Shown in pieces: positions 1 through 64,000 of a DNA stretch of 64,000 nucleotides. Source of the DNA: a bacterium (GTDB taxonomy: Bacteria > JAMCPX01). The notes under the pieces were generated by a model. That model was given only the letters and a program-made list of their open reading frames with translations, did not search any database and had not been told where the DNA came from. Both the position numbers and the translations under genes were made by a program. Position 1 is the first letter of the stretch, and each line of letters opens with the position of its first letter. The stretch lies in the NCBI GenBank assembly GCA_021792615.1, contig JAJYUJ010000008.1:14579-78578 (forward strand). Reading direction: 5' to 3'.

Positions 1-90
1 CGCATCGTATGCAAGTTCATAATATGTTTTTTCCAGCCAGCGAGCCTTGAATGACGTGGTTCCTACTCCAACAATGCCGACCTTATTCAT
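1..90 (-). CDS. Thiolase-like protein, N-terminal fragment
   Basis: Only the first 30 codons lie in the window; the gene continues past the left edge. The start is the ATG whose complement is at 88-90, preceded by AAGGAG at a good distance. The N-terminus (MNKVGIVGVGTTSF, then a KTYYELAYDA segment) matches the beginning of thiolase-superfamily proteins of the acetyl-CoA acetyltransferase / SCP-x lipid-transfer type, in which a short VGIVGVG strand is followed by an ELAYEA helix. No catalytic residue is visible. It is divergent from the amidase, with 242 bp between the starts. An acyl-CoA role would fit the crotonase at 3.6 kb, but that link is inference. Confidence 0.55.
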   Translation of the reverse strand, partial: MNKVGIVGVGTTSFKARWLEKTYYELAYDA

Positions 91-332
91 AATAACTCCT
101 TTACAGGGCATCTTTCTTATCATATTTATTCTGTTTTATCCAGTTTTATTTTTTTATTTTTCGGACATTGGTTATCGACGGCAGGCTTGATTTCCACGGT
201 TCTTTTATGGTTGTTGATTGCAATTTCCCCCCTGTGTGTTAGGGTTTCGGGAATATGCTGGATAGGGATAAAGAAAAACAAGCCGGTTATCCTGATTTTG
301 CAATCTTTAAAATATAAGGAAGGGGATGGGAT

Positions 333-1787
333 ATGAAGAAACTTTTGACTCTGTCGGGAACACAGCTTGCGCAGATGATACGCACGAAAGAGGTTTCATC
401 GCTTGAAATTGTAAACCTCCATATCGAGCACATCCGGAAGGTAAATCCTTCCATCAATGCAGTTGTGCGTGACCGTTTTGATGCTGCAAGAGTGGAGGCG
501 AAGGATGCCGACAAGCGCGTAGGGAATTCGGCGCCGGAGTCGCTCCCTCCTTTCCTCGGTGTTCCGTGCACCATAAAGGAGAGCTTCATGCTCACCGGTA
601 TGCCGAACACGTCGGGGCTTGTCGCACGGAAAAATGTTATTGCGGACCATGATGCAACCGCTGTTGAAAGATTGAAAAAATCAGGCGCAATACCTCTCGG
701 TGTAACCAATGTCCCCGAGCTTTGCATGTGGATGGAAACGGACAACAGACTGTACGGCAGAACCAACAACCCCTATGACCGGGAACATATCGTCGGCGGC
801 AGTTCAGGGGGAGAAGGGGCGATCGTCGGGTCCGGAGGCTCGCCGTTCGGGCTCGGTGCCGACATAGGAGGCTCCATACGTATGCCTGCTTTTTTTAACG
901 GCGTCTTTGGCCACAAAGCGACAGGCGGGCTTGTACCGAATACCGGGCAGTACCCCATCGCAAGAAACAAGGCCCTCACGTATCTTACGACTGGTCCGAT
1001 CGTACGCAGGGCTGAAGACCTGATGCCGCTCCTCAGGCTTATGGCCGGGCCCGACAACATAGACAAAGGGTGCACGGTTATGAAGATCGGTGCTCTGTCC
1101 GACGTTACGCTCAAAGGGTTAACCGTAATCGATGTCGAAGATAACGGGAAAACGCGGGTCAGCAGTGACCTGAAGAAAGCACAGCGAAAAGCTGCGGACT
1201 TCCTCGGAAGCAGGGGTGCGATCGTAAAAAGAACGAGGATTGCCGGTTTGAAAAAGTCTTTTGATATATGGGCATCCATGCTCTCGGCATCGGACCAGGA
1301 ATCCTTCAGTGCAAGCCTTGGCAACGGGACTGCCATACATCCGCTGTTCGAGATGATAAAGTGGTCCATGCGCATCTCGGAACACACGCTCCCTTCGATT
1401 GTCCTCGCTATGACCGAACAACTGTTCAAGTATATGCCAGCCCGCACAAAGAGGCTGGTGGAAGCAGGCGTAAGCCTGCGCGCGGAACTGGTGAATCTGA
1501 TAGGTCAAAACGGCATTATGCTGTATCCGTCTTACTCCCGGCCTGCGCCGGAGCACAGAAAGCCGCTGCTAACACCGTTCGATTTTGCTTACACAGCGAT
1601 ACTCAACATGATGGAAATCCCGGTCACCCAGGTACCCCTCGGCCTCAATGAAGAAGGCCTGCCTCTCGGGGTGCAGGTCGCGTCAGTCCACGGCAACGAT
1701 CATGTTACCATCGCCGTTGCGCTCGAGCTTGAAAAGGCTTTTGGAGGCTGGGTCCCTCCGGACATCGGCCTTTTGAAAAATGCATAA
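333..1787 (+). CDS. Amidase signature family hydrolase (FAAH-like)
   Basis: A 484-residue amidase-signature enzyme, expected to hydrolyse a carboxamide to acid and ammonia. The Ser-cisSer-Lys triad is visible: Lys82 (in VPCTIKES), Ser157 in the GGSSGGE motif and nucleophile Ser181 in GADIGGSIR. The 24-residue spacing of the two serines equals that of fatty acid amide hydrolase. Length is normal for the family. The start ATG has a GGAAGGGG ribosome site. There is no signal peptide, so it is probably cytoplasmic. It is not a clear GatA: no gatB or gatC is nearby, and the C-terminal half is closer in style to fatty-acid-amide hydrolases. Substrate unknown. Confidence 0.85.
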   Translation: MKKLLTLSGTQLAQMIRTKEVSSLEIVNLHIEHIRKVNPSINAVVRDRFDAARVEAKDADKRVGNSAPESLPPFLGVPCTIKESFMLTGMPNTSGLVARKNVIADHDATAVERLKKSGAIPLGVTNVPELCMWMETDNRLYGRTNNPYDREHIVGGSSGGEGAIVGSGGSPFGLGADIGGSIRMPAFFNGVFGHKATGGLVPNTGQYPIARNKALTYLTTGPIVRRAEDLMPLLRLMAGPDNIDKGCTVMKIGALSDVTLKGLTVIDVEDNGKTRVSSDLKKAQRKAADFLGSRGAIVKRTRIAGLKKSFDIWASMLSASDQESFSASLGNGTAIHPLFEMIKWSMRISEHTLPSIVLAMTEQLFKYMPARTKRLVEAGVSLRAELVNLIGQNGIMLYPSYSRPAPEHRKPLLTPFDFAYTAILNMMEIPVTQVPLGLNEEGLPLGVQVASVHGNDHVTIAVALELEKAFGGWVPPDIGLLKNA

Positions 1788-1821
1788 ACGAACGATTCAA
1801 CATCCCACGTACATTTTTTGG

Positions 1822-1880
1822 TCAACCCGAAAAAGACGATTAAAAAATAAGGAAACTCCCTTAGTGCATTTTTGGGTTAT
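1822..1880 (+). repeat. Minimal copy of the 227-bp inverted-terminus element
   Basis: A 59-bp stretch that begins with TCAACCCGAAAAA and ends with GCATTTTTGGGTTA. These are degenerate versions of the two termini of the elements at 4363 and 38988. Between them it keeps only the subterminal AAAATAAGGAA motif, so it looks like an internally deleted copy. It sits between the amidase and the lipoprotein gene. Confidence 0.5.
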
Positions 1881-1982
1881 CCTGATTTCTTAACAATACG
1901 ACATCGGTTCGTTCTTGTGCCTTCTCTGGATTTCTTGATCCATAGCGTTCTGCGTGGTATCCTTGGTTAAGGAGGTGTAGCG

Positions 1983-3500
1983 ATGGTTAAATTTTTAAGC
2001 ATTGCTTTATCGATCCTGTCTTTGATAGTAGTTGTCCAGGGGTGTTCTGAAAACAAGTCATCGCCGCAGAGCGGTAACCCCTATCTTTCAAACAGTGCAT
2101 GGCCTATTATTCACCACTCCAGTTCGCAGACCGCAAGCTCACCGTTCGCAGGTCCCGGAAGCCAGGCAGGCAGACCGCCCCGTGCTGATTTCATAACCTC
2201 CACGGTCCAGGGGACCGGTCCTGTTGTTTTTGACTCAAAAGGCAATGTACTTTTTGAGAAGGTCGCGATTTTGAACCAGGTACATATCTTCAGCAAGCTG
2301 GATCCGGTTACGCTGAATACTATTACATCCTATACCGTCAATGTTTCAGCCTCGGATCCCTTGAACGGACTGTATTCTTTTGTTGATTACCATGACTGCT
2401 GGTGGAACGCGTACAATCAAACCTTCTTAAGGTTGTGCTTTAACGGGAATTCCATAGTCCCGGATATGTCGATTAATCTTGCGGCGCTTTATCCCACGCA
2501 GATTACATCTCAGGATTCCATCGTCAGTATGAATCCGCTGTATGCAAGCCCTGGTATGATGGACATAGCCTTTGTTACCGAAGGCCTTCAACCCGTACAT
2601 CAGGGCGGGTATTTTACACAGACCATTACCGGTGCGAAGGTCGGGGTAATGCGTATCAACAGCGACCGCAGTATAAGCCTCTTTATGCAGGATTTCCCCA
2701 ATGAGGACATAACCAATAGCTTTGCCGTTTCTCCGGATGGCGGTATCTATGTCATAACGGACAAACATGCAGTAAAGCTCATGCTTCAGCAAACGTGCTC
2801 GTGCGGTGCGGATGCATTGAAGATAGTTTGGGAAGTACCCTATGAGACGGGCTTGCCCATCCAGCAGATAGCCTGTCCCAATGCTACCCCGGATTGGGAG
2901 TGCAGAATTAATGTTATGTTGAATGGCGGCAGATTGAGTCCGGATGGCTCCGGCACAACGCCGACCCTCATGGATCACGGCAAGTACATGGTATTTGCTG
3001 ATGGAGAACTTCCTCTGAAGCTGGTCGCCTTACGAACTACGGATGGCAGCGCTCTTCCCATCGATAAGCCTGTTCCGTTTACCGAAACAACGGCACAGAC
3101 AGAAAATATCTGCGCGTCTTTCGGCAATACGTTTGTCATAGAGAACAACTACAGCCCCGGGGTTGCCGCCTATGAAATCACGGGTCAACCCGGCCAGGAA
3201 ACGGTCAGACAGCTTTGGGTCAATTACTCTGTCTTTGCTCCGAATGCTGTCCCTCTTATTGCGGGCGGCACGGACACGGTTTATGTGTACGAGATGCAGG
3301 GACCGAGTTTCTACCCGCTTACGACAACAACGCAGCAATGGTTTGTAACGGCACTCGATCTCGGAACAGGTGCCGTTGTATGGAGAAAACCCATTGGCAG
3401 CAATATTCCGTATAACAGCATTTACGCGCCGCTTTCCCTCGATAACAAGCAACAAATTTATATAGGTCTTTTCGGCGGCTTGCTGAGGATCCGTCAGTAG
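1983..3500 (+). CDS. Lipoprotein with PQQ-like beta-propeller repeats
   Basis: A 505-residue exported protein of unknown role. The N-terminus is a lipoprotein signal: Lys3, a hydrophobic stretch to residue 18, then VQGC with Cys21 as the lipidation site. The body has repeated strand patterns with Gly-Gly-x-x-Tyr and x-Ile-Tyr-Ile-Gly blade ends (for example GGIYVIT near 255 and QQIYIGLFGG at the C-terminus), typical of PQQ-like/BamB-type propellers. Several Cys residues (for example CSC near 272) may form disulfides. A strong GGAGGTG site precedes the ATG. It is probably anchored in the outer or inner membrane facing the periplasm. The lipoprotein at 11.8-13.4 kb has a similar architecture. 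Confidence 0.75.
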   Translation: MVKFLSIALSILSLIVVVQGCSENKSSPQSGNPYLSNSAWPIIHHSSSQTASSPFAGPGSQAGRPPRADFITSTVQGTGPVVFDSKGNVLFEKVAILNQVHIFSKLDPVTLNTITSYTVNVSASDPLNGLYSFVDYHDCWWNAYNQTFLRLCFNGNSIVPDMSINLAALYPTQITSQDSIVSMNPLYASPGMMDIAFVTEGLQPVHQGGYFTQTITGAKVGVMRINSDRSISLFMQDFPNEDITNSFAVSPDGGIYVITDKHAVKLMLQQTCSCGADALKIVWEVPYETGLPIQQIACPNATPDWECRINVMLNGGRLSPDGSGTTPTLMDHGKYMVFADGELPLKLVALRTTDGSALPIDKPVPFTETTAQTENICASFGNTFVIENNYSPGVAAYEITGQPGQETVRQLWVNYSVFAPNAVPLIAGGTDTVYVYEMQGPSFYPLTTTTQQWFVTALDLGTGAVVWRKPIGSNIPYNSIYAPLSLDNKQQIYIGLFGGLLRIRQ

Positions 3501-3583
3501 GCAAGTAATTTTGCATGTACCCGGGACAGTGAACCCGAAACATGAGATGAAAGAATTGTTTAAAAGGAAAACAGGGAGGAACG

Positions 3584-4366
3584 ATGGGTATAGTTGAATA
3601 CAAGAAAAAAGCCGCGCTCGGTATTATTACCATGAACAGGCCGGATGCCATGAACGCCATCAACGCTGAACTCGGCAATGCTTTATTAAAGTCACTTATC
3701 GATGCGGAATACGATAAAGAGGTAAGGGCCATCATGCTTACCGGGACAGGAAGGGCATTCTCAAGCGGAGGGGATGTAAAAGCGATGCTCGCCAGTGCAG
3801 AGCCAAAGGGAAAGTTTTTCAAGGAGCTCACCGTTTATTTGAACGGGATCATCAACACCATACTCATGATGCGGAAACCGGTCATAGCAGGCATGAACGG
3901 TGCGGCTGCGGGTGCCGGGGTAAGCCTCGCACTCGCCTGCGATCTCGTCACTGCCGCCCGTTCTTCACGGTTCAACCTTGCATACACCAAAATAGGTCTT
4001 ACGCCTGACGGCGGTGCAACGGCCATGCTCGCACACCATGTCGGGCCGAAAAGGGCCATGGAATACATCATGTTAAACCCCGACATCACCGCAGAGAAGG
4101 CATTGGAGATCGGACTGGTCAACAGGGTTTTTGATGATGCCACCTTTATGGAGCAGACGATATCGTTTGCACAGGCTCTTGCCGGCGGGCCTACCGTTGC
4201 GTTCGCATATACGAAACGTACCATGAACCACGCATACCCGGGGCCGCTGGAACGGATACTCGAACTCGAGCGGGAAGGCATAGCTGCCTGCGGATCCACG
4301 GAGGACTTCAAAGAGGCGAGCGCAGCCTTTGCAGAAAAGCGTACCCCGGTATTCAAGGGCAGTTAA
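3584..4366 (+). CDS. Enoyl-CoA hydratase/isomerase (crotonase) family protein
   Basis: A 260-residue crotonase. The CoA/oxyanion-hole region FSSGGDVKAML (59-69) and the second oxyanion segment GAAAGAGVSLALACD (106-120) are clear. The two Glu residues of classical enoyl-CoA hydratase are not where expected: Ser114 and Tyr134 occupy those places, while Asp142 in GLTPDGG is kept as in PaaG-type isomerases. An isomerase or unusual hydratase role is therefore more likely than textbook hydration (inference). The start follows GGGAGG. The stop codon TAA lies inside the terminal repeat of the element that follows. No acyl-CoA dehydrogenase is adjacent; etfBA is 35 kb away. Confidence 0.85.
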   Translation: MGIVEYKKKAALGIITMNRPDAMNAINAELGNALLKSLIDAEYDKEVRAIMLTGTGRAFSSGGDVKAMLASAEPKGKFFKELTVYLNGIINTILMMRKPVIAGMNGAAAGAGVSLALACDLVTAARSSRFNLAYTKIGLTPDGGATAMLAHHVGPKRAMEYIMLNPDITAEKALEIGLVNRVFDDATFMEQTISFAQALAGGPTVAFAYTKRTMNHAYPGPLERILELEREGIAACGSTEDFKEASAAFAEKRTPVFKGS

Positions 4367-4589
4367 CCCGAAAAATGCGTTTGAAAAATAAGAAAGTTTA
4401 GGTGATGAGCGATAATCCCGCGTCAAATAAAGGTATTCTTCGAAAATCCGATGAGGAAACCATACCGGGTAATTGCATATAAACATACAGAGAACTTAAA
4501 TCTCGTTTCTATAAAGAAACGTTTAGATATCAGGTGGATCGCGGGATTGAGCGAACAAGTAAACTTTCTTATTGCATTTTTCGGGTTAA
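4363..4589 (+). repeat. Element A1: 227-bp element with 16-bp terminal inverted repeats
   Basis: It begins TTAACCCGAAAAATGC and ends with the exact reverse complement of those 16 bases. A second copy of the same length lies inverted at 38988-39214, roughly 88% identical by eye over the full length. No transposase or convincing open frame is present, so it has the form of a MITE (a miniature non-autonomous element). Its first bases overlap the stop codon of the crotonase gene. Confidence 0.75.
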
Positions 4590-4656
4590 CCCGGTGTTCT
4601 CTGCAAGAAAGGAAGATATCCGCCTTTTATTCCGAATACTACCAGTCCGCTGTTGA

Positions 4657-4827
4657 CAAGCTGTTGAAAATGCCCCTGCATGTCATTGCATTGCGAGGAG
4701 TCCCGCCGGAGGCGGGACGACGAAGCAATCTGTAACTTATTGACATATAAAAACCGGAATTGCCCGACCCATCTTTGCCGTGTGCCCGCGTTTGCAATGA
4801 CCGTAATTCGAGTTTTTCAACAGCCTG
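4657..4827. repeat. Dispersed repeat with CTGTTGAAAA inverted ends
   Basis: Left end CAAGCTGTTGAAAA (4657-4670) is matched in inverted orientation by TTTTCAACAGCCTG (4814-4827) with one mismatch. The interior carries the CATTGCGAGG...GACGAAGCAATCTG type sequence seen again near 60.3 kb, 62.8 kb and 63.9 kb. It fills most of the gap before mnmG. No gene is visible inside it. Confidence 0.6.
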
Positions 4828-4855
4828 TTGATTCCTGACTATTCTGTGCTATACT
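4828..4855 (+). promoter_or_regulatory. Probable mnmG promoter (extended -10)
   Basis: TTGATT at 4828-4833, a 16-bp spacer, then TATACT at 4850-4855 preceded by TGC, an extended -10. Transcription would start near 4862, giving a leader of about 40 nt that contains the parS-like palindrome. The -35 lies immediately beside the end of the inverted repeat at 4657-4827. Confidence 0.5.
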
Positions 4856-4883
4856 TGTTTTTTATAAGCTTGAGACCGTAAAA

Positions 4884-4899
4884 TGTTTCATGTGAAACA
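4884..4899. promoter_or_regulatory. parS: parS-like ParB binding site
   Basis: TGTTTCATGTGAAACA differs from the 16-bp bacterial parS consensus (TGTTTCACGTGAAACA) at one central position. It ends two bases before the mnmG start codon. In many bacteria parS sites lie near mnmG/gidB/parAB and the origin, and dnaA-dnaN lie 18 kb away here, which supports the call. parA and parB are not in the window. The palindrome occupies the place where a ribosome site would be. Confidence 0.7.
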
Positions 4900-4901
4900 C
4901 T

Positions 4902-6794
4902 ATGAAAACAATCAACTACGATACTGTTTATGATATTATTGTTGTAGGCGCCGGGCATGCCGGCATAGAGGCTGCGCTTGCGGGCGCACGCATGGGGTGT
5001 AATGTTTTACTGCTGACCGGTAACCTGGACACCGTAGGCTATATGTCGTGTAACCCTGCCATAGGAGGTCTCGCCAAAGGACAGCTGGTCAAAGAGATCG
5101 ATGCGCTCGGCGGGCAGATGGCAAAAACAACGGATTATGCAGGCATCCATTTCAGGCGTCTGAATACCAACAAAGGTCCTGCTGTCCGTGGCAACCGCGC
5201 ACAGTGCGACAGGGTCATGTACCGGACCTTTATGAAAAAGGTCATAGAACAACAGGATGGTATTGATCTGAAACAGGCGACGGTTACCGGCATCATTGCC
5301 CGGAATAAAACCGTTCAAGGGGTGGAAACATCCCTCGGACTTAACTTTTATGGTAAAACGGTAATTCTTACAACCGGCACGTTCCTCAACGGACTTATCC
5401 ACATAGGTCTCACGCATTTCCCGGCAGGCAGGGCAGGGGAGCCGCCTTCGATAGGCTTATCCGACAGCCTGACAAGTCTTGGGTTTACCATAGGCAGGCT
5501 CAAAACAGGGACCACTCCCCGGCTTGACGCAAAAACCATCGATTTTTCCGTGCTGGAACCCCAGCACAGCGATATTCCTCCTATTCCCTTTTCTTTTTCC
5601 ACAGAAAAGATCACAAACCCCCTTGTCGCATGCTACATGACGTACACGAATGAGCAGGCGCACAACTTTATCCTTTCCGGCCTTGACAGGTCTCCGCTCT
5701 ATTCCGGGATCATCAAAGGGACAGGTGCCCGGTATTGCCCGTCTATCGAAGATAAGGTAGTTAAATTCAAGGACAAACAGAGGCACCAGATATTTCTGGA
5801 GCCCGAGGGCTATCAGACAAAAGAGGTATACCCCAATGGACTTGCGACAAGCTTGCCCTACGATATACAATTAAAAATGCTCAGGGCAATAAAGGGACTC
5901 GAAAAGGTCGAAATCATGAGACCCGGCTATGCCATAGAGTACGACTTTGTCGATCCGACCCAGCTCTACCCGACACTGGAAACAAAGCTTGTTCACGGCC
6001 TTTATCACGCAGGTCAGATAAACGGTACTTCCGGGTATGAAGAGGCTGCTGCACAGGGGATCGTCGCAGGCATCAATGCGGCATTGCAGATTCAGCATAA
6101 AGAGCAGCTTATTATAACCCGGCAACAGGCCTACATCGGCGTGCTTATAGATGACCTTGTAACAAAAGGGACTCAGGAGCCGTACAGAATGTTTACATCA
6201 AGGGCCGAGCACAGACTTATTTTAAGAGAGGACAACGCCGATATGCGCCTCAGTGATATCGGCCGGTCAACAGGGCTCCTCGGTGAAAAGGACTATCGTC
6301 TTTTTGTTCAAAGGCGCGAGCAGTACAATGACATGCTGGGTAAACTCCAGTCCAAAAAGATAAAAGGTGAAACAGCCAAAAGTATTTTAATTCAAGCAGG
6401 TTACGCAGAGATCTCCGACACAACGACCCCATATCAACTTCTTAAAAGGCCCAATATAACAATAAAACACCTGGAATCCATTGAACCATGGCTTTTACCT
6501 ATAAACAGTGCTCTTAAAGATGCCCTCGAGGTAGAAGTAAAATATGACGGCTATATCAAAAGGGAACTGGAGTTTATAAGCAGGCTTTCAAAGCTTGAGC
6601 ATACCCGAATACCGGCTTCATTCACCTTCAGCGGCATCCCGGGTTTATCTACGGAAATAAAAGAAAAGCTCAACAAGTTCAAACCAATTACCCTTGGGCA
6701 GGCATCGCGGATATCGGGTATTACACCTGCGGCAATAGCAATACTCGATGTGTATATAAAAAGATTCAGAACTCAGCGGCCTCCGGAAGAATAA
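4902..6794 (+). CDS. mnmG: tRNA uridine-5-carboxymethylaminomethyl modification enzyme MnmG (GidA)
   Basis: A 630-residue FAD enzyme that, with MnmE, installs the cmnm5 group on wobble U34 of certain tRNAs. The dinucleotide-binding motif GAGHAG is at 16-21. Both family signatures are present: [13 protein letters not shown] in the first third, and [13 protein letters not shown] in the second half. The C-terminal helical domain that binds MnmE is complete (ends [10 protein letters not shown]). The ATG at 4902 is the only good start and has no clear Shine-Dalgarno, because the parS-like palindrome sits there. The partner gene mnmE is at 21.5 kb on the other strand rather than next to it. Confidence 0.97.
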
Positions 6795-6821
6795 CCCTTC
6801 ACCTGACTCCTGCTCATACTA

Positions 6822-6851
6822 TAGACAAAATTTATTCTATGCTTATATACT
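6822..6851 (+). promoter_or_regulatory. Possible promoter of the glycosyltransferase gene
   Basis: TAGACA at 6822-6827, an 18-bp spacer and TATACT at 6846-6851. The -10 ends only seven bases before the ATG at 6859, so a transcript from it would be leaderless or nearly so. This agrees with the absence of a properly spaced ribosome site. Confidence 0.35.
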
Positions 6852-6858
6852 ATAGGAT

Positions 6859-9063
6859 ATGACGAAATATCAGGTAACCCAATGGTTTGAAACACATACG
6901 TTTCACAGCCAGGATTTCTCAAATCTCCAGTCTCTTTTACTGTTGAAACAAAAGAGGGGGCTGAAGATCAGCCTCTGCCTGCCGACACTGAATGAAGAGA
7001 CAACCATAGGAAATATCATAACAACATTAAAAACCGCACTCTACGATGATATCGGGCTGCTCGATGAGATCGTTGTGATCGACAGCGCTTCAAGCGACAA
7101 AACACGGGATATTGCACAAACGCTCGGTGCAAAGGTTTACCTGCATAAGGATATCATGCCCTCGCTCGGCACCTATAAAGGCAAAGGCGAGGCACTGTTC
7201 AAAAGCCTGTACGTGCTCGAGGGCGATATCATCGTCTGGATAGATGCCGATATACGAAACATGGATCCGAGATTTGTCTATGGCCTTATAGGGCCGCTCC
7301 TGAGAAACGAGCACATCCTGTTTACCAAAGGGTTTTATGTCCGGCCCATTCTGTCCGGAAACGACCTGAAACCTGTTGGCGGCGGCAGGGTTACAGAGCT
7401 GCTTGCCCGGCCGCTTTTCAATGCTTTTTACCCGGAGCTCGCCGGATTTATACAACCCCTCGCAGGCGAGTACGCCGGATTCAAGCACGTGTTCGGGCAA
7501 ATCCCCTTCCCCACGGGATATGGGGTGGAAACCGGTATGCTTATATCCTTGTTGAAACTTATCGGGATAGATGCAATGGCCCAGGTCGATCTGGAAATGC
7601 GAATACACAGAAACCAGAGATTGACCGATCTGAGCAAAATGTCTTTCGGCATACTGCAAACCTTCATGAAAAGGCTACAGGAAGATAATAAGGTAGAACT
7701 CCATGAGAAACTGAACATGGAATATTTTCAATCACTGTTGTCATCCGGCGTCAGTAAGATTGATAAATTGATGCTGGAAGAATACGAGCGCGCCCCCGTT
7801 GCATCACTGAAGCCTGTTGCAGAATCTCAACCTTTACCCCGCGTCAAGGTCTCGGCGGAGCAGGGCGATTTTGACATCATGATAGGTATTCCAAGTTTCA
7901 ACAATGCAGATACCATTTCGCATGTACTTGAAGCTGTGACCATCGGGGTTGAAAAATATTTTCCGTCGAGCCGCTGCATCATCATCAATTCCGACGGCGG
8001 GTCCAGTGACGGGACACCGGATATCGTAAAAACATTCAAGCAAAGAAGTCCGAATATCGTCTACATGACCCATCCCCTGTTTACGGTCCATAAACTCTCT
8101 ATCCCGTATACAGGCATTCCCGGGAAAGGCAGTGCCGTAAAACTCATACTGGAGAAAGCTGTGGAGTTCAAAGCAAAGGCATGTGTGCTTGTGGACGCTG
8201 ACCTCCGCAGCATTTCCCCGGAGTGGCTGGAAAATCTGCTTGGTCCGGTTATTTATAATCAATACGATTTTGTCGCGCCCTATTATTCGCGGTATAAGTA
8301 TGACGGTACGATAACGAACATGATCGTTTATCCTCTTACAACCGCATTGTACGGTAAATCCCTCCGTCAACCGATAGGAGGGGATTTCTGCATATCTCAA
8401 AACCTATTTAAGCTGTATCTGGAGCAGCCTGTCTGGGCCACGGATATAGCACGGTTCGGCATTGATATATGGCTGTCGACGCTCGCCATTGCCGGAGGGC
8501 ATCAGGTGTGCCAGTCTTATCTCGGCACCAAGATACATAAAGCCAAAGATCCCGCGCTGGATCTTGTAAATATGTTCATGCAGGTCGTCGGAACGACCTT
8601 CATGCTTATGGAGACATACGACAAGGCTTGGGCTGGATTACATGATGTCGATCCAATACCTTTATACGGTTTTGTCTATGAGGCAGTACCCGAGCCGATC
8701 AGTGTTGATGTCGAAAGGATGCAGCGGCACTTCGACGAAGAATTGCCGGAGATTGACAATATACTGCGCATGATATTATCAAATGATGTATACGGGAACG
8801 TGATGGCGTTGATACATAAGAAAGAGTTCCCCGACGATCTCTGGGCAGCGGTCATCTACGAATTCGCCTACGCTTTTCATAAAAAAAAGATAGACAGGAC
8901 ATCATTGTTGAAAACCATGGTGCCGCTTTACCTCGGGAAGGTCGCATCTTTTGTATACAAGACCCTTTATTCGTCTGCAACGCAGGCCGAAGAATCCGTG
9001 GGGGACATCGTAAAGAGCTTTGTAAAACAAAAAAAGTATCTGGAGGATCTATGGAAAGGGTGA
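6859..9063 (+). CDS. gpgS: Fused double glycosyltransferase: glucosyl-3-phosphoglycerate synthase-like plus second GT-A domain
   Basis: A 734-residue protein with two GT-A domains in tandem. Domain 1 (about 35-300) resembles GpgS (family GT81): LPTLNEE at 41-47, the KGKGEALFKSL segment at 108-118, metal-binding Asp129-Ala-Asp131 and GYGVETGML at 220-228. GpgS joins glucose from an NDP-sugar to 3-phosphoglycerate, the first step to glucosylglycerate osmolytes. Domain 2 (about 338-620) begins IGIPSFNNADT, has its own KGSAV segment and Asp446-Ala-Asp448, and looks like a mannosylglycerate-synthase/GT2-type transferase. A helical tail follows. GpgS alone is usually about 300-400 residues. A second sugar may be added to make a disaccharide glycerate, but this is inference. 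No phosphatase gene is adjacent; a channel-like gene is. Confidence 0.8.
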   Translation: MTKYQVTQWFETHTFHSQDFSNLQSLLLLKQKRGLKISLCLPTLNEETTIGNIITTLKTALYDDIGLLDEIVVIDSASSDKTRDIAQTLGAKVYLHKDIMPSLGTYKGKGEALFKSLYVLEGDIIVWIDADIRNMDPRFVYGLIGPLLRNEHILFTKGFYVRPILSGNDLKPVGGGRVTELLARPLFNAFYPELAGFIQPLAGEYAGFKHVFGQIPFPTGYGVETGMLISLLKLIGIDAMAQVDLEMRIHRNQRLTDLSKMSFGILQTFMKRLQEDNKVELHEKLNMEYFQSLLSSGVSKIDKLMLEEYERAPVASLKPVAESQPLPRVKVSAEQGDFDIMIGIPSFNNADTISHVLEAVTIGVEKYFPSSRCIIINSDGGSSDGTPDIVKTFKQRSPNIVYMTHPLFTVHKLSIPYTGIPGKGSAVKLILEKAVEFKAKACVLVDADLRSISPEWLENLLGPVIYNQYDFVAPYYSRYKYDGTITNMIVYPLTTALYGKSLRQPIGGDFCISQNLFKLYLEQPVWATDIARFGIDIWLSTLAIAGGHQVCQSYLGTKIHKAKDPALDLVNMFMQVVGTTFMLMETYDKAWAGLHDVDPIPLYGFVYEAVPEPISVDVERMQRHFDEELPEIDNILRMILSNDVYGNVMALIHKKEFPDDLWAAVIYEFAYAFHKKKIDRTSLLKTMVPLYLGKVASFVYKTLYSSATQAEESVGDIVKSFVKQKKYLEDLWKG

Positions 9064-9080
9064 CCAGCCGTCCATGTAAG

Positions 9081-9133
9081 CCGGGGTCATCCCGGTCATG
9101 CAAGGCCGTTGAGCGGATACGAACGGCTCTTGC
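9081..9133 (+). promoter_or_regulatory. Two hairpins between glycosyltransferase and channel genes
   Basis: CCGGG/CCCGG (9081-9095) and GCAAGGCCGTT/AACGGCTCTTGC (9100-9133) can each fold. Neither is followed by a T run, so an RNA processing or attenuation role is more likely than termination. Confidence 0.35.
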
Positions 9134-9160
9134 AAAATATTTGTTTAAAGGAGGACTACA

Positions 9161-9850
9161 ATGGAGTTTTTGAACACAATCATCATACAACCTTTTGTTG
9201 CCTGGTATCACACCGTGGTGAGCTATATACCGAATATCCTGACCATGCTGCTTGTCATTATAATAGGATTTATGCTTGCATGGCTTTTCAGACGGATTGC
9301 ACGGTTTTTATTCAAGTTGCTGAAGGTCAACGAACTCGGTGAAAAAACCGGTCTTGCCGTAATATTCAGCGATAATTCTCTCAGCGGCATCGGTGAAAGA
9401 TTCATTTATTGGTTTATCGTGTTCATTTTCCTCATGCTCGGTCTGAGCGCTCTGAAACTTGCACCTATTGATCACTTGATAACGGTTTTTTTCCTCTACC
9501 TGCCGAAACTCATTGCCGCTATTGTCATATTCATTTCCGGTTATTTGCTCGCGGATTTCCTGGACCGTATCATGGTGCTTGCTGCGGTCGGCTCTCATCT
9601 ACCCCATGCAAAAGCAATCGGCAGGCTGACAAAACTCGCCGTCGTCATATTCTTTGTGTTCATTTCTCTTGACCTGCTTGAGATAGGGAAAAACGTAATC
9701 GTCGCTGCGTTCTCCATCATTTTTGGCGGTGTTGTGCTGGGGCTTGCAATAGCATTCGGATTTGGTGCGAAGGACATTGTAAGGGCATGGCTTGAAAAGC
9801 AGATAAAGGATTCGAACAACCACAAGGACGACGGCATATCGCACCTGTGA
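9161..9850 (+). CDS. Small mechanosensitive-channel-like membrane protein (TM-helix type)
   Basis: A 229-residue integral membrane protein with about five hydrophobic segments. The N-terminal part (IPNILTMLLVIIIGFMLAW) resembles the conserved TM-helix repeat found in MscS-related proteins. The last membrane segment is Gly/Ala-rich (IIFGGVVLGLAIAFGFGAKD), like the pore helix of MscS, and is followed by a short charged tail. The large cytoplasmic beta domain of MscS is missing, so gating behaviour cannot be assumed. A GGAGGA ribosome site precedes the ATG. It lies 97 bp after the osmolyte-type glycosyltransferase, which suggests a shared role in osmotic adaptation. Confidence 0.75.
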   Translation: MEFLNTIIIQPFVAWYHTVVSYIPNILTMLLVIIIGFMLAWLFRRIARFLFKLLKVNELGEKTGLAVIFSDNSLSGIGERFIYWFIVFIFLMLGLSALKLAPIDHLITVFFLYLPKLIAAIVIFISGYLLADFLDRIMVLAAVGSHLPHAKAIGRLTKLAVVIFFVFISLDLLEIGKNVIVAAFSIIFGGVVLGLAIAFGFGAKDIVRAWLEKQIKDSNNHKDDGISHL

Positions 9851-9894
9851 GGAATAAACCGAATTAAGTAAAGATACATTTATTCCTGCTCAAA

Positions 9895-9971
9895 TGGTGT
9901 GCCTGGCGCGATTCGAACGCGCGACCCACAGCTTAGAAGGCTGTTGCTCTATCCACCTGAGCTACAGGCAC
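9895..9971 (-). tRNA. tRNA-Arg (anticodon UCU)
   Basis: Complete cloverleaf on the minus strand. The acceptor stem is GTGCCTG with CAGGCAC, the anticodon loop CTTCTAA gives anticodon TCT, and the T loop is TTCGAAT. The 3' CCA is encoded (complement at 9895-9897). Confidence 0.95.
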
Positions 9972-10002
9972 ATCTTTCCGAAAGTAAATCATTCATACAA
10001 CA

Positions 10003-10078
10003 TCGGGGCGAGCCGATTTGAACGGCCGACCTCTTGCTCCCAAGGCAAGCGCTCTGGACCAGGCTGAGCTACGCCCCG
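10003..10078 (-). tRNA. tRNA-Pro (anticodon UGG)
   Basis: Complete cloverleaf on the minus strand. The acceptor stem is CGGGGCG with CGCCCCG, with the C1-G72 pair typical of tRNA-Pro. The anticodon loop CTTGGGA gives TGG, and the T loop is TTCAAAT. CCA is not encoded. Its 5' half is duplicated upstream (see 10039-10351). Confidence 0.95.
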
Positions 10079-10351
10079 CTAATAATAATACCTACCAACT
10101 TTCCTGGTTAATCTCAACCTTGCCTTGTCCGCCCGCCCGCTCACCTTCTCGCGGGCGTGAACAAACCTGAGGCTCTTTCTTCATCACCTCGTTCACCCCA
10201 AGGCAAGCGCTCTGGACCAGGCTGAGCTACGCCCCGCTAATACATTACCTATCAAATTCTCTCAGCCTTCACCATAATTGCCTTGTCCGCCCGCCTGCTC
10301 ACCTTCTCGCAGGCGTGAACAATCGTGAGGCTCTTTCTTCATCGCCTCGTT
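10039..10351 (-). repeat. Tandem 158-bp duplication containing the 5' half of tRNA-Pro
   Basis: Unit 1 (10039-10193) and unit 2 (10197-10351) align with a constant offset of 158 bp. Each has the 40-nt 5' half of tRNA-Pro plus upstream sequence. Within each lies a 7-bp hairpin: CGCCCGC/GCGGGCG at 10134-10157, and CGCCTGC/GCAGGCG at 10292-10315. The one change in the stem is compensated on the other arm. The tRNA portion is identical, while the rest has diverged to about 80%. This fills the 439-bp gap between tRNA-Pro and the antitoxin gene; beyond 10351 it holds only AT-rich sequence. Confidence 0.85.
10197..10236 (-). pseudogene. Truncated tRNA-Pro copy (5' half only)
   Basis: Identical to nucleotides 1 to about 40 of the intact tRNA-Pro. 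It ends at the anticodon region, so it cannot give a functional tRNA. Confidence 0.85.
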
Positions 10352-10517
10352 TATTGCATATTAATAGTAACAACAATGACCGAGAAATGCAATACTGAAA
10401 CCATACAATGATTATTTTCCTTTATTCAAGTACAACTCTACGTGCTATCCTGTACGGAGCTAGTTTAAGTACCGTTCTAAATAAATTATGTATTAAATTA
10501 CATATAAGGAGAGTGCT

Positions 10518-10724
10518 ATGGCAAAGACAACCGTTGATATAGATGAGAATCTTTTAAAGGAAGCACGCAAAATCACCCATCTGAAAACGAAGAAGGCTAT
10601 CATTGAAAGAGGCATCCGAGAACTTCTGAGGATAAATTCTCAGGAGCTCTTGAAGCAGGAACTCGGATCTTTCGATATCGAACTTTCACTTGATGAACTA
10701 AACAAGAAAAGGAGGCAAATATGA
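10518..10724 (+). CDS. VapB-type antitoxin-like protein
   Basis: A 68-residue protein with an N-terminal ribbon-helix-helix-like segment (KTTVDIDENLLKEARK, 3-18) and an acidic C-terminal tail, the form of VapB-family antitoxins. Such proteins bind their own promoter and neutralise a PIN-domain toxin. The ATG follows AAGGAGAG. The next reading frame starts inside its stop codon (ATGA), but it encodes a zinc-ribbon protein and no PIN toxin is present. It is therefore either an orphan or half of an unusual pair. Confidence 0.8.
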   Translation: MAKTTVDIDENLLKEARKITHLKTKKAIIERGIRELLRINSQELLKQELGSFDIELSLDELNKKRRQI

Positions 10725-10953
10725 CCAGAAAAGGAACAACAGGCGTATGCCCAATCTGCGGGGGCACAAAAAAAGAGGTAAAACTACCTTTACAGCAGAC
10801 ATGGGTTCTGGCATCGTAGTAGTAAGGGACGTCCCTGCCACGATATGTTCCCAGTGCGGAGCAGATTGGATTAGAGACCCTGTTGCTGCAAAACTGGAGA
10901 AGATCGTTGAAGATACCCGAGAAAACATACTATTGTTGAAGCTACAACGCTGA
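10721..10953 (+). pseudogene. YgiT/MqsA-type zinc-finger protein, interrupted by a frameshift at an A7 run
   Basis: From ATG 10721 (4-base overlap with the VapB-like gene) the frame reads a start plus CPICGG zinc ribbon, then leaves the family pattern at a run of seven A (10768-10774) and stops soon after. In the -1 frame the sequence continues KRGKTTFTADMGSGIVVV, then CSQCGADW, as in YgiT-type zinc-finger antitoxins. The joined product would be about 78 residues with two CxxC pairs. Causes could be loss of one A, programmed -1 slippage or transcriptional slippage at A7, or a sequencing error. Such proteins usually pair with a DUF4258/MqsR-like toxin, which is absent. Confidence 0.7.
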
Positions 10954-11161
10954 CCGTATAATGGCCGTTACAGAATTCGGAAAAAATCGAATGTTAAGTT
11001 CCCCGAGAATTCCCATAAGAAATGTTATGTCAACTATTAATTTCGAATAAGTTAGAACTCTCCCAGAACCTCGTGATTGCCCCGTAATCACCCCATCACA
11101 TCCGTGGCGCTGCCTTGCCCGTAGGTTATCCCTTATCAGATCCCATTATTTATTATGTTTC

Positions 11162-11794
11162 TTAATAATGATATAGAAGTGTAATATTTACTGACGTGGT
11201 ACTTCCATCGCTACTAATCGGTAAGCTTACTGTTGTATTTGTTCCCCCTCCGGATACATTAATTTTATCATAAGCAAAGTAATGGTAGATTACTTCTGCG
11301 CCAAGAGACAGATAACTGGTTAAGTATCCTTCATACCCAATACCAAGATCGATTCCTATATTTGGATTTGCTGTATATGTCATTTTAGGATTTACATTAG
11401 ATGTTTGCAATACGCGATTAACATAGCCTCCACCGATTAAAAAGTATATGTTGTTTGTCTTATTCAAAGGAATTATAGGTTTTACATTCAAATACGGCAA
11501 TTCCATAAAGCTCCACGAACCATTTAAATTTTGAGGGGAGCTGAATCTGCCAATACCTTGATCATACCCTAACTCTAATGCCAGATAATCAATAAACTGA
11601 TACCCACCTCTTATTGTCCAGCCAGGAGCCAGCGAATAACCATCTTCATTCGGGCCAGTTGGATTATCTATCCCAGCACCAACACCAACATATAGCCCAT
11701 TATGATCGCCAGCAAATACAGAAGGTGTCATACAAAAACTTACTGTTAATAACGTAGCAACCATAATACTCGTAAACTGAACTATATTTTTCAT
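11162..11794 (-). CDS. Outer-membrane beta-barrel protein
   Basis: A 210-residue protein with a classical signal peptide ending SVFA before GDHNGLYVG. Alternating amphipathic strands with aromatic girdles (GLYVGVGAGI, YLALELGYDQ, IYFLIGGGYV) follow, and the C-terminus is aromatic (LLYHY). This matches small OmpA/OmpW-like barrels of eight strands. It is the last gene of the four-gene leftward operon (40 bp after the preceding lipoprotein), with a GGAGGC-type ribosome site. Function not known; it may anchor or export the other products. Confidence 0.75.
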   Translation of the reverse strand: MKNIVQFTSIMVATLLTVSFCMTPSVFAGDHNGLYVGVGAGIDNPTGPNEDGYSLAPGWTIRGGYQFIDYLALELGYDQGIGRFSSPQNLNGSWSFMELPYLNVKPIIPLNKTNNIYFLIGGGYVNRVLQTSNVNPKMTYTANPNIGIDLGIGYEGYLTSYLSLGAEVIYHYFAYDKINVSGGGTNTTVSLPISSDGSTTSVNITLLYHY

Positions 11795-11834
11795 AGAGTC
11801 TGCCTCCTTTTCTTGGTGCTCTTATTGATATTCT

Positions 11835-13412
11835 TTAATATATTGCATAAAGGTAACCATCTGTTGAGGCAATATAGATCGTTCCATCTGCTCCGATTGC
11901 AGGGGAAGACGAGTAAATTGCTCCACCTGTTTGATATGTCCACCTTGGAAAACCTGTCGATTTAAATGCAAAGAGCTTGCCATCAGTGGAGCCTACATAG
12001 ATTGTTCCATCTGCACCGATTGCTGGAGAAGATTGTATGGGTACAAATGTTACATATATCCATTTTAAAGTTCCATCGGGATTGATTGCATAAAAAAGTC
12101 CGCTTGCTGTACCAAAATATATTGTTCCATCAGGACCTATGGCAGGGGCAGTTAAAGTAGTTTCTGTAATATCGCTGTCATAATAGTTCCATTGCTCGTC
12201 TCCATTTGAATTAATTGATAAAAGAGAACTGTATTCTATTCCGCCACCATATACGCTGAAGTAAGTACAACCACTTGTTCCTATTGCTGGAGGAGATGCA
12301 AGCCCGAACAATTCACCACGTGGAGCACTGCGCCATTCAGGTGTTCCATCGGGATCAGTGGCACTTTCTATTCCAGCTAGTTGTGTACCGTAAAGTATTC
12401 CATTAGTGTCTATTGCTGGTGCAGTATATGGATATAAAGGAATATCAAAGGAATTCAAATACATTTTAAGAGTACCATTAGAATTTATTGCAAGCAGATC
12501 TCCAGATAGATCTCGAGATATTACTACATATATAGTTCCATCGGTTCCTATAGTAGGAGAAGAAGGAATAGCGGGGTATACACCAGTCAATGAAGGATGA
12601 ATCAGTGAATACAAAGCTCCAATTTGATAAGTCCATTTCAGAGTGCCATCTTGATTCAGGGCATACAGCATTTCTCCACCGTTGTTAGTGGAATAACCAC
12701 TTACATAGATGGTTCCATCTTCTCCTATTGCTGCAACTGGAAAGATAAAATTTTCGGCGGCATAACCGTTTTGAAGTCCTGTACCTCTAATGTTAGATGA
12801 AATGTTCCATCCTGTTGAATATGTCCATTTTAACCCACCTGTTGAATTCAATGCATACAATATCCCGTTATCGGCACAGATGATGTAGATTGTTCCACTT
12901 GCATCTATGGTAGGAGAACCGCATGCAATACCAATCTGATGCTTCCATCTGAGTGTACCCGTTGTTGAGCTTGTATCAACGCCGCTCAATCCGGTTTGTT
13001 CTAAATTCTGCATGTACTTGGGCCAGGGAGCATTCGTCTGAAGTTTAATGGGTCCTGTAGAAGTTTGTGTATCCAACTTTGTGGTTTCTTTTGTAAATGG
13101 AGATGATGAACCAGCATAGGTAACTGTAACTGTTGCATTCCCTGCATCTCCATACGTATATGGCGATGAGATTGCCACGGTCATATTATGACTATCCGTA
13201 GCTATGCTAAACCCATTTGTTGCGCCCCAAGTGTAATAAAGATTTGCTCCTTGAGGTGCATCTACGTTCACTGATAAAAGGATAATCCCTCCGGGTGCTG
13301 GCACTCCAGATTCTGTTATGTATCGGATAATCAGTGGTTGATGTTGTGTGTTTTGCTTACCACAATTTATGAGGGCAAGAATACCCACGATGCATATAAA
13401 AACTTTTGGCAT
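11835..13412 (-). CDS. Lipoprotein with Ig/PKD-like domain and PQQ-type beta-propeller
   Basis: 525 residues. The signal peptide ends in a lipobox, ALINC (Cys17). Residues about 25-115 look like a PKD/Ig-like domain (YYTWGATNGF, NATVTVTYAG). From about 150 the chain has regular repeats of the type SSPAIGADGTIYVGSTDGKL, with LYAINPDGTLKW in each blade, a PQQ-like eight-bladed propeller pattern. Such proteins usually mediate protein-protein or polymer binding in the periplasm or at the surface. Base composition is richer in A+T than in flanking core genes. Third gene of the four-gene operon, 22 bp after the large lipoprotein. Confidence 0.75.
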   Translation of the reverse strand: MPKVFICIVGILALINCGKQNTQHQPLIIRYITESGVPAPGGIILLSVNVDAPQGANLYYTWGATNGFSIATDSHNMTVAISSPYTYGDAGNATVTVTYAGSSSPFTKETTKLDTQTSTGPIKLQTNAPWPKYMQNLEQTGLSGVDTSSTTGTLRWKHQIGIACGSPTIDASGTIYIICADNGILYALNSTGGLKWTYSTGWNISSNIRGTGLQNGYAAENFIFPVAAIGEDGTIYVSGYSTNNGGEMLYALNQDGTLKWTYQIGALYSLIHPSLTGVYPAIPSSPTIGTDGTIYVVISRDLSGDLLAINSNGTLKMYLNSFDIPLYPYTAPAIDTNGILYGTQLAGIESATDPDGTPEWRSAPRGELFGLASPPAIGTSGCTYFSVYGGGIEYSSLLSINSNGDEQWNYYDSDITETTLTAPAIGPDGTIYFGTASGLFYAINPDGTLKWIYVTFVPIQSSPAIGADGTIYVGSTDGKLFAFKSTGFPRWTYQTGGAIYSSSPAIGADGTIYIASTDGYLYAIY

Positions 13413-13434
13413 ATTTTTTTCTTCTCAAGAATGC

Positions 13435-16320
13435 TTAGTATATACCACTCGGGAAAATTAGATTTATGCATGAGTTGTTTTGGTTATTTTCTATGCTTGA
13501 TAAGAATATTTCGTCAAGCTTAGAAGGAGCATACTTAAACTCTCCATAATGATAAAACGCAGGACCTCCTTTACTAGGTGAATGTGGGACAAGAATAGGC
13601 TGGGAAATGGTGCCCTTGTTGTCCGTAGGACATAATGATTGTGGAAGAGTTTGAGATGCCATATAACCATATTCTTTTAGTGGCCCTATGACTGCATTGC
13701 TTATCTTTATTGCATTGGCTTTCATATTACTTGCAATTAGTGGATTCAATATAGCTTGTGAAAAGAATCCTTCGCATGCGCTATATAAATCAGTAGGGAG
13801 AGTGGGATCTACCACTATTGCTGCGGAACCTACTGCTGCTGATATTGCGGTGCATAGACCGTCTATTTGTTCTTGAGGAATCTTAACGGCTTGAACGGCA
13901 GCGTCTACAGAATCTGTAGAAAAATCTAATATATTACTTGTTGTGATATACGGCTCTAATTTAAGCGTCAGCCATGGCACATCAATCTCGGGAGTCATAT
14001 TCCAAACTGGTCCATCAGACCATCCAGCTTTGCATTGGGGATATCCTTGGCTCCAATCAACGGAGTAACACGGATTTTTCCACCAAGTTTTAATATACAT
14101 GCTGACATTTATTTGTCTTGCTATTAAAGATATAGTTATACTTCCGTTATTGTTTGTAGTAATAATGGGGGAGCTGGAATTATCTAATGTGGCGGAGTCG
14201 ATGATTATATTACCCTTTATCTGTACTCCAGCCTTAAAAGTATTAGTGGGATCTGGTTTTGCATTATTAGCATTACCTATTGTTGGGATAGTAGTATAAG
14301 CTGCCTTCTCCAGTTCTGTAAATGGAACAAACCCACCATTGTAATAAGTTTGGCAACCACTATTGATGGTCGTTCCATTGAAGGTATAAACAACCTTCGG
14401 ATCCCCCTTGGGACAGAGATAATAACCCGGAACGAATGTCGATGGCCTGCATGACGGATCCACTTTTATTGAACATTCATAATCAAGTGGATCAATTAAA
14501 TCAGGTGCACAATTTGGATTTACCCATGTAGCTGTTGTAAATTCTTGATTACAATAATAAGTCTGGTTATCTGTGGTAGTTTGACCATGGGTATAATCAT
14601 AATAAAGCTGAAGTATAACAGCTATGGCGTTATTCAGATTATTATCATTGATTTTTTGTTCCGCTTGATATAGAGGATTACTTGGGGACAACTCATAGGT
14701 GCCATTATCTTCCGTTATATCCTTAACCATTGAAGGGCATATCTGTCCTCCAATACTGTAATTGCCATTATTACACAATGGTAACAGAGTACTTAGAAGA
14801 GTGTTCAATAAGGACATGGGACCCATATTTCCTATAAGAAGTTGGCATGGTTGATCCATGATACAGTTTTTATCATTGCTGCAATCGGAATAATTTTCGC
14901 AAAGGAATGGTACTACCTTATTTGTTGGCTGGTAGTTGACTGTAATGAAATCGGTTCCTCTGTTTGTTCCCGCTGTGTTATAACCCGTTGCCACCAGTGT
15001 TTGTATACCAGGTTTTGTAAATGGCACTACGCCACTCGTCGAGAAATTTATACCAGATGTCCCTGTGCTTGTAGTAGCACTGGTTGCAAGTATATTATTA
15101 GAAGGAGAAGTAATTGTTACACTTGCAATATCAGAAGTAGCATCACCATATAAGCTAAACGGTGCGGTTATCGTGGGTATGTTCACATTGTCGCTTTGAG
15201 GATTGTCTATACGAATAGGCGATGTGTGAAATGTCGTTACCTGGTCAGCTATACTATAATTGCTGCTCTCCAATGGGTTGGCAGATAAATCCTGATTACC
15301 TGCGAGCCCAGTAGGCATATTACATTTTACCGTGGGATAAGTAAGCTTATACACTGTATCAATATCAAACCCATTTGCAGACGCTATTGTATAGCTGAAT
15401 GGTTCATATGCTGGCCATTGATTGTCCACGGTTAAGAATGTTGAAAATGTAGTATTCCAATTACCAAGCATAACATTACTATATCCTGCGTATTGACTAC
15501 CGTCGACAGGAGAAAAATTCCCGCTGCTATCTTTCTTTTCAAATGCAAATTCTACAGGAGAATATAAGGTGCGTGAGAAATTCGTTGTAAACGGATAGTG
15601 TGGTGGGACGTTCATATAATCTGCATCTGGTAATGGTGCTAGTCCCATAGAACCTCCATTACCAGCTAACCAGTTCAAGAACAAGAAGAAATCGACTATA
15701 CCTCCGGCAACAAGTACTTGAGCTCCAGACACAGCTCCAAACTCATTACCGTATTCGTATGATTTTACAGTCACTGGTGCACCATACTGCTGAACCGCTT
15801 CGAAAGTGTAGATGGTATTTACCAGGGCATTGGGATTGTTTTCCAAGGAAATACCAGATTGGGTTTGTAGACCTCCATTATAGTTTACAAAAAAGTCAGC
15901 TTGTTCATACCATGCAATCTGCTGAAGATTTATCCATAAAGTAAGTTCCGTTCCTGTCGAATCAAATGAGCTATGCGTAAAATTAAGCCCAGTGACTATC
16001 CCTGCGCTGGGAAGTATTTCGATTCCATTCATAACGAATGTTCCGGGTGCATATGTAGCCGTATTTATGGGGGAAATAAAATCTATTATTAACGCAAGTT
16101 GATTTGTAGGCTGAATCAATCTACCGCATTGTGGATATAGATGAACATCTTTTATATAATTCGCCATAAAGGCGGTATTCGGGGGTAAAGTCGTTGGAGT
16201 ACAAGAGCCACCTCCACTATTAAAACTACAACCACCTCCAAATGTATTATTACACTGGACAGACGACATAATGAGTATGAACAAAACACCTATTGATAAG
16301 AGTAGATATGATCCCTTCAT
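13435..16320 (-). CDS. Large Cys-containing lipoprotein of unknown function
   Basis: 961 residues. A lipoprotein signal ends SSVQC (Cys23), followed by Gly/Ser/Cys-rich sequence. The first half is Asn/Thr/Ser-rich with strands suggesting Ig-like folds (for example VTITSPSNNILATSATT, about 395-411). A central segment is rich in Cys (about 460-660: CENYSDCSNDKNC, CAPDLIDPLDYEC). The C-terminal third holds predicted helices. I do not recognise a family. Many Cys suggest oxidised folding outside the cytoplasm. It lies 11 bp downstream of the 291-residue exported protein and before the propeller lipoprotein, so the four products probably work together at the envelope. Confidence 0.65.
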   Translation of the reverse strand: MKGSYLLLSIGVLFILIMSSVQCNNTFGGGCSFNSGGGSCTPTTLPPNTAFMANYIKDVHLYPQCGRLIQPTNQLALIIDFISPINTATYAPGTFVMNGIEILPSAGIVTGLNFTHSSFDSTGTELTLWINLQQIAWYEQADFFVNYNGGLQTQSGISLENNPNALVNTIYTFEAVQQYGAPVTVKSYEYGNEFGAVSGAQVLVAGGIVDFFLFLNWLAGNGGSMGLAPLPDADYMNVPPHYPFTTNFSRTLYSPVEFAFEKKDSSGNFSPVDGSQYAGYSNVMLGNWNTTFSTFLTVDNQWPAYEPFSYTIASANGFDIDTVYKLTYPTVKCNMPTGLAGNQDLSANPLESSNYSIADQVTTFHTSPIRIDNPQSDNVNIPTITAPFSLYGDATSDIASVTITSPSNNILATSATTSTGTSGINFSTSGVVPFTKPGIQTLVATGYNTAGTNRGTDFITVNYQPTNKVVPFLCENYSDCSNDKNCIMDQPCQLLIGNMGPMSLLNTLLSTLLPLCNNGNYSIGGQICPSMVKDITEDNGTYELSPSNPLYQAEQKINDNNLNNAIAVILQLYYDYTHGQTTTDNQTYYCNQEFTTATWVNPNCAPDLIDPLDYECSIKVDPSCRPSTFVPGYYLCPKGDPKVVYTFNGTTINSGCQTYYNGGFVPFTELEKAAYTTIPTIGNANNAKPDPTNTFKAGVQIKGNIIIDSATLDNSSSPIITTNNNGSITISLIARQINVSMYIKTWWKNPCYSVDWSQGYPQCKAGWSDGPVWNMTPEIDVPWLTLKLEPYITTSNILDFSTDSVDAAVQAVKIPQEQIDGLCTAISAAVGSAAIVVDPTLPTDLYSACEGFFSQAILNPLIASNMKANAIKISNAVIGPLKEYGYMASQTLPQSLCPTDNKGTISQPILVPHSPSKGGPAFYHYGEFKYAPSKLDEIFLSSIENNQNNSCINLIFPSGIY

Positions 16321-16331
16321 AAGTACCTCCC

Positions 16332-17207
16332 TTAGTATGTGTTTGGTATCAATTGCTTTATGTAGCCCATTGCGTTGTTAAGCATCTCATTCGTTATGTA
16401 AGATGGTGGATCCTGGTTGGATAATGCAATCTTTGCCTTTGTCTGGGGCGTTGATTGCGTAAAGGATTCTATCTGAGAAAGCGATCTCGCAGATGCGAGC
16501 GCTGTCAGTGAATTATTGTTGGGATTGTTAATAATTGATTGTAGAACAGGTTCCAATGCTTTATTGTACGTGTTCCCGCTTGATTCTGCACAGGCAGCTT
16601 GGAGAAGATCGGGCTGACTTGAATCAAGACAATATTCAAATGTCTTTATAATCTTATGAAGATAATGACTGCTGCCCTCTTCATTATTATCATCTCCATC
16701 ATTACATCTTTCGGAAGAATTATCACGGTTATTTAAAACAATATAATGAGCTAATTGGCCAAGCGTAATCGCTGCCTCTATCCTCAAACTGAGTTCAAAC
16801 TTGTAAGCGCTCGGGGTAGCTGAAGCGTTACACGCATTTGAGAACTTATTAAAAATGCTCGAATCATCATCTATCTTCTGCGTTACAATGGTACTTGTGC
16901 CTTTTATCGTCTCGTAAAGCTTGCCTTCATATGCAACATCCAACGCCTTCGAAACGACCTGCTGTGCATGGGTTTGTGGATGCTCTAAGATTTCTTCTGC
17001 CGCTCCATAACGCTCATGCTTTTTATCACTGTTCAATCGGTTAAGTAAATCTTGTTCTCTGTTGCTAAACCAGGAAATAAACGATTGGCACTGAGGTGAA
17101 ATGGTGGTATTGTTTTGTCCTGATCGATCGTCGTCGCTGAATGCTGAATTTAATACAAATCCTAGGAACAAGGATATTACACTTAGAAACAAAAGAATTC
17201 TTTTCAT
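16332..17207 (-). CDS. Exported helical protein of unknown function
   Basis: 291 residues with a signal peptide (KRILLFLSVISLFLGFVLN, cleavage likely after NSAFS). The mature part is mostly helical and starts DDDRSGQNN. An acidic, Asn-rich insertion (DGDDNNEEGSS) lies near 170. Helix pairs such as RIEAAITLGQLAHYI and LTALASARSLSQIESF loosely resemble HEAT-type repeats, but no family is recognised. It is the first gene of the four-gene operon, after GGAGGG, and is preceded by a 14-bp perfect inverted repeat. It has four Cys in the mature part. Composition is AT-rich. Confidence 0.6.
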   Translation of the reverse strand: MKRILLFLSVISLFLGFVLNSAFSDDDRSGQNNTTISPQCQSFISWFSNREQDLLNRLNSDKKHERYGAAEEILEHPQTHAQQVVSKALDVAYEGKLYETIKGTSTIVTQKIDDDSSIFNKFSNACNASATPSAYKFELSLRIEAAITLGQLAHYIVLNNRDNSSERCNDGDDNNEEGSSHYLHKIIKTFEYCLDSSQPDLLQAACAESSGNTYNKALEPVLQSIINNPNNNSLTALASARSLSQIESFTQSTPQTKAKIALSNQDPPSYITNEMLNNAMGYIKQLIPNTY

Positions 17208-17231
17208 ACAAAGCCCTCCTTCTCAACCGTC

Positions 17232-17265
17232 TATATTTGAAACCCTCTATCGGGTTTCAAATATA
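17232..17265 (-). promoter_or_regulatory. 14-bp perfect inverted repeat upstream of the exported-protein operon
   Basis: TATATTTGAAACCC, six bases, then its exact complement. It lies 25-58 bp before the operon start and has no T run on the minus strand, so an operator or RNA control element is more likely than a terminator. The rest of the 436-bp gap (17208-17643) is AT-rich. It contains a minus-strand TTGACA (complement at 17349-17354), a possible -35 with only a weak -10. Confidence 0.5.
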
Positions 17266-17643
17266 CTAAAACAAATCTGCTTTTAAAGGTGAACTAAGTT
17301 GTTTCTACATTCGTGATTAATCTTAGATAAATCAGAAATACTTATAGTTGTCAAGAGTCTAGTTTTCGATCAAAGCTGTAGTCGATAATGTAAAGTAGGT
17401 GCACGAAGATCCTCGAAGCCCAGCGGCTTCTCTACACCGTTCAAAAAACGTCCCTTTTTGGAACGCTTATTTTAAATCTCGGTTTCAGAGGGAAGCGTTT
17501 ACCCTGTTTTGATACCCCTTTTTTGGACACCAAAAAGAGCTTATCAAGCATGCGGTCATCCGCGATAATAAACGAATGTATCTTGTCCAGGGGTTGTTGT
17601 AGAGAACGTACGAATAAGACAGAAGAAACCGATCGTTTATTGC

Positions 17644-18138
17644 TCAGGGCTGTTTCTTTGATTTGCCTGAAAACAGCAGGTCGATGGCGAGCAGGATTGC
17701 TCCGACGGTGATCGCACTGTCCGCTACGTTGAACGCAGGCCAGTGCGTGTTTTTTACAAACACATCTATAAAATCCACAACGTAACCGAGCCGTATCCGA
17801 TCGATAACATTTCCAACCGCACCGCCCATGATCATGGATAATGCGATCATGGACAATCCGGTCATGTCCTTCGAAAACAGATATACAAAAAACAGTACAA
17901 TAAAAACGGCTACCGACAGCACCGTAAGCATCGTTGTCCGGAATATACACTGGCCGTTGTTGAACATACCGAAAGCAACCCCCCGGTTATAGACACTGAC
18001 GAGATCAAGGAAACCCGGGACGATAACAACCTGCCGGGTAAGGTAATGGACCACAAGGTATTTTGACACCTGATCCAGCAGCACGATAACAGCGGCTATC
18101 AGAACGAGGGTCGTCAGCCTCTGCTTTAAGGGTATCAT
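17644..18138 (-). CDS. lspA: Lipoprotein signal peptidase (signal peptidase II)
   Basis: 164 residues, an inner-membrane aspartic protease that cleaves prolipoproteins after lipidation. Four membrane segments are visible. The catalytic aspartates are Asp113 in GNVIDRI and Asp140 in FNVADSAI. The start MIPLKQ was chosen because it overlaps the ileS stop (TGATG), places the first membrane helix correctly and gives the usual length. The longer open frame upstream lies inside ileS. The ileS-lspA pair is a common arrangement. The window has at least four predicted lipoproteins that would need it. Confidence 0.96.
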   Translation of the reverse strand: MIPLKQRLTTLVLIAAVIVLLDQVSKYLVVHYLTRQVVIVPGFLDLVSVYNRGVAFGMFNNGQCIFRTTMLTVLSVAVFIVLFFVYLFSKDMTGLSMIALSMIMGGAVGNVIDRIRLGYVVDFIDVFVKNTHWPAFNVADSAITVGAILLAIDLLFSGKSKKQP

Positions 18139-20933
18139 CAACGGACCGCCTCGACACATCGTGTGCACAGCGTCGGATGCTGCGCGTCCTGACCCACCGA
18201 ATCCGAATAATTCCAGCACCGTTCGCATTTTTGCCCGTGCGCCTTTTGAATCTGCACGTTCAGGACATCTGTTCCCTGTTTTACTTCTACCTGGGAAACG
18301 ATAAAAAGCTCGGTCAGGGTATTTTTATATTTTTCCAGCAATGCCTTATCCTCTTTTCCGGCCTCAATGACAACCATCGTTTCCAGCGAAGAACCAATGG
18401 TCTTGTTTGCACGCTGTATCTCGATAGCCTTGTTGACCTCGTCCCGTATGAGTCTCAGCCTGCCGTAGTCCTGATATACCGTCGTGTCCGTTTCCGGGAA
18501 TACCCGGTGCCGGGCACTATCCGTTAAAAATATACTTTCTGTCCCTTTGTCCGGCATATATCGCCATACTTCTTCCGCCGTAAACGACAAGACCGGCGCA
18601 AGCATGGTAACAAGTGAAACAAGAATATCATACAGCACGGTCTGTCCGGAGCGCCGTGCTGTTGAAGTAGCTTTTGAAACATACAATCTGTCCTTGAGAA
18701 TATCCAGATAGAAAGAACTCAGATCGACGATACAGAAATCGAGGATTGCATGATAAACGATATGGAAATCATACTCACGATAAGCCCGGTCTATTCGTTT
18801 GACAAGCTCCGCGGTCTTATACAGCATATAACGATCGACCGCCTGCATATCCGCATATGCCGTCCGTCCTTGCGCAGGATCGAAATCATACAGGTTCCCC
18901 AATATGAATTTTATGGTATTCCGGATCTTTCGGTACGCCTCTTTCAATCGTTCCAGGATTTCCTTTGAAACACTGACGTCGCCTCTGAAATCCTCTGCGG
19001 AAACCCACAATCTCAGTACATCCGCGCCATACTTATCAATGACCTCCTGCGGTGCAACGACGTTGCCGAGCTGTTTGCTCATTTTTCTGCCCTTCTCGTC
19101 CACAACAAATCCATGGGTGAGTACGGCCCTGTACGGTACGCCGTGTCCCGCCGTCAGGGATGTAAGCAGTGTCGATTGGAACCATCCCCTATGTTGATCG
19201 CTGCCCTCGAGATAAAGGTCCGCAGGCCAGACAAGATTATCGGTATGTTTGAGCACCACCGCATGACTAACCCCGGAGTCGAACCACACGTCCAGAATAT
19301 TTTCTTCCTTCTCAAAACTTTTTCCGCCGCACTTCGGGCATGCATAGTCCGCCGGTATGAAGTCTCCGGCATCTTTTTCGAACCACGCATCAGCTCCTTT
19401 ATCTTTAAACAGTTGAGAAACGCGCAAAGCAATATCCGGGTCCGCTACACTCTGCCCGCATCCCTTGCAGTAGAACACCGGGATCGGCACACCCCATACG
19501 CGCTGCCGGGATATACACCAATCCGGTCTTGTTTCGAGCATGCCCTGAATCCTGTCTTTGCCCCATGAAGGTATCCACGCAACGCTATCTATTGCCTTCA
19601 ACGCTTCTTTTCTCAGGTCGTGCTTTTCAACGGAGATAAACCATTGTTCCGTGGCCCTCGTTATAACGGGCTTTTTGCACCGCCAGCAGTGCGGATATGC
19701 ATGAGGGTAGTCCTGCTGTTTTAACAGTGCACCATTTTCCTTGAGCTTTTCTATAATCTCTTTATTCGCATCGAATACGAACTTGCCGGCAAAAAACTCC
19801 ACCTCGTTCATGAATTTGCCATACCTGTCCACCGGTGAATAGACCTCAAGCCCGTACCGCTCTCCGGTCTTATAGTCATCTGCGCCGTGTCCCGGTGCAG
19901 TATGAACGCAACCCGTACCGATATCCGTTGTAACGTAATCCCCGAGCGTAATAAGAGAGTCCCTGTTATAAAAGGGATGTGACGCAATAATGCCTTCAAG
20001 CGTTTCGCCCTTAAAAATCCCTTTTACCTGCCCTTCTTTCCACCCCGGCAATATTTCCTTAAGACTCGCCAACAGCGGTTGGGCAACAATATAAATATAC
20101 TCTATTGGTTGTGACGGTACTCCCGGTACAAAAGAAACATCTGTTTTGACTTCGAAAGCAACGTACTCCAGTTCCGGGTGTACGGTAATGGCAAGGTTGG
20201 CTGGAAGTGTCCATGGTGTTGTCGTCCATATGACAAAATAAACATTTTTGCCCCTCAATGATGCCGGCAGCTTTCCTTTGTCGTCCTTGACCTTGAACCG
20301 GACATAGACAGAGGGAGAGACATGGTTTTCGTATTCGACTTCAGCCTCTGCAAGCGCGGTAGCGTCGTGAGCGCACCAGTAAACAGGCTTTTTGCCTTTA
20401 TACACATAGCCGTTGCGCATGATCTTCGACAGCTCTTCGACGATCGCCGCTTCATAGCCGTAATTCATGGTGAGGTAAGGCGCTTCCCACCTGCCGAGAA
20501 CCCCGAGCCGCATAAACTCCTGCCGCTGTATATCGACAAACTGCTGTGCAAATTTTCTGCATTCCCGGCGTATCTCGAGTTTCGACATCCCCTGTTTTTT
20601 CTGTCCCAGAGACTTATCGACATTATGTTCAATGGGCAAACCATGACAATCCCAGCCGGGCACGTACTCCGCTTTGAAACCGTGCATTGCTTTTTCCTTG
20701 ATGATAATATCTTTCAGAATCTTGTTGAGCGCATGGCCTATGTGTATGTGTCCATTCGCATACGGAGGTCCGTCATGAAGCATAAAGGTTGCACCGGAGC
20801 TGTTTTTCCTGATGATCTTTTCATAGATGGCATTCTCCTCCCAGAACTTGAGAATATCCGGCTCTTTTTTGGGAAGGTCCGCCTTCATCGGAAAATCGGT
20901 CTTCGGTAAATTCAACGTGTTCTTGTAATCCAT
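18138..20933 (-). CDS. ileS: Isoleucyl-tRNA synthetase
   Basis: 931 residues, class I aminoacyl-tRNA synthetase. The HIGH motif appears as GHIHIGHALNK near residue 60, the KMSKS loop as GRKMSKQLGN, and the editing domain lies between. The C-terminal zinc finger (CERCWNY and CTRCVEA) is complete, which is the usual bacterial type. There is no T-box-like leader in the 98 bp before it. It is cotranscribed with lspA (overlapping stop and start) and probably follows mgsA. Confidence 0.97.
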   Translation of the reverse strand: MDYKNTLNLPKTDFPMKADLPKKEPDILKFWEENAIYEKIIRKNSSGATFMLHDGPPYANGHIHIGHALNKILKDIIIKEKAMHGFKAEYVPGWDCHGLPIEHNVDKSLGQKKQGMSKLEIRRECRKFAQQFVDIQRQEFMRLGVLGRWEAPYLTMNYGYEAAIVEELSKIMRNGYVYKGKKPVYWCAHDATALAEAEVEYENHVSPSVYVRFKVKDDKGKLPASLRGKNVYFVIWTTTPWTLPANLAITVHPELEYVAFEVKTDVSFVPGVPSQPIEYIYIVAQPLLASLKEILPGWKEGQVKGIFKGETLEGIIASHPFYNRDSLITLGDYVTTDIGTGCVHTAPGHGADDYKTGERYGLEVYSPVDRYGKFMNEVEFFAGKFVFDANKEIIEKLKENGALLKQQDYPHAYPHCWRCKKPVITRATEQWFISVEKHDLRKEALKAIDSVAWIPSWGKDRIQGMLETRPDWCISRQRVWGVPIPVFYCKGCGQSVADPDIALRVSQLFKDKGADAWFEKDAGDFIPADYACPKCGGKSFEKEENILDVWFDSGVSHAVVLKHTDNLVWPADLYLEGSDQHRGWFQSTLLTSLTAGHGVPYRAVLTHGFVVDEKGRKMSKQLGNVVAPQEVIDKYGADVLRLWVSAEDFRGDVSVSKEILERLKEAYRKIRNTIKFILGNLYDFDPAQGRTAYADMQAVDRYMLYKTAELVKRIDRAYREYDFHIVYHAILDFCIVDLSSFYLDILKDRLYVSKATSTARRSGQTVLYDILVSLVTMLAPVLSFTAEEVWRYMPDKGTESIFLTDSARHRVFPETDTTVYQDYGRLRLIRDEVNKAIEIQRANKTIGSSLETMVVIEAGKEDKALLEKYKNTLTELFIVSQVEVKQGTDVLNVQIQKAHGQKCERCWNYSDSVGQDAQHPTLCTRCVEAVR

Positions 20934-21031
20934 AATAACTTAACACTTTAAATGAATAACGAACACTCTGTCAAGCACCTACGTGCCGGTTCGTGATTTG
21001 CCAACGTATGTTCCCGGTGAATGTGCCGCTA

Positions 21032-21433
21032 TCAGTGAGGAATATTTGTCTTTTTTTTGTCAAACATGGGCGATGAGATCAAAAAATCCGCCGTTGCCCT
21101 GTTGCAGGCCATGGGGATGTTGTACAGCACGGCAAGCCTCAGCAGAGCTTTCACGTCGACGTCGTGCGGCTGCGGTGTCAGAGGGTCCCATAAAAAAATG
21201 AGTATATCTATCTTTCCTTCTGCGATCATGGCGCCCGTTTGCGCATCCCCGCCGTGAGGCCCGCTCAGTAAAAGGTTCACCTCGAGCCCCGTATGTCTTT
21301 TTATTTCCTGTCCGGTAGACCGGGTCGCATAAACGGTGTATTCTCTGAGTGTTCCTTCATTGTATTTTACCCATTCCACAAGGTCCAGCTTTTTAGAATC
21401 ATGCGCAACAAGCGCAATGACCTTATTGTTCAT
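21032..21433 (-). CDS. mgsA: Methylglyoxal synthase
   Basis: 133 residues. It converts dihydroxyacetone phosphate to methylglyoxal and phosphate, a bypass that relieves sugar-phosphate build-up. The signature [12 protein letters not shown] carries Asp63, and [12 protein letters not shown] holds His90 and Asp93, matching the catalytic residues of the E. coli enzyme. The start MNNKVIAL (21433) follows AAAGGAGAC; an upstream in-frame Met adds 15 atypical residues and was not used. It lies between mnmE and ileS on the same strand. Confidence 0.93.
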
Positions 21434-21508
21434 AGAAAAAGTCTCCTTTTTTTGTTTTGTCCCGTCCCTGTCCCGCAACCCGGGAATAAAGTAACGGTTC
21501 CATGGGTC

Positions 21509-22897
21509 TTACTTGCCTATGCAGAATTCTGCAAAGATCTTATCGAGTATATCCTGCGATGTCACTTCTCCGGTAAGCTCTTTCAGTCCGACAAGCGCGC
21601 TGTCGACTTCTTCGGCGACAATTTCCGGGAATGCCTGTTGATCGATAAGATTGATGGCTGCATTTAAGGAAAGCTCTATATGTTCCAGTGCCTGCTTATG
21701 CCGGTACCTGTTTATGACCGGCGCATTCTCGATCGAGGGCGATAGAGCGGGTCCTGAAACGCCCTGTACGAGTGACTCGACGCCTTCGCGCGTTTTAGCC
21801 GATACCGGGAATACGGAATAATCCTCAAATGCATTTTTTGCCTGTTCAATCTGGTCTGCGGATGCAATATCCACTTTGTTTATCGCGATAATGACATTGT
21901 CCTTGTGCTCTTGTGCGATCGAGAGTTCTTCGTCGTAACGAGACGCTGCCGCCGGATCAATAACAATGATGACGATATCCGATTTTTCTACCCTGCTGCG
22001 GGTCATCTCCATACCAAGCTTTTCGATAGGCTCTTCGCTGTTCCGGATCCCCGCAGTGTCGGTAAATACGAGTTTTACGCCTTTGTGGTTGATTACTTCT
22101 TCTATATAGTCCCTCGTCGTTCCCGGATGGGGTGTAACTATGGCCCTGTTTTCTCCGACGATTGCGTTAAAAAGGCTTGATTTGCCCGCGTTGGGCCTTC
22201 CAATCAATACAACGTGTATGCCTTCCCGTATAATTTTTGCATGGTCGTAACTTTTCAATACGTGTACGACCTCATCATGCGCAGCCTGCAGTATGAACTT
22301 CAGATCGAACAATTGCTTTGGGGAAGCTTCCTCCTCCGGAAAATCTATCAGCACTTCTAAGTTTGTTTTTACCTGAACGAGCTTTTTCTTTATCGAAGAA
22401 ATAAACTCGGACAGTACGCCCGAAATCTGTTTTATTGCCTGCACTCTCGCAGCGTCTGTATCCGCCCGAACAAGATCCAAAACCGCTTCCGCCTGTAACA
22501 GATCCATCTTGCCATTCAAAAATGCCCGTCTGGTAAATTCTCCCCTGTCTGCAAGCCTTGCCCCGGCCTTCAATACTCTCTGCAAAACGGAGTTGATGAC
22601 ATTCGAACCTCCGTGCGTGTATATCTCCACCATTTCCTCCCCGGTGTAGGTTTTGCCGGCTTTCATAAAAGCGATCAATACCTGATCGAGAGAAGAGGTG
22701 TTTGCCCCATTCATAACAGAACCCCGGTACAATCTGTGGCTCTGATATTTTTTTATGGGTTTTGAAGGTAAAAATATCTCCCGGAATATTTGGTATGCCT
22801 TGTTGCCGCTCAGCCGGACTATGCCTATGGCGCCTTCACCCTGGGCCGTGCTTATGGCAGCAATGGTGTCGGTTGTTACGATTGTATTTTTTTTCAT
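21509..22897 (-). CDS. mnmE: tRNA modification GTPase MnmE (TrmE)
   Basis: 462 residues, partner of MnmG in U34 modification. The N-terminal folate-binding domain, the helical domain and the inserted G domain are all present: P-loop GRPNAGKSSLFN, DTAG, and NKVD. The protein ends FCIGK with the essential Cys at 459. It is divergent from dnaA across the probable origin; mnmE close to dnaA is a common ancestral arrangement. Confidence 0.97.
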   Translation of the reverse strand: MKKNTIVTTDTIAAISTAQGEGAIGIVRLSGNKAYQIFREIFLPSKPIKKYQSHRLYRGSVMNGANTSSLDQVLIAFMKAGKTYTGEEMVEIYTHGGSNVINSVLQRVLKAGARLADRGEFTRRAFLNGKMDLLQAEAVLDLVRADTDAARVQAIKQISGVLSEFISSIKKKLVQVKTNLEVLIDFPEEEASPKQLFDLKFILQAAHDEVVHVLKSYDHAKIIREGIHVVLIGRPNAGKSSLFNAIVGENRAIVTPHPGTTRDYIEEVINHKGVKLVFTDTAGIRNSEEPIEKLGMEMTRSRVEKSDIVIIVIDPAAASRYDEELSIAQEHKDNVIIAINKVDIASADQIEQAKNAFEDYSVFPVSAKTREGVESLVQGVSGPALSPSIENAPVINRYRHKQALEHIELSLNAAINLIDQQAFPEIVAEEVDSALVGLKELTGEVTSQDILDKIFAEFCIGK

Positions 22898-23375
22898 AGT
22901 ACTGTTTTATTCAGTTTAATCTTTTACCGCTTGTCACGGCAACGATTATAAAACCTATTCCTATTCTGTGCATATTCATGTACAAGTGTCAATCTGACAG
23001 AGAGTATCCACTCTCAAAAACCTTCCCGGTTTGCCGCTCAATGTTTGCTATCATCAAAAGCTTGACAAGCAGGAATTATAGCATAATATGAAGTTGTGAA
23101 AAAGACTAAATTACTTTTATATTTCAATAAGTTAGTCAATAACAACACTTTGTGGTCAGTTTTTTACACTATACCATATATTGTTTATATTTAATGGTTT
23201 TTTTTCGCATGAAAAGCAGGGGAAAAGCACAGAAAATGAATGGTAACTATTTGTATTATATATACTTTACAGGTTTTCCACAGGTGTTGAAAAACTTGTG
23301 TGTTTCTCATGCTGGTTTGCTTTTGATCTCAACAAGTTACACTACAAGTTATATGATAATTATAAGGGGGCCTCT
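22898..23375. other. oriC: Probable replication origin region (mnmE-dnaA gap)
   Basis: A 478-bp non-coding gap, AT-rich in its right half, from which mnmE and its neighbours run left and dnaA and dnaN run right. It contains a DnaA-box-like TTTTCCACA at 23274-23282 and a weaker TGTGAAAAA at 23095-23103. The gene context is the main support. An alternative or second unwinding region is the dnaA-dnaN spacer. Confidence 0.55.
23274..23282 (+). promoter_or_regulatory. DnaA-box-like site
   Basis: TTTTCCACA differs by one base from the DnaA box TTATCCACA. It lies 93 bp before the dnaA start, where autoregulation and origin binding are common. Confidence 0.45.
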
Positions 23376-24692
23376 ATGGAAGCGTGGGAAAAAATAAAAA
23401 AAGAATTGATTAATATTTATAAGGATACCAACGACGATCCGTGGATAACTATCTTAAATCCTTTAAGTTTTAATGATAACTCCCTTATACTTGGGGTACC
23501 TGATGATTTTTCATTAGACTGGATAAAAACTCACTATCACTCTGATATATTGAAATTGGCAAGGTCTATAATCGGCGACGGAACAAATGTCGAGTTGGTA
23601 ATCGACCATAGAGAAGAAATCGATGTTGAAAGTCACGCTTTTTTACCTAATATAGGGTTTACCCATCTCAATAATTCAAAAGGCCTTTTAAAAAACTATA
23701 CCTTTGATAATTATGTGGTAGGCGAATCAAATAAATTTGCAAGCGCTGCCGCGGTTGCCGTTTCTCAAAACCCGGGCAGGTCATATAATCCTCTTTTTAT
23801 ATACGGCGGTGTCGGACTCGGCAAAACACACGTTATCAATGCGATCGGCAACCTCATCGACGATGAACATAAAGGGTTGAATATCATTTATATGACCACG
23901 GAAAATTTCGTTAACGATCTTGTGAATCATCTGAGAGACAGGAAAATGGATATTTTCAGGGAGGTCTATAGAAATTGCGATGTGCTGCTTATCGATGATA
24001 TTCAGTTTATTTCGAATAAGGAGCGATCCCAGGAAGAAATGTTTCATACATTCAATACGCTGTATGAAGAAAAGAAACAGATAGTATTTACGTCCGATAA
24101 ACTCCCCAAAGAAATTCCCAATATAGAGGAGCGGCTGAGAAGCAGGTTCGAGATGGGTCTTATCGCAGACATACAGGTACCCGACATAGAAACGAAGGTA
24201 GCTATTATAAAAAAGAAGGCAGAGAGTGACCGTATCGAGATCGATGATGAAATAGCTTTTTTCCTGGCATACAACACCCAATCGAACATACGGGAACTCG
24301 AAGGCTATCTTACCCGGTTGTCCGCGTATGCAATTTTGACAAAGACAAAGCTGAATATCCACGTTGCAAAAGAAGTTTTATCCGGTCTCATTAGAAAAAA
24401 GGATAAATGGCTTACCATAGATGATATCCAGAAAGCAGTAGCCATGCATTTCAAAATAAAAGTTTCAGACCTTCTTTCTACGAAGAGAATGAAGTTTATA
24501 GCCCTCCCCAGGCAGGTGGCAATGTTTTTGTCCCGCACGCTCACCAATGCTTCTTATCCTGAAATAGGACTCCAATTTGGGAACAAGGACCATTCAACCG
24601 TCATTCACTCCGTCAATAAAATAACAGAGATGATAAAGGACAATCAAAGTATAAAAGATGCTGTTGAAAAAATCAAAAAAGGTTTAGGATAA
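23376..24692 (+). CDS. dnaA: Chromosomal replication initiator DnaA
   Basis: 438 residues from the start MEAWEK, chosen because AAGGGGG precedes it and the family starts there; a longer in-frame extension is atypical. Domain I is at about 1-75 and domain II is short. The AAA+ domain carries Walker A GGVGLGKT (144-151) and Walker B VLLIDDIQF. The C-terminal helix-turn-helix with the GNKDHSTVIHSV signature binds DnaA boxes. It is followed by dnaN after 185 bp, the classical origin arrangement. Confidence 0.97.
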   Translation: MEAWEKIKKELINIYKDTNDDPWITILNPLSFNDNSLILGVPDDFSLDWIKTHYHSDILKLARSIIGDGTNVELVIDHREEIDVESHAFLPNIGFTHLNNSKGLLKNYTFDNYVVGESNKFASAAAVAVSQNPGRSYNPLFIYGGVGLGKTHVINAIGNLIDDEHKGLNIIYMTTENFVNDLVNHLRDRKMDIFREVYRNCDVLLIDDIQFISNKERSQEEMFHTFNTLYEEKKQIVFTSDKLPKEIPNIEERLRSRFEMGLIADIQVPDIETKVAIIKKKAESDRIEIDDEIAFFLAYNTQSNIRELEGYLTRLSAYAILTKTKLNIHVAKEVLSGLIRKKDKWLTIDDIQKAVAMHFKIKVSDLLSTKRMKFIALPRQVAMFLSRTLTNASYPEIGLQFGNKDHSTVIHSVNKITEMIKDNQSIKDAVEKIKKGLG

Positions 24693-24877
24693 GAGAGTGA
24701 TAAAGTTGTTGAAAAAGTACAATTTATTTTTTATAGTGTTTATCAACAGAATAAGAACAATAGATTAAACAGGAATTATGAATTGTTTATATAAAAAATT
24801 CAATAACATAAGATAATAATTATTTTATAAACATGCTTTACTACTACTAAAAATATAAAGACTATTAGGAGAGAATA
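24693..24877 (+). other. AT-rich dnaA-dnaN spacer with DnaA-box-like site
   Basis: 185 bp, very AT-rich. It contains TTATCAACA at 24740-24748, one mismatch from the DnaA box, and long A/T tracts suited to unwinding. It could be part of the origin or simply the dnaN leader. Confidence 0.4.
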
Positions 24878-25972
24878 ATGGAATTTACAATAGATAAAAG
24901 AATTTTGCTGATAGAAGTAAGCAAGGTTATCGGTGCAACGGAGCGAAAAGCTACAATGCCTATTTTATCAAATATATTATTAAAAGCGGAGAAGGGGACT
25001 CTTAAGATAACGGGAACGGATTTGGAAGTTACGATAATAAGCATCATCAACTGTAATATTGTATCGGAAGGACAGGTATCCATTCCTGCAAAGAAATTTT
25101 ATGATTATATCAGAGAATTGCCGGACAGGGACATCAACATAAAAAAAGAAGACGGTTTTATAGAGATCAGTACGGAAAAGATTTCCGGCAGATTAAAGGT
25201 GTTACAGGCAGAGGATTTTCCACATATAGACGAATACAAGGGAAGTTATACGAAGGTATCGTATGAACAATTATTAAAGATGATCGATAAAACAATCTAT
25301 GCAACGTCAATCGATGAAGTAAAATATAGCTTGAATGGTGTTTATATAGAAAAGGCCCTCGATAGTCTGCGTTGTGTTGCGACGGACAGTCACCGTCTTG
25401 CTCTGTACGAGGATGAAAGTCTAAAATCTATAGAGGGTCTTACAAAAGGTATCATCGTTCCAAGAAAAGGTCTGTATGAAATAAAGAAAATCGGCACGGA
25501 AAATGAAATAAATATCGCGGTAGAAAAAAATAAAAATTTAATTGTGAATATAGGGAATACGATTATACAAATACGGTTACTGGATTATGATTTTCCGGAT
25601 TATAAATCGGTTTTACCTTCCGAAACAACAATAAATATAAAAATAAAAAAAGATATTTTGGTGTCCGCGGTCAAAAGGGCACAATCGATATATCAGGAAA
25701 AAATATCGCGGGTTGTATTGGACATACAGAAAGACACAATCATCGTCGAGAGCAACGAACCCGATATCGGTGAAGTAAAGGAAGAAATAGAGATCGACTA
25801 TAAAGGTAATCCGCTGAAAATAGGGTTTAATGGCAAATACCTGCTCGATTGTTTGAACTCTATGGACGGCGAATTCGTATCCATGGGTTTCAATAACGAA
25901 CAAAGCGCAAGTACGTTTTTTGCGGACGACAATAAAAAGCATATGAACCTCATCATGCCGATGAGGATGTAA
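24878..25972 (+). CDS. dnaN: DNA polymerase III beta sliding clamp
   Basis: 364 residues. Three repeated clamp folds are recognisable: the start KRILLIEVSKVIGATERKA, the middle YSLNGVYIE with CVATDSHRLALY, and the C-terminal LIMPMRM that forms part of the protein-binding cleft. Expected to form a dimeric ring that holds polymerase and MutS on DNA. AGGAGAG precedes the ATG. Confidence 0.96.
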   Translation: MEFTIDKRILLIEVSKVIGATERKATMPILSNILLKAEKGTLKITGTDLEVTIISIINCNIVSEGQVSIPAKKFYDYIRELPDRDINIKKEDGFIEISTEKISGRLKVLQAEDFPHIDEYKGSYTKVSYEQLLKMIDKTIYATSIDEVKYSLNGVYIEKALDSLRCVATDSHRLALYEDESLKSIEGLTKGIIVPRKGLYEIKKIGTENEINIAVEKNKNLIVNIGNTIIQIRLLDYDFPDYKSVLPSETTINIKIKKDILVSAVKRAQSIYQEKISRVVLDIQKDTIIVESNEPDIGEVKEEIEIDYKGNPLKIGFNGKYLLDCLNSMDGEFVSMGFNNEQSASTFFADDNKKHMNLIMPMRM

Positions 25973-25985
25973 TCCCGGTCAGGGA

Positions 25986-26002
25986 ACCGGCCAAAGGCCG
26001 GT
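25986..26002 (+). terminator. Hairpin after dnaN
   Basis: ACCGGCC, AAA, GGCCGGT: a perfect 7-bp stem 14 bp after the stop. No T run follows, so it may be a transcript end stabiliser or a weak terminator. Confidence 0.35.
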
Positions 26003-26119
26003 AAGTCTTCTGACTTTTACGTGGCTTTATACAAACCCTTTCAATAAGGAAATTTTTCGCAGTATGCCCGCCATACGAGGATGGGCTTATGAACGGGATA
26101 AAGGATAAGAGGTGAAACT

Positions 26120-26623
26120 ATGAAAAAAATGACCGAACAGAACTTGAGAGCGGCTTTTGCGGGAGAGTCTCAGGCTCACATGCGTTATTTGATTTTTTCC
26201 GAAAAAGCCGAAAAAGAAAAGAAAACAAATCTTGCACGCCTTTTTAAGGCTATCTCTTTTGCCGAACAGGTACATGCTACCAACCATTACCGGGCACTCG
26301 GGGAGATCCGGGACTCATCGAATAATCTTCAGGAAGGCATAGACGGAGAAACGTACGAAGTGGAAGATATGTACCCTGCATATAAAGCAGTCGCCGAACT
26401 CCAGAAAGAACAATCCGCGGTCAGGACTACAAACTATGCGCTGGAAGCGGAAAAGATACACGAAGAAATGTATAAAACCGCAAAACAAACGGTTGATCAG
26501 GGAAAGGACATAGAAATCGGAGACATGTATATATGCGATATCTGCGGATACACGGTCGAAGGGGAAGCTCCTGCCGTCTGTCCGATCTGCGGCGCGAAAA
26601 TAGAAAGGTTTAAAAAATTCTAA
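26120..26623 (+). CDS. rbr: Rubrerythrin
   Basis: 167 residues. The N-terminal ferritin-like domain supplies a diiron site (Glu residues in GESQAHMRY and SFAEQVHATNHYR). The C-terminal rubredoxin-like domain has two CxxC pairs (CDICGY and CPICGA). Reduces hydrogen peroxide in the cytoplasm of anaerobes. Ribosome site AAGAGG. A strong hairpin follows the stop. Confidence 0.95.
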   Translation: MKKMTEQNLRAAFAGESQAHMRYLIFSEKAEKEKKTNLARLFKAISFAEQVHATNHYRALGEIRDSSNNLQEGIDGETYEVEDMYPAYKAVAELQKEQSAVRTTNYALEAEKIHEEMYKTAKQTVDQGKDIEIGDMYICDICGYTVEGEAPAVCPICGAKIERFKKF

Positions 26624-26630
26624 AAAAGAA

Positions 26631-26655
26631 GGGGGCAGGTTTTCTCCCAGCCCCC
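26631..26655. terminator. Shared terminator of convergent genes
   Basis: GGGGGC ... GCCCCC stem, T-rich on the plus side and A-rich on the other, placed between the stops of rubrerythrin and the convergent small membrane protein. Confidence 0.6.
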
Positions 26656-26660
26656 TTTGG

Positions 26661-26882
26661 TTATTTCTTTTCTCCCTGCTGCGGTTGATCAGGCTTTTTT
26701 ACCGTAGAGATCCCTGCAACCCGATACAGAGGACAGTAGTTTATACTCCCCGTCAGTATGGGAATAAAGCCTATGAGTCCCACCCATCTCCATGCAGAAT
26801 GTACCCAAAAGATCATAGAGATTAACAGCAACCCTATTATCCAGCGTATGATTTTATCTGTCGATCCGACATTTTTTTCCAT
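26661..26882 (-). CDS. Small inner-membrane protein (DUF2892 type)
   Basis: 73 residues from MEKNVGSTDK. AGGAGG precedes this ATG and the family begins here; a longer open frame upstream was not used. Two hydrophobic segments (IIRWIIGLLLISMIFW, then VGLIGFIPILTGSI) surround a short loop and are followed by CPLY and a polar tail, the layout of DUF2892/YgaP-type membrane domains. Function unknown; it is often found with sulfur or redox genes. Confidence 0.8.
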   Translation of the reverse strand: MEKNVGSTDKIIRWIIGLLLISMIFWVHSAWRWVGLIGFIPILTGSINYCPLYRVAGISTVKKPDQPQQGEKK

Positions 26883-27026
26883 ACACACCTCCTGAGGCAT
26901 AACATATACCATATATAAAAAAATACAAGAACAAGGCCGCAGGATTTTACCCGGCATCGTCTTTAACTCCTCCCCTGCTCCGAATAAATCCATAAAACAC
27001 CCGCAGGCATTTTCCGGTTCATCCAC

Positions 27027-27090
27027 AAATGCATTTGAAAAACAGGGAAGTTTGTATATAGTTGCAATGTGCAATAAAGAGAGTAAATAT
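27027..27090 (+). repeat. Degenerate end of the A/B element family
   Basis: AATGCATTTGAAAAACAGGG, then AGTTT and GCAATGTGCAATAA, match about 21 of 27 and 11 of 14 bases of the left part of element A2. No right end is visible. Located just before mtnP. Confidence 0.3.
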
Positions 27091-27113
27091 CATTCCAGAA
27101 AAGGAGATAAGAT

Positions 27114-27989
27114 ATGGAAGAGCACAATAAAGAGGCGGTCATCGGTATTATCGGCGGCAGCGGGCTTTATTCAATAGAAGGTTTAAAGGGTATACAAGAA
27201 AAAAGAATAACGACACCGTTTGGAGAGCCCTCGGACGCCTATATTATGGGAGAGCTCGACGGCACAACTGTGGTTTTTCTGCCCCGGCACGGCAGGGGAC
27301 ACCGCATTTCTCCATCGGAGATCAATTTCAGGGCCAACATATTCGGAATGAAGATGCTGGGTGTTAACAGGCTCATATCCGTCAGCGCAGTCGGCAGTAT
27401 GAAAGAGCAAATCAAACCCGGACACATTGTTGTGCCGGATCAATTCATAGATTTGACAAAACGGAGAATATCGACTTTTTTTGGCAATGGCCTCGTGTCC
27501 CATGTTTCTATGGCAGACCCCGTATGTCCCGTTTTGTCCGAAAAACTCTCCACAACCGGAAAGGATCTGGGCATTCCGATGCACAAGGGAGGTACGTATA
27601 TTTGTATCGAGGGCCCACAGTTTTCTTCAAGAGCAGAATCGCACCTTTACCGGCAATGGGGCGTGGACATCATAGGTATGACGAATATGCCCGAAGCGAA
27701 GCTCGCGCGGGAGGCGGAGATTTGTTATGCAACGCTCGCCCTTGCTACGGATTATGATTGCTGGTATCAGGGTATGAAGGATGTCGGCGTTGAGGATGTT
27801 GTAAAAATCATGAGCGAAAACGTGGTAAACGCAAAAAAAATAATAGGTGCGGTTGTTCCCCGTATCGAAAAAGAAAGGGAATGCTCCTGTGCACACGCCC
27901 TGAAAGACAGCTTCCTTACCGCTGCCGAAGCAATACCGCAACAAATCAAATCCGATTTAAAACCTATCATAGGGGGTTACCTGAAGTGA
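27114..27989 (+). CDS. mtnP: S-methyl-5'-thioadenosine phosphorylase
   Basis: 291 residues, PNP/MTAP family. Cleaves methylthioadenosine from polyamine or quorum-signal synthesis to adenine and methylthioribose-1-phosphate. IIGGSGLY at the start binds phosphate, [18 protein letters not shown] is the substrate region, and [11 protein letters not shown] and [19 protein letters not shown] are MTAP signatures. Whether it prefers MTA or an inosine-type substrate cannot be settled by eye. The stop overlaps the next lipoprotein start. Confidence 0.92.
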
Positions 27990-28432
27990 AGACAATTAAA
28001 ATAGTGTTCCCGCTGATTTTACTGCCGTTCTTTTTTTCCTGTGCCGCACAGAACAATGTTATCGACACCGGAAATACAATGCAGGAAAGATATGCAGCAA
28101 TGAGACAGGAGGAGCAGTCTTTCAATGTAAATCTTATCCCGCCGGACAACGGCAGGGCGATATGGGAAGGAAAACAACTGGAAGATCCCTTCAACGTAAG
28201 GGTAAATCAGGGAAAGACCTATCAAATAGAAATTGATACTGGTGACGGTAACGCATACAAGGGTACCGTTCAGGTCATCGGCGACGGTGGGACCGTCGGA
28301 ATGCACCAGGGATTCGATGTGCGGCTGTCTGGTTATATCCGGGAGATGCTGAAACACACTAAGCAGGTATCCTACTATCTGAATTCGCCCGGCGGTAAAC
28401 AGGAACTGCTGGTAACATTTTTTGCACCCTGA
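27986..28432 (+). CDS. Small lipoprotein of unknown function
   Basis: 148 residues from a GTG that overlaps the mtnP stop (GTGA). Signal peptide [19 protein letters not shown], with Cys19 as the lipidation site. The mature part is mixed, with [11 protein letters not shown] and a beta-rich C-terminal half ([17 protein letters not shown]). No family recognised. An upstream ATG in the same frame lies inside mtnP and was not used. Cotranslation with mtnP is likely. Confidence 0.65.
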
Positions 28433-28499
28433 CCCGATATCGTATTTTCTTGTCTACAGGGAATAGAGTCCAACGACAGCACATAAGTAAAAAGCCGAG

Positions 28500-29540
28500 A
28501 TGAATATTTTTTATAAAAAAAACCCCCTGATCGATGTTGTGCTGCTGCCGTTGGTTGTGGTATCCCTTGTTTTCCGTTTCATAACGGACATACGAAGGTT
28601 CCTTTACCTGCAGGGTATCCTCAGCTCGTACCGGGCGAAAAGCCGCATCATATCCGTCGGCAACCTTACGGTCGGGGGCACGGGAAAGACGCCGATGGTC
28701 ATCTACCTGAGCACGATCCTTACCGGGAAAAGGCTTGCAGTTGTCTCAAGGGGCTACGGTTCCAAAGGCAGGGGAACCAGGATTGTTTCGGACGGTAAAA
28801 ACATTCTCCTGGGTGCAGAGTTGTGTGGCGACGAACCGTACCTTATAGCGAAATCCATTCCCGGTGCGGTTGTTGCCGTTGGAGCGAAAAAAGCACAGGT
28901 CATCCGTTTTGTCGAGCAGCAGTATAGTCCGGACATTATTATACTGGATGACGGCTTTTCCCACCTTAAAGTGAAACGGGATCTGGACATCGTGCTGATT
29001 GACGGAGAGAAAGGTTTTGGGAATGGCCACCTCCTGCCTGCGGGCCCTCTCAGGGAACCTCCGGGAGCGATGCGCCGTGCAGACAGTATCGGGGTAAAAG
29101 GGGAAGGGCACACGGTTGAAAATCAGATCAAAAAATACGCACCGCTTGATAAGGTCTTTCATTTTACGTACCGCTTCAAGGGGATAAAAACTATCCGCCA
29201 AGACGCGGAAGTGGATGCGGGTACCATGAAAAACAAAAAAGTGCTGGCGGTTGCGGGTATAGCATTCCCGGACAGCTTTTTCCGTACGCTTGAAGCGGCC
29301 GGCGTTCACCCTGCAAACTGTATAGCCGGGCAGGACCACAGCACCTATGATAAAAATAAGCTCCGTATGCTTACGGAACGGTTCAGCCCGGATGCGGTAA
29401 TAGTAACCGCAAAGGACGCGGTGAAGATTAAGGAAATAGAAAGGGACGAAGGAGTGCAGTGGTTGTACGCAGATATAGCAGTCTCAGAGGCCGGGGAAAA
29501 TCTGAAAAACATACTCCGGAAGAAAGGTTTTCTGCCGTGA
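28500..29540 (+). CDS. lpxK: Tetraacyldisaccharide 4'-kinase
   Basis: 346 residues. Phosphorylates the lipid A disaccharide at the 4' position at the inner membrane. An N-terminal hydrophobic segment (VVLLPLVVVSLVF) precedes the P-loop GGTGKT (59-64). The family motifs SRGYGSKG and LDDGFSHLKVKRD are intact. Shows that the organism makes lipid A. Overlaps the following acyltransferase by GTGA. Confidence 0.95.
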   Translation: MNIFYKKNPLIDVVLLPLVVVSLVFRFITDIRRFLYLQGILSSYRAKSRIISVGNLTVGGTGKTPMVIYLSTILTGKRLAVVSRGYGSKGRGTRIVSDGKNILLGAELCGDEPYLIAKSIPGAVVAVGAKKAQVIRFVEQQYSPDIIILDDGFSHLKVKRDLDIVLIDGEKGFGNGHLLPAGPLREPPGAMRRADSIGVKGEGHTVENQIKKYAPLDKVFHFTYRFKGIKTIRQDAEVDAGTMKNKKVLAVAGIAFPDSFFRTLEAAGVHPANCIAGQDHSTYDKNKLRMLTERFSPDAVIVTAKDAVKIKEIERDEGVQWLYADIAVSEAGENLKNILRKKGFLP

Positions 29541-30427
29541 TCAAAAAAGTCAGGCATTTTTTGGAATATAAAGTCGTACGTGCGCTCATCCTTTTCTTGA
29601 ATATGTTTTCAGAAAAACAAATCGCATCGATTGCGGCGTTCTTCGGGTTTTTGTGGTACAGGATAGACGCCAGGCACCGCGCGATCGCAAAAACAAACAT
29701 AGGATACGCATTCCCCTCGATGTCCATGGAGAACAAGTCCAGGATTTTACAAGAAAGCTACAAGAACATCATAAAGACATTCATAACATTTCCCCGGATC
29801 GCGGATTTTCATGCGGAAAGCATCAAAAAGACATTCGAATTTCAATGCGAAGAATACTACGAAGAGGCCCTCAAAAGAGGGAAGGGCGTGTTCCTGCTGA
29901 CCGGCCATCTTTGCAACTGGGAATTTGCGGCAGCAGCGCACAGCATAAAGCACGGGGGTCTTGTGGCAGTTGCAAAAGACATCCACAACCCCTTCATCGA
30001 CAGCTACATAAAGGCCCTGCGCAAAAGTGCGCTTATAGATGTCGTAAGGCCGCGCAATGCGGTTTTCAGACTCCTCCGGAGCCTGAAGCAGGGAAAAACA
30101 ATTGCCATGCTCCTCGATCAAAACACCCTGCGCCATGAGGCGGTGTTCGTCAATTTCTTCGGCAGACCGGCGGCAACACAGTATGCAATGGCGTTGATGG
30201 CTTTAAAAACGGGCGCTGCCGTTGTTCCGGGGTTTATAAGCCCGGATCCCGTAAACGACAGGTACGTTATACGGTATGAAAAGCCAATCTATGCCGACGG
30301 TATCCAGGACAAGGAAAAAGCAGCGGAGAAGTTAACCCAGCAGTTTACAACGATCCTGGAGGACCAAATCAAAAGAGTTCCCGGACAATGGTTCTGGGTG
30401 CACAACAGGTTCAAAACCACACTTTGA
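29537..30427 (+). CDS. lpxL: Lipid A late acyltransferase (LpxL/HtrB family)
   Basis: 296 residues from a GTG overlapping the lpxK stop; longer in-frame starts lie inside lpxK. The catalytic HX4E motif is His124-LCNW-Glu129, followed by the usual GGLVAVAKD and LLDQNT segments. Transfers a secondary acyl chain to lipid A precursors. A membrane anchor is near the N-terminus. Whether it acts as LpxL, LpxM or a related type cannot be told from sequence alone. Confidence 0.88.
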   Translation: MIKKVRHFLEYKVVRALILFLNMFSEKQIASIAAFFGFLWYRIDARHRAIAKTNIGYAFPSMSMENKSRILQESYKNIIKTFITFPRIADFHAESIKKTFEFQCEEYYEEALKRGKGVFLLTGHLCNWEFAAAAHSIKHGGLVAVAKDIHNPFIDSYIKALRKSALIDVVRPRNAVFRLLRSLKQGKTIAMLLDQNTLRHEAVFVNFFGRPAATQYAMALMALKTGAAVVPGFISPDPVNDRYVIRYEKPIYADGIQDKEKAAEKLTQQFTTILEDQIKRVPGQWFWVHNRFKTTL

Positions 30428-30472
30428 GGATATGAAGATAGCAGAAAAAGCATAAAGACCGCAGGCAGCAGC

Positions 30473-32716
30473 ATGAAAAAGAAAACAAAAAAAAAGGTGT
30501 ACGTAATTTCCCTTGCAGCGGCAGGTATACTGGTTATTACCGCCTCGGTGTTTCTCTATTTTCTCTACGTGAAGATAACGGAGGTTTTTATTTCAAGAGG
30601 GTTTCCTTCGCCGTCCATCGTCTACGCTGCTCCCACATTCATACAAAACGGCATGGGTATGTCCATACAATCGCTGCAGGATAAATTGAATGCACTCGAT
30701 TATCATGAGACAGACGCTGAGCCCGTGAAGCAGGGTAGTTATTCGGTGTCCGGAAATGCCGTGTATGTCTATACCAAAAAATTTGCTATGCCTGCCTATA
30801 CCATAACGCCCGTGCAGGCCCGTATACCGGTATCCGGCGGCACGGTATCCGGTATGACCGATTTCAGCGGCACTGCGATAAGCAGCATCGAACTGGAACC
30901 CGAACAGCTTGCGGTATTTTTTGGTGATGATTTTAAAATGCGTATCCCGGTAGCGCTCCCCGCAATGCCGGATGACCTTCTCAATGCAGTCATTGTCACA
31001 GAGGATGCGCGGTTCTTTGAGCACGGGGCCATAGATATAAACGGCATAATCAGGGCCATGATTGCGGATATCGCGTCCATGAGCATACAGCAGGGAGGCA
31101 GTACCATAACGCAACAGCTTGTAAAAATACTTTTTCTCAGTAATCAACGCACCTTCAGAAGGAAGTTCATGGAAGCGATCATGGCGTTAATGATAGCACA
31201 CCGTTTTACAAAGGCGCAGATACTCAATGCATACCTGAACGATGTTTATCTCGGACAGGATGGACACATCAGTATTGTCGGTATGGGGGCTGCAGCCAAA
31301 TATTATTTTTCGAAGCCTGTAGCAAAGCTGACCCTCGCACAATGCGCCATGCTTGCAGGACTGATCGCATCACCGAACCGGTACTCGCCGATCTATGGCG
31401 GGGAAGAGGCCATGAAAAGAAGGAACTACGTCCTTTCCAGGATGATGTTGTACCATGTGATCACCAACAGCGAGTATCAGACCGCGCTCGGCGAGCCCAT
31501 AACGGTAGAAGTGTCACCGGTACATGTTAAAAAAGCTCCGTACTTTGTGGATTATATTGAAGGCCAGCTTTCAGAAAATTATTCAAAAGAACTCTTAACG
31601 ACAGACGGCTTGAGAATTTTTACAACGCTCGACCCGGATGTGCAGTCTATGGCTGAGAAAGCCATGGGTGAAGCACCGGCATCGCTTGAAGGTGCCATGG
31701 TTGTCATGCAGCCGCAAACAGGCTATGTGCTGGCCATGATAGGCGGCAGGGATTATAACAAAAGTCAGTTCAACCGGGCTGTTCTGTCGAGAAGGCAGAT
31801 TGGCTCGTGCGTCAAACCTTTTATCTATATGCTTGCATTTGAAACGATGGCGAAAGACGGCTTTTCCCAAATTACAACCATTGATGATGCGCCGTTGAAG
31901 ATGGAAACCGGTGCAGGAGAATGGGAGCCGCAAAACTATGACAAGCGGTTTTTAGGGTATATGACCGCACGCTATGCCTTGCAGCACTCGATCAATGTAC
32001 CCGCGGTAAAGGTCTCGATGGATGTGGGTATCGAAAAGATTTCGGGATTGCTCGAACTGCTCGGACTGGACTCGGATATTCCGGCATTTCCGTCTATTGC
32101 CCTCGGCAGTACAGCGACATCACCGCTGGATCTGAGCCGGGTATATACGATATTTTCCAACAACGGGTATGAACCCGTAACACCGGTAAGTATAAAGGCC
32201 GTCACGGATATGGATAATAATATTATCTATAAAACGGAACTGCAATTCAAACCTGTGGGCAGCGAACAGGCATGCTATGTCGTTACGAATGTGCTTCTTG
32301 GAAATGAGACAGAAGGCACGGGCAGGGGGTTGCGGCGGTTCGACATCCAGGGACAGTATTCCGGAAAAACCGGTACGACGAACGATTTCAGGGACACATG
32401 GTTTGCGGGATACACCCCGGATGTCGTTGCTGTTGCCTGGTTGGGCTATGACAACGAGGCAAGGATCGGGGTGCCGGCTGCAGCAGTGGCTTTGCCGGTT
32501 GTCGGCAGATTTCTCGGCATGTATACGCACCGGTACGGAGGCAAAGACTTCCCCGTGCCACCGGGCATAAAATTCTCCTGCGTCGACCGTTCCACAGGCC
32601 TGAGCGGCAGGAATATAACGGATTGTGTTCAGGCCGCGTTCATATCCGGGACAGAACCAAGCAGGGGTGCAATAAACAGCATCATGGACTGGTTCAAACA
32701 TCTGTTCAGAAAATAA
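30473..32716 (+). CDS. mrcB: Penicillin-binding protein 1B-type bifunctional peptidoglycan synthase
   Basis: 747 residues. One membrane helix (about 10-32) is followed by a UB2H-like segment (about 65-105). The GT51 glycosyltransferase has catalytic Glu177 in VTEDARFFEHG and the GGSTITQQLVK motif. The transpeptidase domain has Ser445-Cys-Val-Lys448, HSIN and KTGTT. It polymerises and cross-links murein in the periplasm. The ribosome site is weak. Lies between lipid A genes and the moxR-DUF58-tgpA set, an envelope cluster. Confidence 0.92.
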   Translation: MKKKTKKKVYVISLAAAGILVITASVFLYFLYVKITEVFISRGFPSPSIVYAAPTFIQNGMGMSIQSLQDKLNALDYHETDAEPVKQGSYSVSGNAVYVYTKKFAMPAYTITPVQARIPVSGGTVSGMTDFSGTAISSIELEPEQLAVFFGDDFKMRIPVALPAMPDDLLNAVIVTEDARFFEHGAIDINGIIRAMIADIASMSIQQGGSTITQQLVKILFLSNQRTFRRKFMEAIMALMIAHRFTKAQILNAYLNDVYLGQDGHISIVGMGAAAKYYFSKPVAKLTLAQCAMLAGLIASPNRYSPIYGGEEAMKRRNYVLSRMMLYHVITNSEYQTALGEPITVEVSPVHVKKAPYFVDYIEGQLSENYSKELLTTDGLRIFTTLDPDVQSMAEKAMGEAPASLEGAMVVMQPQTGYVLAMIGGRDYNKSQFNRAVLSRRQIGSCVKPFIYMLAFETMAKDGFSQITTIDDAPLKMETGAGEWEPQNYDKRFLGYMTARYALQHSINVPAVKVSMDVGIEKISGLLELLGLDSDIPAFPSIALGSTATSPLDLSRVYTIFSNNGYEPVTPVSIKAVTDMDNNIIYKTELQFKPVGSEQACYVVTNVLLGNETEGTGRGLRRFDIQGQYSGKTGTTNDFRDTWFAGYTPDVVAVAWLGYDNEARIGVPAAAVALPVVGRFLGMYTHRYGGKDFPVPPGIKFSCVDRSTGLSGRNITDCVQAAFISGTEPSRGAINSIMDWFKHLFRK

Positions 32717-32827
32717 ACCCCTGAGAAAATCAAGCTATACCCGGTTCCCGGTTTCCTTTCACTTGTCTATCACACGGTGTTCATCCCATATTGACAAATA
32801 AACAGAGAAAAGATATGAAAACACATT

Positions 32828-33772
32828 ATGTCCGATTTTAATAACAGTTTACTTAAACTGTCCGAAAACATCGAAAAGGTGATTGTAGGGAAAAAGGACG
32901 TAATAGATCTGGCCGTTATAACCCTCTTGTGTCGCGGGCACCTATTGATTGAAGATGTCCCGGGCCTGGGTAAAACGATGCTGGCAAGGGCCATCGCCGG
33001 TTCTCTGGCTCTTCATTTTAAAAGAATCCAATTTACTCCGGACCTGCTCCCGTCGGATATTACCGGTGTATCCATCTATAATCAGAAAACCGGTGAATTC
33101 GAATTCAGGTCCGGGCCGGTGTTTACAAATATCCTTCTTGCGGATGAGATTAACAGGACGACACCGAGGACCCAGTCCAGCTTGCTGGAATCCATGGAGG
33201 AGTCGCAGGTCACGATAGACGGTAAAACTTACCCGCTCCCTGAAACATTCATGGTCATTGCCACCCAGAACCCCATTGAGCTCCAGGGCACATATCCTTT
33301 ACCAGAAGCGCAGCTCGATAGGTTTTTTATGAAGATAAAGGTCGGGTATCCTTCGATCGAGCAGGAAGTGAAAGTAATGGAAATGCAGGTGAAGGAACAT
33401 CCGATTCATTCGATTTCATCGGTTCTTTCCAGCAACGAGTTGAAGACAATGCAGGATGCAGTAAAGGACGTTTATCTGGACAAATCCGTCAAGGAGTATA
33501 TCGTCCAGATCGTCGATGCCACTCGTGAGCATACGCACCTTAACCTCGGAGCAAGCCCGAGAGGATCTATTTATCTTATGAGGGCGTCTCAGGCGATGGC
33601 CCTGCTGCAGGGTGTAAGTTTTGTAGAGCCGTCAATCGTAAAACATATGGCCGTGCCGATCCTGTCACACCGGATTATGGTCAAACCACAGTCAAAGCTT
33701 GAAGGAATGACTCCGGAAAAGGTACTGGAAGATATACTGAGCAGTGTGCCTGTCCCCGTAAGACAATCCTGA
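32828..33772 (+). CDS. MoxR-family AAA+ ATPase
   Basis: 314 residues. Walker A is VPGLGKTMLAR, Walker B is LLADEINRT, with sensor and arginine-finger regions TQNPIELQGTYPLPEAQLDRF typical of MoxR. Such ATPases act as chaperones for partner von Willebrand-type proteins. The next gene starts two bases after its stop, giving the conserved moxR-DUF58-transglutaminase set. Confidence 0.93.
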   Translation: MSDFNNSLLKLSENIEKVIVGKKDVIDLAVITLLCRGHLLIEDVPGLGKTMLARAIAGSLALHFKRIQFTPDLLPSDITGVSIYNQKTGEFEFRSGPVFTNILLADEINRTTPRTQSSLLESMEESQVTIDGKTYPLPETFMVIATQNPIELQGTYPLPEAQLDRFFMKIKVGYPSIEQEVKVMEMQVKEHPIHSISSVLSSNELKTMQDAVKDVYLDKSVKEYIVQIVDATREHTHLNLGASPRGSIYLMRASQAMALLQGVSFVEPSIVKHMAVPILSHRIMVKPQSKLEGMTPEKVLEDILSSVPVPVRQS

Positions 33773-33773
33773 G

Positions 33774-35033
33774 ATGAGAAGATTCATAACGAAAAGGACG
33801 GCGTTGATTTTGATCGCTGTCGTCCTTTTCCTTATTGCGTGGAACAGGAACATTAACCTCCTGTACGGCATGTTCGCTATTCTTACTTCCCTGATTATAC
33901 TGTCCCATCTCCTTCCCCGGTATGCCATAAAAGGCCTGATCGTAACCAGGACACTTCAACCCGTTGCGTTTGAAGACGATGAGATAGAGGTAAAGATCTA
34001 TGTCGAAAAGAATGCGTGGACAAAAGGCTACATGATCGAAATAACGGATTCCATGCCTGCTGCCGGGCCATCGTTCCAGAAGCCCATGGTGTTCATCGCA
34101 AAACTGCCGGTGAAAAGGAAACAGGAGTTTTCCTTTAAGACGGTTTGCTATAAGAGAGGAGTGTATTCCGTCGGCCCCATATCCGTAAGCTCGGCCTACC
34201 CGCTCGGCATCGTTTCTGTCAATAAACCGGCAGACAACGCCAGGAAGACGCTGACCATTTACCCGAAATTGTTTTCCATAGCATCGTTTCCTCTTGTGGC
34301 CGGTACCACCATGCCCATGAGTGGTACGGAGGCTATGGCGAAGTCAGGCGGTAACGAAGATTTCTTTGGTACAAGAGAGTACAGGCAGGGTGACAGCCTT
34401 AAATTCATACATTGGCCATCCACAGCCAGACACGGTCAATTGATCGTCAAAGAGTTTGAAATACGGGCATCTACCGAGGTCACGGTTCTTATGGATCTGC
34501 ACAAAGACTCGTGTACGGGCACAGGGAGGGAAACGACGCTGGAATACGCCGTTAAAATAGCCGGATCGGTTGCAAGGTTTGCGATCGAAAAAGGCCACCA
34601 TGTCCAGTTCATCGGCTACGGGGAAAAAAAGCATGTCGTACCGTCTGCAAGGGGCATTGACCAGCTTGCGTTTATTCTGGACGTGCTTGCGAAAGTACAG
34701 GCCGACAGCACTGTACCGTATCACCGGGCGATAACAATGTCCGCAGGGCTTCTCAGAGACGGAGGGACAGTGGTGCTGATGTTTTCCAGACTGGATTCCA
34801 ATATCAGAGATTACGTTTACCCCATGGGCATTCTCAGGTCAAAGAGGATAAAGCCGGTTTGTGTTTTTTTAAACGACAAAAGCTTTCAAGGTGATGTGTC
34901 CGCGCCCGAGCATGACGAGAAATCACCGGGGACCCGGTTTGTGCATGAGTTCATAAAGGAGTTTGCGAGCGAGTACCCGTCCGTCTATTTCGTATCGAAA
35001 GGGGACAACTTGCAGGACGTATTCGCCGTATGA
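33774..35033 (+). CDS. DUF58 membrane-anchored protein
   Basis: 419 residues. Two N-terminal membrane segments (about 10-25 and 32-48) are followed by a beta domain. The DUF58 core has [20 protein letters not shown] and continues into a von Willebrand A-like fold (VLMDLHKDS). Usually a partner of MoxR ATPases. Its stop overlaps the next start (ATGA). Confidence 0.9.
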
Positions 35034-37306
35034 ACAAGATAAAGTATTCCCCTGTTTACATAGGCATGTATTTTCTTCTGGTTTCAGCAATACTCGCCGT
35101 ACAGAGCACGCGAAACGGTGCGGTGATGACTTTGGTGTATACCGCAGCCTGGGCAATCATATATGGGATAGGGCTCATCTGTGGGTGGCAATATAAGGAA
35201 AAGGGGACAAAAGCGTTTGTCATAATAACGAACGTTCTCGCAGTATTTGCTCTGGTCGTGTTTTTAGCCAGCTTTGTATTTTCCGGTGTGGTTGATGGCT
35301 TGATCGCCTGTCTTCTGTGGCTCCAGGCAGGAAGGAACTTTACCATCTCCCTGCGGAGAGACATATTTTATACCTATTTTGTTTCCCTTATCCTGATCCT
35401 CTATGCATCGAGCATCAGCAAAGCGACGGTATTTGTTTTCTTTATTATTCTGTATGTCCTTGCAGGAATGTTTACTTTCATGGCCGAACATCTCGATGAA
35501 AGGATCTCTTATGCGAGCGGAGGAGACAGAGACACCTTGACGAAAGGTATGCATCTGCCGGTCAAGGGTGGGGTACTTTCCCTTATGACCCTTGCTATTG
35601 CCGCGGTCATATTCCTGATAGTTCCGATGTTTCCATCTCCGCACATCCAGTCGTTCCCGTCAGTTGGTGGATGGTCATACAGAAACGTGTGGCAGAAAAG
35701 AAGAAAAGGTGAAAAAAAAGATACCGGCAGGGGCGAAAACGCATTTCTTGGATTGCAGGTTTTTAACGGTACAGTGCGGGCCGGAAAAGGAAAAACCACA
35801 AAATCCGTAGAGCACAAGCCTACTTTCAAGGAAATGTATAACGGCTTTAAAAAGAAATTCGATATTACATCTCCAGGACGATGCATGCTTTCCAACAGAA
35901 TCGTTTTCTACCTCCAGGCCGATCGTCCCTTATATCTCCGGGGAAAAATATTTGATAGTTTCAACGGCCGCGTTTGGAAAAACAGCAGCAACGGGAGTGA
36001 GACCGTGTTAATCAACAAGGGTGTTTTTACCTTCGATATATTCACCTACGAAAAAGAAGCTGAAGAGGGAGGCGTGGGACAGGTATATACTATCGAAAGG
36101 AATATGCCCGATATTATATTTACAGCATATAAACCGCTTAAACTGTGGTTCCCGGGAGATGCGGTGCAGAAGGAATATGACCTGTCGCTGCGTGCCTCCG
36201 GCTATCTGCACAGCGGGACCATATATTCTGTGCTCTCGGAAATAAGAGACGTGGACGGCAGGCAGACCGGAGGGTGGGAGCCTTTGGACAGGGCCGACCT
36301 GCACCGTTACCTCCAGCTTCCGAAAAGACTGCCCGAAAAGATAAAAAAACTTGCATGGTCCGTTGCCGGAAGTGTGAAAAGTAATTATGAAAAAGCAGAG
36401 GTCGTGGAGCACTATCTCAAGACCCATTATACCTATACGCTGGCAACCATTTTTGAGAAACCAAAAGGAGACCCTGTCTCCTATTTCCTTTTTCAACGAA
36501 AAGAAGGACACTCCGAGTATTTCGCATCTTCCATGGTTGTCCTGCTCAGGACGCTCCATGTTCCTGCCAGGCTGGTCACGGGATATTATGCCGCACATTA
36601 CAATCCCATTACAGGCTATTACGAGGTCAGGGAATTGGACGCCCATGCGTGGGTTGAGGCCTATGTCAACTATGCATGGATAACCTTTGATCCGACACCC
36701 GGTTTTCAGTGCCCTTTGCCTCACCATGCACACGGGTACCTCATTGCTTCAGCACTGATGCGATATTTAAAAAACCGTTTTCGGATCGCCGGTATGACCA
36801 ACCGGGAAACCAGATGGGTAAAAGCTTTGCAAAAGACTCAAAACTCTTTTGACCGGGTCGCAATGTTCCTGAAGAAGGCATGGATGATTTTTAAAGAACA
36901 TATATGGGTATGGCTGAAGTCCATAGGCATTATTGGCCTCATTGGCGGACTATTCGCGGCAGTTATTGCAGTTGTTATACATTTTATTTTACAACCAGCC
37001 TTTGATTTGTTGCGATTGAAAAGAATGAAAAACAAAGATCCGGAAAAATTTATTATACATTGTTATTGGGCGATGGAGAGATGTTTTAAGAGAAAGGGCG
37101 TTCCGAGACCTCGTTCCTGCACACCCGGGGAATATGGGACTGACCTTACGGTTCGGTACCGGCACCTTGCCGGACAGATAAGAACGATTACCGGTTTGTT
37201 CCAGCTGGCTGTATACGGCGCCTATGCACTGAATACGGTGGACATAGAAAATGCATACCAGGCCTACAAGGAGATAGAGTTCGGCCGTCATACCGGCAGA
37301 AAATGA
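35030..37306 (+). CDS. TgpA-like membrane protein with transglutaminase-type domain, Cys replaced by Ser
   Basis: 758 residues. About six membrane helices occupy the first 200 residues, followed by a periplasmic domain, a transglutaminase-like core and another membrane helix near 625-650. In TgpA-type proteins the catalytic Cys lies in a GxCExxAS motif. Here the motif reads GHSEYFAS with Ser495, encoded by TCC at 36512-36514. His539 in DAHAW and Asp554 in FDPTPG are kept. The domain may therefore be inactive as a thiol enzyme or use Ser. Last gene of the moxR-DUF58 set. Confidence 0.85.
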
Positions 37307-37421
37307 GGTGAATCTCTTGGACAATAATGGTTTTCCGGTTGGTGCTCATCATTGGAGAGATGAGGCGGGGAAGGGAGATAATAACGAGACGCAGAGAACA
37401 TCTCACAACCTTCCTTTTTTG

Positions 37422-37430
37422 TGATATAAT
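37422..37430 (+). promoter_or_regulatory. Extended -10 promoter of the C69 hydrolase gene
   Basis: TGA followed by TATAAT at 37425-37430, a near-perfect extended -10 that needs no strong -35. The remaining leader (about 37437-37595) is long and G+C rich for this window; no known RNA family is recognised in it. Confidence 0.6.
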
Positions 37431-37595
37431 GCCCTTACAAGAGAAAGTAACCTAAATTCACTACGTGCACGATGAAGACGCCGAAGTTAAAAATATATTT
37501 CGTGAACAGGCCGCACCGGAGACGGATGGCCGGGCAGAATGCCGGTAGGAGAAGTCCGCATCATGCCTTTTTATATTCTGTGAAAGGAGACCCTC

Positions 37596-38942
37596 ATGTG
37601 TGATACAATCGTTGCTACAGCAAAGGCAACCGCCGATGGAACTGTCATACTTGCAAAGAACAGCGACAGGGAAGCCAACGAAGCCCAGCTTTGGAAGTAC
37701 ATTGCCCGTCGATCGTATGCCGGGGACACACAACTCCAGTGCACCTACATTTCTATCCCTCAGGTAAAGGAAACCCATGAAATGTTTCTGTCAAAGCCGT
37801 TCTGGATGTGGGGAGGCGAGATGGGTGCAAACGCCAAGGGTCTTGCCATTGGCAATGAAGCGGTTTTTACGAAAGAACCGTACGAAAAAACGGGACTGCT
37901 TGGCATGGATTTAATACGCCTTGCACTTGAGCGGTGCAGCAGCGCCTATGACGCGCTCATGTTAACAACGGAGCTTATCGAATGGTATGGGCAGGGCGGC
38001 AACGGCGGAATGGCTCATAAGCTTTATTATCACAATTCATTTATTTTTGCCGATACCAAAGAAGCCTACCTCCTTGAAACAGCGAATAAACATTGGACAG
38101 CCATGAAAGTCGACGGTGTCAGAAGCATTTCCAACGGCCTGACTATTGAAGAGGATTTTGACTCTTCTTCCAAAGGTATCCAGGACTATGCTCGTCAAAA
38201 AGGGTATCTGAAAAAAGGGCAGACGTTTAATTTCCGGAAGTGTTTTTCTGATACCTTGTACACCCGTTTTTCACGATGTTCGGACAGGCAAACCCGTACC
38301 ACTGCCTGCGCCCTCCGAGATAATACGTCCCTGACTCCAAAAAAAATGTTCGCCATTCTCCGGGATCACGGAAACAGCGATACGCCTCTGCCTCCGGACA
38401 AAACATCCATGGGTACCGTTTGTATGCATGCATCGTTCGGGCCGCTGCGCACGAGTCAATCGGTTGCCGCTTTTGTTGCACATCTGCGCGCGGATACGCC
38501 TGTTTTCTGGGCAACGGGTTCATCGGCAACCTGTACCAGTGTCTTTATGCCGTTCTATCTTACCGGTAAGGAGATAGATTATTTTCCGGCCGAAGAAACC
38601 GGTACCTATTCACCGGCATCATACTGGTGGATGCATGAAAAGATCCACCGCCAGGCAATTTTCAAATGGGACTTCTTTCAGAAATATATTGTTCCTGACA
38701 GGAAAGGATTGGAGGAAGAGTTCGCTGTAAAGGAACAGGAGATCTACAAGCAGAAGAACACTCCTCTGCAAAAGTATTTTGATTTTTCCCGGTCTTGCGT
38801 TGAAAAGGTCCTCGGTATTCACGGGAAATGGGAAAAAGAATTGAAAGAAGCTCCGTATTCCAAAATAAAAACTACCTTCAAGCTTTTCTGGAATGCGCAA
38901 ACGAAAAAAGCCCAACTGAAGGGCAACGGAGTTACCCCTTAA
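37596..38942 (+). CDS. Secernin/peptidase C69 family N-terminal nucleophile hydrolase
   Basis: 448 residues. The start MCDTIVATAKATADGTVI with AKNSDREANE is the secernin/dipeptidase C69 signature. Removal of Met exposes Cys2 as the N-terminal nucleophile. Expected to hydrolyse dipeptides or amides; substrate unknown. AAAGGAGA precedes the ATG. A hairpin follows the stop. No signal peptide. Confidence 0.85.
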   Translation: MCDTIVATAKATADGTVILAKNSDREANEAQLWKYIARRSYAGDTQLQCTYISIPQVKETHEMFLSKPFWMWGGEMGANAKGLAIGNEAVFTKEPYEKTGLLGMDLIRLALERCSSAYDALMLTTELIEWYGQGGNGGMAHKLYYHNSFIFADTKEAYLLETANKHWTAMKVDGVRSISNGLTIEEDFDSSSKGIQDYARQKGYLKKGQTFNFRKCFSDTLYTRFSRCSDRQTRTTACALRDNTSLTPKKMFAILRDHGNSDTPLPPDKTSMGTVCMHASFGPLRTSQSVAAFVAHLRADTPVFWATGSSATCTSVFMPFYLTGKEIDYFPAEETGTYSPASYWWMHEKIHRQAIFKWDFFQKYIVPDRKGLEEEFAVKEQEIYKQKNTPLQKYFDFSRSCVEKVLGIHGKWEKELKEAPYSKIKTTFKLFWNAQTKKAQLKGNGVTP

Positions 38943-38955
38943 CACTTTGTTTCGT

Positions 38956-38977
38956 CCTCCTTTTCTAAAGAAGGAGG
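38956..38977 (+). terminator. Terminator-like hairpin after the C69 gene
   Basis: CCTCCTT and AAGGAGG form a 7-bp stem around an 8-base loop, 14 bp after the stop. Only a short CTTTG follows, so termination strength is uncertain. Confidence 0.45.
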
Positions 38978-38987
38978 CTTTGATAAA

Positions 38988-39214
38988 TTAACCCGAAAAA
39001 TGCAATAAGGGAATTTACATATTCGCTCAATCCCGCGATCCACCTGATATCTATACATTTCCATAGAGAAACGAGATTTCAGTCCTCTGTATGTTTATAT
39101 GCAATTACCCGGTATGGTTTCCTCATCGTATTTTCGAAGAATACTTTTATCTGACGCGGGATTATCGCTCATTGCATAAACCTCCTTATTTTGCAAATGC
39201 ATTTTTCGGGTTAA
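38988..39214 (-). repeat. Element A2: inverted copy of the 227-bp element
   Basis: Exactly the same length as A1 and opposite in orientation, with the perfect terminal repeats TTAACCCGAAAAATGC and its complement. Internal identity to A1 is high along the whole length. It lies in the 350-bp gap before etfB, which otherwise holds only the C69 terminator. Confidence 0.75.
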
Positions 39215-39292
39215 AAAACAATGGTGTTGGACTTACCCGTCGAACCCCTTTTTATAGAAGGGCAGGACTTTTTGTGATAAAGACCATGGTGT

Positions 39293-40036
39293 ATGAAGAT
39301 ACTGGTGTGCGTAAAACAGGTGTCTGTGCCCGGGACGTATCCGGCCGCCGACAAGCCCCCCCCGGGGTTCCGGATCAACAGTTATGACGAGTATGCGCTT
39401 GAAGAAGCGCTGCTGTTGAAAGAGCGTATCGAAAAGACAACCGTGCATGCCGTTTCTGCGGGACCGGAAAGGGTTACCGCGGTTATCAAGCGGGCAATGG
39501 AAATGGGCGCAGACCAGGGCATGCATATCCGGTATGAACAAGAAGAGCAGCTCACGCCGTATCAGGTTGCGACGCTGATTGCATCGTATGCGCGGGATCG
39601 ACAGTACGATATTATTCTGACCGGCGTCATGGCGGATGACGATATGCAGATGCAGACAGGGCAGATGATTGCCGGGATACTCGGTTATCCGTATGCATCG
39701 TCTGTAGTCAGCCATGAGATTCGGGAGGGCAGGACGATGTACGTTGAAAGGGAGTGCGATGCACGCCAGAGGCAGTGTCTTGAAATAGAAATGCCCTGTG
39801 TGCTTACCATTCAGTCAGGCATCAACAGGCCGCGCTATCCATCGCTTTCGAATATCCTGAGGGCAAAACAGCAGAAGATTGAATCTATCAATGCCCTTGA
39901 CCTGCCTGAGGCCAGGGAAACAGAGGTAAGGCTCTTTTCGCCCGGGATAAAACCAAAGGGGACGATCCTGCAGGGTACCCGGAGGGAAAAGGCAGTACAA
40001 CTGCTCGAAATTCTGCATGAGAAAGCCCTTCTTTAA
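39293..40036 (+). CDS. etfB: Electron transfer flavoprotein beta subunit
   Basis: 247 residues. Starts MKILVCVKQV and has the ETF-beta core (VTAVIKRAMEMGAD, DIILTGVMADD, CVLTIQSGINRPRYPS). With EtfA it carries electrons from acyl-CoA dehydrogenases. Pairs with etfA 14 bp downstream. No dehydrogenase or bifurcating partner is near; DNA upstream is repeat A2. Confidence 0.93.
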   Translation: MKILVCVKQVSVPGTYPAADKPPPGFRINSYDEYALEEALLLKERIEKTTVHAVSAGPERVTAVIKRAMEMGADQGMHIRYEQEEQLTPYQVATLIASYARDRQYDIILTGVMADDDMQMQTGQMIAGILGYPYASSVVSHEIREGRTMYVERECDARQRQCLEIEMPCVLTIQSGINRPRYPSLSNILRAKQQKIESINALDLPEARETEVRLFSPGIKPKGTILQGTRREKAVQLLEILHEKALL

Positions 40037-40050
40037 AGGAACGTGCATGC

Positions 40051-41043
40051 ATGAGAAATAAGATCGCAGTCATAGCCCAGCATGCAGACAACAGGATCGA
40101 TCCTGTTACGTATGAAGCGGTATCCTGTGCCCTGGAGTTATGTGCAGGAGAGACTTCATGCATTCAAATTATCGTTCCAGGCGACCGGGTAGAAAAGGTC
40201 GCGCAGGAAATATCCGGGGAAACAGGTATTGACACCATAGCCCTGGAAAACGAACTCCTGAAAATCTACAACGCAGAGGCATACACATCAGCGCTTGTCA
40301 CTTTTTTCAGGCAACGGGCACCCGGATATATTCTTATACCGCATACATCCGTGGGTTACGATTTTGCACCGTTGCTTGCCATCAAACTCGAGGCATCCTG
40401 CATAACGGCAGTGAAGCAGGTAAACGGTTCGGATGGGACCACGGCATTTGTGCATGAGGTTTTTGACGGGAGGCTTTACGCCGAGGTTGTTTCAAAAACA
40501 AAAACCACGGTGATAACTATCCAGCCCGGTGCATGGGAACCCCTCGGCAGGCAACCGGGCAAAAGCGGCATTGTTGAGACAAGGAACGTAACGGTTAATC
40601 CGGGGAAAACCAGGACTATCGCATTCAGGCAATCAGATTATCAAGGGGCAGCTCTGGCAAACAGCGAGGTTATCGTATCCGCAGGAAGGGGCATCGGCAA
40701 AAAAGAAAACCTGTCATTGATATATGAAGTTGCAAAACTATTCCCGCGTTCCGCTCTGGGCTGTTCGAGGGCGGTGTGCGATGCCGGATGGCTTGAATAC
40801 AGTCACCAGGTGGGCATAACCGGTTCGACGGTATCGCCGAAGCTCTATTTTGCAATCGGCATATCCGGAGCCGTTCAGCATATCACCGGCATAAAGGGTG
40901 CACAGGTGATTGTTGCGGTAAACAGCGATCCCGCCGCGAGGTTTTTCACCATTGCGGACTATTGTATCGTGGAGGACCTGACGCAGTTCATACCCACCCT
41001 TGTCGAAGAATTCAAAAAAAAGTACGGCTCTTTCTCAAAATAA
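40051..41043 (+). CDS. etfA: Electron transfer flavoprotein alpha subunit
   Basis: 330 residues. The C-terminal FAD domain has SAGRGIGKKEN, SRAVCDAGWLEYSHQVGITG, PKLYFAIGISGAVQHITG and the final ADYCIVEDL, all ETF-alpha signatures. The ferredoxin domain of the FixB/CarE type is absent. Heterodimer with EtfB. Complete at both ends. Confidence 0.95.
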   Translation: MRNKIAVIAQHADNRIDPVTYEAVSCALELCAGETSCIQIIVPGDRVEKVAQEISGETGIDTIALENELLKIYNAEAYTSALVTFFRQRAPGYILIPHTSVGYDFAPLLAIKLEASCITAVKQVNGSDGTTAFVHEVFDGRLYAEVVSKTKTTVITIQPGAWEPLGRQPGKSGIVETRNVTVNPGKTRTIAFRQSDYQGAALANSEVIVSAGRGIGKKENLSLIYEVAKLFPRSALGCSRAVCDAGWLEYSHQVGITGSTVSPKLYFAIGISGAVQHITGIKGAQVIVAVNSDPAARFFTIADYCIVEDLTQFIPTLVEEFKKKYGSFSK

Positions 41044-41118
41044 TTTTGAAACGGGAGAAAACCCTTTTCTTACGATCGCAAATAGGGTAAGAGACACCAT
41101 GAGGATAAACCAGGAGCT

Positions 41119-41892
41119 ATGAAAAAATCAAAACCAATAATGCATAAACTAGGCAGCGCGGCCGTGAAAACCGGTGTTATCGTAGGGAATACGATCGTAG
41201 AAAACTATAAAAAAATAGACCCTGATGTTATTCGCCATCTCTTGCAGGTTCCCCTGCTCAGCTATTCTCTTTTCGTGTCAAGACATGAAAAGATCGATCC
41301 CGGCAAGCCGGACGGACACCCTCCCCTTATATTTGTTCACGGACTCGGCGGGAACAGGGGAAACTTCCTTCTCATGTCCTGGTACCTCTGGCTGCTTGGC
41401 AGAAAACGCAGTTACAAGATCCACTTCGATGCAGGACAGTCTATACAAGATATGACCGCGGCACTTGCTCGTTTCATACGGGAAGTACTCAAGGTCACGG
41501 GGCAGCGGCAGGTCGAAATCGTTGCCCACAGCCTTGGCGGACTGGTTGCACGTATGGCAATCAAGAAATACAGGCTTTCGCATCATGTCAAGACCCTCAT
41601 CACCCTGGGCAGCCCGCACCATGGGACATACTCCGCACGCTACGCAAACACGGCGATAACGAGAGAGATCAGGCCCAACAGCAAACTCATAAAGGAGCTG
41701 GAGAAACAGCCCTGGCCAAAGGGCGTACGAGGCGTAACATTCTGGAGCAGGAGCGATCTCCTGGTCATACCGCCGGAGTCCGCTGCTATGGACGGTACAA
41801 CGCAGGTCGAGGTTACACCGTTTACGCATTACAGTTACCTTATCGATCCGAAAAGCTGGGCTGCTGTTCAACGTGCCCTCGAGAACGGATAA
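41119..41892 (+). CDS. Lipase/esterase (alpha/beta hydrolase)
   Basis: 257 residues. Oxyanion FVHGLGGNRGNF follows a short N-terminal region. The nucleophile elbow is AHSLG with Ser138. Asp213 (RSDLLVIPPESA) and His237 (PFTHYSYL) complete the triad. Similar to bacterial triacylglycerol lipase and esterase proteins. No clear signal peptide, so intracellular location is likely. No partner foldase nearby. Confidence 0.85.
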   Translation: MKKSKPIMHKLGSAAVKTGVIVGNTIVENYKKIDPDVIRHLLQVPLLSYSLFVSRHEKIDPGKPDGHPPLIFVHGLGGNRGNFLLMSWYLWLLGRKRSYKIHFDAGQSIQDMTAALARFIREVLKVTGQRQVEIVAHSLGGLVARMAIKKYRLSHHVKTLITLGSPHHGTYSARYANTAITREIRPNSKLIKELEKQPWPKGVRGVTFWSRSDLLVIPPESAAMDGTTQVEVTPFTHYSYLIDPKSWAAVQRALENG

Positions 41893-41988
41893 ACTCCCGC
41901 GAGCACGTGTCCCGATGGACAGAAACCAGCACCATTCTTTTTAGACATCTTCCGGCATTTATGGTAATAACTCACGCAGGAGCAGACC

Positions 41989-42714
41989 GTGGATAAAGAT
42001 TTCGAGATAGCTTTAATTGTACCGTACGTATCCCAGAAGATGCAGATCGTGGAGGCATTTTTAAAAAATACGAAGAAGGAATACAAGCCGGCAGTACTGA
42101 AATCCTTCAATCTTTATTGCTGGTCGTCGAGCGATTCTCTCGGCATCATTTTGTCGTATGATTTTGTTACCTTTCTTCCGCGTTATTTCAACCCCATAAA
42201 ATCGTTTTCGGCAAAAGTGGAGGCAAAAATTTACGAGCTCATGGCTTTCGGTGAGAATGAGAGAAAGGAATTCAAAAGTAAATTCATACTGACATCGGAC
42301 CTTAAATTCATCGGCGACTTCGATATTTCATTTGCATTGAATAATATTCTCAGGAGAACGAGCACAACGATGGGCAGAAAATATCCGCGGTACAACGCAA
42401 GCATCAAAGTCACTTTCAAATCGCAAGAGCAATTTATCCAGGAATATACGAAGGACATTTCCAAGGGCGGGATATTTGTTGCTACGGAAAAACTGCTCCC
42501 GTTAAATTCAAAGGTGGATTTGTTGTTGTCTCTTCCGGATTTTCCACGCGGGATCGGAATCATAGGCGAGGTCGTGCATGTTGTCGGCCCGGAACAAGGC
42601 AAACAGCCGGGTGGCAGCAGAATTGCAGGCATGGGGATCCAGTTTATAGAATTCAAAGGTGATGGACAAAAGGCACTGGAGGGGTACTTTAAATCCCTGG
42701 ACAAGGAACCATAG
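41989..42714 (+). CDS. PilZ-domain c-di-GMP receptor protein
   Basis: 241 residues from a GTG with GGAG upstream. The N-terminal 120 residues are unrecognised. The C-terminal PilZ domain (about 125-240) has both ligand motifs: RKYPR and DISKGG. It resembles the deltaproteobacterial TIGR02266-type PilZ group. Binding of c-di-GMP would then control motility, pili or polymer synthesis. The gene ends at element B1. Confidence 0.85.
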   Translation: MDKDFEIALIVPYVSQKMQIVEAFLKNTKKEYKPAVLKSFNLYCWSSSDSLGIILSYDFVTFLPRYFNPIKSFSAKVEAKIYELMAFGENERKEFKSKFILTSDLKFIGDFDISFALNNILRRTSTTMGRKYPRYNASIKVTFKSQEQFIQEYTKDISKGGIFVATEKLLPLNSKVDLLLSLPDFPRGIGIIGEVVHVVGPEQGKQPGGSRIAGMGIQFIEFKGDGQKALEGYFKSLDKEP

Positions 42715-42761
42715 ATACCGCTTCCCCCATCGCATCGTCACAAACTCTTTGCTTGCAGCGG

Positions 42762-43019
42762 ATAACCCGAAAAATGCAATAAGGAAATTTACTTATTCCC
42801 GCGATCCACAACCCCCTCATTCCCCCTTGACAGGGAAAATCATTTCTTAGGGGGCTGAATTTTCTTCTTTTCATTTCCTCTCCTCTTAGGAGAGGATTAA
42901 GGTGAGGTCTATGGTCGTCTTCATGAGACCTCATCCGCACCCTTCCCTGCCGGGTGGGTACCCCATCGCTCATTGCATAAACTTCCTTATTTTTAATACA
43001 CACGCTCCCGGGTCAACCC
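42762..43019 (-). repeat. Element B1: shared ends with A, different core
   Basis: About 258 bp. The right end in its own orientation matches element A (GATCGCGGG..., then ATTGCATTTTTCGGG), and the left part shares AAAATAAGGAAGTTTATGC. Its core carries a CTCCTCTCCTAAGAGGAGAGG-like hairpin and a GGGGG-rich stretch not found in A. Inverted copy at 48515. It fills the 309-bp gap between the convergent PilZ and antiporter genes. Confidence 0.75.
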
Positions 43020-43023
43020 GTGC

Positions 43024-44175
43024 CTACTTAACCTGCCAGCGCTTTGAAACGAATGACAGTACAAACGGTGTAATCAGGGTCGTTACCACGACCATAAAGA
43101 TAATGATCGCATATACCCGGCTGCTGATAACGCCCATGTTCAGCCCGATAAGGGCGACGATCATGCCGACCTCTCCCCGCGGTATCATGCCCAGCCCCAC
43201 GAAGTTCATTACCCCGAACCCGTAGCGAAAAGCACCGAGTCCGCAGCCGATATATTTACCGGCTATGGCTATCATGGTGTAGACGGCGGCTATAAGAAGG
43301 ATGCTGCTGCTGAAAAGCAGGTGCGGCTGGATCTTCATGCCAATCATGACAAAAAAGAATGGGACCAGAAACTCATAGATGGAGTCGAACATGTCCCCGA
43401 GGTGCCTGTCCTCGAGTTCGGCCATGAGCAATCCCGCAAAAAAAGCGCCGACAATACTTGCCATGCCAATATACGACGTCAAAAACGAGAGGCCGAGGAG
43501 CACGGTCATACTCAGGATGAATTCGTTTTTCTCCAGCTTCATTTTTTCCAGCCGTGTCTTGAGCATTTTTATTGATCTGCTGCCGATAAGGAAAATACCT
43601 GCAAGAAACAAAACGACGATAAAGAATAAGGACAGAATTTTATAAACGTCGATGCTGCCGTTAGTCTCACCGGTTACGGCCGCAAGCACGAGTAAGCCCA
43701 GGATATCATCGGCAACAGCCGCGCCGAGTATGAGCTTTGCCGAAACAGTATGCCCGAGCTCCATATCTTTCAAAACCCGTGCGGTTATGCCTACCGATGT
43801 GGCGACCAGTGCCGTTGCGACAAACAACGCCTCTATGCCCCTATGGCCGGTGAAGAGGATGAAGAAATAGCCGAGTACCATGGGTAGTGCGACACCGAGC
43901 GTTGCTACGATGGTCGCATCGATGCCGATTTTCAGCATGTCTTTCAGCCGTGTGTGGAGGCCGACGACAAACAAGAGCATCATTGCCCCGAGCTCGGAAA
44001 ATGCATCGAGCACCGGCGTTTCTTTGATAAGGTGCAGCCCGCCGGCGCCGAGAACGAGGCCCGCTGCGATCTCGCCGATCATCGGAGGTATATGGATTTT
44101 TTGGAAAATATAGTTGAAAAGTTTGGCGCTTACGAAAATAAGGAAGAGGTCGAAGAGGATGCCGGTGTGTTCCAT
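43024..44175 (-). CDS. Cation:proton antiporter (Kef/NapA CPA2 family)
   Basis: 383 residues with 11-12 hydrophobic segments. The CPA2 motif with two aspartates is present (AVADDILGLLVLA), as well as PPMIGEIAAGLVLG near the N-terminus. The Kef C-terminal TrkA-N domain is missing, so this is the short Na+/H+ or K+/H+ antiporter form. The ATG overlaps the glmS stop (TAATG), suggesting translational coupling. Confidence 0.9.
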   Translation of the reverse strand: MEHTGILFDLFLIFVSAKLFNYIFQKIHIPPMIGEIAAGLVLGAGGLHLIKETPVLDAFSELGAMMLLFVVGLHTRLKDMLKIGIDATIVATLGVALPMVLGYFFILFTGHRGIEALFVATALVATSVGITARVLKDMELGHTVSAKLILGAAVADDILGLLVLAAVTGETNGSIDVYKILSLFFIVVLFLAGIFLIGSRSIKMLKTRLEKMKLEKNEFILSMTVLLGLSFLTSYIGMASIVGAFFAGLLMAELEDRHLGDMFDSIYEFLVPFFFVMIGMKIQPHLLFSSSILLIAAVYTMIAIAGKYIGCGLGAFRYGFGVMNFVGLGMIPRGEVGMIVALIGLNMGVISSRVYAIIIFMVVVTTLITPFVLSFVSKRWQVK

Positions 44176-46004
44176 TATTCCACGGTAACGCTTTTGGCCA
44201 GGTTCTTGGGCTGGTCAACATCAGTGCCGTTGATTACCGCGATATGATATGCGAGCAACTGGAGGGGGACGATCGAAAGTATGGGGGTGAAGAGTTCGTC
44301 GATCTCGGGGAGCAAAAAGAACGAATCCGAGAGGTTCTGGATCTCGTTGTTGCCTGCGTTCGTAAAACTGATGATCTTCCCGTCCCTTGCCTTTACCTCT
44401 TCCATGTTGTTTTTTATCTTTTCATAGACCTTGCCTTTAACGGCTATAAAAACGACGGGCATATCTTTATTGACCAGTGCTATGGGGCCATGTTTGATCT
44501 CTCCCGCAGGATAGCCCTCTGCATGGACGTAGGAAATCTCTTTGAGTTTGAGCGCGCCCTCCAGAGCCACAGGGTAGCTTATGCCCCTGCCGAGATAGAG
44601 GAAATCAGAGTAGCGTGCATATTCCTTTGCAATGGAGACCAGCAGGTCTTCTTGTTTCAGGAGGGTGTCCAGCAGAGACGGAATGGTAACCAGGGTATCG
44701 ATAGAGAGGGCGGCCTGTTGTTTCGAAATCCTGCCGAGGCCCCTGCCGATATGTATGGCAAGCAGATAGATCGTGATCAACTGTGCCGTGAACGCCTTTG
44801 TGGATGCAACGCTTATCTCGGGACCCGCATGGGTATAGAGGACGTGGTCCGATTCCCGTGCTATGGTACTGTCTATAACGTTGCAGATACTCAGAACATG
44901 ACTTCCGTGTTTTTTTGCGAGACGCAGGGCTGCAAGCGTGTCCGCGGTCTCGCCGGACTGGGATATGGCAATGGTTAATGTTTCGTTGCCCACAAGCGGC
45001 GTTTTATATCTGAATTCGGATGCCACGTCGACATCGACGGGGATACCCGTCATCTCCTCGATGATATACTTGCCGGTCAGGCCCGCATGGTAGGATGTAC
45101 CGCATGCCACAAAATTTATCCGTTTCAGCGCATGCATGATTTTCCCGTCGATCCCGGCCTCTTTGAGGTCTATCTCTTTTTTATCGAACAGCAGCCGGTC
45201 CCGCATGGTGTCCGTTATTGCCTGCGGCTGTTCGAAAATTTCTTTTTGCATAAAATGCTTGTATCCGCCTTTTTCCGCCATCGCCGGGCTGATATCGAAC
45301 TGTTTTGGATTCACGGGCAGCGGGCTGCCGGTGAAATCAAAAAGCTTTACATCCTCAGCGGTGATAACGGCAATGGTCCCGTCGTTCATAAACAGCATTT
45401 TGTTGGTGTACGGCAGGATTGCAGGCATGTCCGAGGCGAATATATTCTCGCTGTTGCCAAACCCCAGCACCAGGGGGCTTGCCTCCCGTACGGCTATGAG
45501 CTTGTCCGGGTTCTTTGCGTACAGGACACCGAGTGCAAAGGAGCCCCTCAATTGGTTAACCGAAGCAAGGACCGCTTGTTCGAACGGCTCTCCGGACTTG
45601 ATATGGTCTTCTATAAGATGTGCTATGATCTCGGTATCGGTTTCCGACTTGAAGTGGTGCCCCCGGTCCTTCAGCATTGCTCTGAGTTCCGTATAGTTTT
45701 CTATAATGCCGTTATGGATGACAACAACGTCTCCTGCCCTGTGGGGGTGGGCGTTTTCATCTGAGGGTTTACCGTGTGTTGCCCAGCGCGTATGACCGAG
45801 ACCTGTTGTCCCGTTTATCGTTTCATGCCGGACGACCTCGATAAGATCTTTTATCTTCCCTTTTTTTCTCCGTACGATAAGCCCGTCATCCGTCAGGATA
45901 GCGACACCGGAAGAATCGTATCCCCGGTACTCCAGCCTTTTCAGGCCGTCGAGGATAATGGGAAGTGCATGCCTCTTGCCTATGTACCCGACGATGCCGC
46001 ACAT
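44175..46004 (-). CDS. glmS: Glutamine-fructose-6-phosphate aminotransferase
   Basis: 609 residues. N-terminal glutaminase with nucleophile Cys2 (MCGIVGYIG), then two SIS sugar-isomerase domains (SQSGETADTLAAL) and the C-terminal AKSVTVE. Makes glucosamine-6-phosphate for peptidoglycan and lipid A. Directly overlaps glmU. No glmS ribozyme-like leader can be placed because the start abuts glmU. Confidence 0.97.
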   Translation of the reverse strand: MCGIVGYIGKRHALPIILDGLKRLEYRGYDSSGVAILTDDGLIVRRKKGKIKDLIEVVRHETINGTTGLGHTRWATHGKPSDENAHPHRAGDVVVIHNGIIENYTELRAMLKDRGHHFKSETDTEIIAHLIEDHIKSGEPFEQAVLASVNQLRGSFALGVLYAKNPDKLIAVREASPLVLGFGNSENIFASDMPAILPYTNKMLFMNDGTIAVITAEDVKLFDFTGSPLPVNPKQFDISPAMAEKGGYKHFMQKEIFEQPQAITDTMRDRLLFDKKEIDLKEAGIDGKIMHALKRINFVACGTSYHAGLTGKYIIEEMTGIPVDVDVASEFRYKTPLVGNETLTIAISQSGETADTLAALRLAKKHGSHVLSICNVIDSTIARESDHVLYTHAGPEISVASTKAFTAQLITIYLLAIHIGRGLGRISKQQAALSIDTLVTIPSLLDTLLKQEDLLVSIAKEYARYSDFLYLGRGISYPVALEGALKLKEISYVHAEGYPAGEIKHGPIALVNKDMPVVFIAVKGKVYEKIKNNMEEVKARDGKIISFTNAGNNEIQNLSDSFFLLPEIDELFTPILSIVPLQLLAYHIAVINGTDVDQPKNLAKSVTVE

Positions 46005-47395
46005 TATCTGCCGCCGAGCTTGCTTTTTCTCTTCATCGCATACCCCTCGATTGTCCTCTGCTCGGAACGCTCGATGCCGAGAGCTCCCGGGGGCACGTCC
46101 TTGGTAATGGCCGATGCGGCCCCGATTATGGCCCCCCTGCCGACGCGGACCGGAGCAACAAGGGCTGTATCGCTTCCGATAAATGCCTCGTCCTCAATCA
46201 CGGTTGGGTTTTTCTTGAACCCGTCATAGTTGCAGGTAATCGTACCGGCGCCAACATTCACCCTGCTGCCTATGGTCGCATCGCCGATATACGAGAGATG
46301 GTTTACCTTCGAACCCTTGCCGATGGAGGATTTTTTGACTTCGACAAAGTTGCCGATGCGGACATTTTCATCGAGGACCGTCTCGGGCCGCAACCGGGCA
46401 AAGGGGCCTATTATCGCATCCTTGCCCACGATACTCTGCTCTATGACACTGTACGGCTTAATTTCTACCCCGTCGTTTATTTTGGAATCTTTTATAATCG
46501 TTCCGTTCCAGATAATGCACCGTTTCCCTATTTTTGTCCCGTTCATGAGAAAACTGTTCGGATAGACGATGCTGTCCTTACCGATGACGACATCCTGTTC
46601 GATGTAAGTGGTGCCGGGATCGAAGATCGTAACACCGCTCGCCATAAGTCTGTTCAACTTGCGCTGATTGAGTATGCTCTCGGAGTGCGCCAGTGCCTTC
46701 CTGTTGTTGACGCCAAGTACCTGGTCCGCATCGTCGGTATGGTAGTTCATTACCTTTTTTTTCATGGACTGCAGGATGCTGATGATATCGGTGAGATAGT
46801 ATTCCCCGGTAACCTCGGAGGGCTTGACACGCTCCAAAGCCTTCAGGAGCAGCTTGCAGGACGCCAGGTAAATACCCGCGTTGATCTCTTTCACTTTTTT
46901 CACCTTATCGTCTGCGTCATTTTCTTCTACGATCTTGAATTTGCCCGCCTTTTTGATGACCCTCCCGTACCCTTCCGGATTGTCCAGCGTGGAGGTTATA
47001 AACCCGAGAGATGCTTTGGATGCCTTGTAGTGTTCATAAAAATCCTTGATAAGCACATGTTTTATCAACGGCACATCGCCATTCAGAATCAGAACATCAC
47101 CCTCGAGTTCAGAGAGCTCCTGAGATGCGGAACGAACCGCATCCGCGGTACCGAGCTGTTTGTCCTGGTGGACAAATATGGCGTCTTCATACCTCTTTGC
47201 AACATAGTCCATGATGATTTCTTTGCCGATGCCAACGACAACGATGACCTTGTCGGAAGGCAGATCGATCGCCCTCCTCAGGATGTACTCGATCATCGGC
47301 AGTCCGCCGATGGGATGAAAAACCTTCGGAATATCGGATTTCATCCGTTTGCCTTCGCCCGCCGCAAGGATAATGGTATAAAGCTTTGTATCCAT
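46004..47395 (-). CDS. glmU: Bifunctional GlmU: N-acetyltransferase/uridylyltransferase
   Basis: 463 residues. N-terminal pyrophosphorylase with LAAGEGKRMKSDIPKV and the GGLPMIEYIL segment. C-terminal left-handed beta helix (hexapeptide repeats from about 250) with GNFVEVKKS and the acetyl-CoA region. Makes UDP-GlcNAc from glucosamine-1-phosphate. Transcribed with glmS. Confidence 0.96.
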   Translation of the reverse strand: MDTKLYTIILAAGEGKRMKSDIPKVFHPIGGLPMIEYILRRAIDLPSDKVIVVVGIGKEIIMDYVAKRYEDAIFVHQDKQLGTADAVRSASQELSELEGDVLILNGDVPLIKHVLIKDFYEHYKASKASLGFITSTLDNPEGYGRVIKKAGKFKIVEENDADDKVKKVKEINAGIYLASCKLLLKALERVKPSEVTGEYYLTDIISILQSMKKKVMNYHTDDADQVLGVNNRKALAHSESILNQRKLNRLMASGVTIFDPGTTYIEQDVVIGKDSIVYPNSFLMNGTKIGKRCIIWNGTIIKDSKINDGVEIKPYSVIEQSIVGKDAIIGPFARLRPETVLDENVRIGNFVEVKKSSIGKGSKVNHLSYIGDATIGSRVNVGAGTITCNYDGFKKNPTVIEDEAFIGSDTALVAPVRVGRGAIIGAASAITKDVPPGALGIERSEQRTIEGYAMKRKSKLGGR

Positions 47396-47410
47396 GGATA
47401 TCCTCCCCTG

Positions 47411-48316
47411 TTATTTGATTAAGAATTTCAATATTGCCTTTTGCATGTGGAGTCTGTTCTCCGCCTGATCAAACACGACCGATTGCCTGCCGTCCAGTAC
47501 TTCGGATGTTATCTCTTCTCCCCGGTGAGCGGGAAGGCAGTGCATAACGATTGCATCGCGGCCGGCGTGCTGCAGCAATGTGCCGTTGATCTGGAATCCC
47601 TCAAATGCCTTCAGCTTTTCCATTCTTACGTTCTCCTGCCCCATGCTGACCCATACGTCGGTATAAACAACGTCCGCATTCCTGACCGCATCAACCGGAG
47701 TATTGCACAGCGTTATAGATTCCGGGCTCATTGCCATTGCCTTTTTCAACACCGCCTGCGGCGGCTTATGCGATTCCGGTGTTGCAATGTTCAGCTTGAT
47801 GCCGAGTACGCCTGCAGCCTCAAGCCATGAGTTTAAAACATTGTTGCCGTCGCCGATATAGGCGTAGGTCAGTTTCTTATAATCACCCTTTTTTTCATAC
47901 ACGGTGAGAAGGTCACTGAGTATCTGGCATGGATGGGAAAGATCGGAAAGCCCGTTGATGACAGGCACGGATGCCGCATCAGCAAGTTGGATGACATTGT
48001 CATGGGCAAAGGTGCGCAGCATGATAGCGTCGACATACCGCGACATAGTGCGGGCAGTGTCCCGGATGGTTTCACCCCGCGAGAGCTGCAGGTCGTTGGA
48101 ATTGAGGAACAGGGCAGTTCCGCCGAGCTGGTACATGCCCACTTCAAACGAGATCCTTGTCCTTGTCGAAGATTTTTCGAAGATCATGGCAAGGGTCTTT
48201 CCCTTTAACGGCGGCGAGCCTTTCTTTCCCTTTTTCAGCTTAACCGCTTCTTTTATCAGTCCGTCAATCTCTGCCTTTCTTAGGTCAAATATACTGATCA
48301 AATCTCGTTTCGACAT
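47411..48316 (-). CDS. argF: Ornithine carbamoyltransferase
   Basis: 301 residues. The carbamoyl-phosphate motif FEKSSTRTRISFE is present, as are MLRTFAHD and the ornithine motif HCLPAHRGEE. Makes citrulline in arginine synthesis. 15 bp upstream of glmU and preceded by a 9-bp inverted repeat at 48376-48403. Separated from argD by element B2. Confidence 0.95.
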   Translation of the reverse strand: MSKRDLISIFDLRKAEIDGLIKEAVKLKKGKKGSPPLKGKTLAMIFEKSSTRTRISFEVGMYQLGGTALFLNSNDLQLSRGETIRDTARTMSRYVDAIMLRTFAHDNVIQLADAASVPVINGLSDLSHPCQILSDLLTVYEKKGDYKKLTYAYIGDGNNVLNSWLEAAGVLGIKLNIATPESHKPPQAVLKKAMAMSPESITLCNTPVDAVRNADVVYTDVWVSMGQENVRMEKLKAFEGFQINGTLLQHAGRDAIVMHCLPAHRGEEITSEVLDGRQSVVFDQAENRLHMQKAILKFLIK

Positions 48317-48375
48317 ACCATCCTCTTCTCTTTATTTTATCCCGTTGAAAAGTTGAGCCCTGCAGGCACAAACCA

Positions 48376-48403
48376 TTTTGATAAATAAAACGCCTTATCA
48401 AAA
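48376..48403 (-). promoter_or_regulatory. Inverted repeat upstream of argF
   Basis: TTTTGATAA, ten bases, TTATCAAAA: perfect 9-bp arms located 60-87 bp before the argF start. Possible operator for argF control. It does not match the E. coli ARG box well. Confidence 0.4.
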
Positions 48404-48514
48404 GGGCATTATTATCACCGCATCCTTTCTAACGGGATTTATCCGGATCACAGTACCATGCCTGACTGATTTTATCAAATGGATACGGAAAGTGCGTCTG
48501 AAAAATAAATGAGG

Positions 48515-48794
48515 AAACCCGCATAATGCGTTTTAAAAATAAGGAAGTTTATGCAATGAGTGATGGGGTACCCACCCGGCCGGGAAGGGTGCGGATGAGG
48601 TCTCATGAAGACGACCATAGACCTCACCTTAATCCTCTCCTAAGAGGAGAGGAAAAGAAAAGAAGAAAATTCAGCCCCCTAAGAAATGATTTTCCCTGTC
48701 AAGGGGATAAGTAAGGTCTCCCCCTGTCAAGGGGGAATGAGGGGGTTGTGGATCGCGGGAATAAGTAAATTTCCTTATTGCATTTTTCGGGTAA
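48515..48794 (+). repeat. Element B2: inverted copy of B1 with an internal insertion
   Basis: Nearly identical to B1 over most of its length, but it carries about 28 extra bases (around 48709-48736) that repeat the CCCCCTGTCAAGGGG motif. Another end-like fragment precedes it at 48489-48514. It fills the middle of the 532-bp argF-argD gap; the rest holds the argF inverted repeat and unremarkable sequence. Confidence 0.75.
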
Positions 48795-48848
48795 CTGTAA
48801 TGAGCGATGGGATGAAAGGATCGCGGAATTGAGTGAAAAATGCTGCCG

Positions 48849-50054
48849 CTATTGCAGAGCCGAAGCAACAGCCTTTTCGAACAGTTCCAGGCCCTTTTTC
48901 AGCTCCTGCCGGGTAATGATAAGCGGCGGCAGAAACCTGACGATAGTACCGTTGGTCACATTGACGATAAGACCCGATTTCAGGCATGCATCAAAAACCT
49001 TTGCCGCATGGTCGGGATTATAAAACTCCGTGCCCAGGGCAAGCCCTATGCCCCGGATGTCTTTTATGGTATCCGGATATTTTTTCTTTATCTCCCGCAG
49101 TTGTTTTAATGCGGCGGCGCCGAGGTCTTTGGCATTGCCGGACAGCCTGTGCTTCATTATATAATTTATCGAAGCTATCCCGGCCGCTGCGGCAAGGGGC
49201 GAACCCCCGAACGTTGTGCCGTGGGTACCATAATCGAAATATTTGGATACCGCTTTTGTTGCGAGCATTGCCCCCATGGGTACGCCCCCTGCAATGGATT
49301 TCGCAATGGTGACCATGTCCGGCTTTATTCCATAATTTTCGTAAGCGAACAGCCTGCCCGTCCTTCCAAGTCCCACCTGCACCTCGTCCATAATCAAAAG
49401 GATGTCCTTTTTCTTTGTCTGCTCCCGGACAAAACCCATATACTCCTTTGTTGCGGGATAAATGCCGCCTTCACCCTGAACGGGCTCAAGGATCACCGCG
49501 CACACGTCATCCCCCAGTGCTGCATGCATGTCGTCGATATCATTAAAGCCCACGTACCTGAAGCCCGGCACCATGGGCTCAAACCCAATCTGATATTTCT
49601 TTTGTCCCGTCGCGGAGAGTGTGCCGTACGTCCTGCCATGAAAAGAGTTGTTCGCACTGATCACGACATACCTGCCCCGGCCGTACTTTTTGTATGAATA
49701 GAGCCGTGAAAGTTTGAGTGCGCCCTCGTTTGCCTCTGCACCGCTGTTGCAGAAAAATACTTGATCCGCAAAAGAATTTTTTGTAATCAACCGGGCGAGT
49801 TCCGCCTGGGGAGCAGTGTAAAAATCATTTGTTACCAGGATAAGCTTTTTTGCCTGTGCCGAGATTGCCTTTATGACATCGGGGTTGGAGTAACCGGTGT
49901 TTGCAGCCCCCCGCGCACCGAGAAAGTCCATGTACCGTTTTCCGCTGTTGTCCCACAGGTATATCCCTTTGCCTTTCGTTATGACAAGGGGTATCCTCTT
50001 GTAGGTGTGCATGATAAAATCATCAGCCATTTTTATGATATCATCTTTTCTCAT
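48849..50054 (-). CDS. argD: Acetylornithine aminotransferase
   Basis: 401 residues, class III PLP aminotransferase. The cofactor lysine is in TIAKSIAGGVPMGAM. FCNSGAEANEGALKL is the phosphate-binding region, and DEVQVGLGRTG is also present. Converts N-acetylglutamate semialdehyde to N-acetylornithine. Next to argB, separated by an AT-rich repeat. Confidence 0.94.
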   Translation of the reverse strand: MRKDDIIKMADDFIMHTYKRIPLVITKGKGIYLWDNSGKRYMDFLGARGAANTGYSNPDVIKAISAQAKKLILVTNDFYTAPQAELARLITKNSFADQVFFCNSGAEANEGALKLSRLYSYKKYGRGRYVVISANNSFHGRTYGTLSATGQKKYQIGFEPMVPGFRYVGFNDIDDMHAALGDDVCAVILEPVQGEGGIYPATKEYMGFVREQTKKKDILLIMDEVQVGLGRTGRLFAYENYGIKPDMVTIAKSIAGGVPMGAMLATKAVSKYFDYGTHGTTFGGSPLAAAAGIASINYIMKHRLSGNAKDLGAAALKQLREIKKKYPDTIKDIRGIGLALGTEFYNPDHAAKVFDACLKSGLIVNVTNGTIVRFLPPLIITRQELKKGLELFEKAVASALQ

Positions 50055-50064
50055 TACTGCTATC

Positions 50065-50158
50065 CTCTTTTATTTTTAATCTTAAATTAGTAATATTTAA
50101 TTTTTTATTTTTTCATATTCTCGAATATTGAATATTTAATTTTGAGTTTTGAATTTCT
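50065..50158. repeat. AT-rich repeat between argD and argB
   Basis: Contains AATATTGAATATTTAAT and GAGTTTTGAATTT, motifs also on both sides of the four-helix-bundle gene at 62.0-62.5 kb. No gene here; an empty copy of that repeat family. Confidence 0.6.
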
Positions 50159-50163
50159 ATTCG

Positions 50164-51030
50164 TTACGTTATCTCCGTCCCTACACCTTCGGGCGTGAAT
50201 ATCTCCAGCAGTACGGCGTGCGGGATCCTTCCATCAATGATATGGCATTTTTTTACGCCATGCTTGAGTGCGTCCACGGCAAACCTCACCTTGGGGATCA
50301 TGCCGCCCTTTATTACCCCGGAGCTTATGAGCCCTTCGACATCCTGCGATTTTATATCCGGCAGCAATTTGCCGCTCTTATCGAGAACACCGTCAACATC
50401 CGTGAGCATAATGAGTTTTTCGGCTTTCAGGGAAGAGGCGATCTTTGCAGCGGCAACATCCGCATTTACATTGAATGCGCGGCCGTCATCACCGACAGCG
50501 ACCGGAGCTATAACCGGTATAAAGTGGTTCAACTCCAGTGTCCGTATGATCTTCGTATCGGCGCTCACGATATCCCCCGTCCTTCCCATGTCGAGTATAT
50601 CACCGCTCTCCCTGCTCTTCATCTCTACCATCTTGGCTATCAAAAGTTTGCCGTCTTTTCCGCTTATACCGACGGCCTTGCCGCCGAGGTGATTGATAAG
50701 GCCGACGATTTCCTTGTTGATCTTTCCGACGAGGACCATCTCGACGACATCCATGGTCTTCTCGTCCGTTACGCGCAATCCGTCGATGAACTTGCTTTCC
50801 TTGCCCAGTTGTTTGAGCAGGTCGTCTATCTGAGGGCCTCCGCCGTGCACGACCACGGGCTTGAGACCGATGTACCACATCAGGATAATGTCGCGGGCGA
50901 AATTGTTTTTCAACTGTTCGTCGAGCATTGCATGGCCGCCGAATTTAAACACGAACGTCTTTCCGTAAAAGCTTTTTATGTACGGCAATGCCTCTATAAG
51001 AACGGATGCCTTTTGAATATTGTTTTCCAT
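50164..51030 (-). CDS. argB: N-acetylglutamate kinase
   Basis: 288 residues, amino-acid kinase fold. Nucleotide-binding KFGGHAM (31-37 region), VHGGGPQID and the C-terminal substrate region GGMIPKV are present. Phosphorylates N-acetylglutamate. Starts two bases after the hslU stop. Confidence 0.95.
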   Translation of the reverse strand: MENNIQKASVLIEALPYIKSFYGKTFVFKFGGHAMLDEQLKNNFARDIILMWYIGLKPVVVHGGGPQIDDLLKQLGKESKFIDGLRVTDEKTMDVVEMVLVGKINKEIVGLINHLGGKAVGISGKDGKLLIAKMVEMKSRESGDILDMGRTGDIVSADTKIIRTLELNHFIPVIAPVAVGDDGRAFNVNADVAAAKIASSLKAEKLIMLTDVDGVLDKSGKLLPDIKSQDVEGLISSGVIKGGMIPKVRFAVDALKHGVKKCHIIDGRIPHAVLLEIFTPEGVGTEIT

Positions 51031-51032
51031 TT

Positions 51033-52451
51033 TTAAAGGATATACTTGCTCAGATCCTCGTTCTTCAAAATCGGATTGAGCTTTTCTCCGACGTACTTTT
51101 CATCGATTACAAACTTGCTGTCTTTGTATTTCGATGTGTCGAAGGATATGTCTTCCAGCAGCCTTTCCATTACCGTGTGCAGCCTTCTTGCCCCGATGTT
51201 TTCAAGCCGGTCGTTGCTGATACTCGCAATCTCCGCAATTTTTTCTATGGCGTCTTTTGTATAAACGAGTTCCACATTTTCCGTTTTCATCATCTCTATG
51301 TACTGCTTTGTCAGGGCATTGTCCGGCTCTGTCAGTATCCTGATGAAGTCCTCTTTTGTCAAAGGCTCGAGTTCTACCCGGATCGGAAACCTTCCCTGCA
51401 ATTCCGGGATAAGGTCCGACGGTTTGCTGACGTGGAAGGCACCTGCGGCTATAAACAGCATGTGGTCTGTCCTTACCATTCCGTACTTAGTCATCACGGT
51501 TGTCCCTTCTATGAGCGGCAGAAGGTCTCTCTGGACACCCTCTCGCGACACATCGGGTCCGTAACCCGATTCTTTGCTTGCTATCTTGTCTATCTCGTCT
51601 ACAAATACGATCCCGGATTCCTCTACCTTTTTAATGGCTGTCCGCACGACCTTGTCCATATCCACAAGCTTCTCGAGCTCCTGCTGGATGATGAGCTCCC
51701 GTGCCTCCATGATCTTTATCTTTTTCTTCTTTGTTTTCTTCGGCAGCATGGTTTCGAACATCTCCCGCAGGTTGAACTCCATCTCATCGCTGCCCATGCC
51801 GGAGAAAACCTCTATGACCGGCATCGGCATGTACTGGATGTCCATCTCCACATAGCGGTTGTCGAACTTGCCGTCCCTGAGCATCGCCCTGAACTTTTCC
51901 CGTGTGCTCTTGGCGTCTTCGACGATCTCGAGCATTTTCTGCTCTGTTTCCGGAGGCTTGTTGTTCGCGGGTTTTTTCTTGATGGGCAGTAAAAGATCGA
52001 GAAGTCTCTCTTCCGTGAGCTCTTCGGCCTTCGGCAATAAGTTGTCTTCTTCCTCTTCCCTGACCATTTTAACGGATATCTCGACGATATCCCTTACAAT
52101 CGATTCCACATCCCTGCCGACATAACCGACCTCGGTGTACTTTGAAGCCTCGACCTTGAGAAAAGGCGCCTGGGCAAGCTTTGCAAGCCTGCGTGCTATC
52201 TCTGTTTTGCCGATACCGGTCGGACCTATCATGATGATATTCTTGGGGGCTATTTCATCCCGAATTTCTTCCGGCACATGCTGCCTTCTCCATCTGTTGC
52301 GCAGTGCTATTGCAACCATTTTTTTGGCATCTTTCTGACCGACAATATATCTGTTCAACTCCTGGACTATTGCCACAGGCAGCAGGGTATCGCTCGGTTC
52401 AATCTGTTCAAGTTTGTCTGCCGCAACAACGGCATTCCTCGGTTTTCTCAT
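51033..52451 (-). CDS. hslU: ATP-dependent protease ATPase subunit HslU
   Basis: 472 residues. P-loop GPTGIGKT at 76-83, I-domain in the middle (about 115-260) and the sensor/C-terminal domain ending with LSKYIL that docks into HslV. The N-terminus has about 20 more residues than usual, and no better start was seen. The partner hslV is 14 bp upstream. Confidence 0.96.
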
Positions 52452-52465
52452 CGTGTTTTACCTCT

Positions 52466-52993
52466 TTATAATTCTTCTATTGTAATAGTGCTGTTGGTGT
52501 AAATACATATCTCCGATGCAATCTTCATTGCATTCTCGGCTATTTCCCTTGCCTCAAGATTGGAAAACCTTACCATTGCCCGCGCCGCAGACAAAGCGTA
52601 ACTTCCTCCGGATCCTATTGCGACGAGGTTATCATCGGGTTCTATCACATCCCCTGTTCCGGAGAGTACCAGGGAAGTTGATTTATCCGCTGCAATCAGA
52701 AGGGCCTCAAGCCTTCTCAGGATCTTATCCGTCCGCCAGTCTTTTGCAAGTTGTACGGCGGCCTTGAGGAGGTTCCCCCTGAACTCTTCGAGCTTTCCCT
52801 CGAATCTGTTGAAAAGGGTAAACGCATCCGCTGTCGAGCCTGCAAAACCGACAAGGACGGTGTCGTTATAAAGCCTCCGTACCTTTTTTGCCGTGTGCTT
52901 CATTATGGTATCGCCCATGGTCACCTGTCCGTCACCTGCCAGGACGACCTTTCCCTTGTGCCGTACACCTATAATCGTTGTTCCGTGAAACAT
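52466..52993 (-). CDS. hslV: ATP-dependent protease peptidase subunit HslV
   Basis: 175 residues from MFHGTTIIG. The mature protease starts at Thr after MFHG, the usual HslV processing site. GDGQVTMG and the [12 protein letters not shown] loop are present. An upstream in-frame Met would run into a repeat and was not used. Forms HslUV with the next gene. Confidence 0.95.
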
Positions 52994-53006
52994 GCCAACT
53001 CCTTTT

Positions 53007-53038
53007 TTAATTTCCCCCTGATAAGGGGGACAAAGGGG
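53007..53038. repeat. CCCCCTGATAAGGGGG palindromic repeat at the xerC 3' end
   Basis: One unit of the repeat that is arrayed near 60.4-61.1 kb, followed by the same ACAAAGGGGGTTT tail type. It encodes the last residues of XerC and lies between xerC and hslV. Confidence 0.75.
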
Positions 53039-53963
53039 GTTTCGACCCCTCACTTTTCATTCCCCGCTGCTTCCCCTTGTGTGCCCGCGGATGCGCATCA
53101 TCGTAAACCTTCATGAGCCTGTCCATACTTGTGTGCGTGTAAATCTGTGTCGTCGAGATGCTCGAATGACCGAGCAGCTCCTGAATAAACCTTAAATCCG
53201 CACCTGCATCAAGCAGATGTGTTGCGAATGTATGCCGTAAAGAATGCGGGCTTATGTGTTTGTTGATGCCCGACTTCTGCATATATTTTTTTACAATCAT
53301 ACCAACGGCCCTTCGTGTAAGCCTTTTCCCGTATTTGTTTACAAACATAGCCCCTGTTTGTGCCTTGCCCTGTAAAAAAACCATTCTTTCCTTCAGATAA
53401 TGCCCTACGACCTCAACAGCCTTTTTATTGACCGGAACAACACGCTCTTTTCTTCCCTTCCCGATAACCCGCACATAGCCTATATTAATATCAATATTCT
53501 CAATATCCAGTCCTACAAGTTCAGAAACACGCAATCCGCTTGCGTAAAACAGTTCCAGCATTGTCCTGTCCCGCAGGGATAAGAAGCTGTCGCCCTCCGG
53601 CAGTTCGATGAGGCCGAATACCTCGTCAACATTCAGAAATCCAGGAAGCAGCTTGTCCTTCTTCGGTATTGCTATAAGTTCGGCAGGATTCATCCCGATA
53701 TGATGTTCCCTCAGTAAAAACTTGTAGAATGTTTTTAAAGCGGCAAGCTTCCTTCCCACAGAACTTTTCTTGTCCGTTTTCAGAAGCGAGGTTATGAAAC
53801 TCCTTATCTCCGGCAAGCCTGCCGATTCAAGAGATTTCGCGGGATGTGTGGTCTTTAAAAATGCCGAAAATTGCCGCAGGTCAGAGAGGTAGGCATCAAG
53901 AGTATTGCCGGATGCGCCTTTCTCTACGTTGAGATAGGTACTGAAGGCATCAATATAATCCAT
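53007..53963 (-). CDS. xerC: Tyrosine recombinase XerC
   Basis: 318 residues from [10 protein letters not shown]; an upstream in-frame Met adds seven atypical residues. All catalytic residues are visible: Arg145, Lys169, His240, Arg243, His266 and Tyr275. Resolves chromosome dimers. The usual product is about 295-300 residues; here the tail [12 protein letters not shown] is encoded by the palindromic repeat. XerC versus XerD cannot be told for certain, but the hslVU context favours XerC. Confidence 0.9.
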
Positions 53964-54080
53964 TGCATGGTAAAAGTAACACATTGCTTATGTATTTTCA
54001 ATCGGAGGGGTATTCGGAGAAACCCGTAACCCCTTTTTTACTTGATGATTTTTCTCAACTCGGTATACAGTGCATAAACA

Positions 54081-55181
54081 ATGTCTTTCGATACCAATAC
54101 AAATGACGAACTTCTCTCCTGGATAGCGCTGAACCGGGTGGAAGGTGTCGGCAACATCTTCTATAAAAGGCTCATATCCGCATTCAGCAGCCCGCAGAAA
54201 GTGTTTTCGGCATCGTATGACGAAATCAGGGAAATGGCGGGCATACCGGACGCGGTCGTCAACAGGATAAAGCACTTTGATGCGGTTGCTCCGGCAGAGG
54301 AAGAATTAAAAAGGATACAGCAGGAAGGCATAGATATAATAACCCTGTCTGACAAGCATTATCCCCCGCTTTTAAAACAGATAAACGACCCGCCGCCCTT
54401 TCTCTATGCCAAGGGACGGGTTGACATACTCACAGGATCCCCGTGCATTGCCATTGTCGGCACACGGTTTCCTTCTCCCTACGGAGAAGAGATTACCGCA
54501 GAGATCGCCCTGGCACTGGTCAAGCAAGGGGTTACTATCGTAAGCGGTATGGCAAAAGGTATAGATTCGGCGGCCCACAAAACAGCGCTGGAAAACCGGG
54601 GTACGACAATTGCCGTGTGGGGAACGGGGATAAACAGAGTTTATCCTGCCGAAAACCGGCAGCTTGCGCATGATATAGCGGACAAGGGCTTGATCCTGAG
54701 CGAATATCCTCTGGATACGCCTCCTCTGGACAAGAACTTCCCGGCACGCAACCGCATTATAAGCGGTCTGTCCCTTGCCGTAATTGTGACCGAGGCGTCT
54801 TTGAACAGCGGTACCATGATTACGGTATCGCATGCGCTGGATCAGGGCAGGGATGTGTTTGCCGTTCCGGGACAGATCTATTCCATGATGAGCCAGGGCA
54901 CGAACAGGCTCATCAAGCACGGGTGTGCCATGGTGGATTCAGTCGACAGTCTTGTGGCGGAGATCAAGGCGATCCTTCCATCGGAAAAAAAGAGCACGGC
55001 CGGTATGCCGGAATCGCACGCCGATGTCCTGTCCGTCCTGTCTTCCGATCCAATGGATCTTGATACCATCATTATACGATCGCAATTTGACACGGCCAAA
55101 GTAATGAGTATTCTTACTGAAATGGAACTCAACGGAATTGTAAAACAATTACCGGGGAAAAGATTTATAAAAATGGAGTGA
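54081..55181 (+). CDS. dprA: DNA processing protein DprA
   Basis: 366 residues. An N-terminal helix-hairpin-helix-like part is followed by the Rossmann core (IAIVGTRFPSPYG, VSGMAKGIDSAAH, WGTGINRVYPAEN) and a C-terminal winged-helix-like domain. Loads RecA on incoming single-stranded DNA during transformation. The stop overlaps the topA start region. The xerC gene is divergent upstream. Confidence 0.94.
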   Translation: MSFDTNTNDELLSWIALNRVEGVGNIFYKRLISAFSSPQKVFSASYDEIREMAGIPDAVVNRIKHFDAVAPAEEELKRIQQEGIDIITLSDKHYPPLLKQINDPPPFLYAKGRVDILTGSPCIAIVGTRFPSPYGEEITAEIALALVKQGVTIVSGMAKGIDSAAHKTALENRGTTIAVWGTGINRVYPAENRQLAHDIADKGLILSEYPLDTPPLDKNFPARNRIISGLSLAVIVTEASLNSGTMITVSHALDQGRDVFAVPGQIYSMMSQGTNRLIKHGCAMVDSVDSLVAEIKAILPSEKKSTAGMPESHADVLSVLSSDPMDLDTIIIRSQFDTAKVMSILTEMELNGIVKQLPGKRFIKME

Positions 55182-55183
55182 AT

Positions 55184-57421
55184 ATGCCGGCGAAAGCACA
55201 GAAAGAAAAATACCTGATTGTTGTAGAATCACCCGCTAAAACAAAGACCATAAAAAAGTTTCTGGACAGCGACTATGAAGTCGTCGCTTCCATGGGACAT
55301 ATCAAGGACCTGCCCAAGTCAAAGCTCGGCGTCGATACAAAAACATTTGCGGCCGAATATGAACTGCTGAAGACCAAGCTCAAGATCATAGCGGCAATAA
55401 AAAAGGCTGCAAAAAATGTGGGCACCGTGTACCTTGCTCCGGATCCGGACAGGGAGGGAGAGGCAATCGCCTGGCACATCGCGGATGAACTGAAAAAGCA
55501 AAACACAAAGCTCAGGATAGAGCGGGTGATGTTCAACGAGATCACCAAACAGGCTGTGCTCGAAGGCATTAAAAACCACGGGAAGCTCAACGAGAGGATG
55601 TACGATTCCTACCTCGCCCGGCGTATCCTCGACAGACTTGTCGGCTATCAGATAAGCCCTTTGCTCTGGGATAAGGTCCGCAGGGGGTTGAGTGCCGGCA
55701 GGGTCCAGTCCGTTGCAGTGCGGCTTATATGTGACCGCGAAAAAGAGCGGGAGGCGTTCGTTCCTCAGGAGTACTGGTCAATAGAAGGCTCGTTCATAAC
55801 ACCCGGTAAGGACGTTTTTGAGACAAAGCTCGCCGCTGTCGACGGCAAGGCCGTGGATATAAAAAACGGCGATACGGCACAAACCCTTGTACAAGAGATA
55901 AAAAAACAAAATTATAACGTTGCCGGTATAGAACAAAAGGAAAGGAAGTCCTACCCTGTGCCGCCGTTCATCACCAGCACGCTTCAGCAAGAATCCATAA
56001 AACGGCTCAGGTTTACGGCAGACAGGACCATGAAGATAGCGCAGAAGCTGTATGAGGGCATCGAGCTCGGCAAGGAAGGCCACACCGCGCTGATAACCTA
56101 CATGCGGACAGACTCGGTCAGGATAGCGGACGAGGCGTTGTCGAACGTCCGGGCATACATAAACACCGCATTCGGAAAAGACTATCTGCCCCAGTCTCCG
56201 AATGTGTATAAAAACAAAAAGTCAGCCCAGGATGCACACGAGGCCGTCAGGCCGACGCGGTTCGATCTGCCGCCGGACAAAGTAAAAAAATATCTTTCGG
56301 ATCAGGAATATGCCCTGTACCGGTTGATCTGGGAACGGTTTGTGGCAAGCCAGATGACGCCTGCGGTGTTCAGACAGATGGTTGTGCAGATTAAGGGCGG
56401 CAGGTTTTTATTCAGGGCAACGGGATCGACGCTCCTGTTCGACGGATATCTCAGGGTCTACGAAGAGCAGAGGGAGGAGTCGCTGCTGCCGGCACTGAAC
56501 AATAACGATCCCCTGCAGTTAAAAGAGGTCGCACCGCACCAGCATTTTACGGAACCGCCTCCGCGGTATACCGAGGCATCCCTGGTAAAAGAACTCGAGG
56601 AAAAAGGCATCGGCAGGCCATCCACGTATGCAACAATACTCTTTACCATCCAGCAAAGGGGGTATGTCGTCAAAGACGAGGGAAGGTTTAAGCCCACGGA
56701 GCTCGGAAATATTGTTACCGAGATGCTGATAAAGAATTTCCCGCAGATCATGGATATAGGGTTTACTGCGGATATGGAGGACAAGTTAGACAACGTGGAA
56801 GAGGGCAATACCAATTATATCGAACTGCTCAAGGCGTTCTACAAGACATTCGCACAACTGCTCGTGAAGGCCGGAAAACAGATGAAAAACATGAAGGCAA
56901 CCGAAGAAAAAACGGACATCAAATGCGAAAAATGCGGATCGCCCATGGTCATAAAGTGGGGACGCAACGGCATGTTCCTCGCGTGTTCGAATTATCCGGA
57001 ATGCAAAAATACGAAAAACTTCAAAAGGGATGAGAACGGCGCGATAACCGTGATCGAGAACGAGAAGTCGGATTTAAAATGCGAATTATGCGGCGGTTCC
57101 ATGCTGATAAAGCGAACCAGGTCGGGTGCACGGTTCCTCGCGTGCGAGAACTACCCGAAATGCAAAAACACGAAGTCCTATGCCATAGATGTCAAATGTC
57201 CCGAGTGCGGCGGTGCTGTCGCAGAGCGCTCGACGAAAAAGGGAAGGCTTTTTTACGGATGCACCAATTATCCGAAGTGTCATTTTGTATCCTGGAATAA
57301 ACCGGTAAACAAGGTGTGCCCGAAATGCGGATCGAAGTATCTTATAGAGAAGTACACCCAGAAAGACGGGGTTGTGATCGCATGTCCGAACAAGGACTGC
57401 GGGTATGTCGAAAAGAAGTAG
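55184..57421 (+). CDS. topA: DNA topoisomerase I
   Basis: 745 residues from ATG 55184, which has GGAG five bases upstream; a GTG at 55178 is the alternative. TOPRIM domain (VVESPAKTKT, then LAPDPDREGE), catalytic Tyr306 in TYMRTDSVR, and four C-terminal zinc-ribbon modules (each CxxC ... Cx4-5C). Relaxes negative supercoils. A dprA-topA pair is common in bacteria. Confidence 0.96.
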   Translation: MPAKAQKEKYLIVVESPAKTKTIKKFLDSDYEVVASMGHIKDLPKSKLGVDTKTFAAEYELLKTKLKIIAAIKKAAKNVGTVYLAPDPDREGEAIAWHIADELKKQNTKLRIERVMFNEITKQAVLEGIKNHGKLNERMYDSYLARRILDRLVGYQISPLLWDKVRRGLSAGRVQSVAVRLICDREKEREAFVPQEYWSIEGSFITPGKDVFETKLAAVDGKAVDIKNGDTAQTLVQEIKKQNYNVAGIEQKERKSYPVPPFITSTLQQESIKRLRFTADRTMKIAQKLYEGIELGKEGHTALITYMRTDSVRIADEALSNVRAYINTAFGKDYLPQSPNVYKNKKSAQDAHEAVRPTRFDLPPDKVKKYLSDQEYALYRLIWERFVASQMTPAVFRQMVVQIKGGRFLFRATGSTLLFDGYLRVYEEQREESLLPALNNNDPLQLKEVAPHQHFTEPPPRYTEASLVKELEEKGIGRPSTYATILFTIQQRGYVVKDEGRFKPTELGNIVTEMLIKNFPQIMDIGFTADMEDKLDNVEEGNTNYIELLKAFYKTFAQLLVKAGKQMKNMKATEEKTDIKCEKCGSPMVIKWGRNGMFLACSNYPECKNTKNFKRDENGAITVIENEKSDLKCELCGGSMLIKRTRSGARFLACENYPKCKNTKSYAIDVKCPECGGAVAERSTKKGRLFYGCTNYPKCHFVSWNKPVNKVCPKCGSKYLIEKYTQKDGVVIACPNKDCGYVEKK

Positions 57422-57504
57422 AACCCAGCATTCCCCTTATCAAGCTAATCATTACCCGCATCTTTTACTGGACGGATCAGAAGTGAAGTTATGATTGAAA
57501 TGTC

Positions 57505-57527
57505 CCCCCTCTTAAGATAAGAGGGGG
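57505..57527. repeat. Palindromic CCCCCTCTTA hairpin after topA
   Basis: CCCCCTCTTA, AGA, TAAGAGGGGG: perfect 10-bp stem with a GCAAGGGGG tail, a variant of the C5/G5 repeat. The rest of the 270-bp gap before mutS shows only another short hairpin (CCTCTTA/TAAGAGG near 57620) and no gene. Confidence 0.6.
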
Positions 57528-57691
57528 CAAGGGGGCGTTATGAGATTTATACGCAAGACCCAACATTTAAAGGAACAAGGTGTAATAAGGAATGATTAAA
57601 ACCGTAACTTCCTTAATCCCTCTTAACCTAAGAGGGATAACGCAGGAGAATCCCCTGCTTAATCTCAGAGGATACAATCTAACGGATAACC

Positions 57692-60283
57692 ATGACTAAA
57701 CCCCCGACTCCTTTAGTCCAGCAGTACCTTGAAATAAAATCCAGATATAAGGATGCGATCCTTTTTTACCGGCTCGGTGATTTTTACGAGATGTTTTTCG
57801 AGGACGCGGTTACCGCAGCACCCGTCCTTGACCTGACCCTTACATCACGGCACAAGGACGTCGAAGACCCGGTACCCATGTGCGGCGTGCCGTATCATGC
57901 TGCAGCGCCGTACATAAAAAAGCTTTTGGATGCGGGATTCAAGGTTGCAATATGTGAGCAGCTCGAGGACCCTGCAAAGGCAAAGGGTATCGTAAAACGG
58001 GATGTCATACGGGTAGCAACACCGGGACTTATCTATGATCCGGACATGCTTGAATCCAATCAAACTAACTATATTGCGGTACTTGAAGACTCGCCTGAAG
58101 GCTCCGGTGTCGCATTCTTCGAGCCGTCCACATCCGAACTTCTCTTAATGTCAACAGCGGATCCCGAGCAGATATTCTCGGAGATAAAAAAACTGATGCC
58201 GAAAGAGATAATCTATAAAGACAAGCACCTGCCGATCCGGATTATCAACCTGTTCGGCGCGGAGGTCCCTTTTATTCTTACCCCGGTGACCGGGCAGCAT
58301 TTTGCATGGGACACTCTGCAGGAAAGGGTCCTTGATATATGGGGCGGCCAGCTCACCGGTGCAGGTATTACGGACAACAGCATACTGTTATCCGTTACAG
58401 CCGCGTTGTTCCGGTATCTGGAAGACACCAAAACCCCTATCAGCAATATTACCATAAAGAGGGTGCTGCCCTCTCTCTACCTCTATATGGACAGTGCAAC
58501 CATTCGTAACCTCGAGCTGTTCAATTCCATTATAGACGGTTCGGAGAAGATAAGCCTCGTCGGAGTCATGGATAAAACTATAACGCCCATGGGTGCACGC
58601 ATGCTGCGTCATTATCTCCGGTTCCCGAGCGTATCCTCGCAGGAGGTTATAGCACGGCATGCTGTCGTGGAATATTTTTTCAACGAGCCGGTTGCACGCG
58701 CGGAGTTGAGGAACAGGTTGAAAGATGTAGGCGATATAGAAAGAATTGTTACCAAGGCGCACAACATGACCCTGACCCCGCAATCCCTGCAAAGGTTTGC
58801 CCTGTCCCTCGATGCCATGAAAGACGTCAAACAAATGATACGTAAAGACATACCCCTGCTTGCCGGGCTGTATGAATCCATGGACGAGCTGATGGATGTC
58901 CGGGCCTCGATCGCAGCTACAATCGATCTGTCCGACGAGCAAAACGAACACGGCTGGTTTGTTCGTGCGGGTATCAATGCCCGGCTCGATGAGATAAAGC
59001 TGCTGGTGAAAGACACCAGGGGCTGGCTCAGGCGTTTCGAACAGGAAGAGCGCACGAGGACTGGCATCGGATCGCTCAAGGTAGGATACACAAGTGTTTT
59101 CGGATATTATATAGAGGTCACCAGGCCGAACCTCCGTCTTGTGCCCGAGGATTATATACGGAAGCAGACCGTTGCAAACGGAGAACGGTTTATTACGCCA
59201 AAACTCAAGGAAATGGAGGTCAGACTGCTGAGTTCCGAAGAGCAGATAAAGGGTATCGAGGGCGGTTACCTGAGTACATTGAACGAAACGGTCTCAAAAA
59301 ATGCATCTCGCATACTCATGTCTGCGTCCGCAATAGCCGCGGTCGATGTGCTGTCGGATTTTGCGGAGATCTCGGTAAGGAACAAATATGTCAAGCCCCT
59401 TGTCGATGACGGCGATGTCGTGGAATTAAAGGATGCCAGACACCCGGTCATAGAGCAGTACCTGAAGGGAGCTGCCTTCATACCCAACGACATTACATTA
59501 AACAGCACGGACAGGCAGATCGTCATCATCACAGGTCCGAACATGTCGGGTAAATCCACCATCATTCGGCAATCAGCCTTGATTGCGCTCATGGCACAGA
59601 TGGGCTGCTTTGTGCCTGCAACCTCTGCGCGGCTCGGTATTATCGACCGGATCTTCGCACGGGTAGGGGCATCGGATCATCTTGCTAAAGGACAGAGTAC
59701 CTTTATGGTCGAGATGACCGAAACCGCAAATATCCTCAGCAGTGCTACAGGCAGGAGCCTGATTATCCTTGACGAGATAGGCAGGGGTACGAGCACGTAC
59801 GACGGCATCAGCATTGCATGGGCGGTGCTCGATTACCTGGCGAACACCATAGGTGCAAAAACCCTGTTTGCAACGCATTACCATGAGCTGATCGAGTTCG
59901 GTCAGAGCCACCCCAAGGCCATAAACCAGTCCATACCGGTCAAGCAGTGGCAGGGCAGGCTTATCTTTGTACGCAAGCTTATCGATGGAGGTTCAAGCGA
60001 GAGCTTCGGCATCGAGGTCGCTAAGATGGCAGGCCTGCCAAAGGACGTTATAGCCCTTGCACAGAGACTGCTCAAGAAACTGCAGGACGGCGAGATAGAC
60101 AGCCTCGGCAGGCCTCGGCTTGCAGAGGGCGCGCAGTCGCACGCAGTGCAGTACGCGTTGTTCAAGCCTGATGATGCGAAGCTGTTCGAGATGCTCAAAA
60201 CGGCAAATCCGGACCACATGACGCCCCTTGAGGCGCTCCAGTTTCTGATGAAGGTAAAGGAGGCTATGGATGATAAGAAATAG
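57692..60283 (+). CDS. mutS: DNA mismatch repair protein MutS
   Basis: 863 residues. Mismatch-binding FYEMF is at about 30, with connector, lever and clamp domains following. ATPase P-loop TGPNMSGKST, Walker B LIILDEIGRGTS and the C-terminal helical tail are present. Length is normal. Followed by a repeat-rich region. Confidence 0.97.
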   Translation: MTKPPTPLVQQYLEIKSRYKDAILFYRLGDFYEMFFEDAVTAAPVLDLTLTSRHKDVEDPVPMCGVPYHAAAPYIKKLLDAGFKVAICEQLEDPAKAKGIVKRDVIRVATPGLIYDPDMLESNQTNYIAVLEDSPEGSGVAFFEPSTSELLLMSTADPEQIFSEIKKLMPKEIIYKDKHLPIRIINLFGAEVPFILTPVTGQHFAWDTLQERVLDIWGGQLTGAGITDNSILLSVTAALFRYLEDTKTPISNITIKRVLPSLYLYMDSATIRNLELFNSIIDGSEKISLVGVMDKTITPMGARMLRHYLRFPSVSSQEVIARHAVVEYFFNEPVARAELRNRLKDVGDIERIVTKAHNMTLTPQSLQRFALSLDAMKDVKQMIRKDIPLLAGLYESMDELMDVRASIAATIDLSDEQNEHGWFVRAGINARLDEIKLLVKDTRGWLRRFEQEERTRTGIGSLKVGYTSVFGYYIEVTRPNLRLVPEDYIRKQTVANGERFITPKLKEMEVRLLSSEEQIKGIEGGYLSTLNETVSKNASRILMSASAIAAVDVLSDFAEISVRNKYVKPLVDDGDVVELKDARHPVIEQYLKGAAFIPNDITLNSTDRQIVIITGPNMSGKSTIIRQSALIALMAQMGCFVPATSARLGIIDRIFARVGASDHLAKGQSTFMVEMTETANILSSATGRSLIILDEIGRGTSTYDGISIAWAVLDYLANTIGAKTLFATHYHELIEFGQSHPKAINQSIPVKQWQGRLIFVRKLIDGGSSESFGIEVAKMAGLPKDVIALAQRLLKKLQDGEIDSLGRPRLAEGAQSHAVQYALFKPDDAKLFEMLKTANPDHMTPLEALQFLMKVKEAMDDKK

Positions 60284-60294
60284 GATAAAATACG

Positions 60295-60420
60295 GTCATT
60301 GCGGGGAGCGATTTTGCGACGAAGCAATCTGCACGCACAAGGATTGCTTCACTATCGTTCGCAATGACGGGTATGCTGGTGTCATTGCGAGGAAGGAAAG
60401 ACGAACCAATCTCTTTCCGC
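60295..60420. repeat. CATTGCGAGG / GACGAAGCAATC dispersed repeat
   Basis: GTCATTGCG at 60295 and GCAATGAC at 60361-60368 form inverted ends around GACGAAGCAATCTG. A second TCATTGCGAGG unit follows. Same family as 4657-4827, 62759 and 63840. Confidence 0.6.
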
Positions 60421-60424
60421 ATTT

Positions 60425-60514
60425 CCCCCTGATAAGGGGGCATCTCCCGTATCTCCCCCTGATAAGGGGGCATCTCCCGTATCTCCCCCTGATAAGGGGG
60501 ATAAAGGGGGTTTA
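60425..60514. repeat. Array of three CCCCCTGATAAGGGGG palindromes
   Basis: Palindromes at 60425, 60455 and 60485 with a 30-bp period; the 14-base connector is identical. The array ends ATAAAGGGGGTTTA. Bases 60451-60514 are repeated exactly at 61005-61068 on the other side of the DUF559 gene. The GGGGG at 60506-60510 lies nine bases before the ATG. Confidence 0.9.
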
Positions 60515-60519
60515 AAAAG

Positions 60520-61071
60520 ATGAAACCACAATTTATTCCTTATAATAAAGAATTAATTAAAAATGCTAAGGAAAACAGGAAAAATCCAACTGTAGCAGAG
60601 AAAAAACTGTGGCGTGATGTACTTAGTAACAAGCAATTTACCTTGCATAAATTTACAAGACAAAAGCCTTTGGATAATTTCATAGTTGACTTTTACTGTT
60701 CCGAGCTTCTGTTAGTTATTGAAGTTGATGGCGACACGCATGCCAATCAGGAAGAATACGACAAACAACGCAGCAGAATTTTATTAGAAAAATACAATAT
60801 CCAAGTCATAAGATACTACAACAGTGAAGTATTAAAAAATATTGAAGGCATACGCACAGATTTACTTGAGAAAACAAAACAAAGAAAACAACAAATCAAA
60901 CCAACCCCCCAGCCCCCCTTGTCAGGGGGGATAAGAAGGCTATCCTCAGACAAAGAAAAAAGCCTGGTTAAGGAGACTCCTCCGGGACAAGGGGCATCCC
61001 TTTCATCTCCCCCTGATAAGGGGGCATCTCCCGTATCTCCCCCTGATAAGGGGGATAAAGGGGGTTTATGA
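60520..61071 (+). CDS. DUF559 nuclease-like protein with repeat-encoded C-terminus
   Basis: 183 residues. The core (about 1-128) has the layout of DUF559 proteins, a Vsr/PD-(D/E)xK-like endonuclease fold: LWRDVLSNKQF, Asp57 in NFIVDFYC, Glu68-Val-Asp70 in LVIEVDGDTH, and KYNIQVIRYYNSEV. The tail from about 127 is not domain sequence: PPLSGG and two PPDKG units come from the palindromic repeats that follow. The ribosome site appears to be the GGGGG of the upstream repeat. Codon use is AT-rich compared with mutS. Function unknown; DNA cleavage is expected from the fold. Confidence 0.8.
   Translation: MKPQFIPYNKELIKNAKENRKNPTVAEKKLWRDVLSNKQFTLHKFTRQKPLDNFIVDFYCSELLLVIEVDGDTHANQEEYDKQRSRILLEKYNIQVIRYYNSEVLKNIEGIRTDLLEKTKQRKQQIKPTPQPPLSGGIRRLSSDKEKSLVKETPPGQGASLSSPPDKGASPVSPPDKGDKGGL
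61005..61068. repeat. Downstream copy of the palindrome array
   Basis: A 64-bp perfect direct repeat of 60451-60514, with palindromes at 61009 and 61039. It is translated as the end of the DUF559 protein. A related CCCCCCTTGTCAGGGGGG unit lies inside the gene near 60914. Confidence 0.9.
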
Positions 61072-61081
61072 GAGAGGTTAA

Positions 61082-61741
61082 ATGAAACTTTGTAAATCCC
61101 CCTACATTATCTATGCTGTGGTAATGCTTGTCCTGATTGCGGCAAGCAGGCTGGCCTTGTCCAGGCCGTACCTCGGCGTTATCGCTGCCGTAGTCTTCCT
61201 TTATATACCCATCGCCTTATTGTTTGTAAAAAAACAGGTTCCCGGGGTCTATGGCATAAGTAAAAAGGGTTTTGGGAAGTCCATAGCCAGGTCATTGCTC
61301 GCCGCCATCATACTATTCCCGCTCTACATTGCAGGGTTTTACGTTTACATGAGGTATGTTTATAATCTTCGTCTGTCATTCCCAACGGCCGGGTTCATCC
61401 GTCAACCGCAGACGCTGCTCTTTGTTCTCAACATGCTCTTAATGGTCGCAATACCCGAAGAGATTTTTTATAGGGGATATGTACAGTCAGAACTGCACAA
61501 ATGCGATAAGCGGACGATAAACCTGTTCGGTGTTAAGGCAGGGATGTCCTTTTTGATGGTCAATGTACTGTTCGCAGCAGGCCACCTCATCGTTTTGCCG
61601 GATATTGCCCGGCTTGCGGTGTTTTTCCCGGGCCTTGTGTTTAGCTGGCTCAGAGAAAGGGACGATAACATAGCAGGCTCTGTCGTATTCCACTGGCTCA
61701 GTGATGTGCTTTCCTTTTTCCTGTTTGCCCTGCTCAGATGA
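61082..61741 (+). CDS. CPBP-family intramembrane metalloprotease (CAAX/Abi type)
   Basis: 219 residues with about six membrane segments. The Rce1-like motifs are EEIFYRG, FAAGHLI and VVFHWLSD, providing the Glu and His residues of the active site. Substrate unknown; such proteases process prenylated or other membrane-bound proteins, or act in phage or bacteriocin defence. Follows the DUF559 gene by 10 bp, but composition is like core genes. Ribosome site GAGAGG. Confidence 0.85.
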   Translation: MKLCKSPYIIYAVVMLVLIAASRLALSRPYLGVIAAVVFLYIPIALLFVKKQVPGVYGISKKGFGKSIARSLLAAIILFPLYIAGFYVYMRYVYNLRLSFPTAGFIRQPQTLLFVLNMLLMVAIPEEIFYRGYVQSELHKCDKRTINLFGVKAGMSFLMVNVLFAAGHLIVLPDIARLAVFFPGLVFSWLRERDDNIAGSVVFHWLSDVLSFFLFALLR

Positions 61742-62024
61742 AATGAAAGAAATTTAAAATTAAATATTAAAAATTAAAAATTAAGAAAGAATTCAAGACT
61801 CAAAACTCAAGATTCAAAATTTTGAATCCAATCTTGAACGGGTGATCGCCCGACCCGGCTTCACTGTGTGCCCTTGTGCTATTTATAGCGGGATTCTTCA
61901 ATTTCCCGATCTTTAATTTCTCATACTCTTAATATTGAATATTGAATCTTTAATATTTAATTTCTTAAAAAAACTTGACTTTATTTTCATTATATCTGCA
62001 AGATTCGTAATAAAGGAGAATGGG
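61742..62024. repeat. AT-rich repeat upstream of the four-helix-bundle gene
   Basis: Contains tracts such as TTAAATATTAAAAATTAAAA, TCAAGATTCAAAATT and AATATTGAATATTGAATC. Related tracts lie downstream (62464-62577) and at 50065-50158. TTGACT near 61974 could serve as a -35 for the gene. No other gene is seen. Confidence 0.6.
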
Positions 62025-62498
62025 ATGTCCAAAACCTTTGAAGAACTTCCAGTATGGCAAAAGTCCAGAGAACTCGTTAAAAACATCTATAGTTTAACCA
62101 TGGTTACTGCCTTTAATAGAGATTATGGGTTGGCAGATCAGGTAAGGCGTGCATGTACATCTATCATGTCAAACATTGCCGAAGGTTTTGAAAGGGGCTC
62201 AAATATAGAATTCATTCAATTTTTATACATTGCTAAAGGGTCTGCGGGTGAAACGAGAACGCAACTTTACATTGCACATGATCTGAATTACATATCTGAT
62301 CCGGAGTTTGAAACAGCCTATGCATTATGCAAAGATATTTCAGGTCAGATAAGCGGACTGATAGATTATCTCAAAGGGTCCCGGCTTAAGGGTGATAAAT
62401 TCAGGAAGCATTATAAAAGTATGCAAGATGAAGTTAACGAGTTTTTAGAAGAATTCAATAATCAAGATTCAAAATTCAATAAATCCTCTCAATATTAA
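62025..62498 (+). CDS. Four-helix-bundle protein (23S rRNA intervening-sequence type)
   Basis: 157 residues from MSKTFEELPV, chosen because AAAGGAG precedes it and family members start with a similar FEELPVWQKS segment. RRACTSIMSNIAEGFERGS and FLYIAKGSAGETRTQL are the core motifs of S23/IVS-type proteins first found in 23S rRNA insertions. The C-terminal tail (NQDSKFNKSSQY) is encoded by the AT-rich repeat. Biochemical role unknown. Confidence 0.88.
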   Translation: MSKTFEELPVWQKSRELVKNIYSLTMVTAFNRDYGLADQVRRACTSIMSNIAEGFERGSNIEFIQFLYIAKGSAGETRTQLYIAHDLNYISDPEFETAYALCKDISGQISGLIDYLKGSRLKGDKFRKHYKSMQDEVNEFLEEFNNQDSKFNKSSQY

Positions 62499-62577
62499 AA
62501 ACAGAGAATTCAAGAATAAGTCTTTGATTTCGAATTTCCCAATATTGAATATTTAATATTTAATCTTTAATTTCTTT
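62464..62577. repeat. AT-rich repeat downstream of the four-helix-bundle gene
   Basis: Shares TCAAGATTCAAAATT and AATATTGAATATTTAATATT with the upstream tract, so the gene lies between copies of one repeat family. Confidence 0.55.
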
Positions 62578-62592
62578 GACGAAGGAGGATGT

Positions 62593-62700
62593 ATGCGGTT
62601 TAAAAATTTACCAAAAACACTTATCCTGAAAACACAAAAAGCAAAAACGCAAAACAAATACAAGACGGAAAAAACCAAACAACGGACAAAAAAGAAATAA
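62593..62700 (+). CDS. Possible 35-residue basic protein
   Basis: A short open frame (MRFKNLPKTLILKTQKAK..., ending TKKK) with an excellent AAGGAGGA ribosome site five bases before the ATG. About one third of residues are Lys or Arg, and there are no acidic residues except one Glu. It could bind nucleic acid, but no family is recognised. The strong ribosome site is the main support. Confidence 0.35.
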   Translation: MRFKNLPKTLILKTQKAKTQNKYKTEKTKQRTKKK

Positions 62701-62758
62701 CCCTCCGTTGTCAGGGTGGCTTCTTGCTGCTCTCCATGCTAAGGGGGACACAGCGGTT

Positions 62759-62919
62759 AAGGGATTGCCACGCTCCTTTCAGTCGCTCGCAATGACAGAT
62801 ATGATGGTGTCATTGCGAGGCATTTTCCTTTTCTGTCATTCCCGTGAAAACGGGAATCCAGAAAGAAGCAAACTGGATTCCTGCTCAAGGATACCTTCGA
62901 AGAAGCCCACGGGCAGGAA
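62759..62919. repeat. Long direct repeat, copy 1, left of pilA
   Basis: 161 bp repeated at 63840-64000 with five mismatches, all within 15 bases. Contains GCTCGCAATGAC, TCATTGCGAGG and TCATTCCCGTGAAAACGGGA. Belongs to the CATTGCGAGG repeat group. It occupies much of the gap before the pilin. Confidence 0.9.
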
Positions 62920-63095
62920 TGACAAATGGCTTCTTCCGTCATTCTGAAGCTGTCCGGCAAATAGACTATTTTGACATAGTTTCTTCAGGTGGAATATCTG
63001 CCAATTTTTGTCATTTTTATAAATAATTATTATGCTTTAGAGTGGCAAGTAAATTAATTATCCTTATTATTCAATATATTGCGCCATTGAAGGGC

Positions 63096-63111
63096 TGGCA
63101 CGCTCCATGCA
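63096..63111 (+). promoter_or_regulatory. Sigma-54 (-24/-12) promoter of the pilin gene
   Basis: TGGCACGCTCCATGCA matches TGGCACG-N4-TTGCA with one mismatch. Expected start of transcription is about 12 bases after the GC, near 63122, leaving a short leader with GGAGGA. Pilin genes in many Proteobacteria are controlled by RpoN with PilS/PilR. Confidence 0.7.
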
Positions 63112-63149
63112 TTATGAACAGGTATAAATTGAAAAAGGAGGAAAAGTTT

Positions 63150-63746
63150 ATGAAAGGACAAAAAGGTTTTACGCTGATCGAGTTGATGGTCGTCGTCGTG
63201 ATCATCGGTATACTCGCGGCAATAGCGATTCCGAACTTCATCGCTATGGAGAGAAGGGCAAAAGAGGCATCGGTAAAGGGAAGTATGCATACAATTGATC
63301 TTGCACTTGAGGATTTTGCAACGGGTTCAGGAGGAACATATCCAGGAGATGCAACTGGAGACGCGGTTTTCTCATGTAGATTCCCCAATGGTACACCCCC
63401 GAATGACCCATATCAATCAGCATATTATGCATTTGCACCTTGTGCAAACCCAGCACCCGTTGGAGTAGCAGGAGCCGGTGATGTGTTAGGAGCTGCAGGT
63501 GTAGTTAATGCTCTTACTGTACTTCAGACAGCGATCACACCGGCTGCCGGTGGAGCCGGAGTACCGTGTAATGTTGGAGCCGATACATTCCCTGGTGGTA
63601 TTTACTATACATCGAATGGTGCCGCAGGTGCTCAGCCAGTCGCTACTCAGTGGGCAATGGATGGCTGCAGTGATACAATAATAACTGCTGCTCCTGGTAA
63701 CGTAATTGAGTCAAGCACAACACAAGCGTTTATTCTTCACAACTGA
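63150..63746 (+). CDS. pilA: Type IV pilin-like major subunit
   Basis: 198 residues from MKGQKGFTLIE, with AAGGAGGA upstream; an ATG 108 bases earlier in frame was not used. The prepilin peptidase site is Gly6/Phe7, Glu is at position 5 of the mature chain, and a hydrophobic helix (MVVVVIIGILAAIAI) follows. The globular part is rich in Ala, Gly, Pro and Thr and has four Cys (two disulfides possible). Length fits pilin or pseudopilin; the sigma-54 promoter and strong terminator favour a major pilin. No pilus assembly genes are in the window. Confidence 0.9.
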   Translation: MKGQKGFTLIELMVVVVIIGILAAIAIPNFIAMERRAKEASVKGSMHTIDLALEDFATGSGGTYPGDATGDAVFSCRFPNGTPPNDPYQSAYYAFAPCANPAPVGVAGAGDVLGAAGVVNALTVLQTAITPAAGGAGVPCNVGADTFPGGIYYTSNGAAGAQPVATQWAMDGCSDTIITAAPGNVIESSTTQAFILHN

Positions 63747-63771
63747 GTTAAGCTGATTTGAATGATGTATG

Positions 63772-63800
63772 CAAGCCCCCCGTCTTGGGGGGCTTTTTTT
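63772..63800 (+). terminator. Rho-independent terminator of pilA
   Basis: AAGCCCCCC, CGTCTT, GGGGGGCTT followed by a run of T: a perfect 9-bp GC-rich stem with T tail 26 bp after the stop. Confidence 0.92.
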
Positions 63801-63839
63801 AAGGTGCTCGAGTGGGAAGATGTTCTGGAGGTGAAAAAG

Positions 63840-64000
63840 AAGGGATTGCCACGCTCCTTTCAGTCGCTCGCAATGGCGGGTATGCCGGTGTCATTGCGAG
63901 GCATTTTCCTTTTCTGTCATTCCCGTGAAAACGGGAATCCAGAAAGAAGCAAACTGGATTCCTGCTCAAGGATACCTTCGAAGAAGCCCACGGGCAGGAA
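63840..64000. repeat. Long direct repeat, copy 2, right of pilA
   Basis: Matches 62759-62919 with five mismatches and runs to the end of the window, so its full length is unknown. Confidence 0.9.

Follow-up and report, generated by a model that had tools for sequence, protein, structure and literature searches.

The locus described here raises the question whether a small nuclease gene moves together with the repeats at its borders, and whether it also spreads these repeats. The gene lies in a window of 64,000 nucleotides, the whole stretch of a bacterial contig that was analyzed. A sequence-only reading of this DNA proposed that a DUF559 nuclease bracketed by two identical arrays travels with, or spreads, a palindromic repeat, much as RAYT transposases do with REP sequences. 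Sequence comparison confirmed the identity of the arrays: positions 60451-60514 and 61005-61068 agree in all 64 bases, and the neighbouring bases on both sides differ. The hairpin CCCCCTGATAAGGGGG is present five times at the locus (60425-60440, 60455-60470, 60485-60500, 61009-61024 and 61039-61054) and once more at 53014-53029, 3' of the end of xerC, where a single unit had indeed been reported. The ORF at 60520-61071 encodes the DUF559 protein and its final 21 codons are the right array, in agreement with the 20 or so noticed before. The features of the window are:

48719-48748, plus strand: solitary unit with loop variant GTCA (sequence)
53011-53040, plus strand: solitary unit after xerC (sequence)
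57505-57636, plus strand: second DUF559 cassette, decayed and different in flavour, upstream of mutS, with a unit (57505-57535), a gene-start remnant and an inverted unit (57611-57636) (sequence, relatives)
60425-60470, plus strand: two additional hairpins in tandem (60425-60440, 60455-60470), repeated at 30 bp, on the left side of the cassette; at this place relative G003 carries just one unit
60451-60514, plus strand: left copy of the 64-bp direct repeat, a two-unit array (sequence identity; direct-repeat survey, L002)
60485-60512, plus strand: left unit of the cassette, consisting of hairpin CCCCCTGATAAGGGGG, spacer ATAAA and third run GGGGGTT, the mirror of AAGGGGG (sequence; mirror rule across loci)
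60520-60876, plus strand: DUF559 nuclease core, PF04480 at residues 12-118 (profile match, family alignment, predicted fold)
60877-61071, plus strand: C-terminal tail of the ORF, composed of translated inverted unit, spacer and right array, outside the nuclease domain (the PF04480 match ends at residue 118)
60899-60930, minus strand: right unit of the cassette, inverted, forming the in-frame start of the repeat-encoded C-terminal tail (sequence)
61005-61068, plus strand: right copy of the 64-bp direct repeat, read as a duplicated target unit, compare the filled G003 allele (sequence identity; direct-repeat survey; G003 alleles)

The direct arrays had been taken as the brackets of the element. 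They are real, but the element itself is the gene between inverted units. The DUF559 core (60520 to ~60876) sits between such units: the third G-run at 60506-60512 is a component of the left unit, and the inverted copy AACCAACCCCCCAGCCCCCCTTGTCAGGGGGG at 60899-60930 lies immediately 3' of the core, within the 3' end of the ORF. Unit, nuclease and inverted unit form a cassette of ~430 bp, of which the window holds one copy. The left array had also been regarded as the apparent ribosome site of the gene. This was not supported, since the AAAAAG that separates the unit from the ATG would serve no less well. The cassette site is flanked by mutS and a gene for a CAAX-type protease (61082-61741) of the myxosortase group (Mrt_core 112 bits). 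A repeat family of another type (tcattgcgagg), resembling CGTC-tagged REPs, adjoins the cassette at 60295-60393, at a site shared with relatives G004 and G005. CGTC repeats show no association with transposase genes (PMC3733652), and a partner gene may therefore be missing for the tcattgcgagg type as well. At the place matching window positions 57505-57636, relative G003 carries an intact DUF559 cassette of a different flavour where the window has a decayed one, indicating that this region has been hit repeatedly.

A triplex-forming repeat has been known since the 1990s, without known means of spread. The unit found here has two arms, one rich in C and the other in G, and a third run, of G, in mirror image to the G-rich arm. 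The palindromic repeat of the earlier reading was correct as far as the hairpin is concerned, but the unit is a triplex motif instead of a plain palindrome. Judged by its sequence, it is a BoxC/PIT/intrastrand triplex motif (TM) of class II, and the pyrimidine arm, purine arm and mirrored third strand of this class can be read directly in the window unit. The third run was compared with the purine arm in 123 units whose two arms are asymmetric: it fitted the mirror better in 90 and a direct copy better in 3, with 30 ties. In the third run opposite the purine arm, A is faced almost only by A or T, and G by G. Triplex formation by the isolated strand has been shown for the E. coli motif, a flavour other than that of the window (PMC4666352). 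Holder (2015) described 23 motifs in E. coli MG1655 and did not find mobility genes near them (PMC4666352). A role as terminator or promoter was rejected, since the motif was found by others to be without either activity (PMC4666352).

In the source genome CCCCCTNNNNAGGGGG has 29 sites and the reversed pattern, used as control in these pattern searches, has none. This is far beyond chance, and chance palindromes were ruled out with controls at 0 or near 0. Three other DUF559 matches in this genome, two of which are cut by contig ends, are flanked by units of equal build and other flavours wherever sequence exists.

The window protein is a member of the DUF559 family (PF04480). It matches the profile at residues 12-118 with 98.5 bits against a curated cut-off of 20.6. 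This is its sole Pfam match and the Y1 (HUH) domain PF01797 is absent. All family-invariant residues (E27, D57, E68, D70 and R98) are kept, as is the nearly invariant H74. The EVDGxxH region retains its conserved acidic and histidine residues and the predicted fold (pLDDT 88) is of the Vsr-like PD-(D/E)XK type, while the Vsr profile itself (PF03852) had no match in G000 or in the window protein. In Foldseek the prediction matched 3HRL, which is NGO0050 of Neisseria gonorrhoeae, and the catalytic domain of I-Bth0305I (PDB 3R3P), the second-best fold match (E 1.4e-3). A sequence profile recovers both proteins too, I-Bth0305I with E 7e-4.

The pairing of this gene with the unit is not restricted to the window; the earlier observation is one case of a general pattern. 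In a first sample of 80 DUF559 loci, chosen by protein similarity alone and scanned with a heuristic, strand-specific unit detector, correctly oriented units were present upstream in 62 of 79, downstream in 68 of 78 and on at least one side in 72 of 77. Within 250 bp of the gene there were 3.7-4.0 units per kb, versus ~0.08 per kb further out, a difference of ~50 times. A second, independent sample of 389 genomes spread over bacterial phyla gave units on at least one side of 57 of 73 strong DUF559 loci, compared to 1/25 Y1_Tnp and 1/30 Vsr control genes of the same genomes. The repeats expected at DUF559 genes elsewhere are thus carried by most of them. Many detector-negative loci carry variant units when inspected by eye, some with a second hairpin ahead of the third run. 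Units also occur near DUF559 genes of viral contigs (L152-L168); in one group of these (L157 and L160, for example) a second hairpin separates the main hairpin from the third run. The DUF559 gene of N. gonorrhoeae (L277) is flanked on either side by CCTCTCCC-type units that seem to be in direct, not inverted, orientation.

Unit and nuclease co-vary. At least 8 units of one common flavour, counted with one flavour pattern per search, were found in 30 of 82 genomes with a strong DUF559 match versus 23 of 307 without (OR 7.1, p 6e-10). The repeats are thus not equally frequent where DUF559 is lacking; equal frequency would have spoken against the earlier reading. This and the other statistics assume independence of loci or genomes, an assumption that relatives violate. 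Where the DUF559 flank was of the common flavour, the genome held a median of 14.5 further copies, against a median of 0 in genomes with DUF559 of other flavours (p 6e-4). Across 119 loci, unit and nuclease sequences were correlated with a Mantel r of 0.50, and of 0.45 after exclusion of close pairs and control for GC. Several, not all, of the 23 unit-rich genomes without a full DUF559 gene are congeners of gene-bearing genomes. G140, with 165 common-flavour units and no DUF559 match at all, is the best place in which to seek another spreader or a lost gene. Some DUF559 genomes, such as G131, are rich in a unit flavour unseen at their sampled DUF559 gene.

The compact cassette of gene and inverted units is widespread, occurs at different sites and is polymorphic at the site in the window. 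Related cassettes at different sites align from outer unit edge to outer unit edge and no further (L028 versus L001, 430 bp; L029 versus L027), and some within-genome pairs share sequence beyond the units (L051/L053, L050/L054, L001/L004). The empty site predicted for relatives was found in the G003 bin. At the position of the window cassette, contig C116 carries a single unit and lacks the gene, and contig C208 has the gene between direct copies of a unit-containing 35-bp stretch that start 524 bp apart. The flanks of both contigs are 97-98 % identical. This difference of 2-3 % points to two haplotypes, and a simple assembly artefact was rejected on the same ground. Elsewhere, G001 has a unit without the gene at this site and G004-G008 have neither. 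The polymorphism may reflect either gain or loss of the cassette. The 64-bp repeat of the window is the configuration of the filled G003 allele with tandem extra units, and looks like a duplicated target unit. Direct repeats of at least 18 bp bracket 42 of 176 DUF559 genes, in contrast to 0 of 300 mismatched pairs; their length varies between 18 and 105 bp, and most loci have none. The hallmarks of a classical insertion sequence were not found, as the window protein has no transposase domain and there is no short target duplication of fixed length.

Cassettes also reside inside other genes. Whole DUF559 cassettes lie in frame within DUF1156, MmeI-type, Eco57I-type and HsdR genes (L171, L177, L182, L189, L192, L211 and L219). 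Units in frame are translated as tails, which accounts for C-terminal sequences such as LTPTLSQGERE and PSPSGRGQGEG beside DUF559 domains. In DNA methylase genes DUF559 forms the middle part of inteins (L238 and the first DUF559 of L181), and L216 has a further intein-like ORF with DUF559 in its middle; splicing-domain matches are weak and below the Pfam cut-off, with C...HN/C borders visible in L238. The N-terminal intein part of all three loci carries translated tandem units.

In E. coli the DUF559 gene is ycjD, present in ~3,360 of 5,426 complete genomes and a marker of phylogroups A, B1 and C (PMC12817139). A single query gave both the motif counts and the presence or absence of ycjD. The sampled strains with ycjD had 13-28 motif places (median 19) and those without 1-16 (median 4), a contrast that follows phylogroup and is therefore not independent evidence strain by strain. 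Lineages without ycjD, among which O157:H7, still have ~12-16 motifs. Between sapF and fabI (L280, L281, L282), ycjD and a triplex motif occupy the place of the eefRABCD operon of other lineages (PMC12817139). The 3' end of ycjD is partly duplicated downstream here, and its last codons read a unit remnant.

These data make the DUF559 nuclease a strong candidate for the mover of the triplex repeat. Probably, the end repeat of the cassette is the target of its Vsr-like nuclease, whose action would drive the spread of cassette and repeats. Two steps are inferred, cutting of the unit by the protein and copying through repair. The nuclease would recognize, and nick or cut, units of its own flavour; the form recognized may be a hairpin or triplex on single-stranded DNA. 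Repair of the break would then copy the cassette into the cut unit, which would yield both the inverted units at the ends and the direct duplication of the target unit. Partial events may give rise to solitary units and tandem arrays. Of the two halves of the earlier proposal, that the nuclease travels with the repeat is borne out by the cassettes, and that it spreads the repeat is supported by the statistics, short of proof.

The main rival is homing into repeats dispersed otherwise. The cassette would then target triplex repeats that are spread by replication slippage, recombination or another enzyme, and the nuclease would have no part in spreading the solitary copies. The unit-rich genomes without DUF559, the closeness of the nuclease to the homing endonuclease I-Bth0305I and the presence of DUF559 within inteins are in line with such a role. 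So is the site in the window, where the filled allele looks as if the cassette had been inserted at a unit already present, and where G001 has the unit without the gene. However, dispersed units share the flavour of the resident DUF559 flank, unit and nuclease co-vary, and the units are the cassette's own ends. Homing is considered possible, with clearly lower probability than spreading by the nuclease. It is unlikely that DUF559 is a repair or genome-guarding nuclease, acting in Vsr-like mismatch repair, as proposed for Caulobacter VsrA, or in defence, with incidental or regulatory units nearby. A DUF559 protein has been linked to DNA damage in cells without cytosine methylase (PMC12907096), and DNA methylase and restriction genes harbour several of the cassettes. 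Against this, Vsr genes lack units (1/30), neither promoter nor terminator activity of the motif was found by others (PMC4666352), and the units are inverted on both sides and form the cassette ends. Spreading by RAYT/IS200-type Y1 transposases, with DUF559 as bystander, was rejected as highly improbable: RAYTs are the known partners of REP palindromes and the source genome encodes two PF01797 proteins, but Y1_Tnp loci lack units (1/25), PF01797 presence had no significant effect on unit richness within the DUF559-positive or DUF559-negative strata of the 389 genomes, and the unit anatomy is unlike that of GTAG- and CGTC-tagged REPs.

Spreading of cassette and repeats by the nuclease would, if proven, define a new class of element. 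We hold at even odds the broader claim that DUF559-triplex cassettes represent bacterial mobile elements of a new class, whose nuclease would recognize the triplex or hairpin of its own end repeat and would have dispersed BoxC/PIT through many phyla, including E. coli (ycjD) and Neisseria. Repeat and protein family were each known already; their pairing was not found in a library of 5.39 million open-access papers. BoxC/PIT/triplex motifs are short repeats of wide distribution among bacteria, for which the published survey gave no source of mobility (PMC4666352). The matched nuclease gene in E. coli K-12 (ycjD) makes mobility testable in a laboratory strain. The pairing also suggests a biological role for DUF559, a large family of unknown function, and extends the logic of REP-RAYT to an unrelated enzyme.

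Several known systems are related to the cassette. Rickettsia palindromic elements insert in frame into protein-coding genes and, to our knowledge, carry no nuclease gene. They share palindromic repeats in frame within coding sequences, and differ from the whole DUF559 cassettes that are inserted in frame here; they are mentioned in a MITE review (PMC10969869). BoxC/PIT/intrastrand triplex motifs have the same C-rich arm, G-rich arm and mirrored third strand, are mostly intergenic and occur as inverted pairs (PMC4666352). The E. coli triplex motif is one common flavour of the units found here. BoxC/PIT was described as an orphan without mobility genes, whereas the present units are the ends of a nuclease-gene cassette. 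NGO0050 (PDB 3HRL) and E. coli YcjD are DUF559 members with units close by, uncharacterised and known from structure or fold prediction only. I-Bth0305I, an EDxHD (Vsr-like) homing endonuclease, is related to DUF559 in fold and sequence, and DUF559 likewise occurs inside inteins. Homing endonucleases, however, copy into the empty allele of one site, while an account of DUF559 must also cover the solitary units found at many sites. The closest parallel in logic is that of REP/REPIN and RAYT (TnpA-REP), in which a single-copy nuclease gene is flanked by inverted palindromes that are also dispersed in the genome, with matched flavours. RAYT is an HUH Y1 enzyme, in contrast to the PD-(D/E)XK, Vsr-like fold of DUF559, and REP palindromes contrast with the triplex motif of DUF559 cassettes, which are often multicopy and change sites. 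REPs are defined by a GTAG or CGTC tag where the palindrome begins to pair (PMC3733652), and the unit has no such tag at its foot. The likeness to RAYT and REP proposed at the outset thus holds for the logic and not for membership: the DUF559 cassette works like REP-RAYT, with a nuclease lacking the Y1 domain and a repeat of another class.
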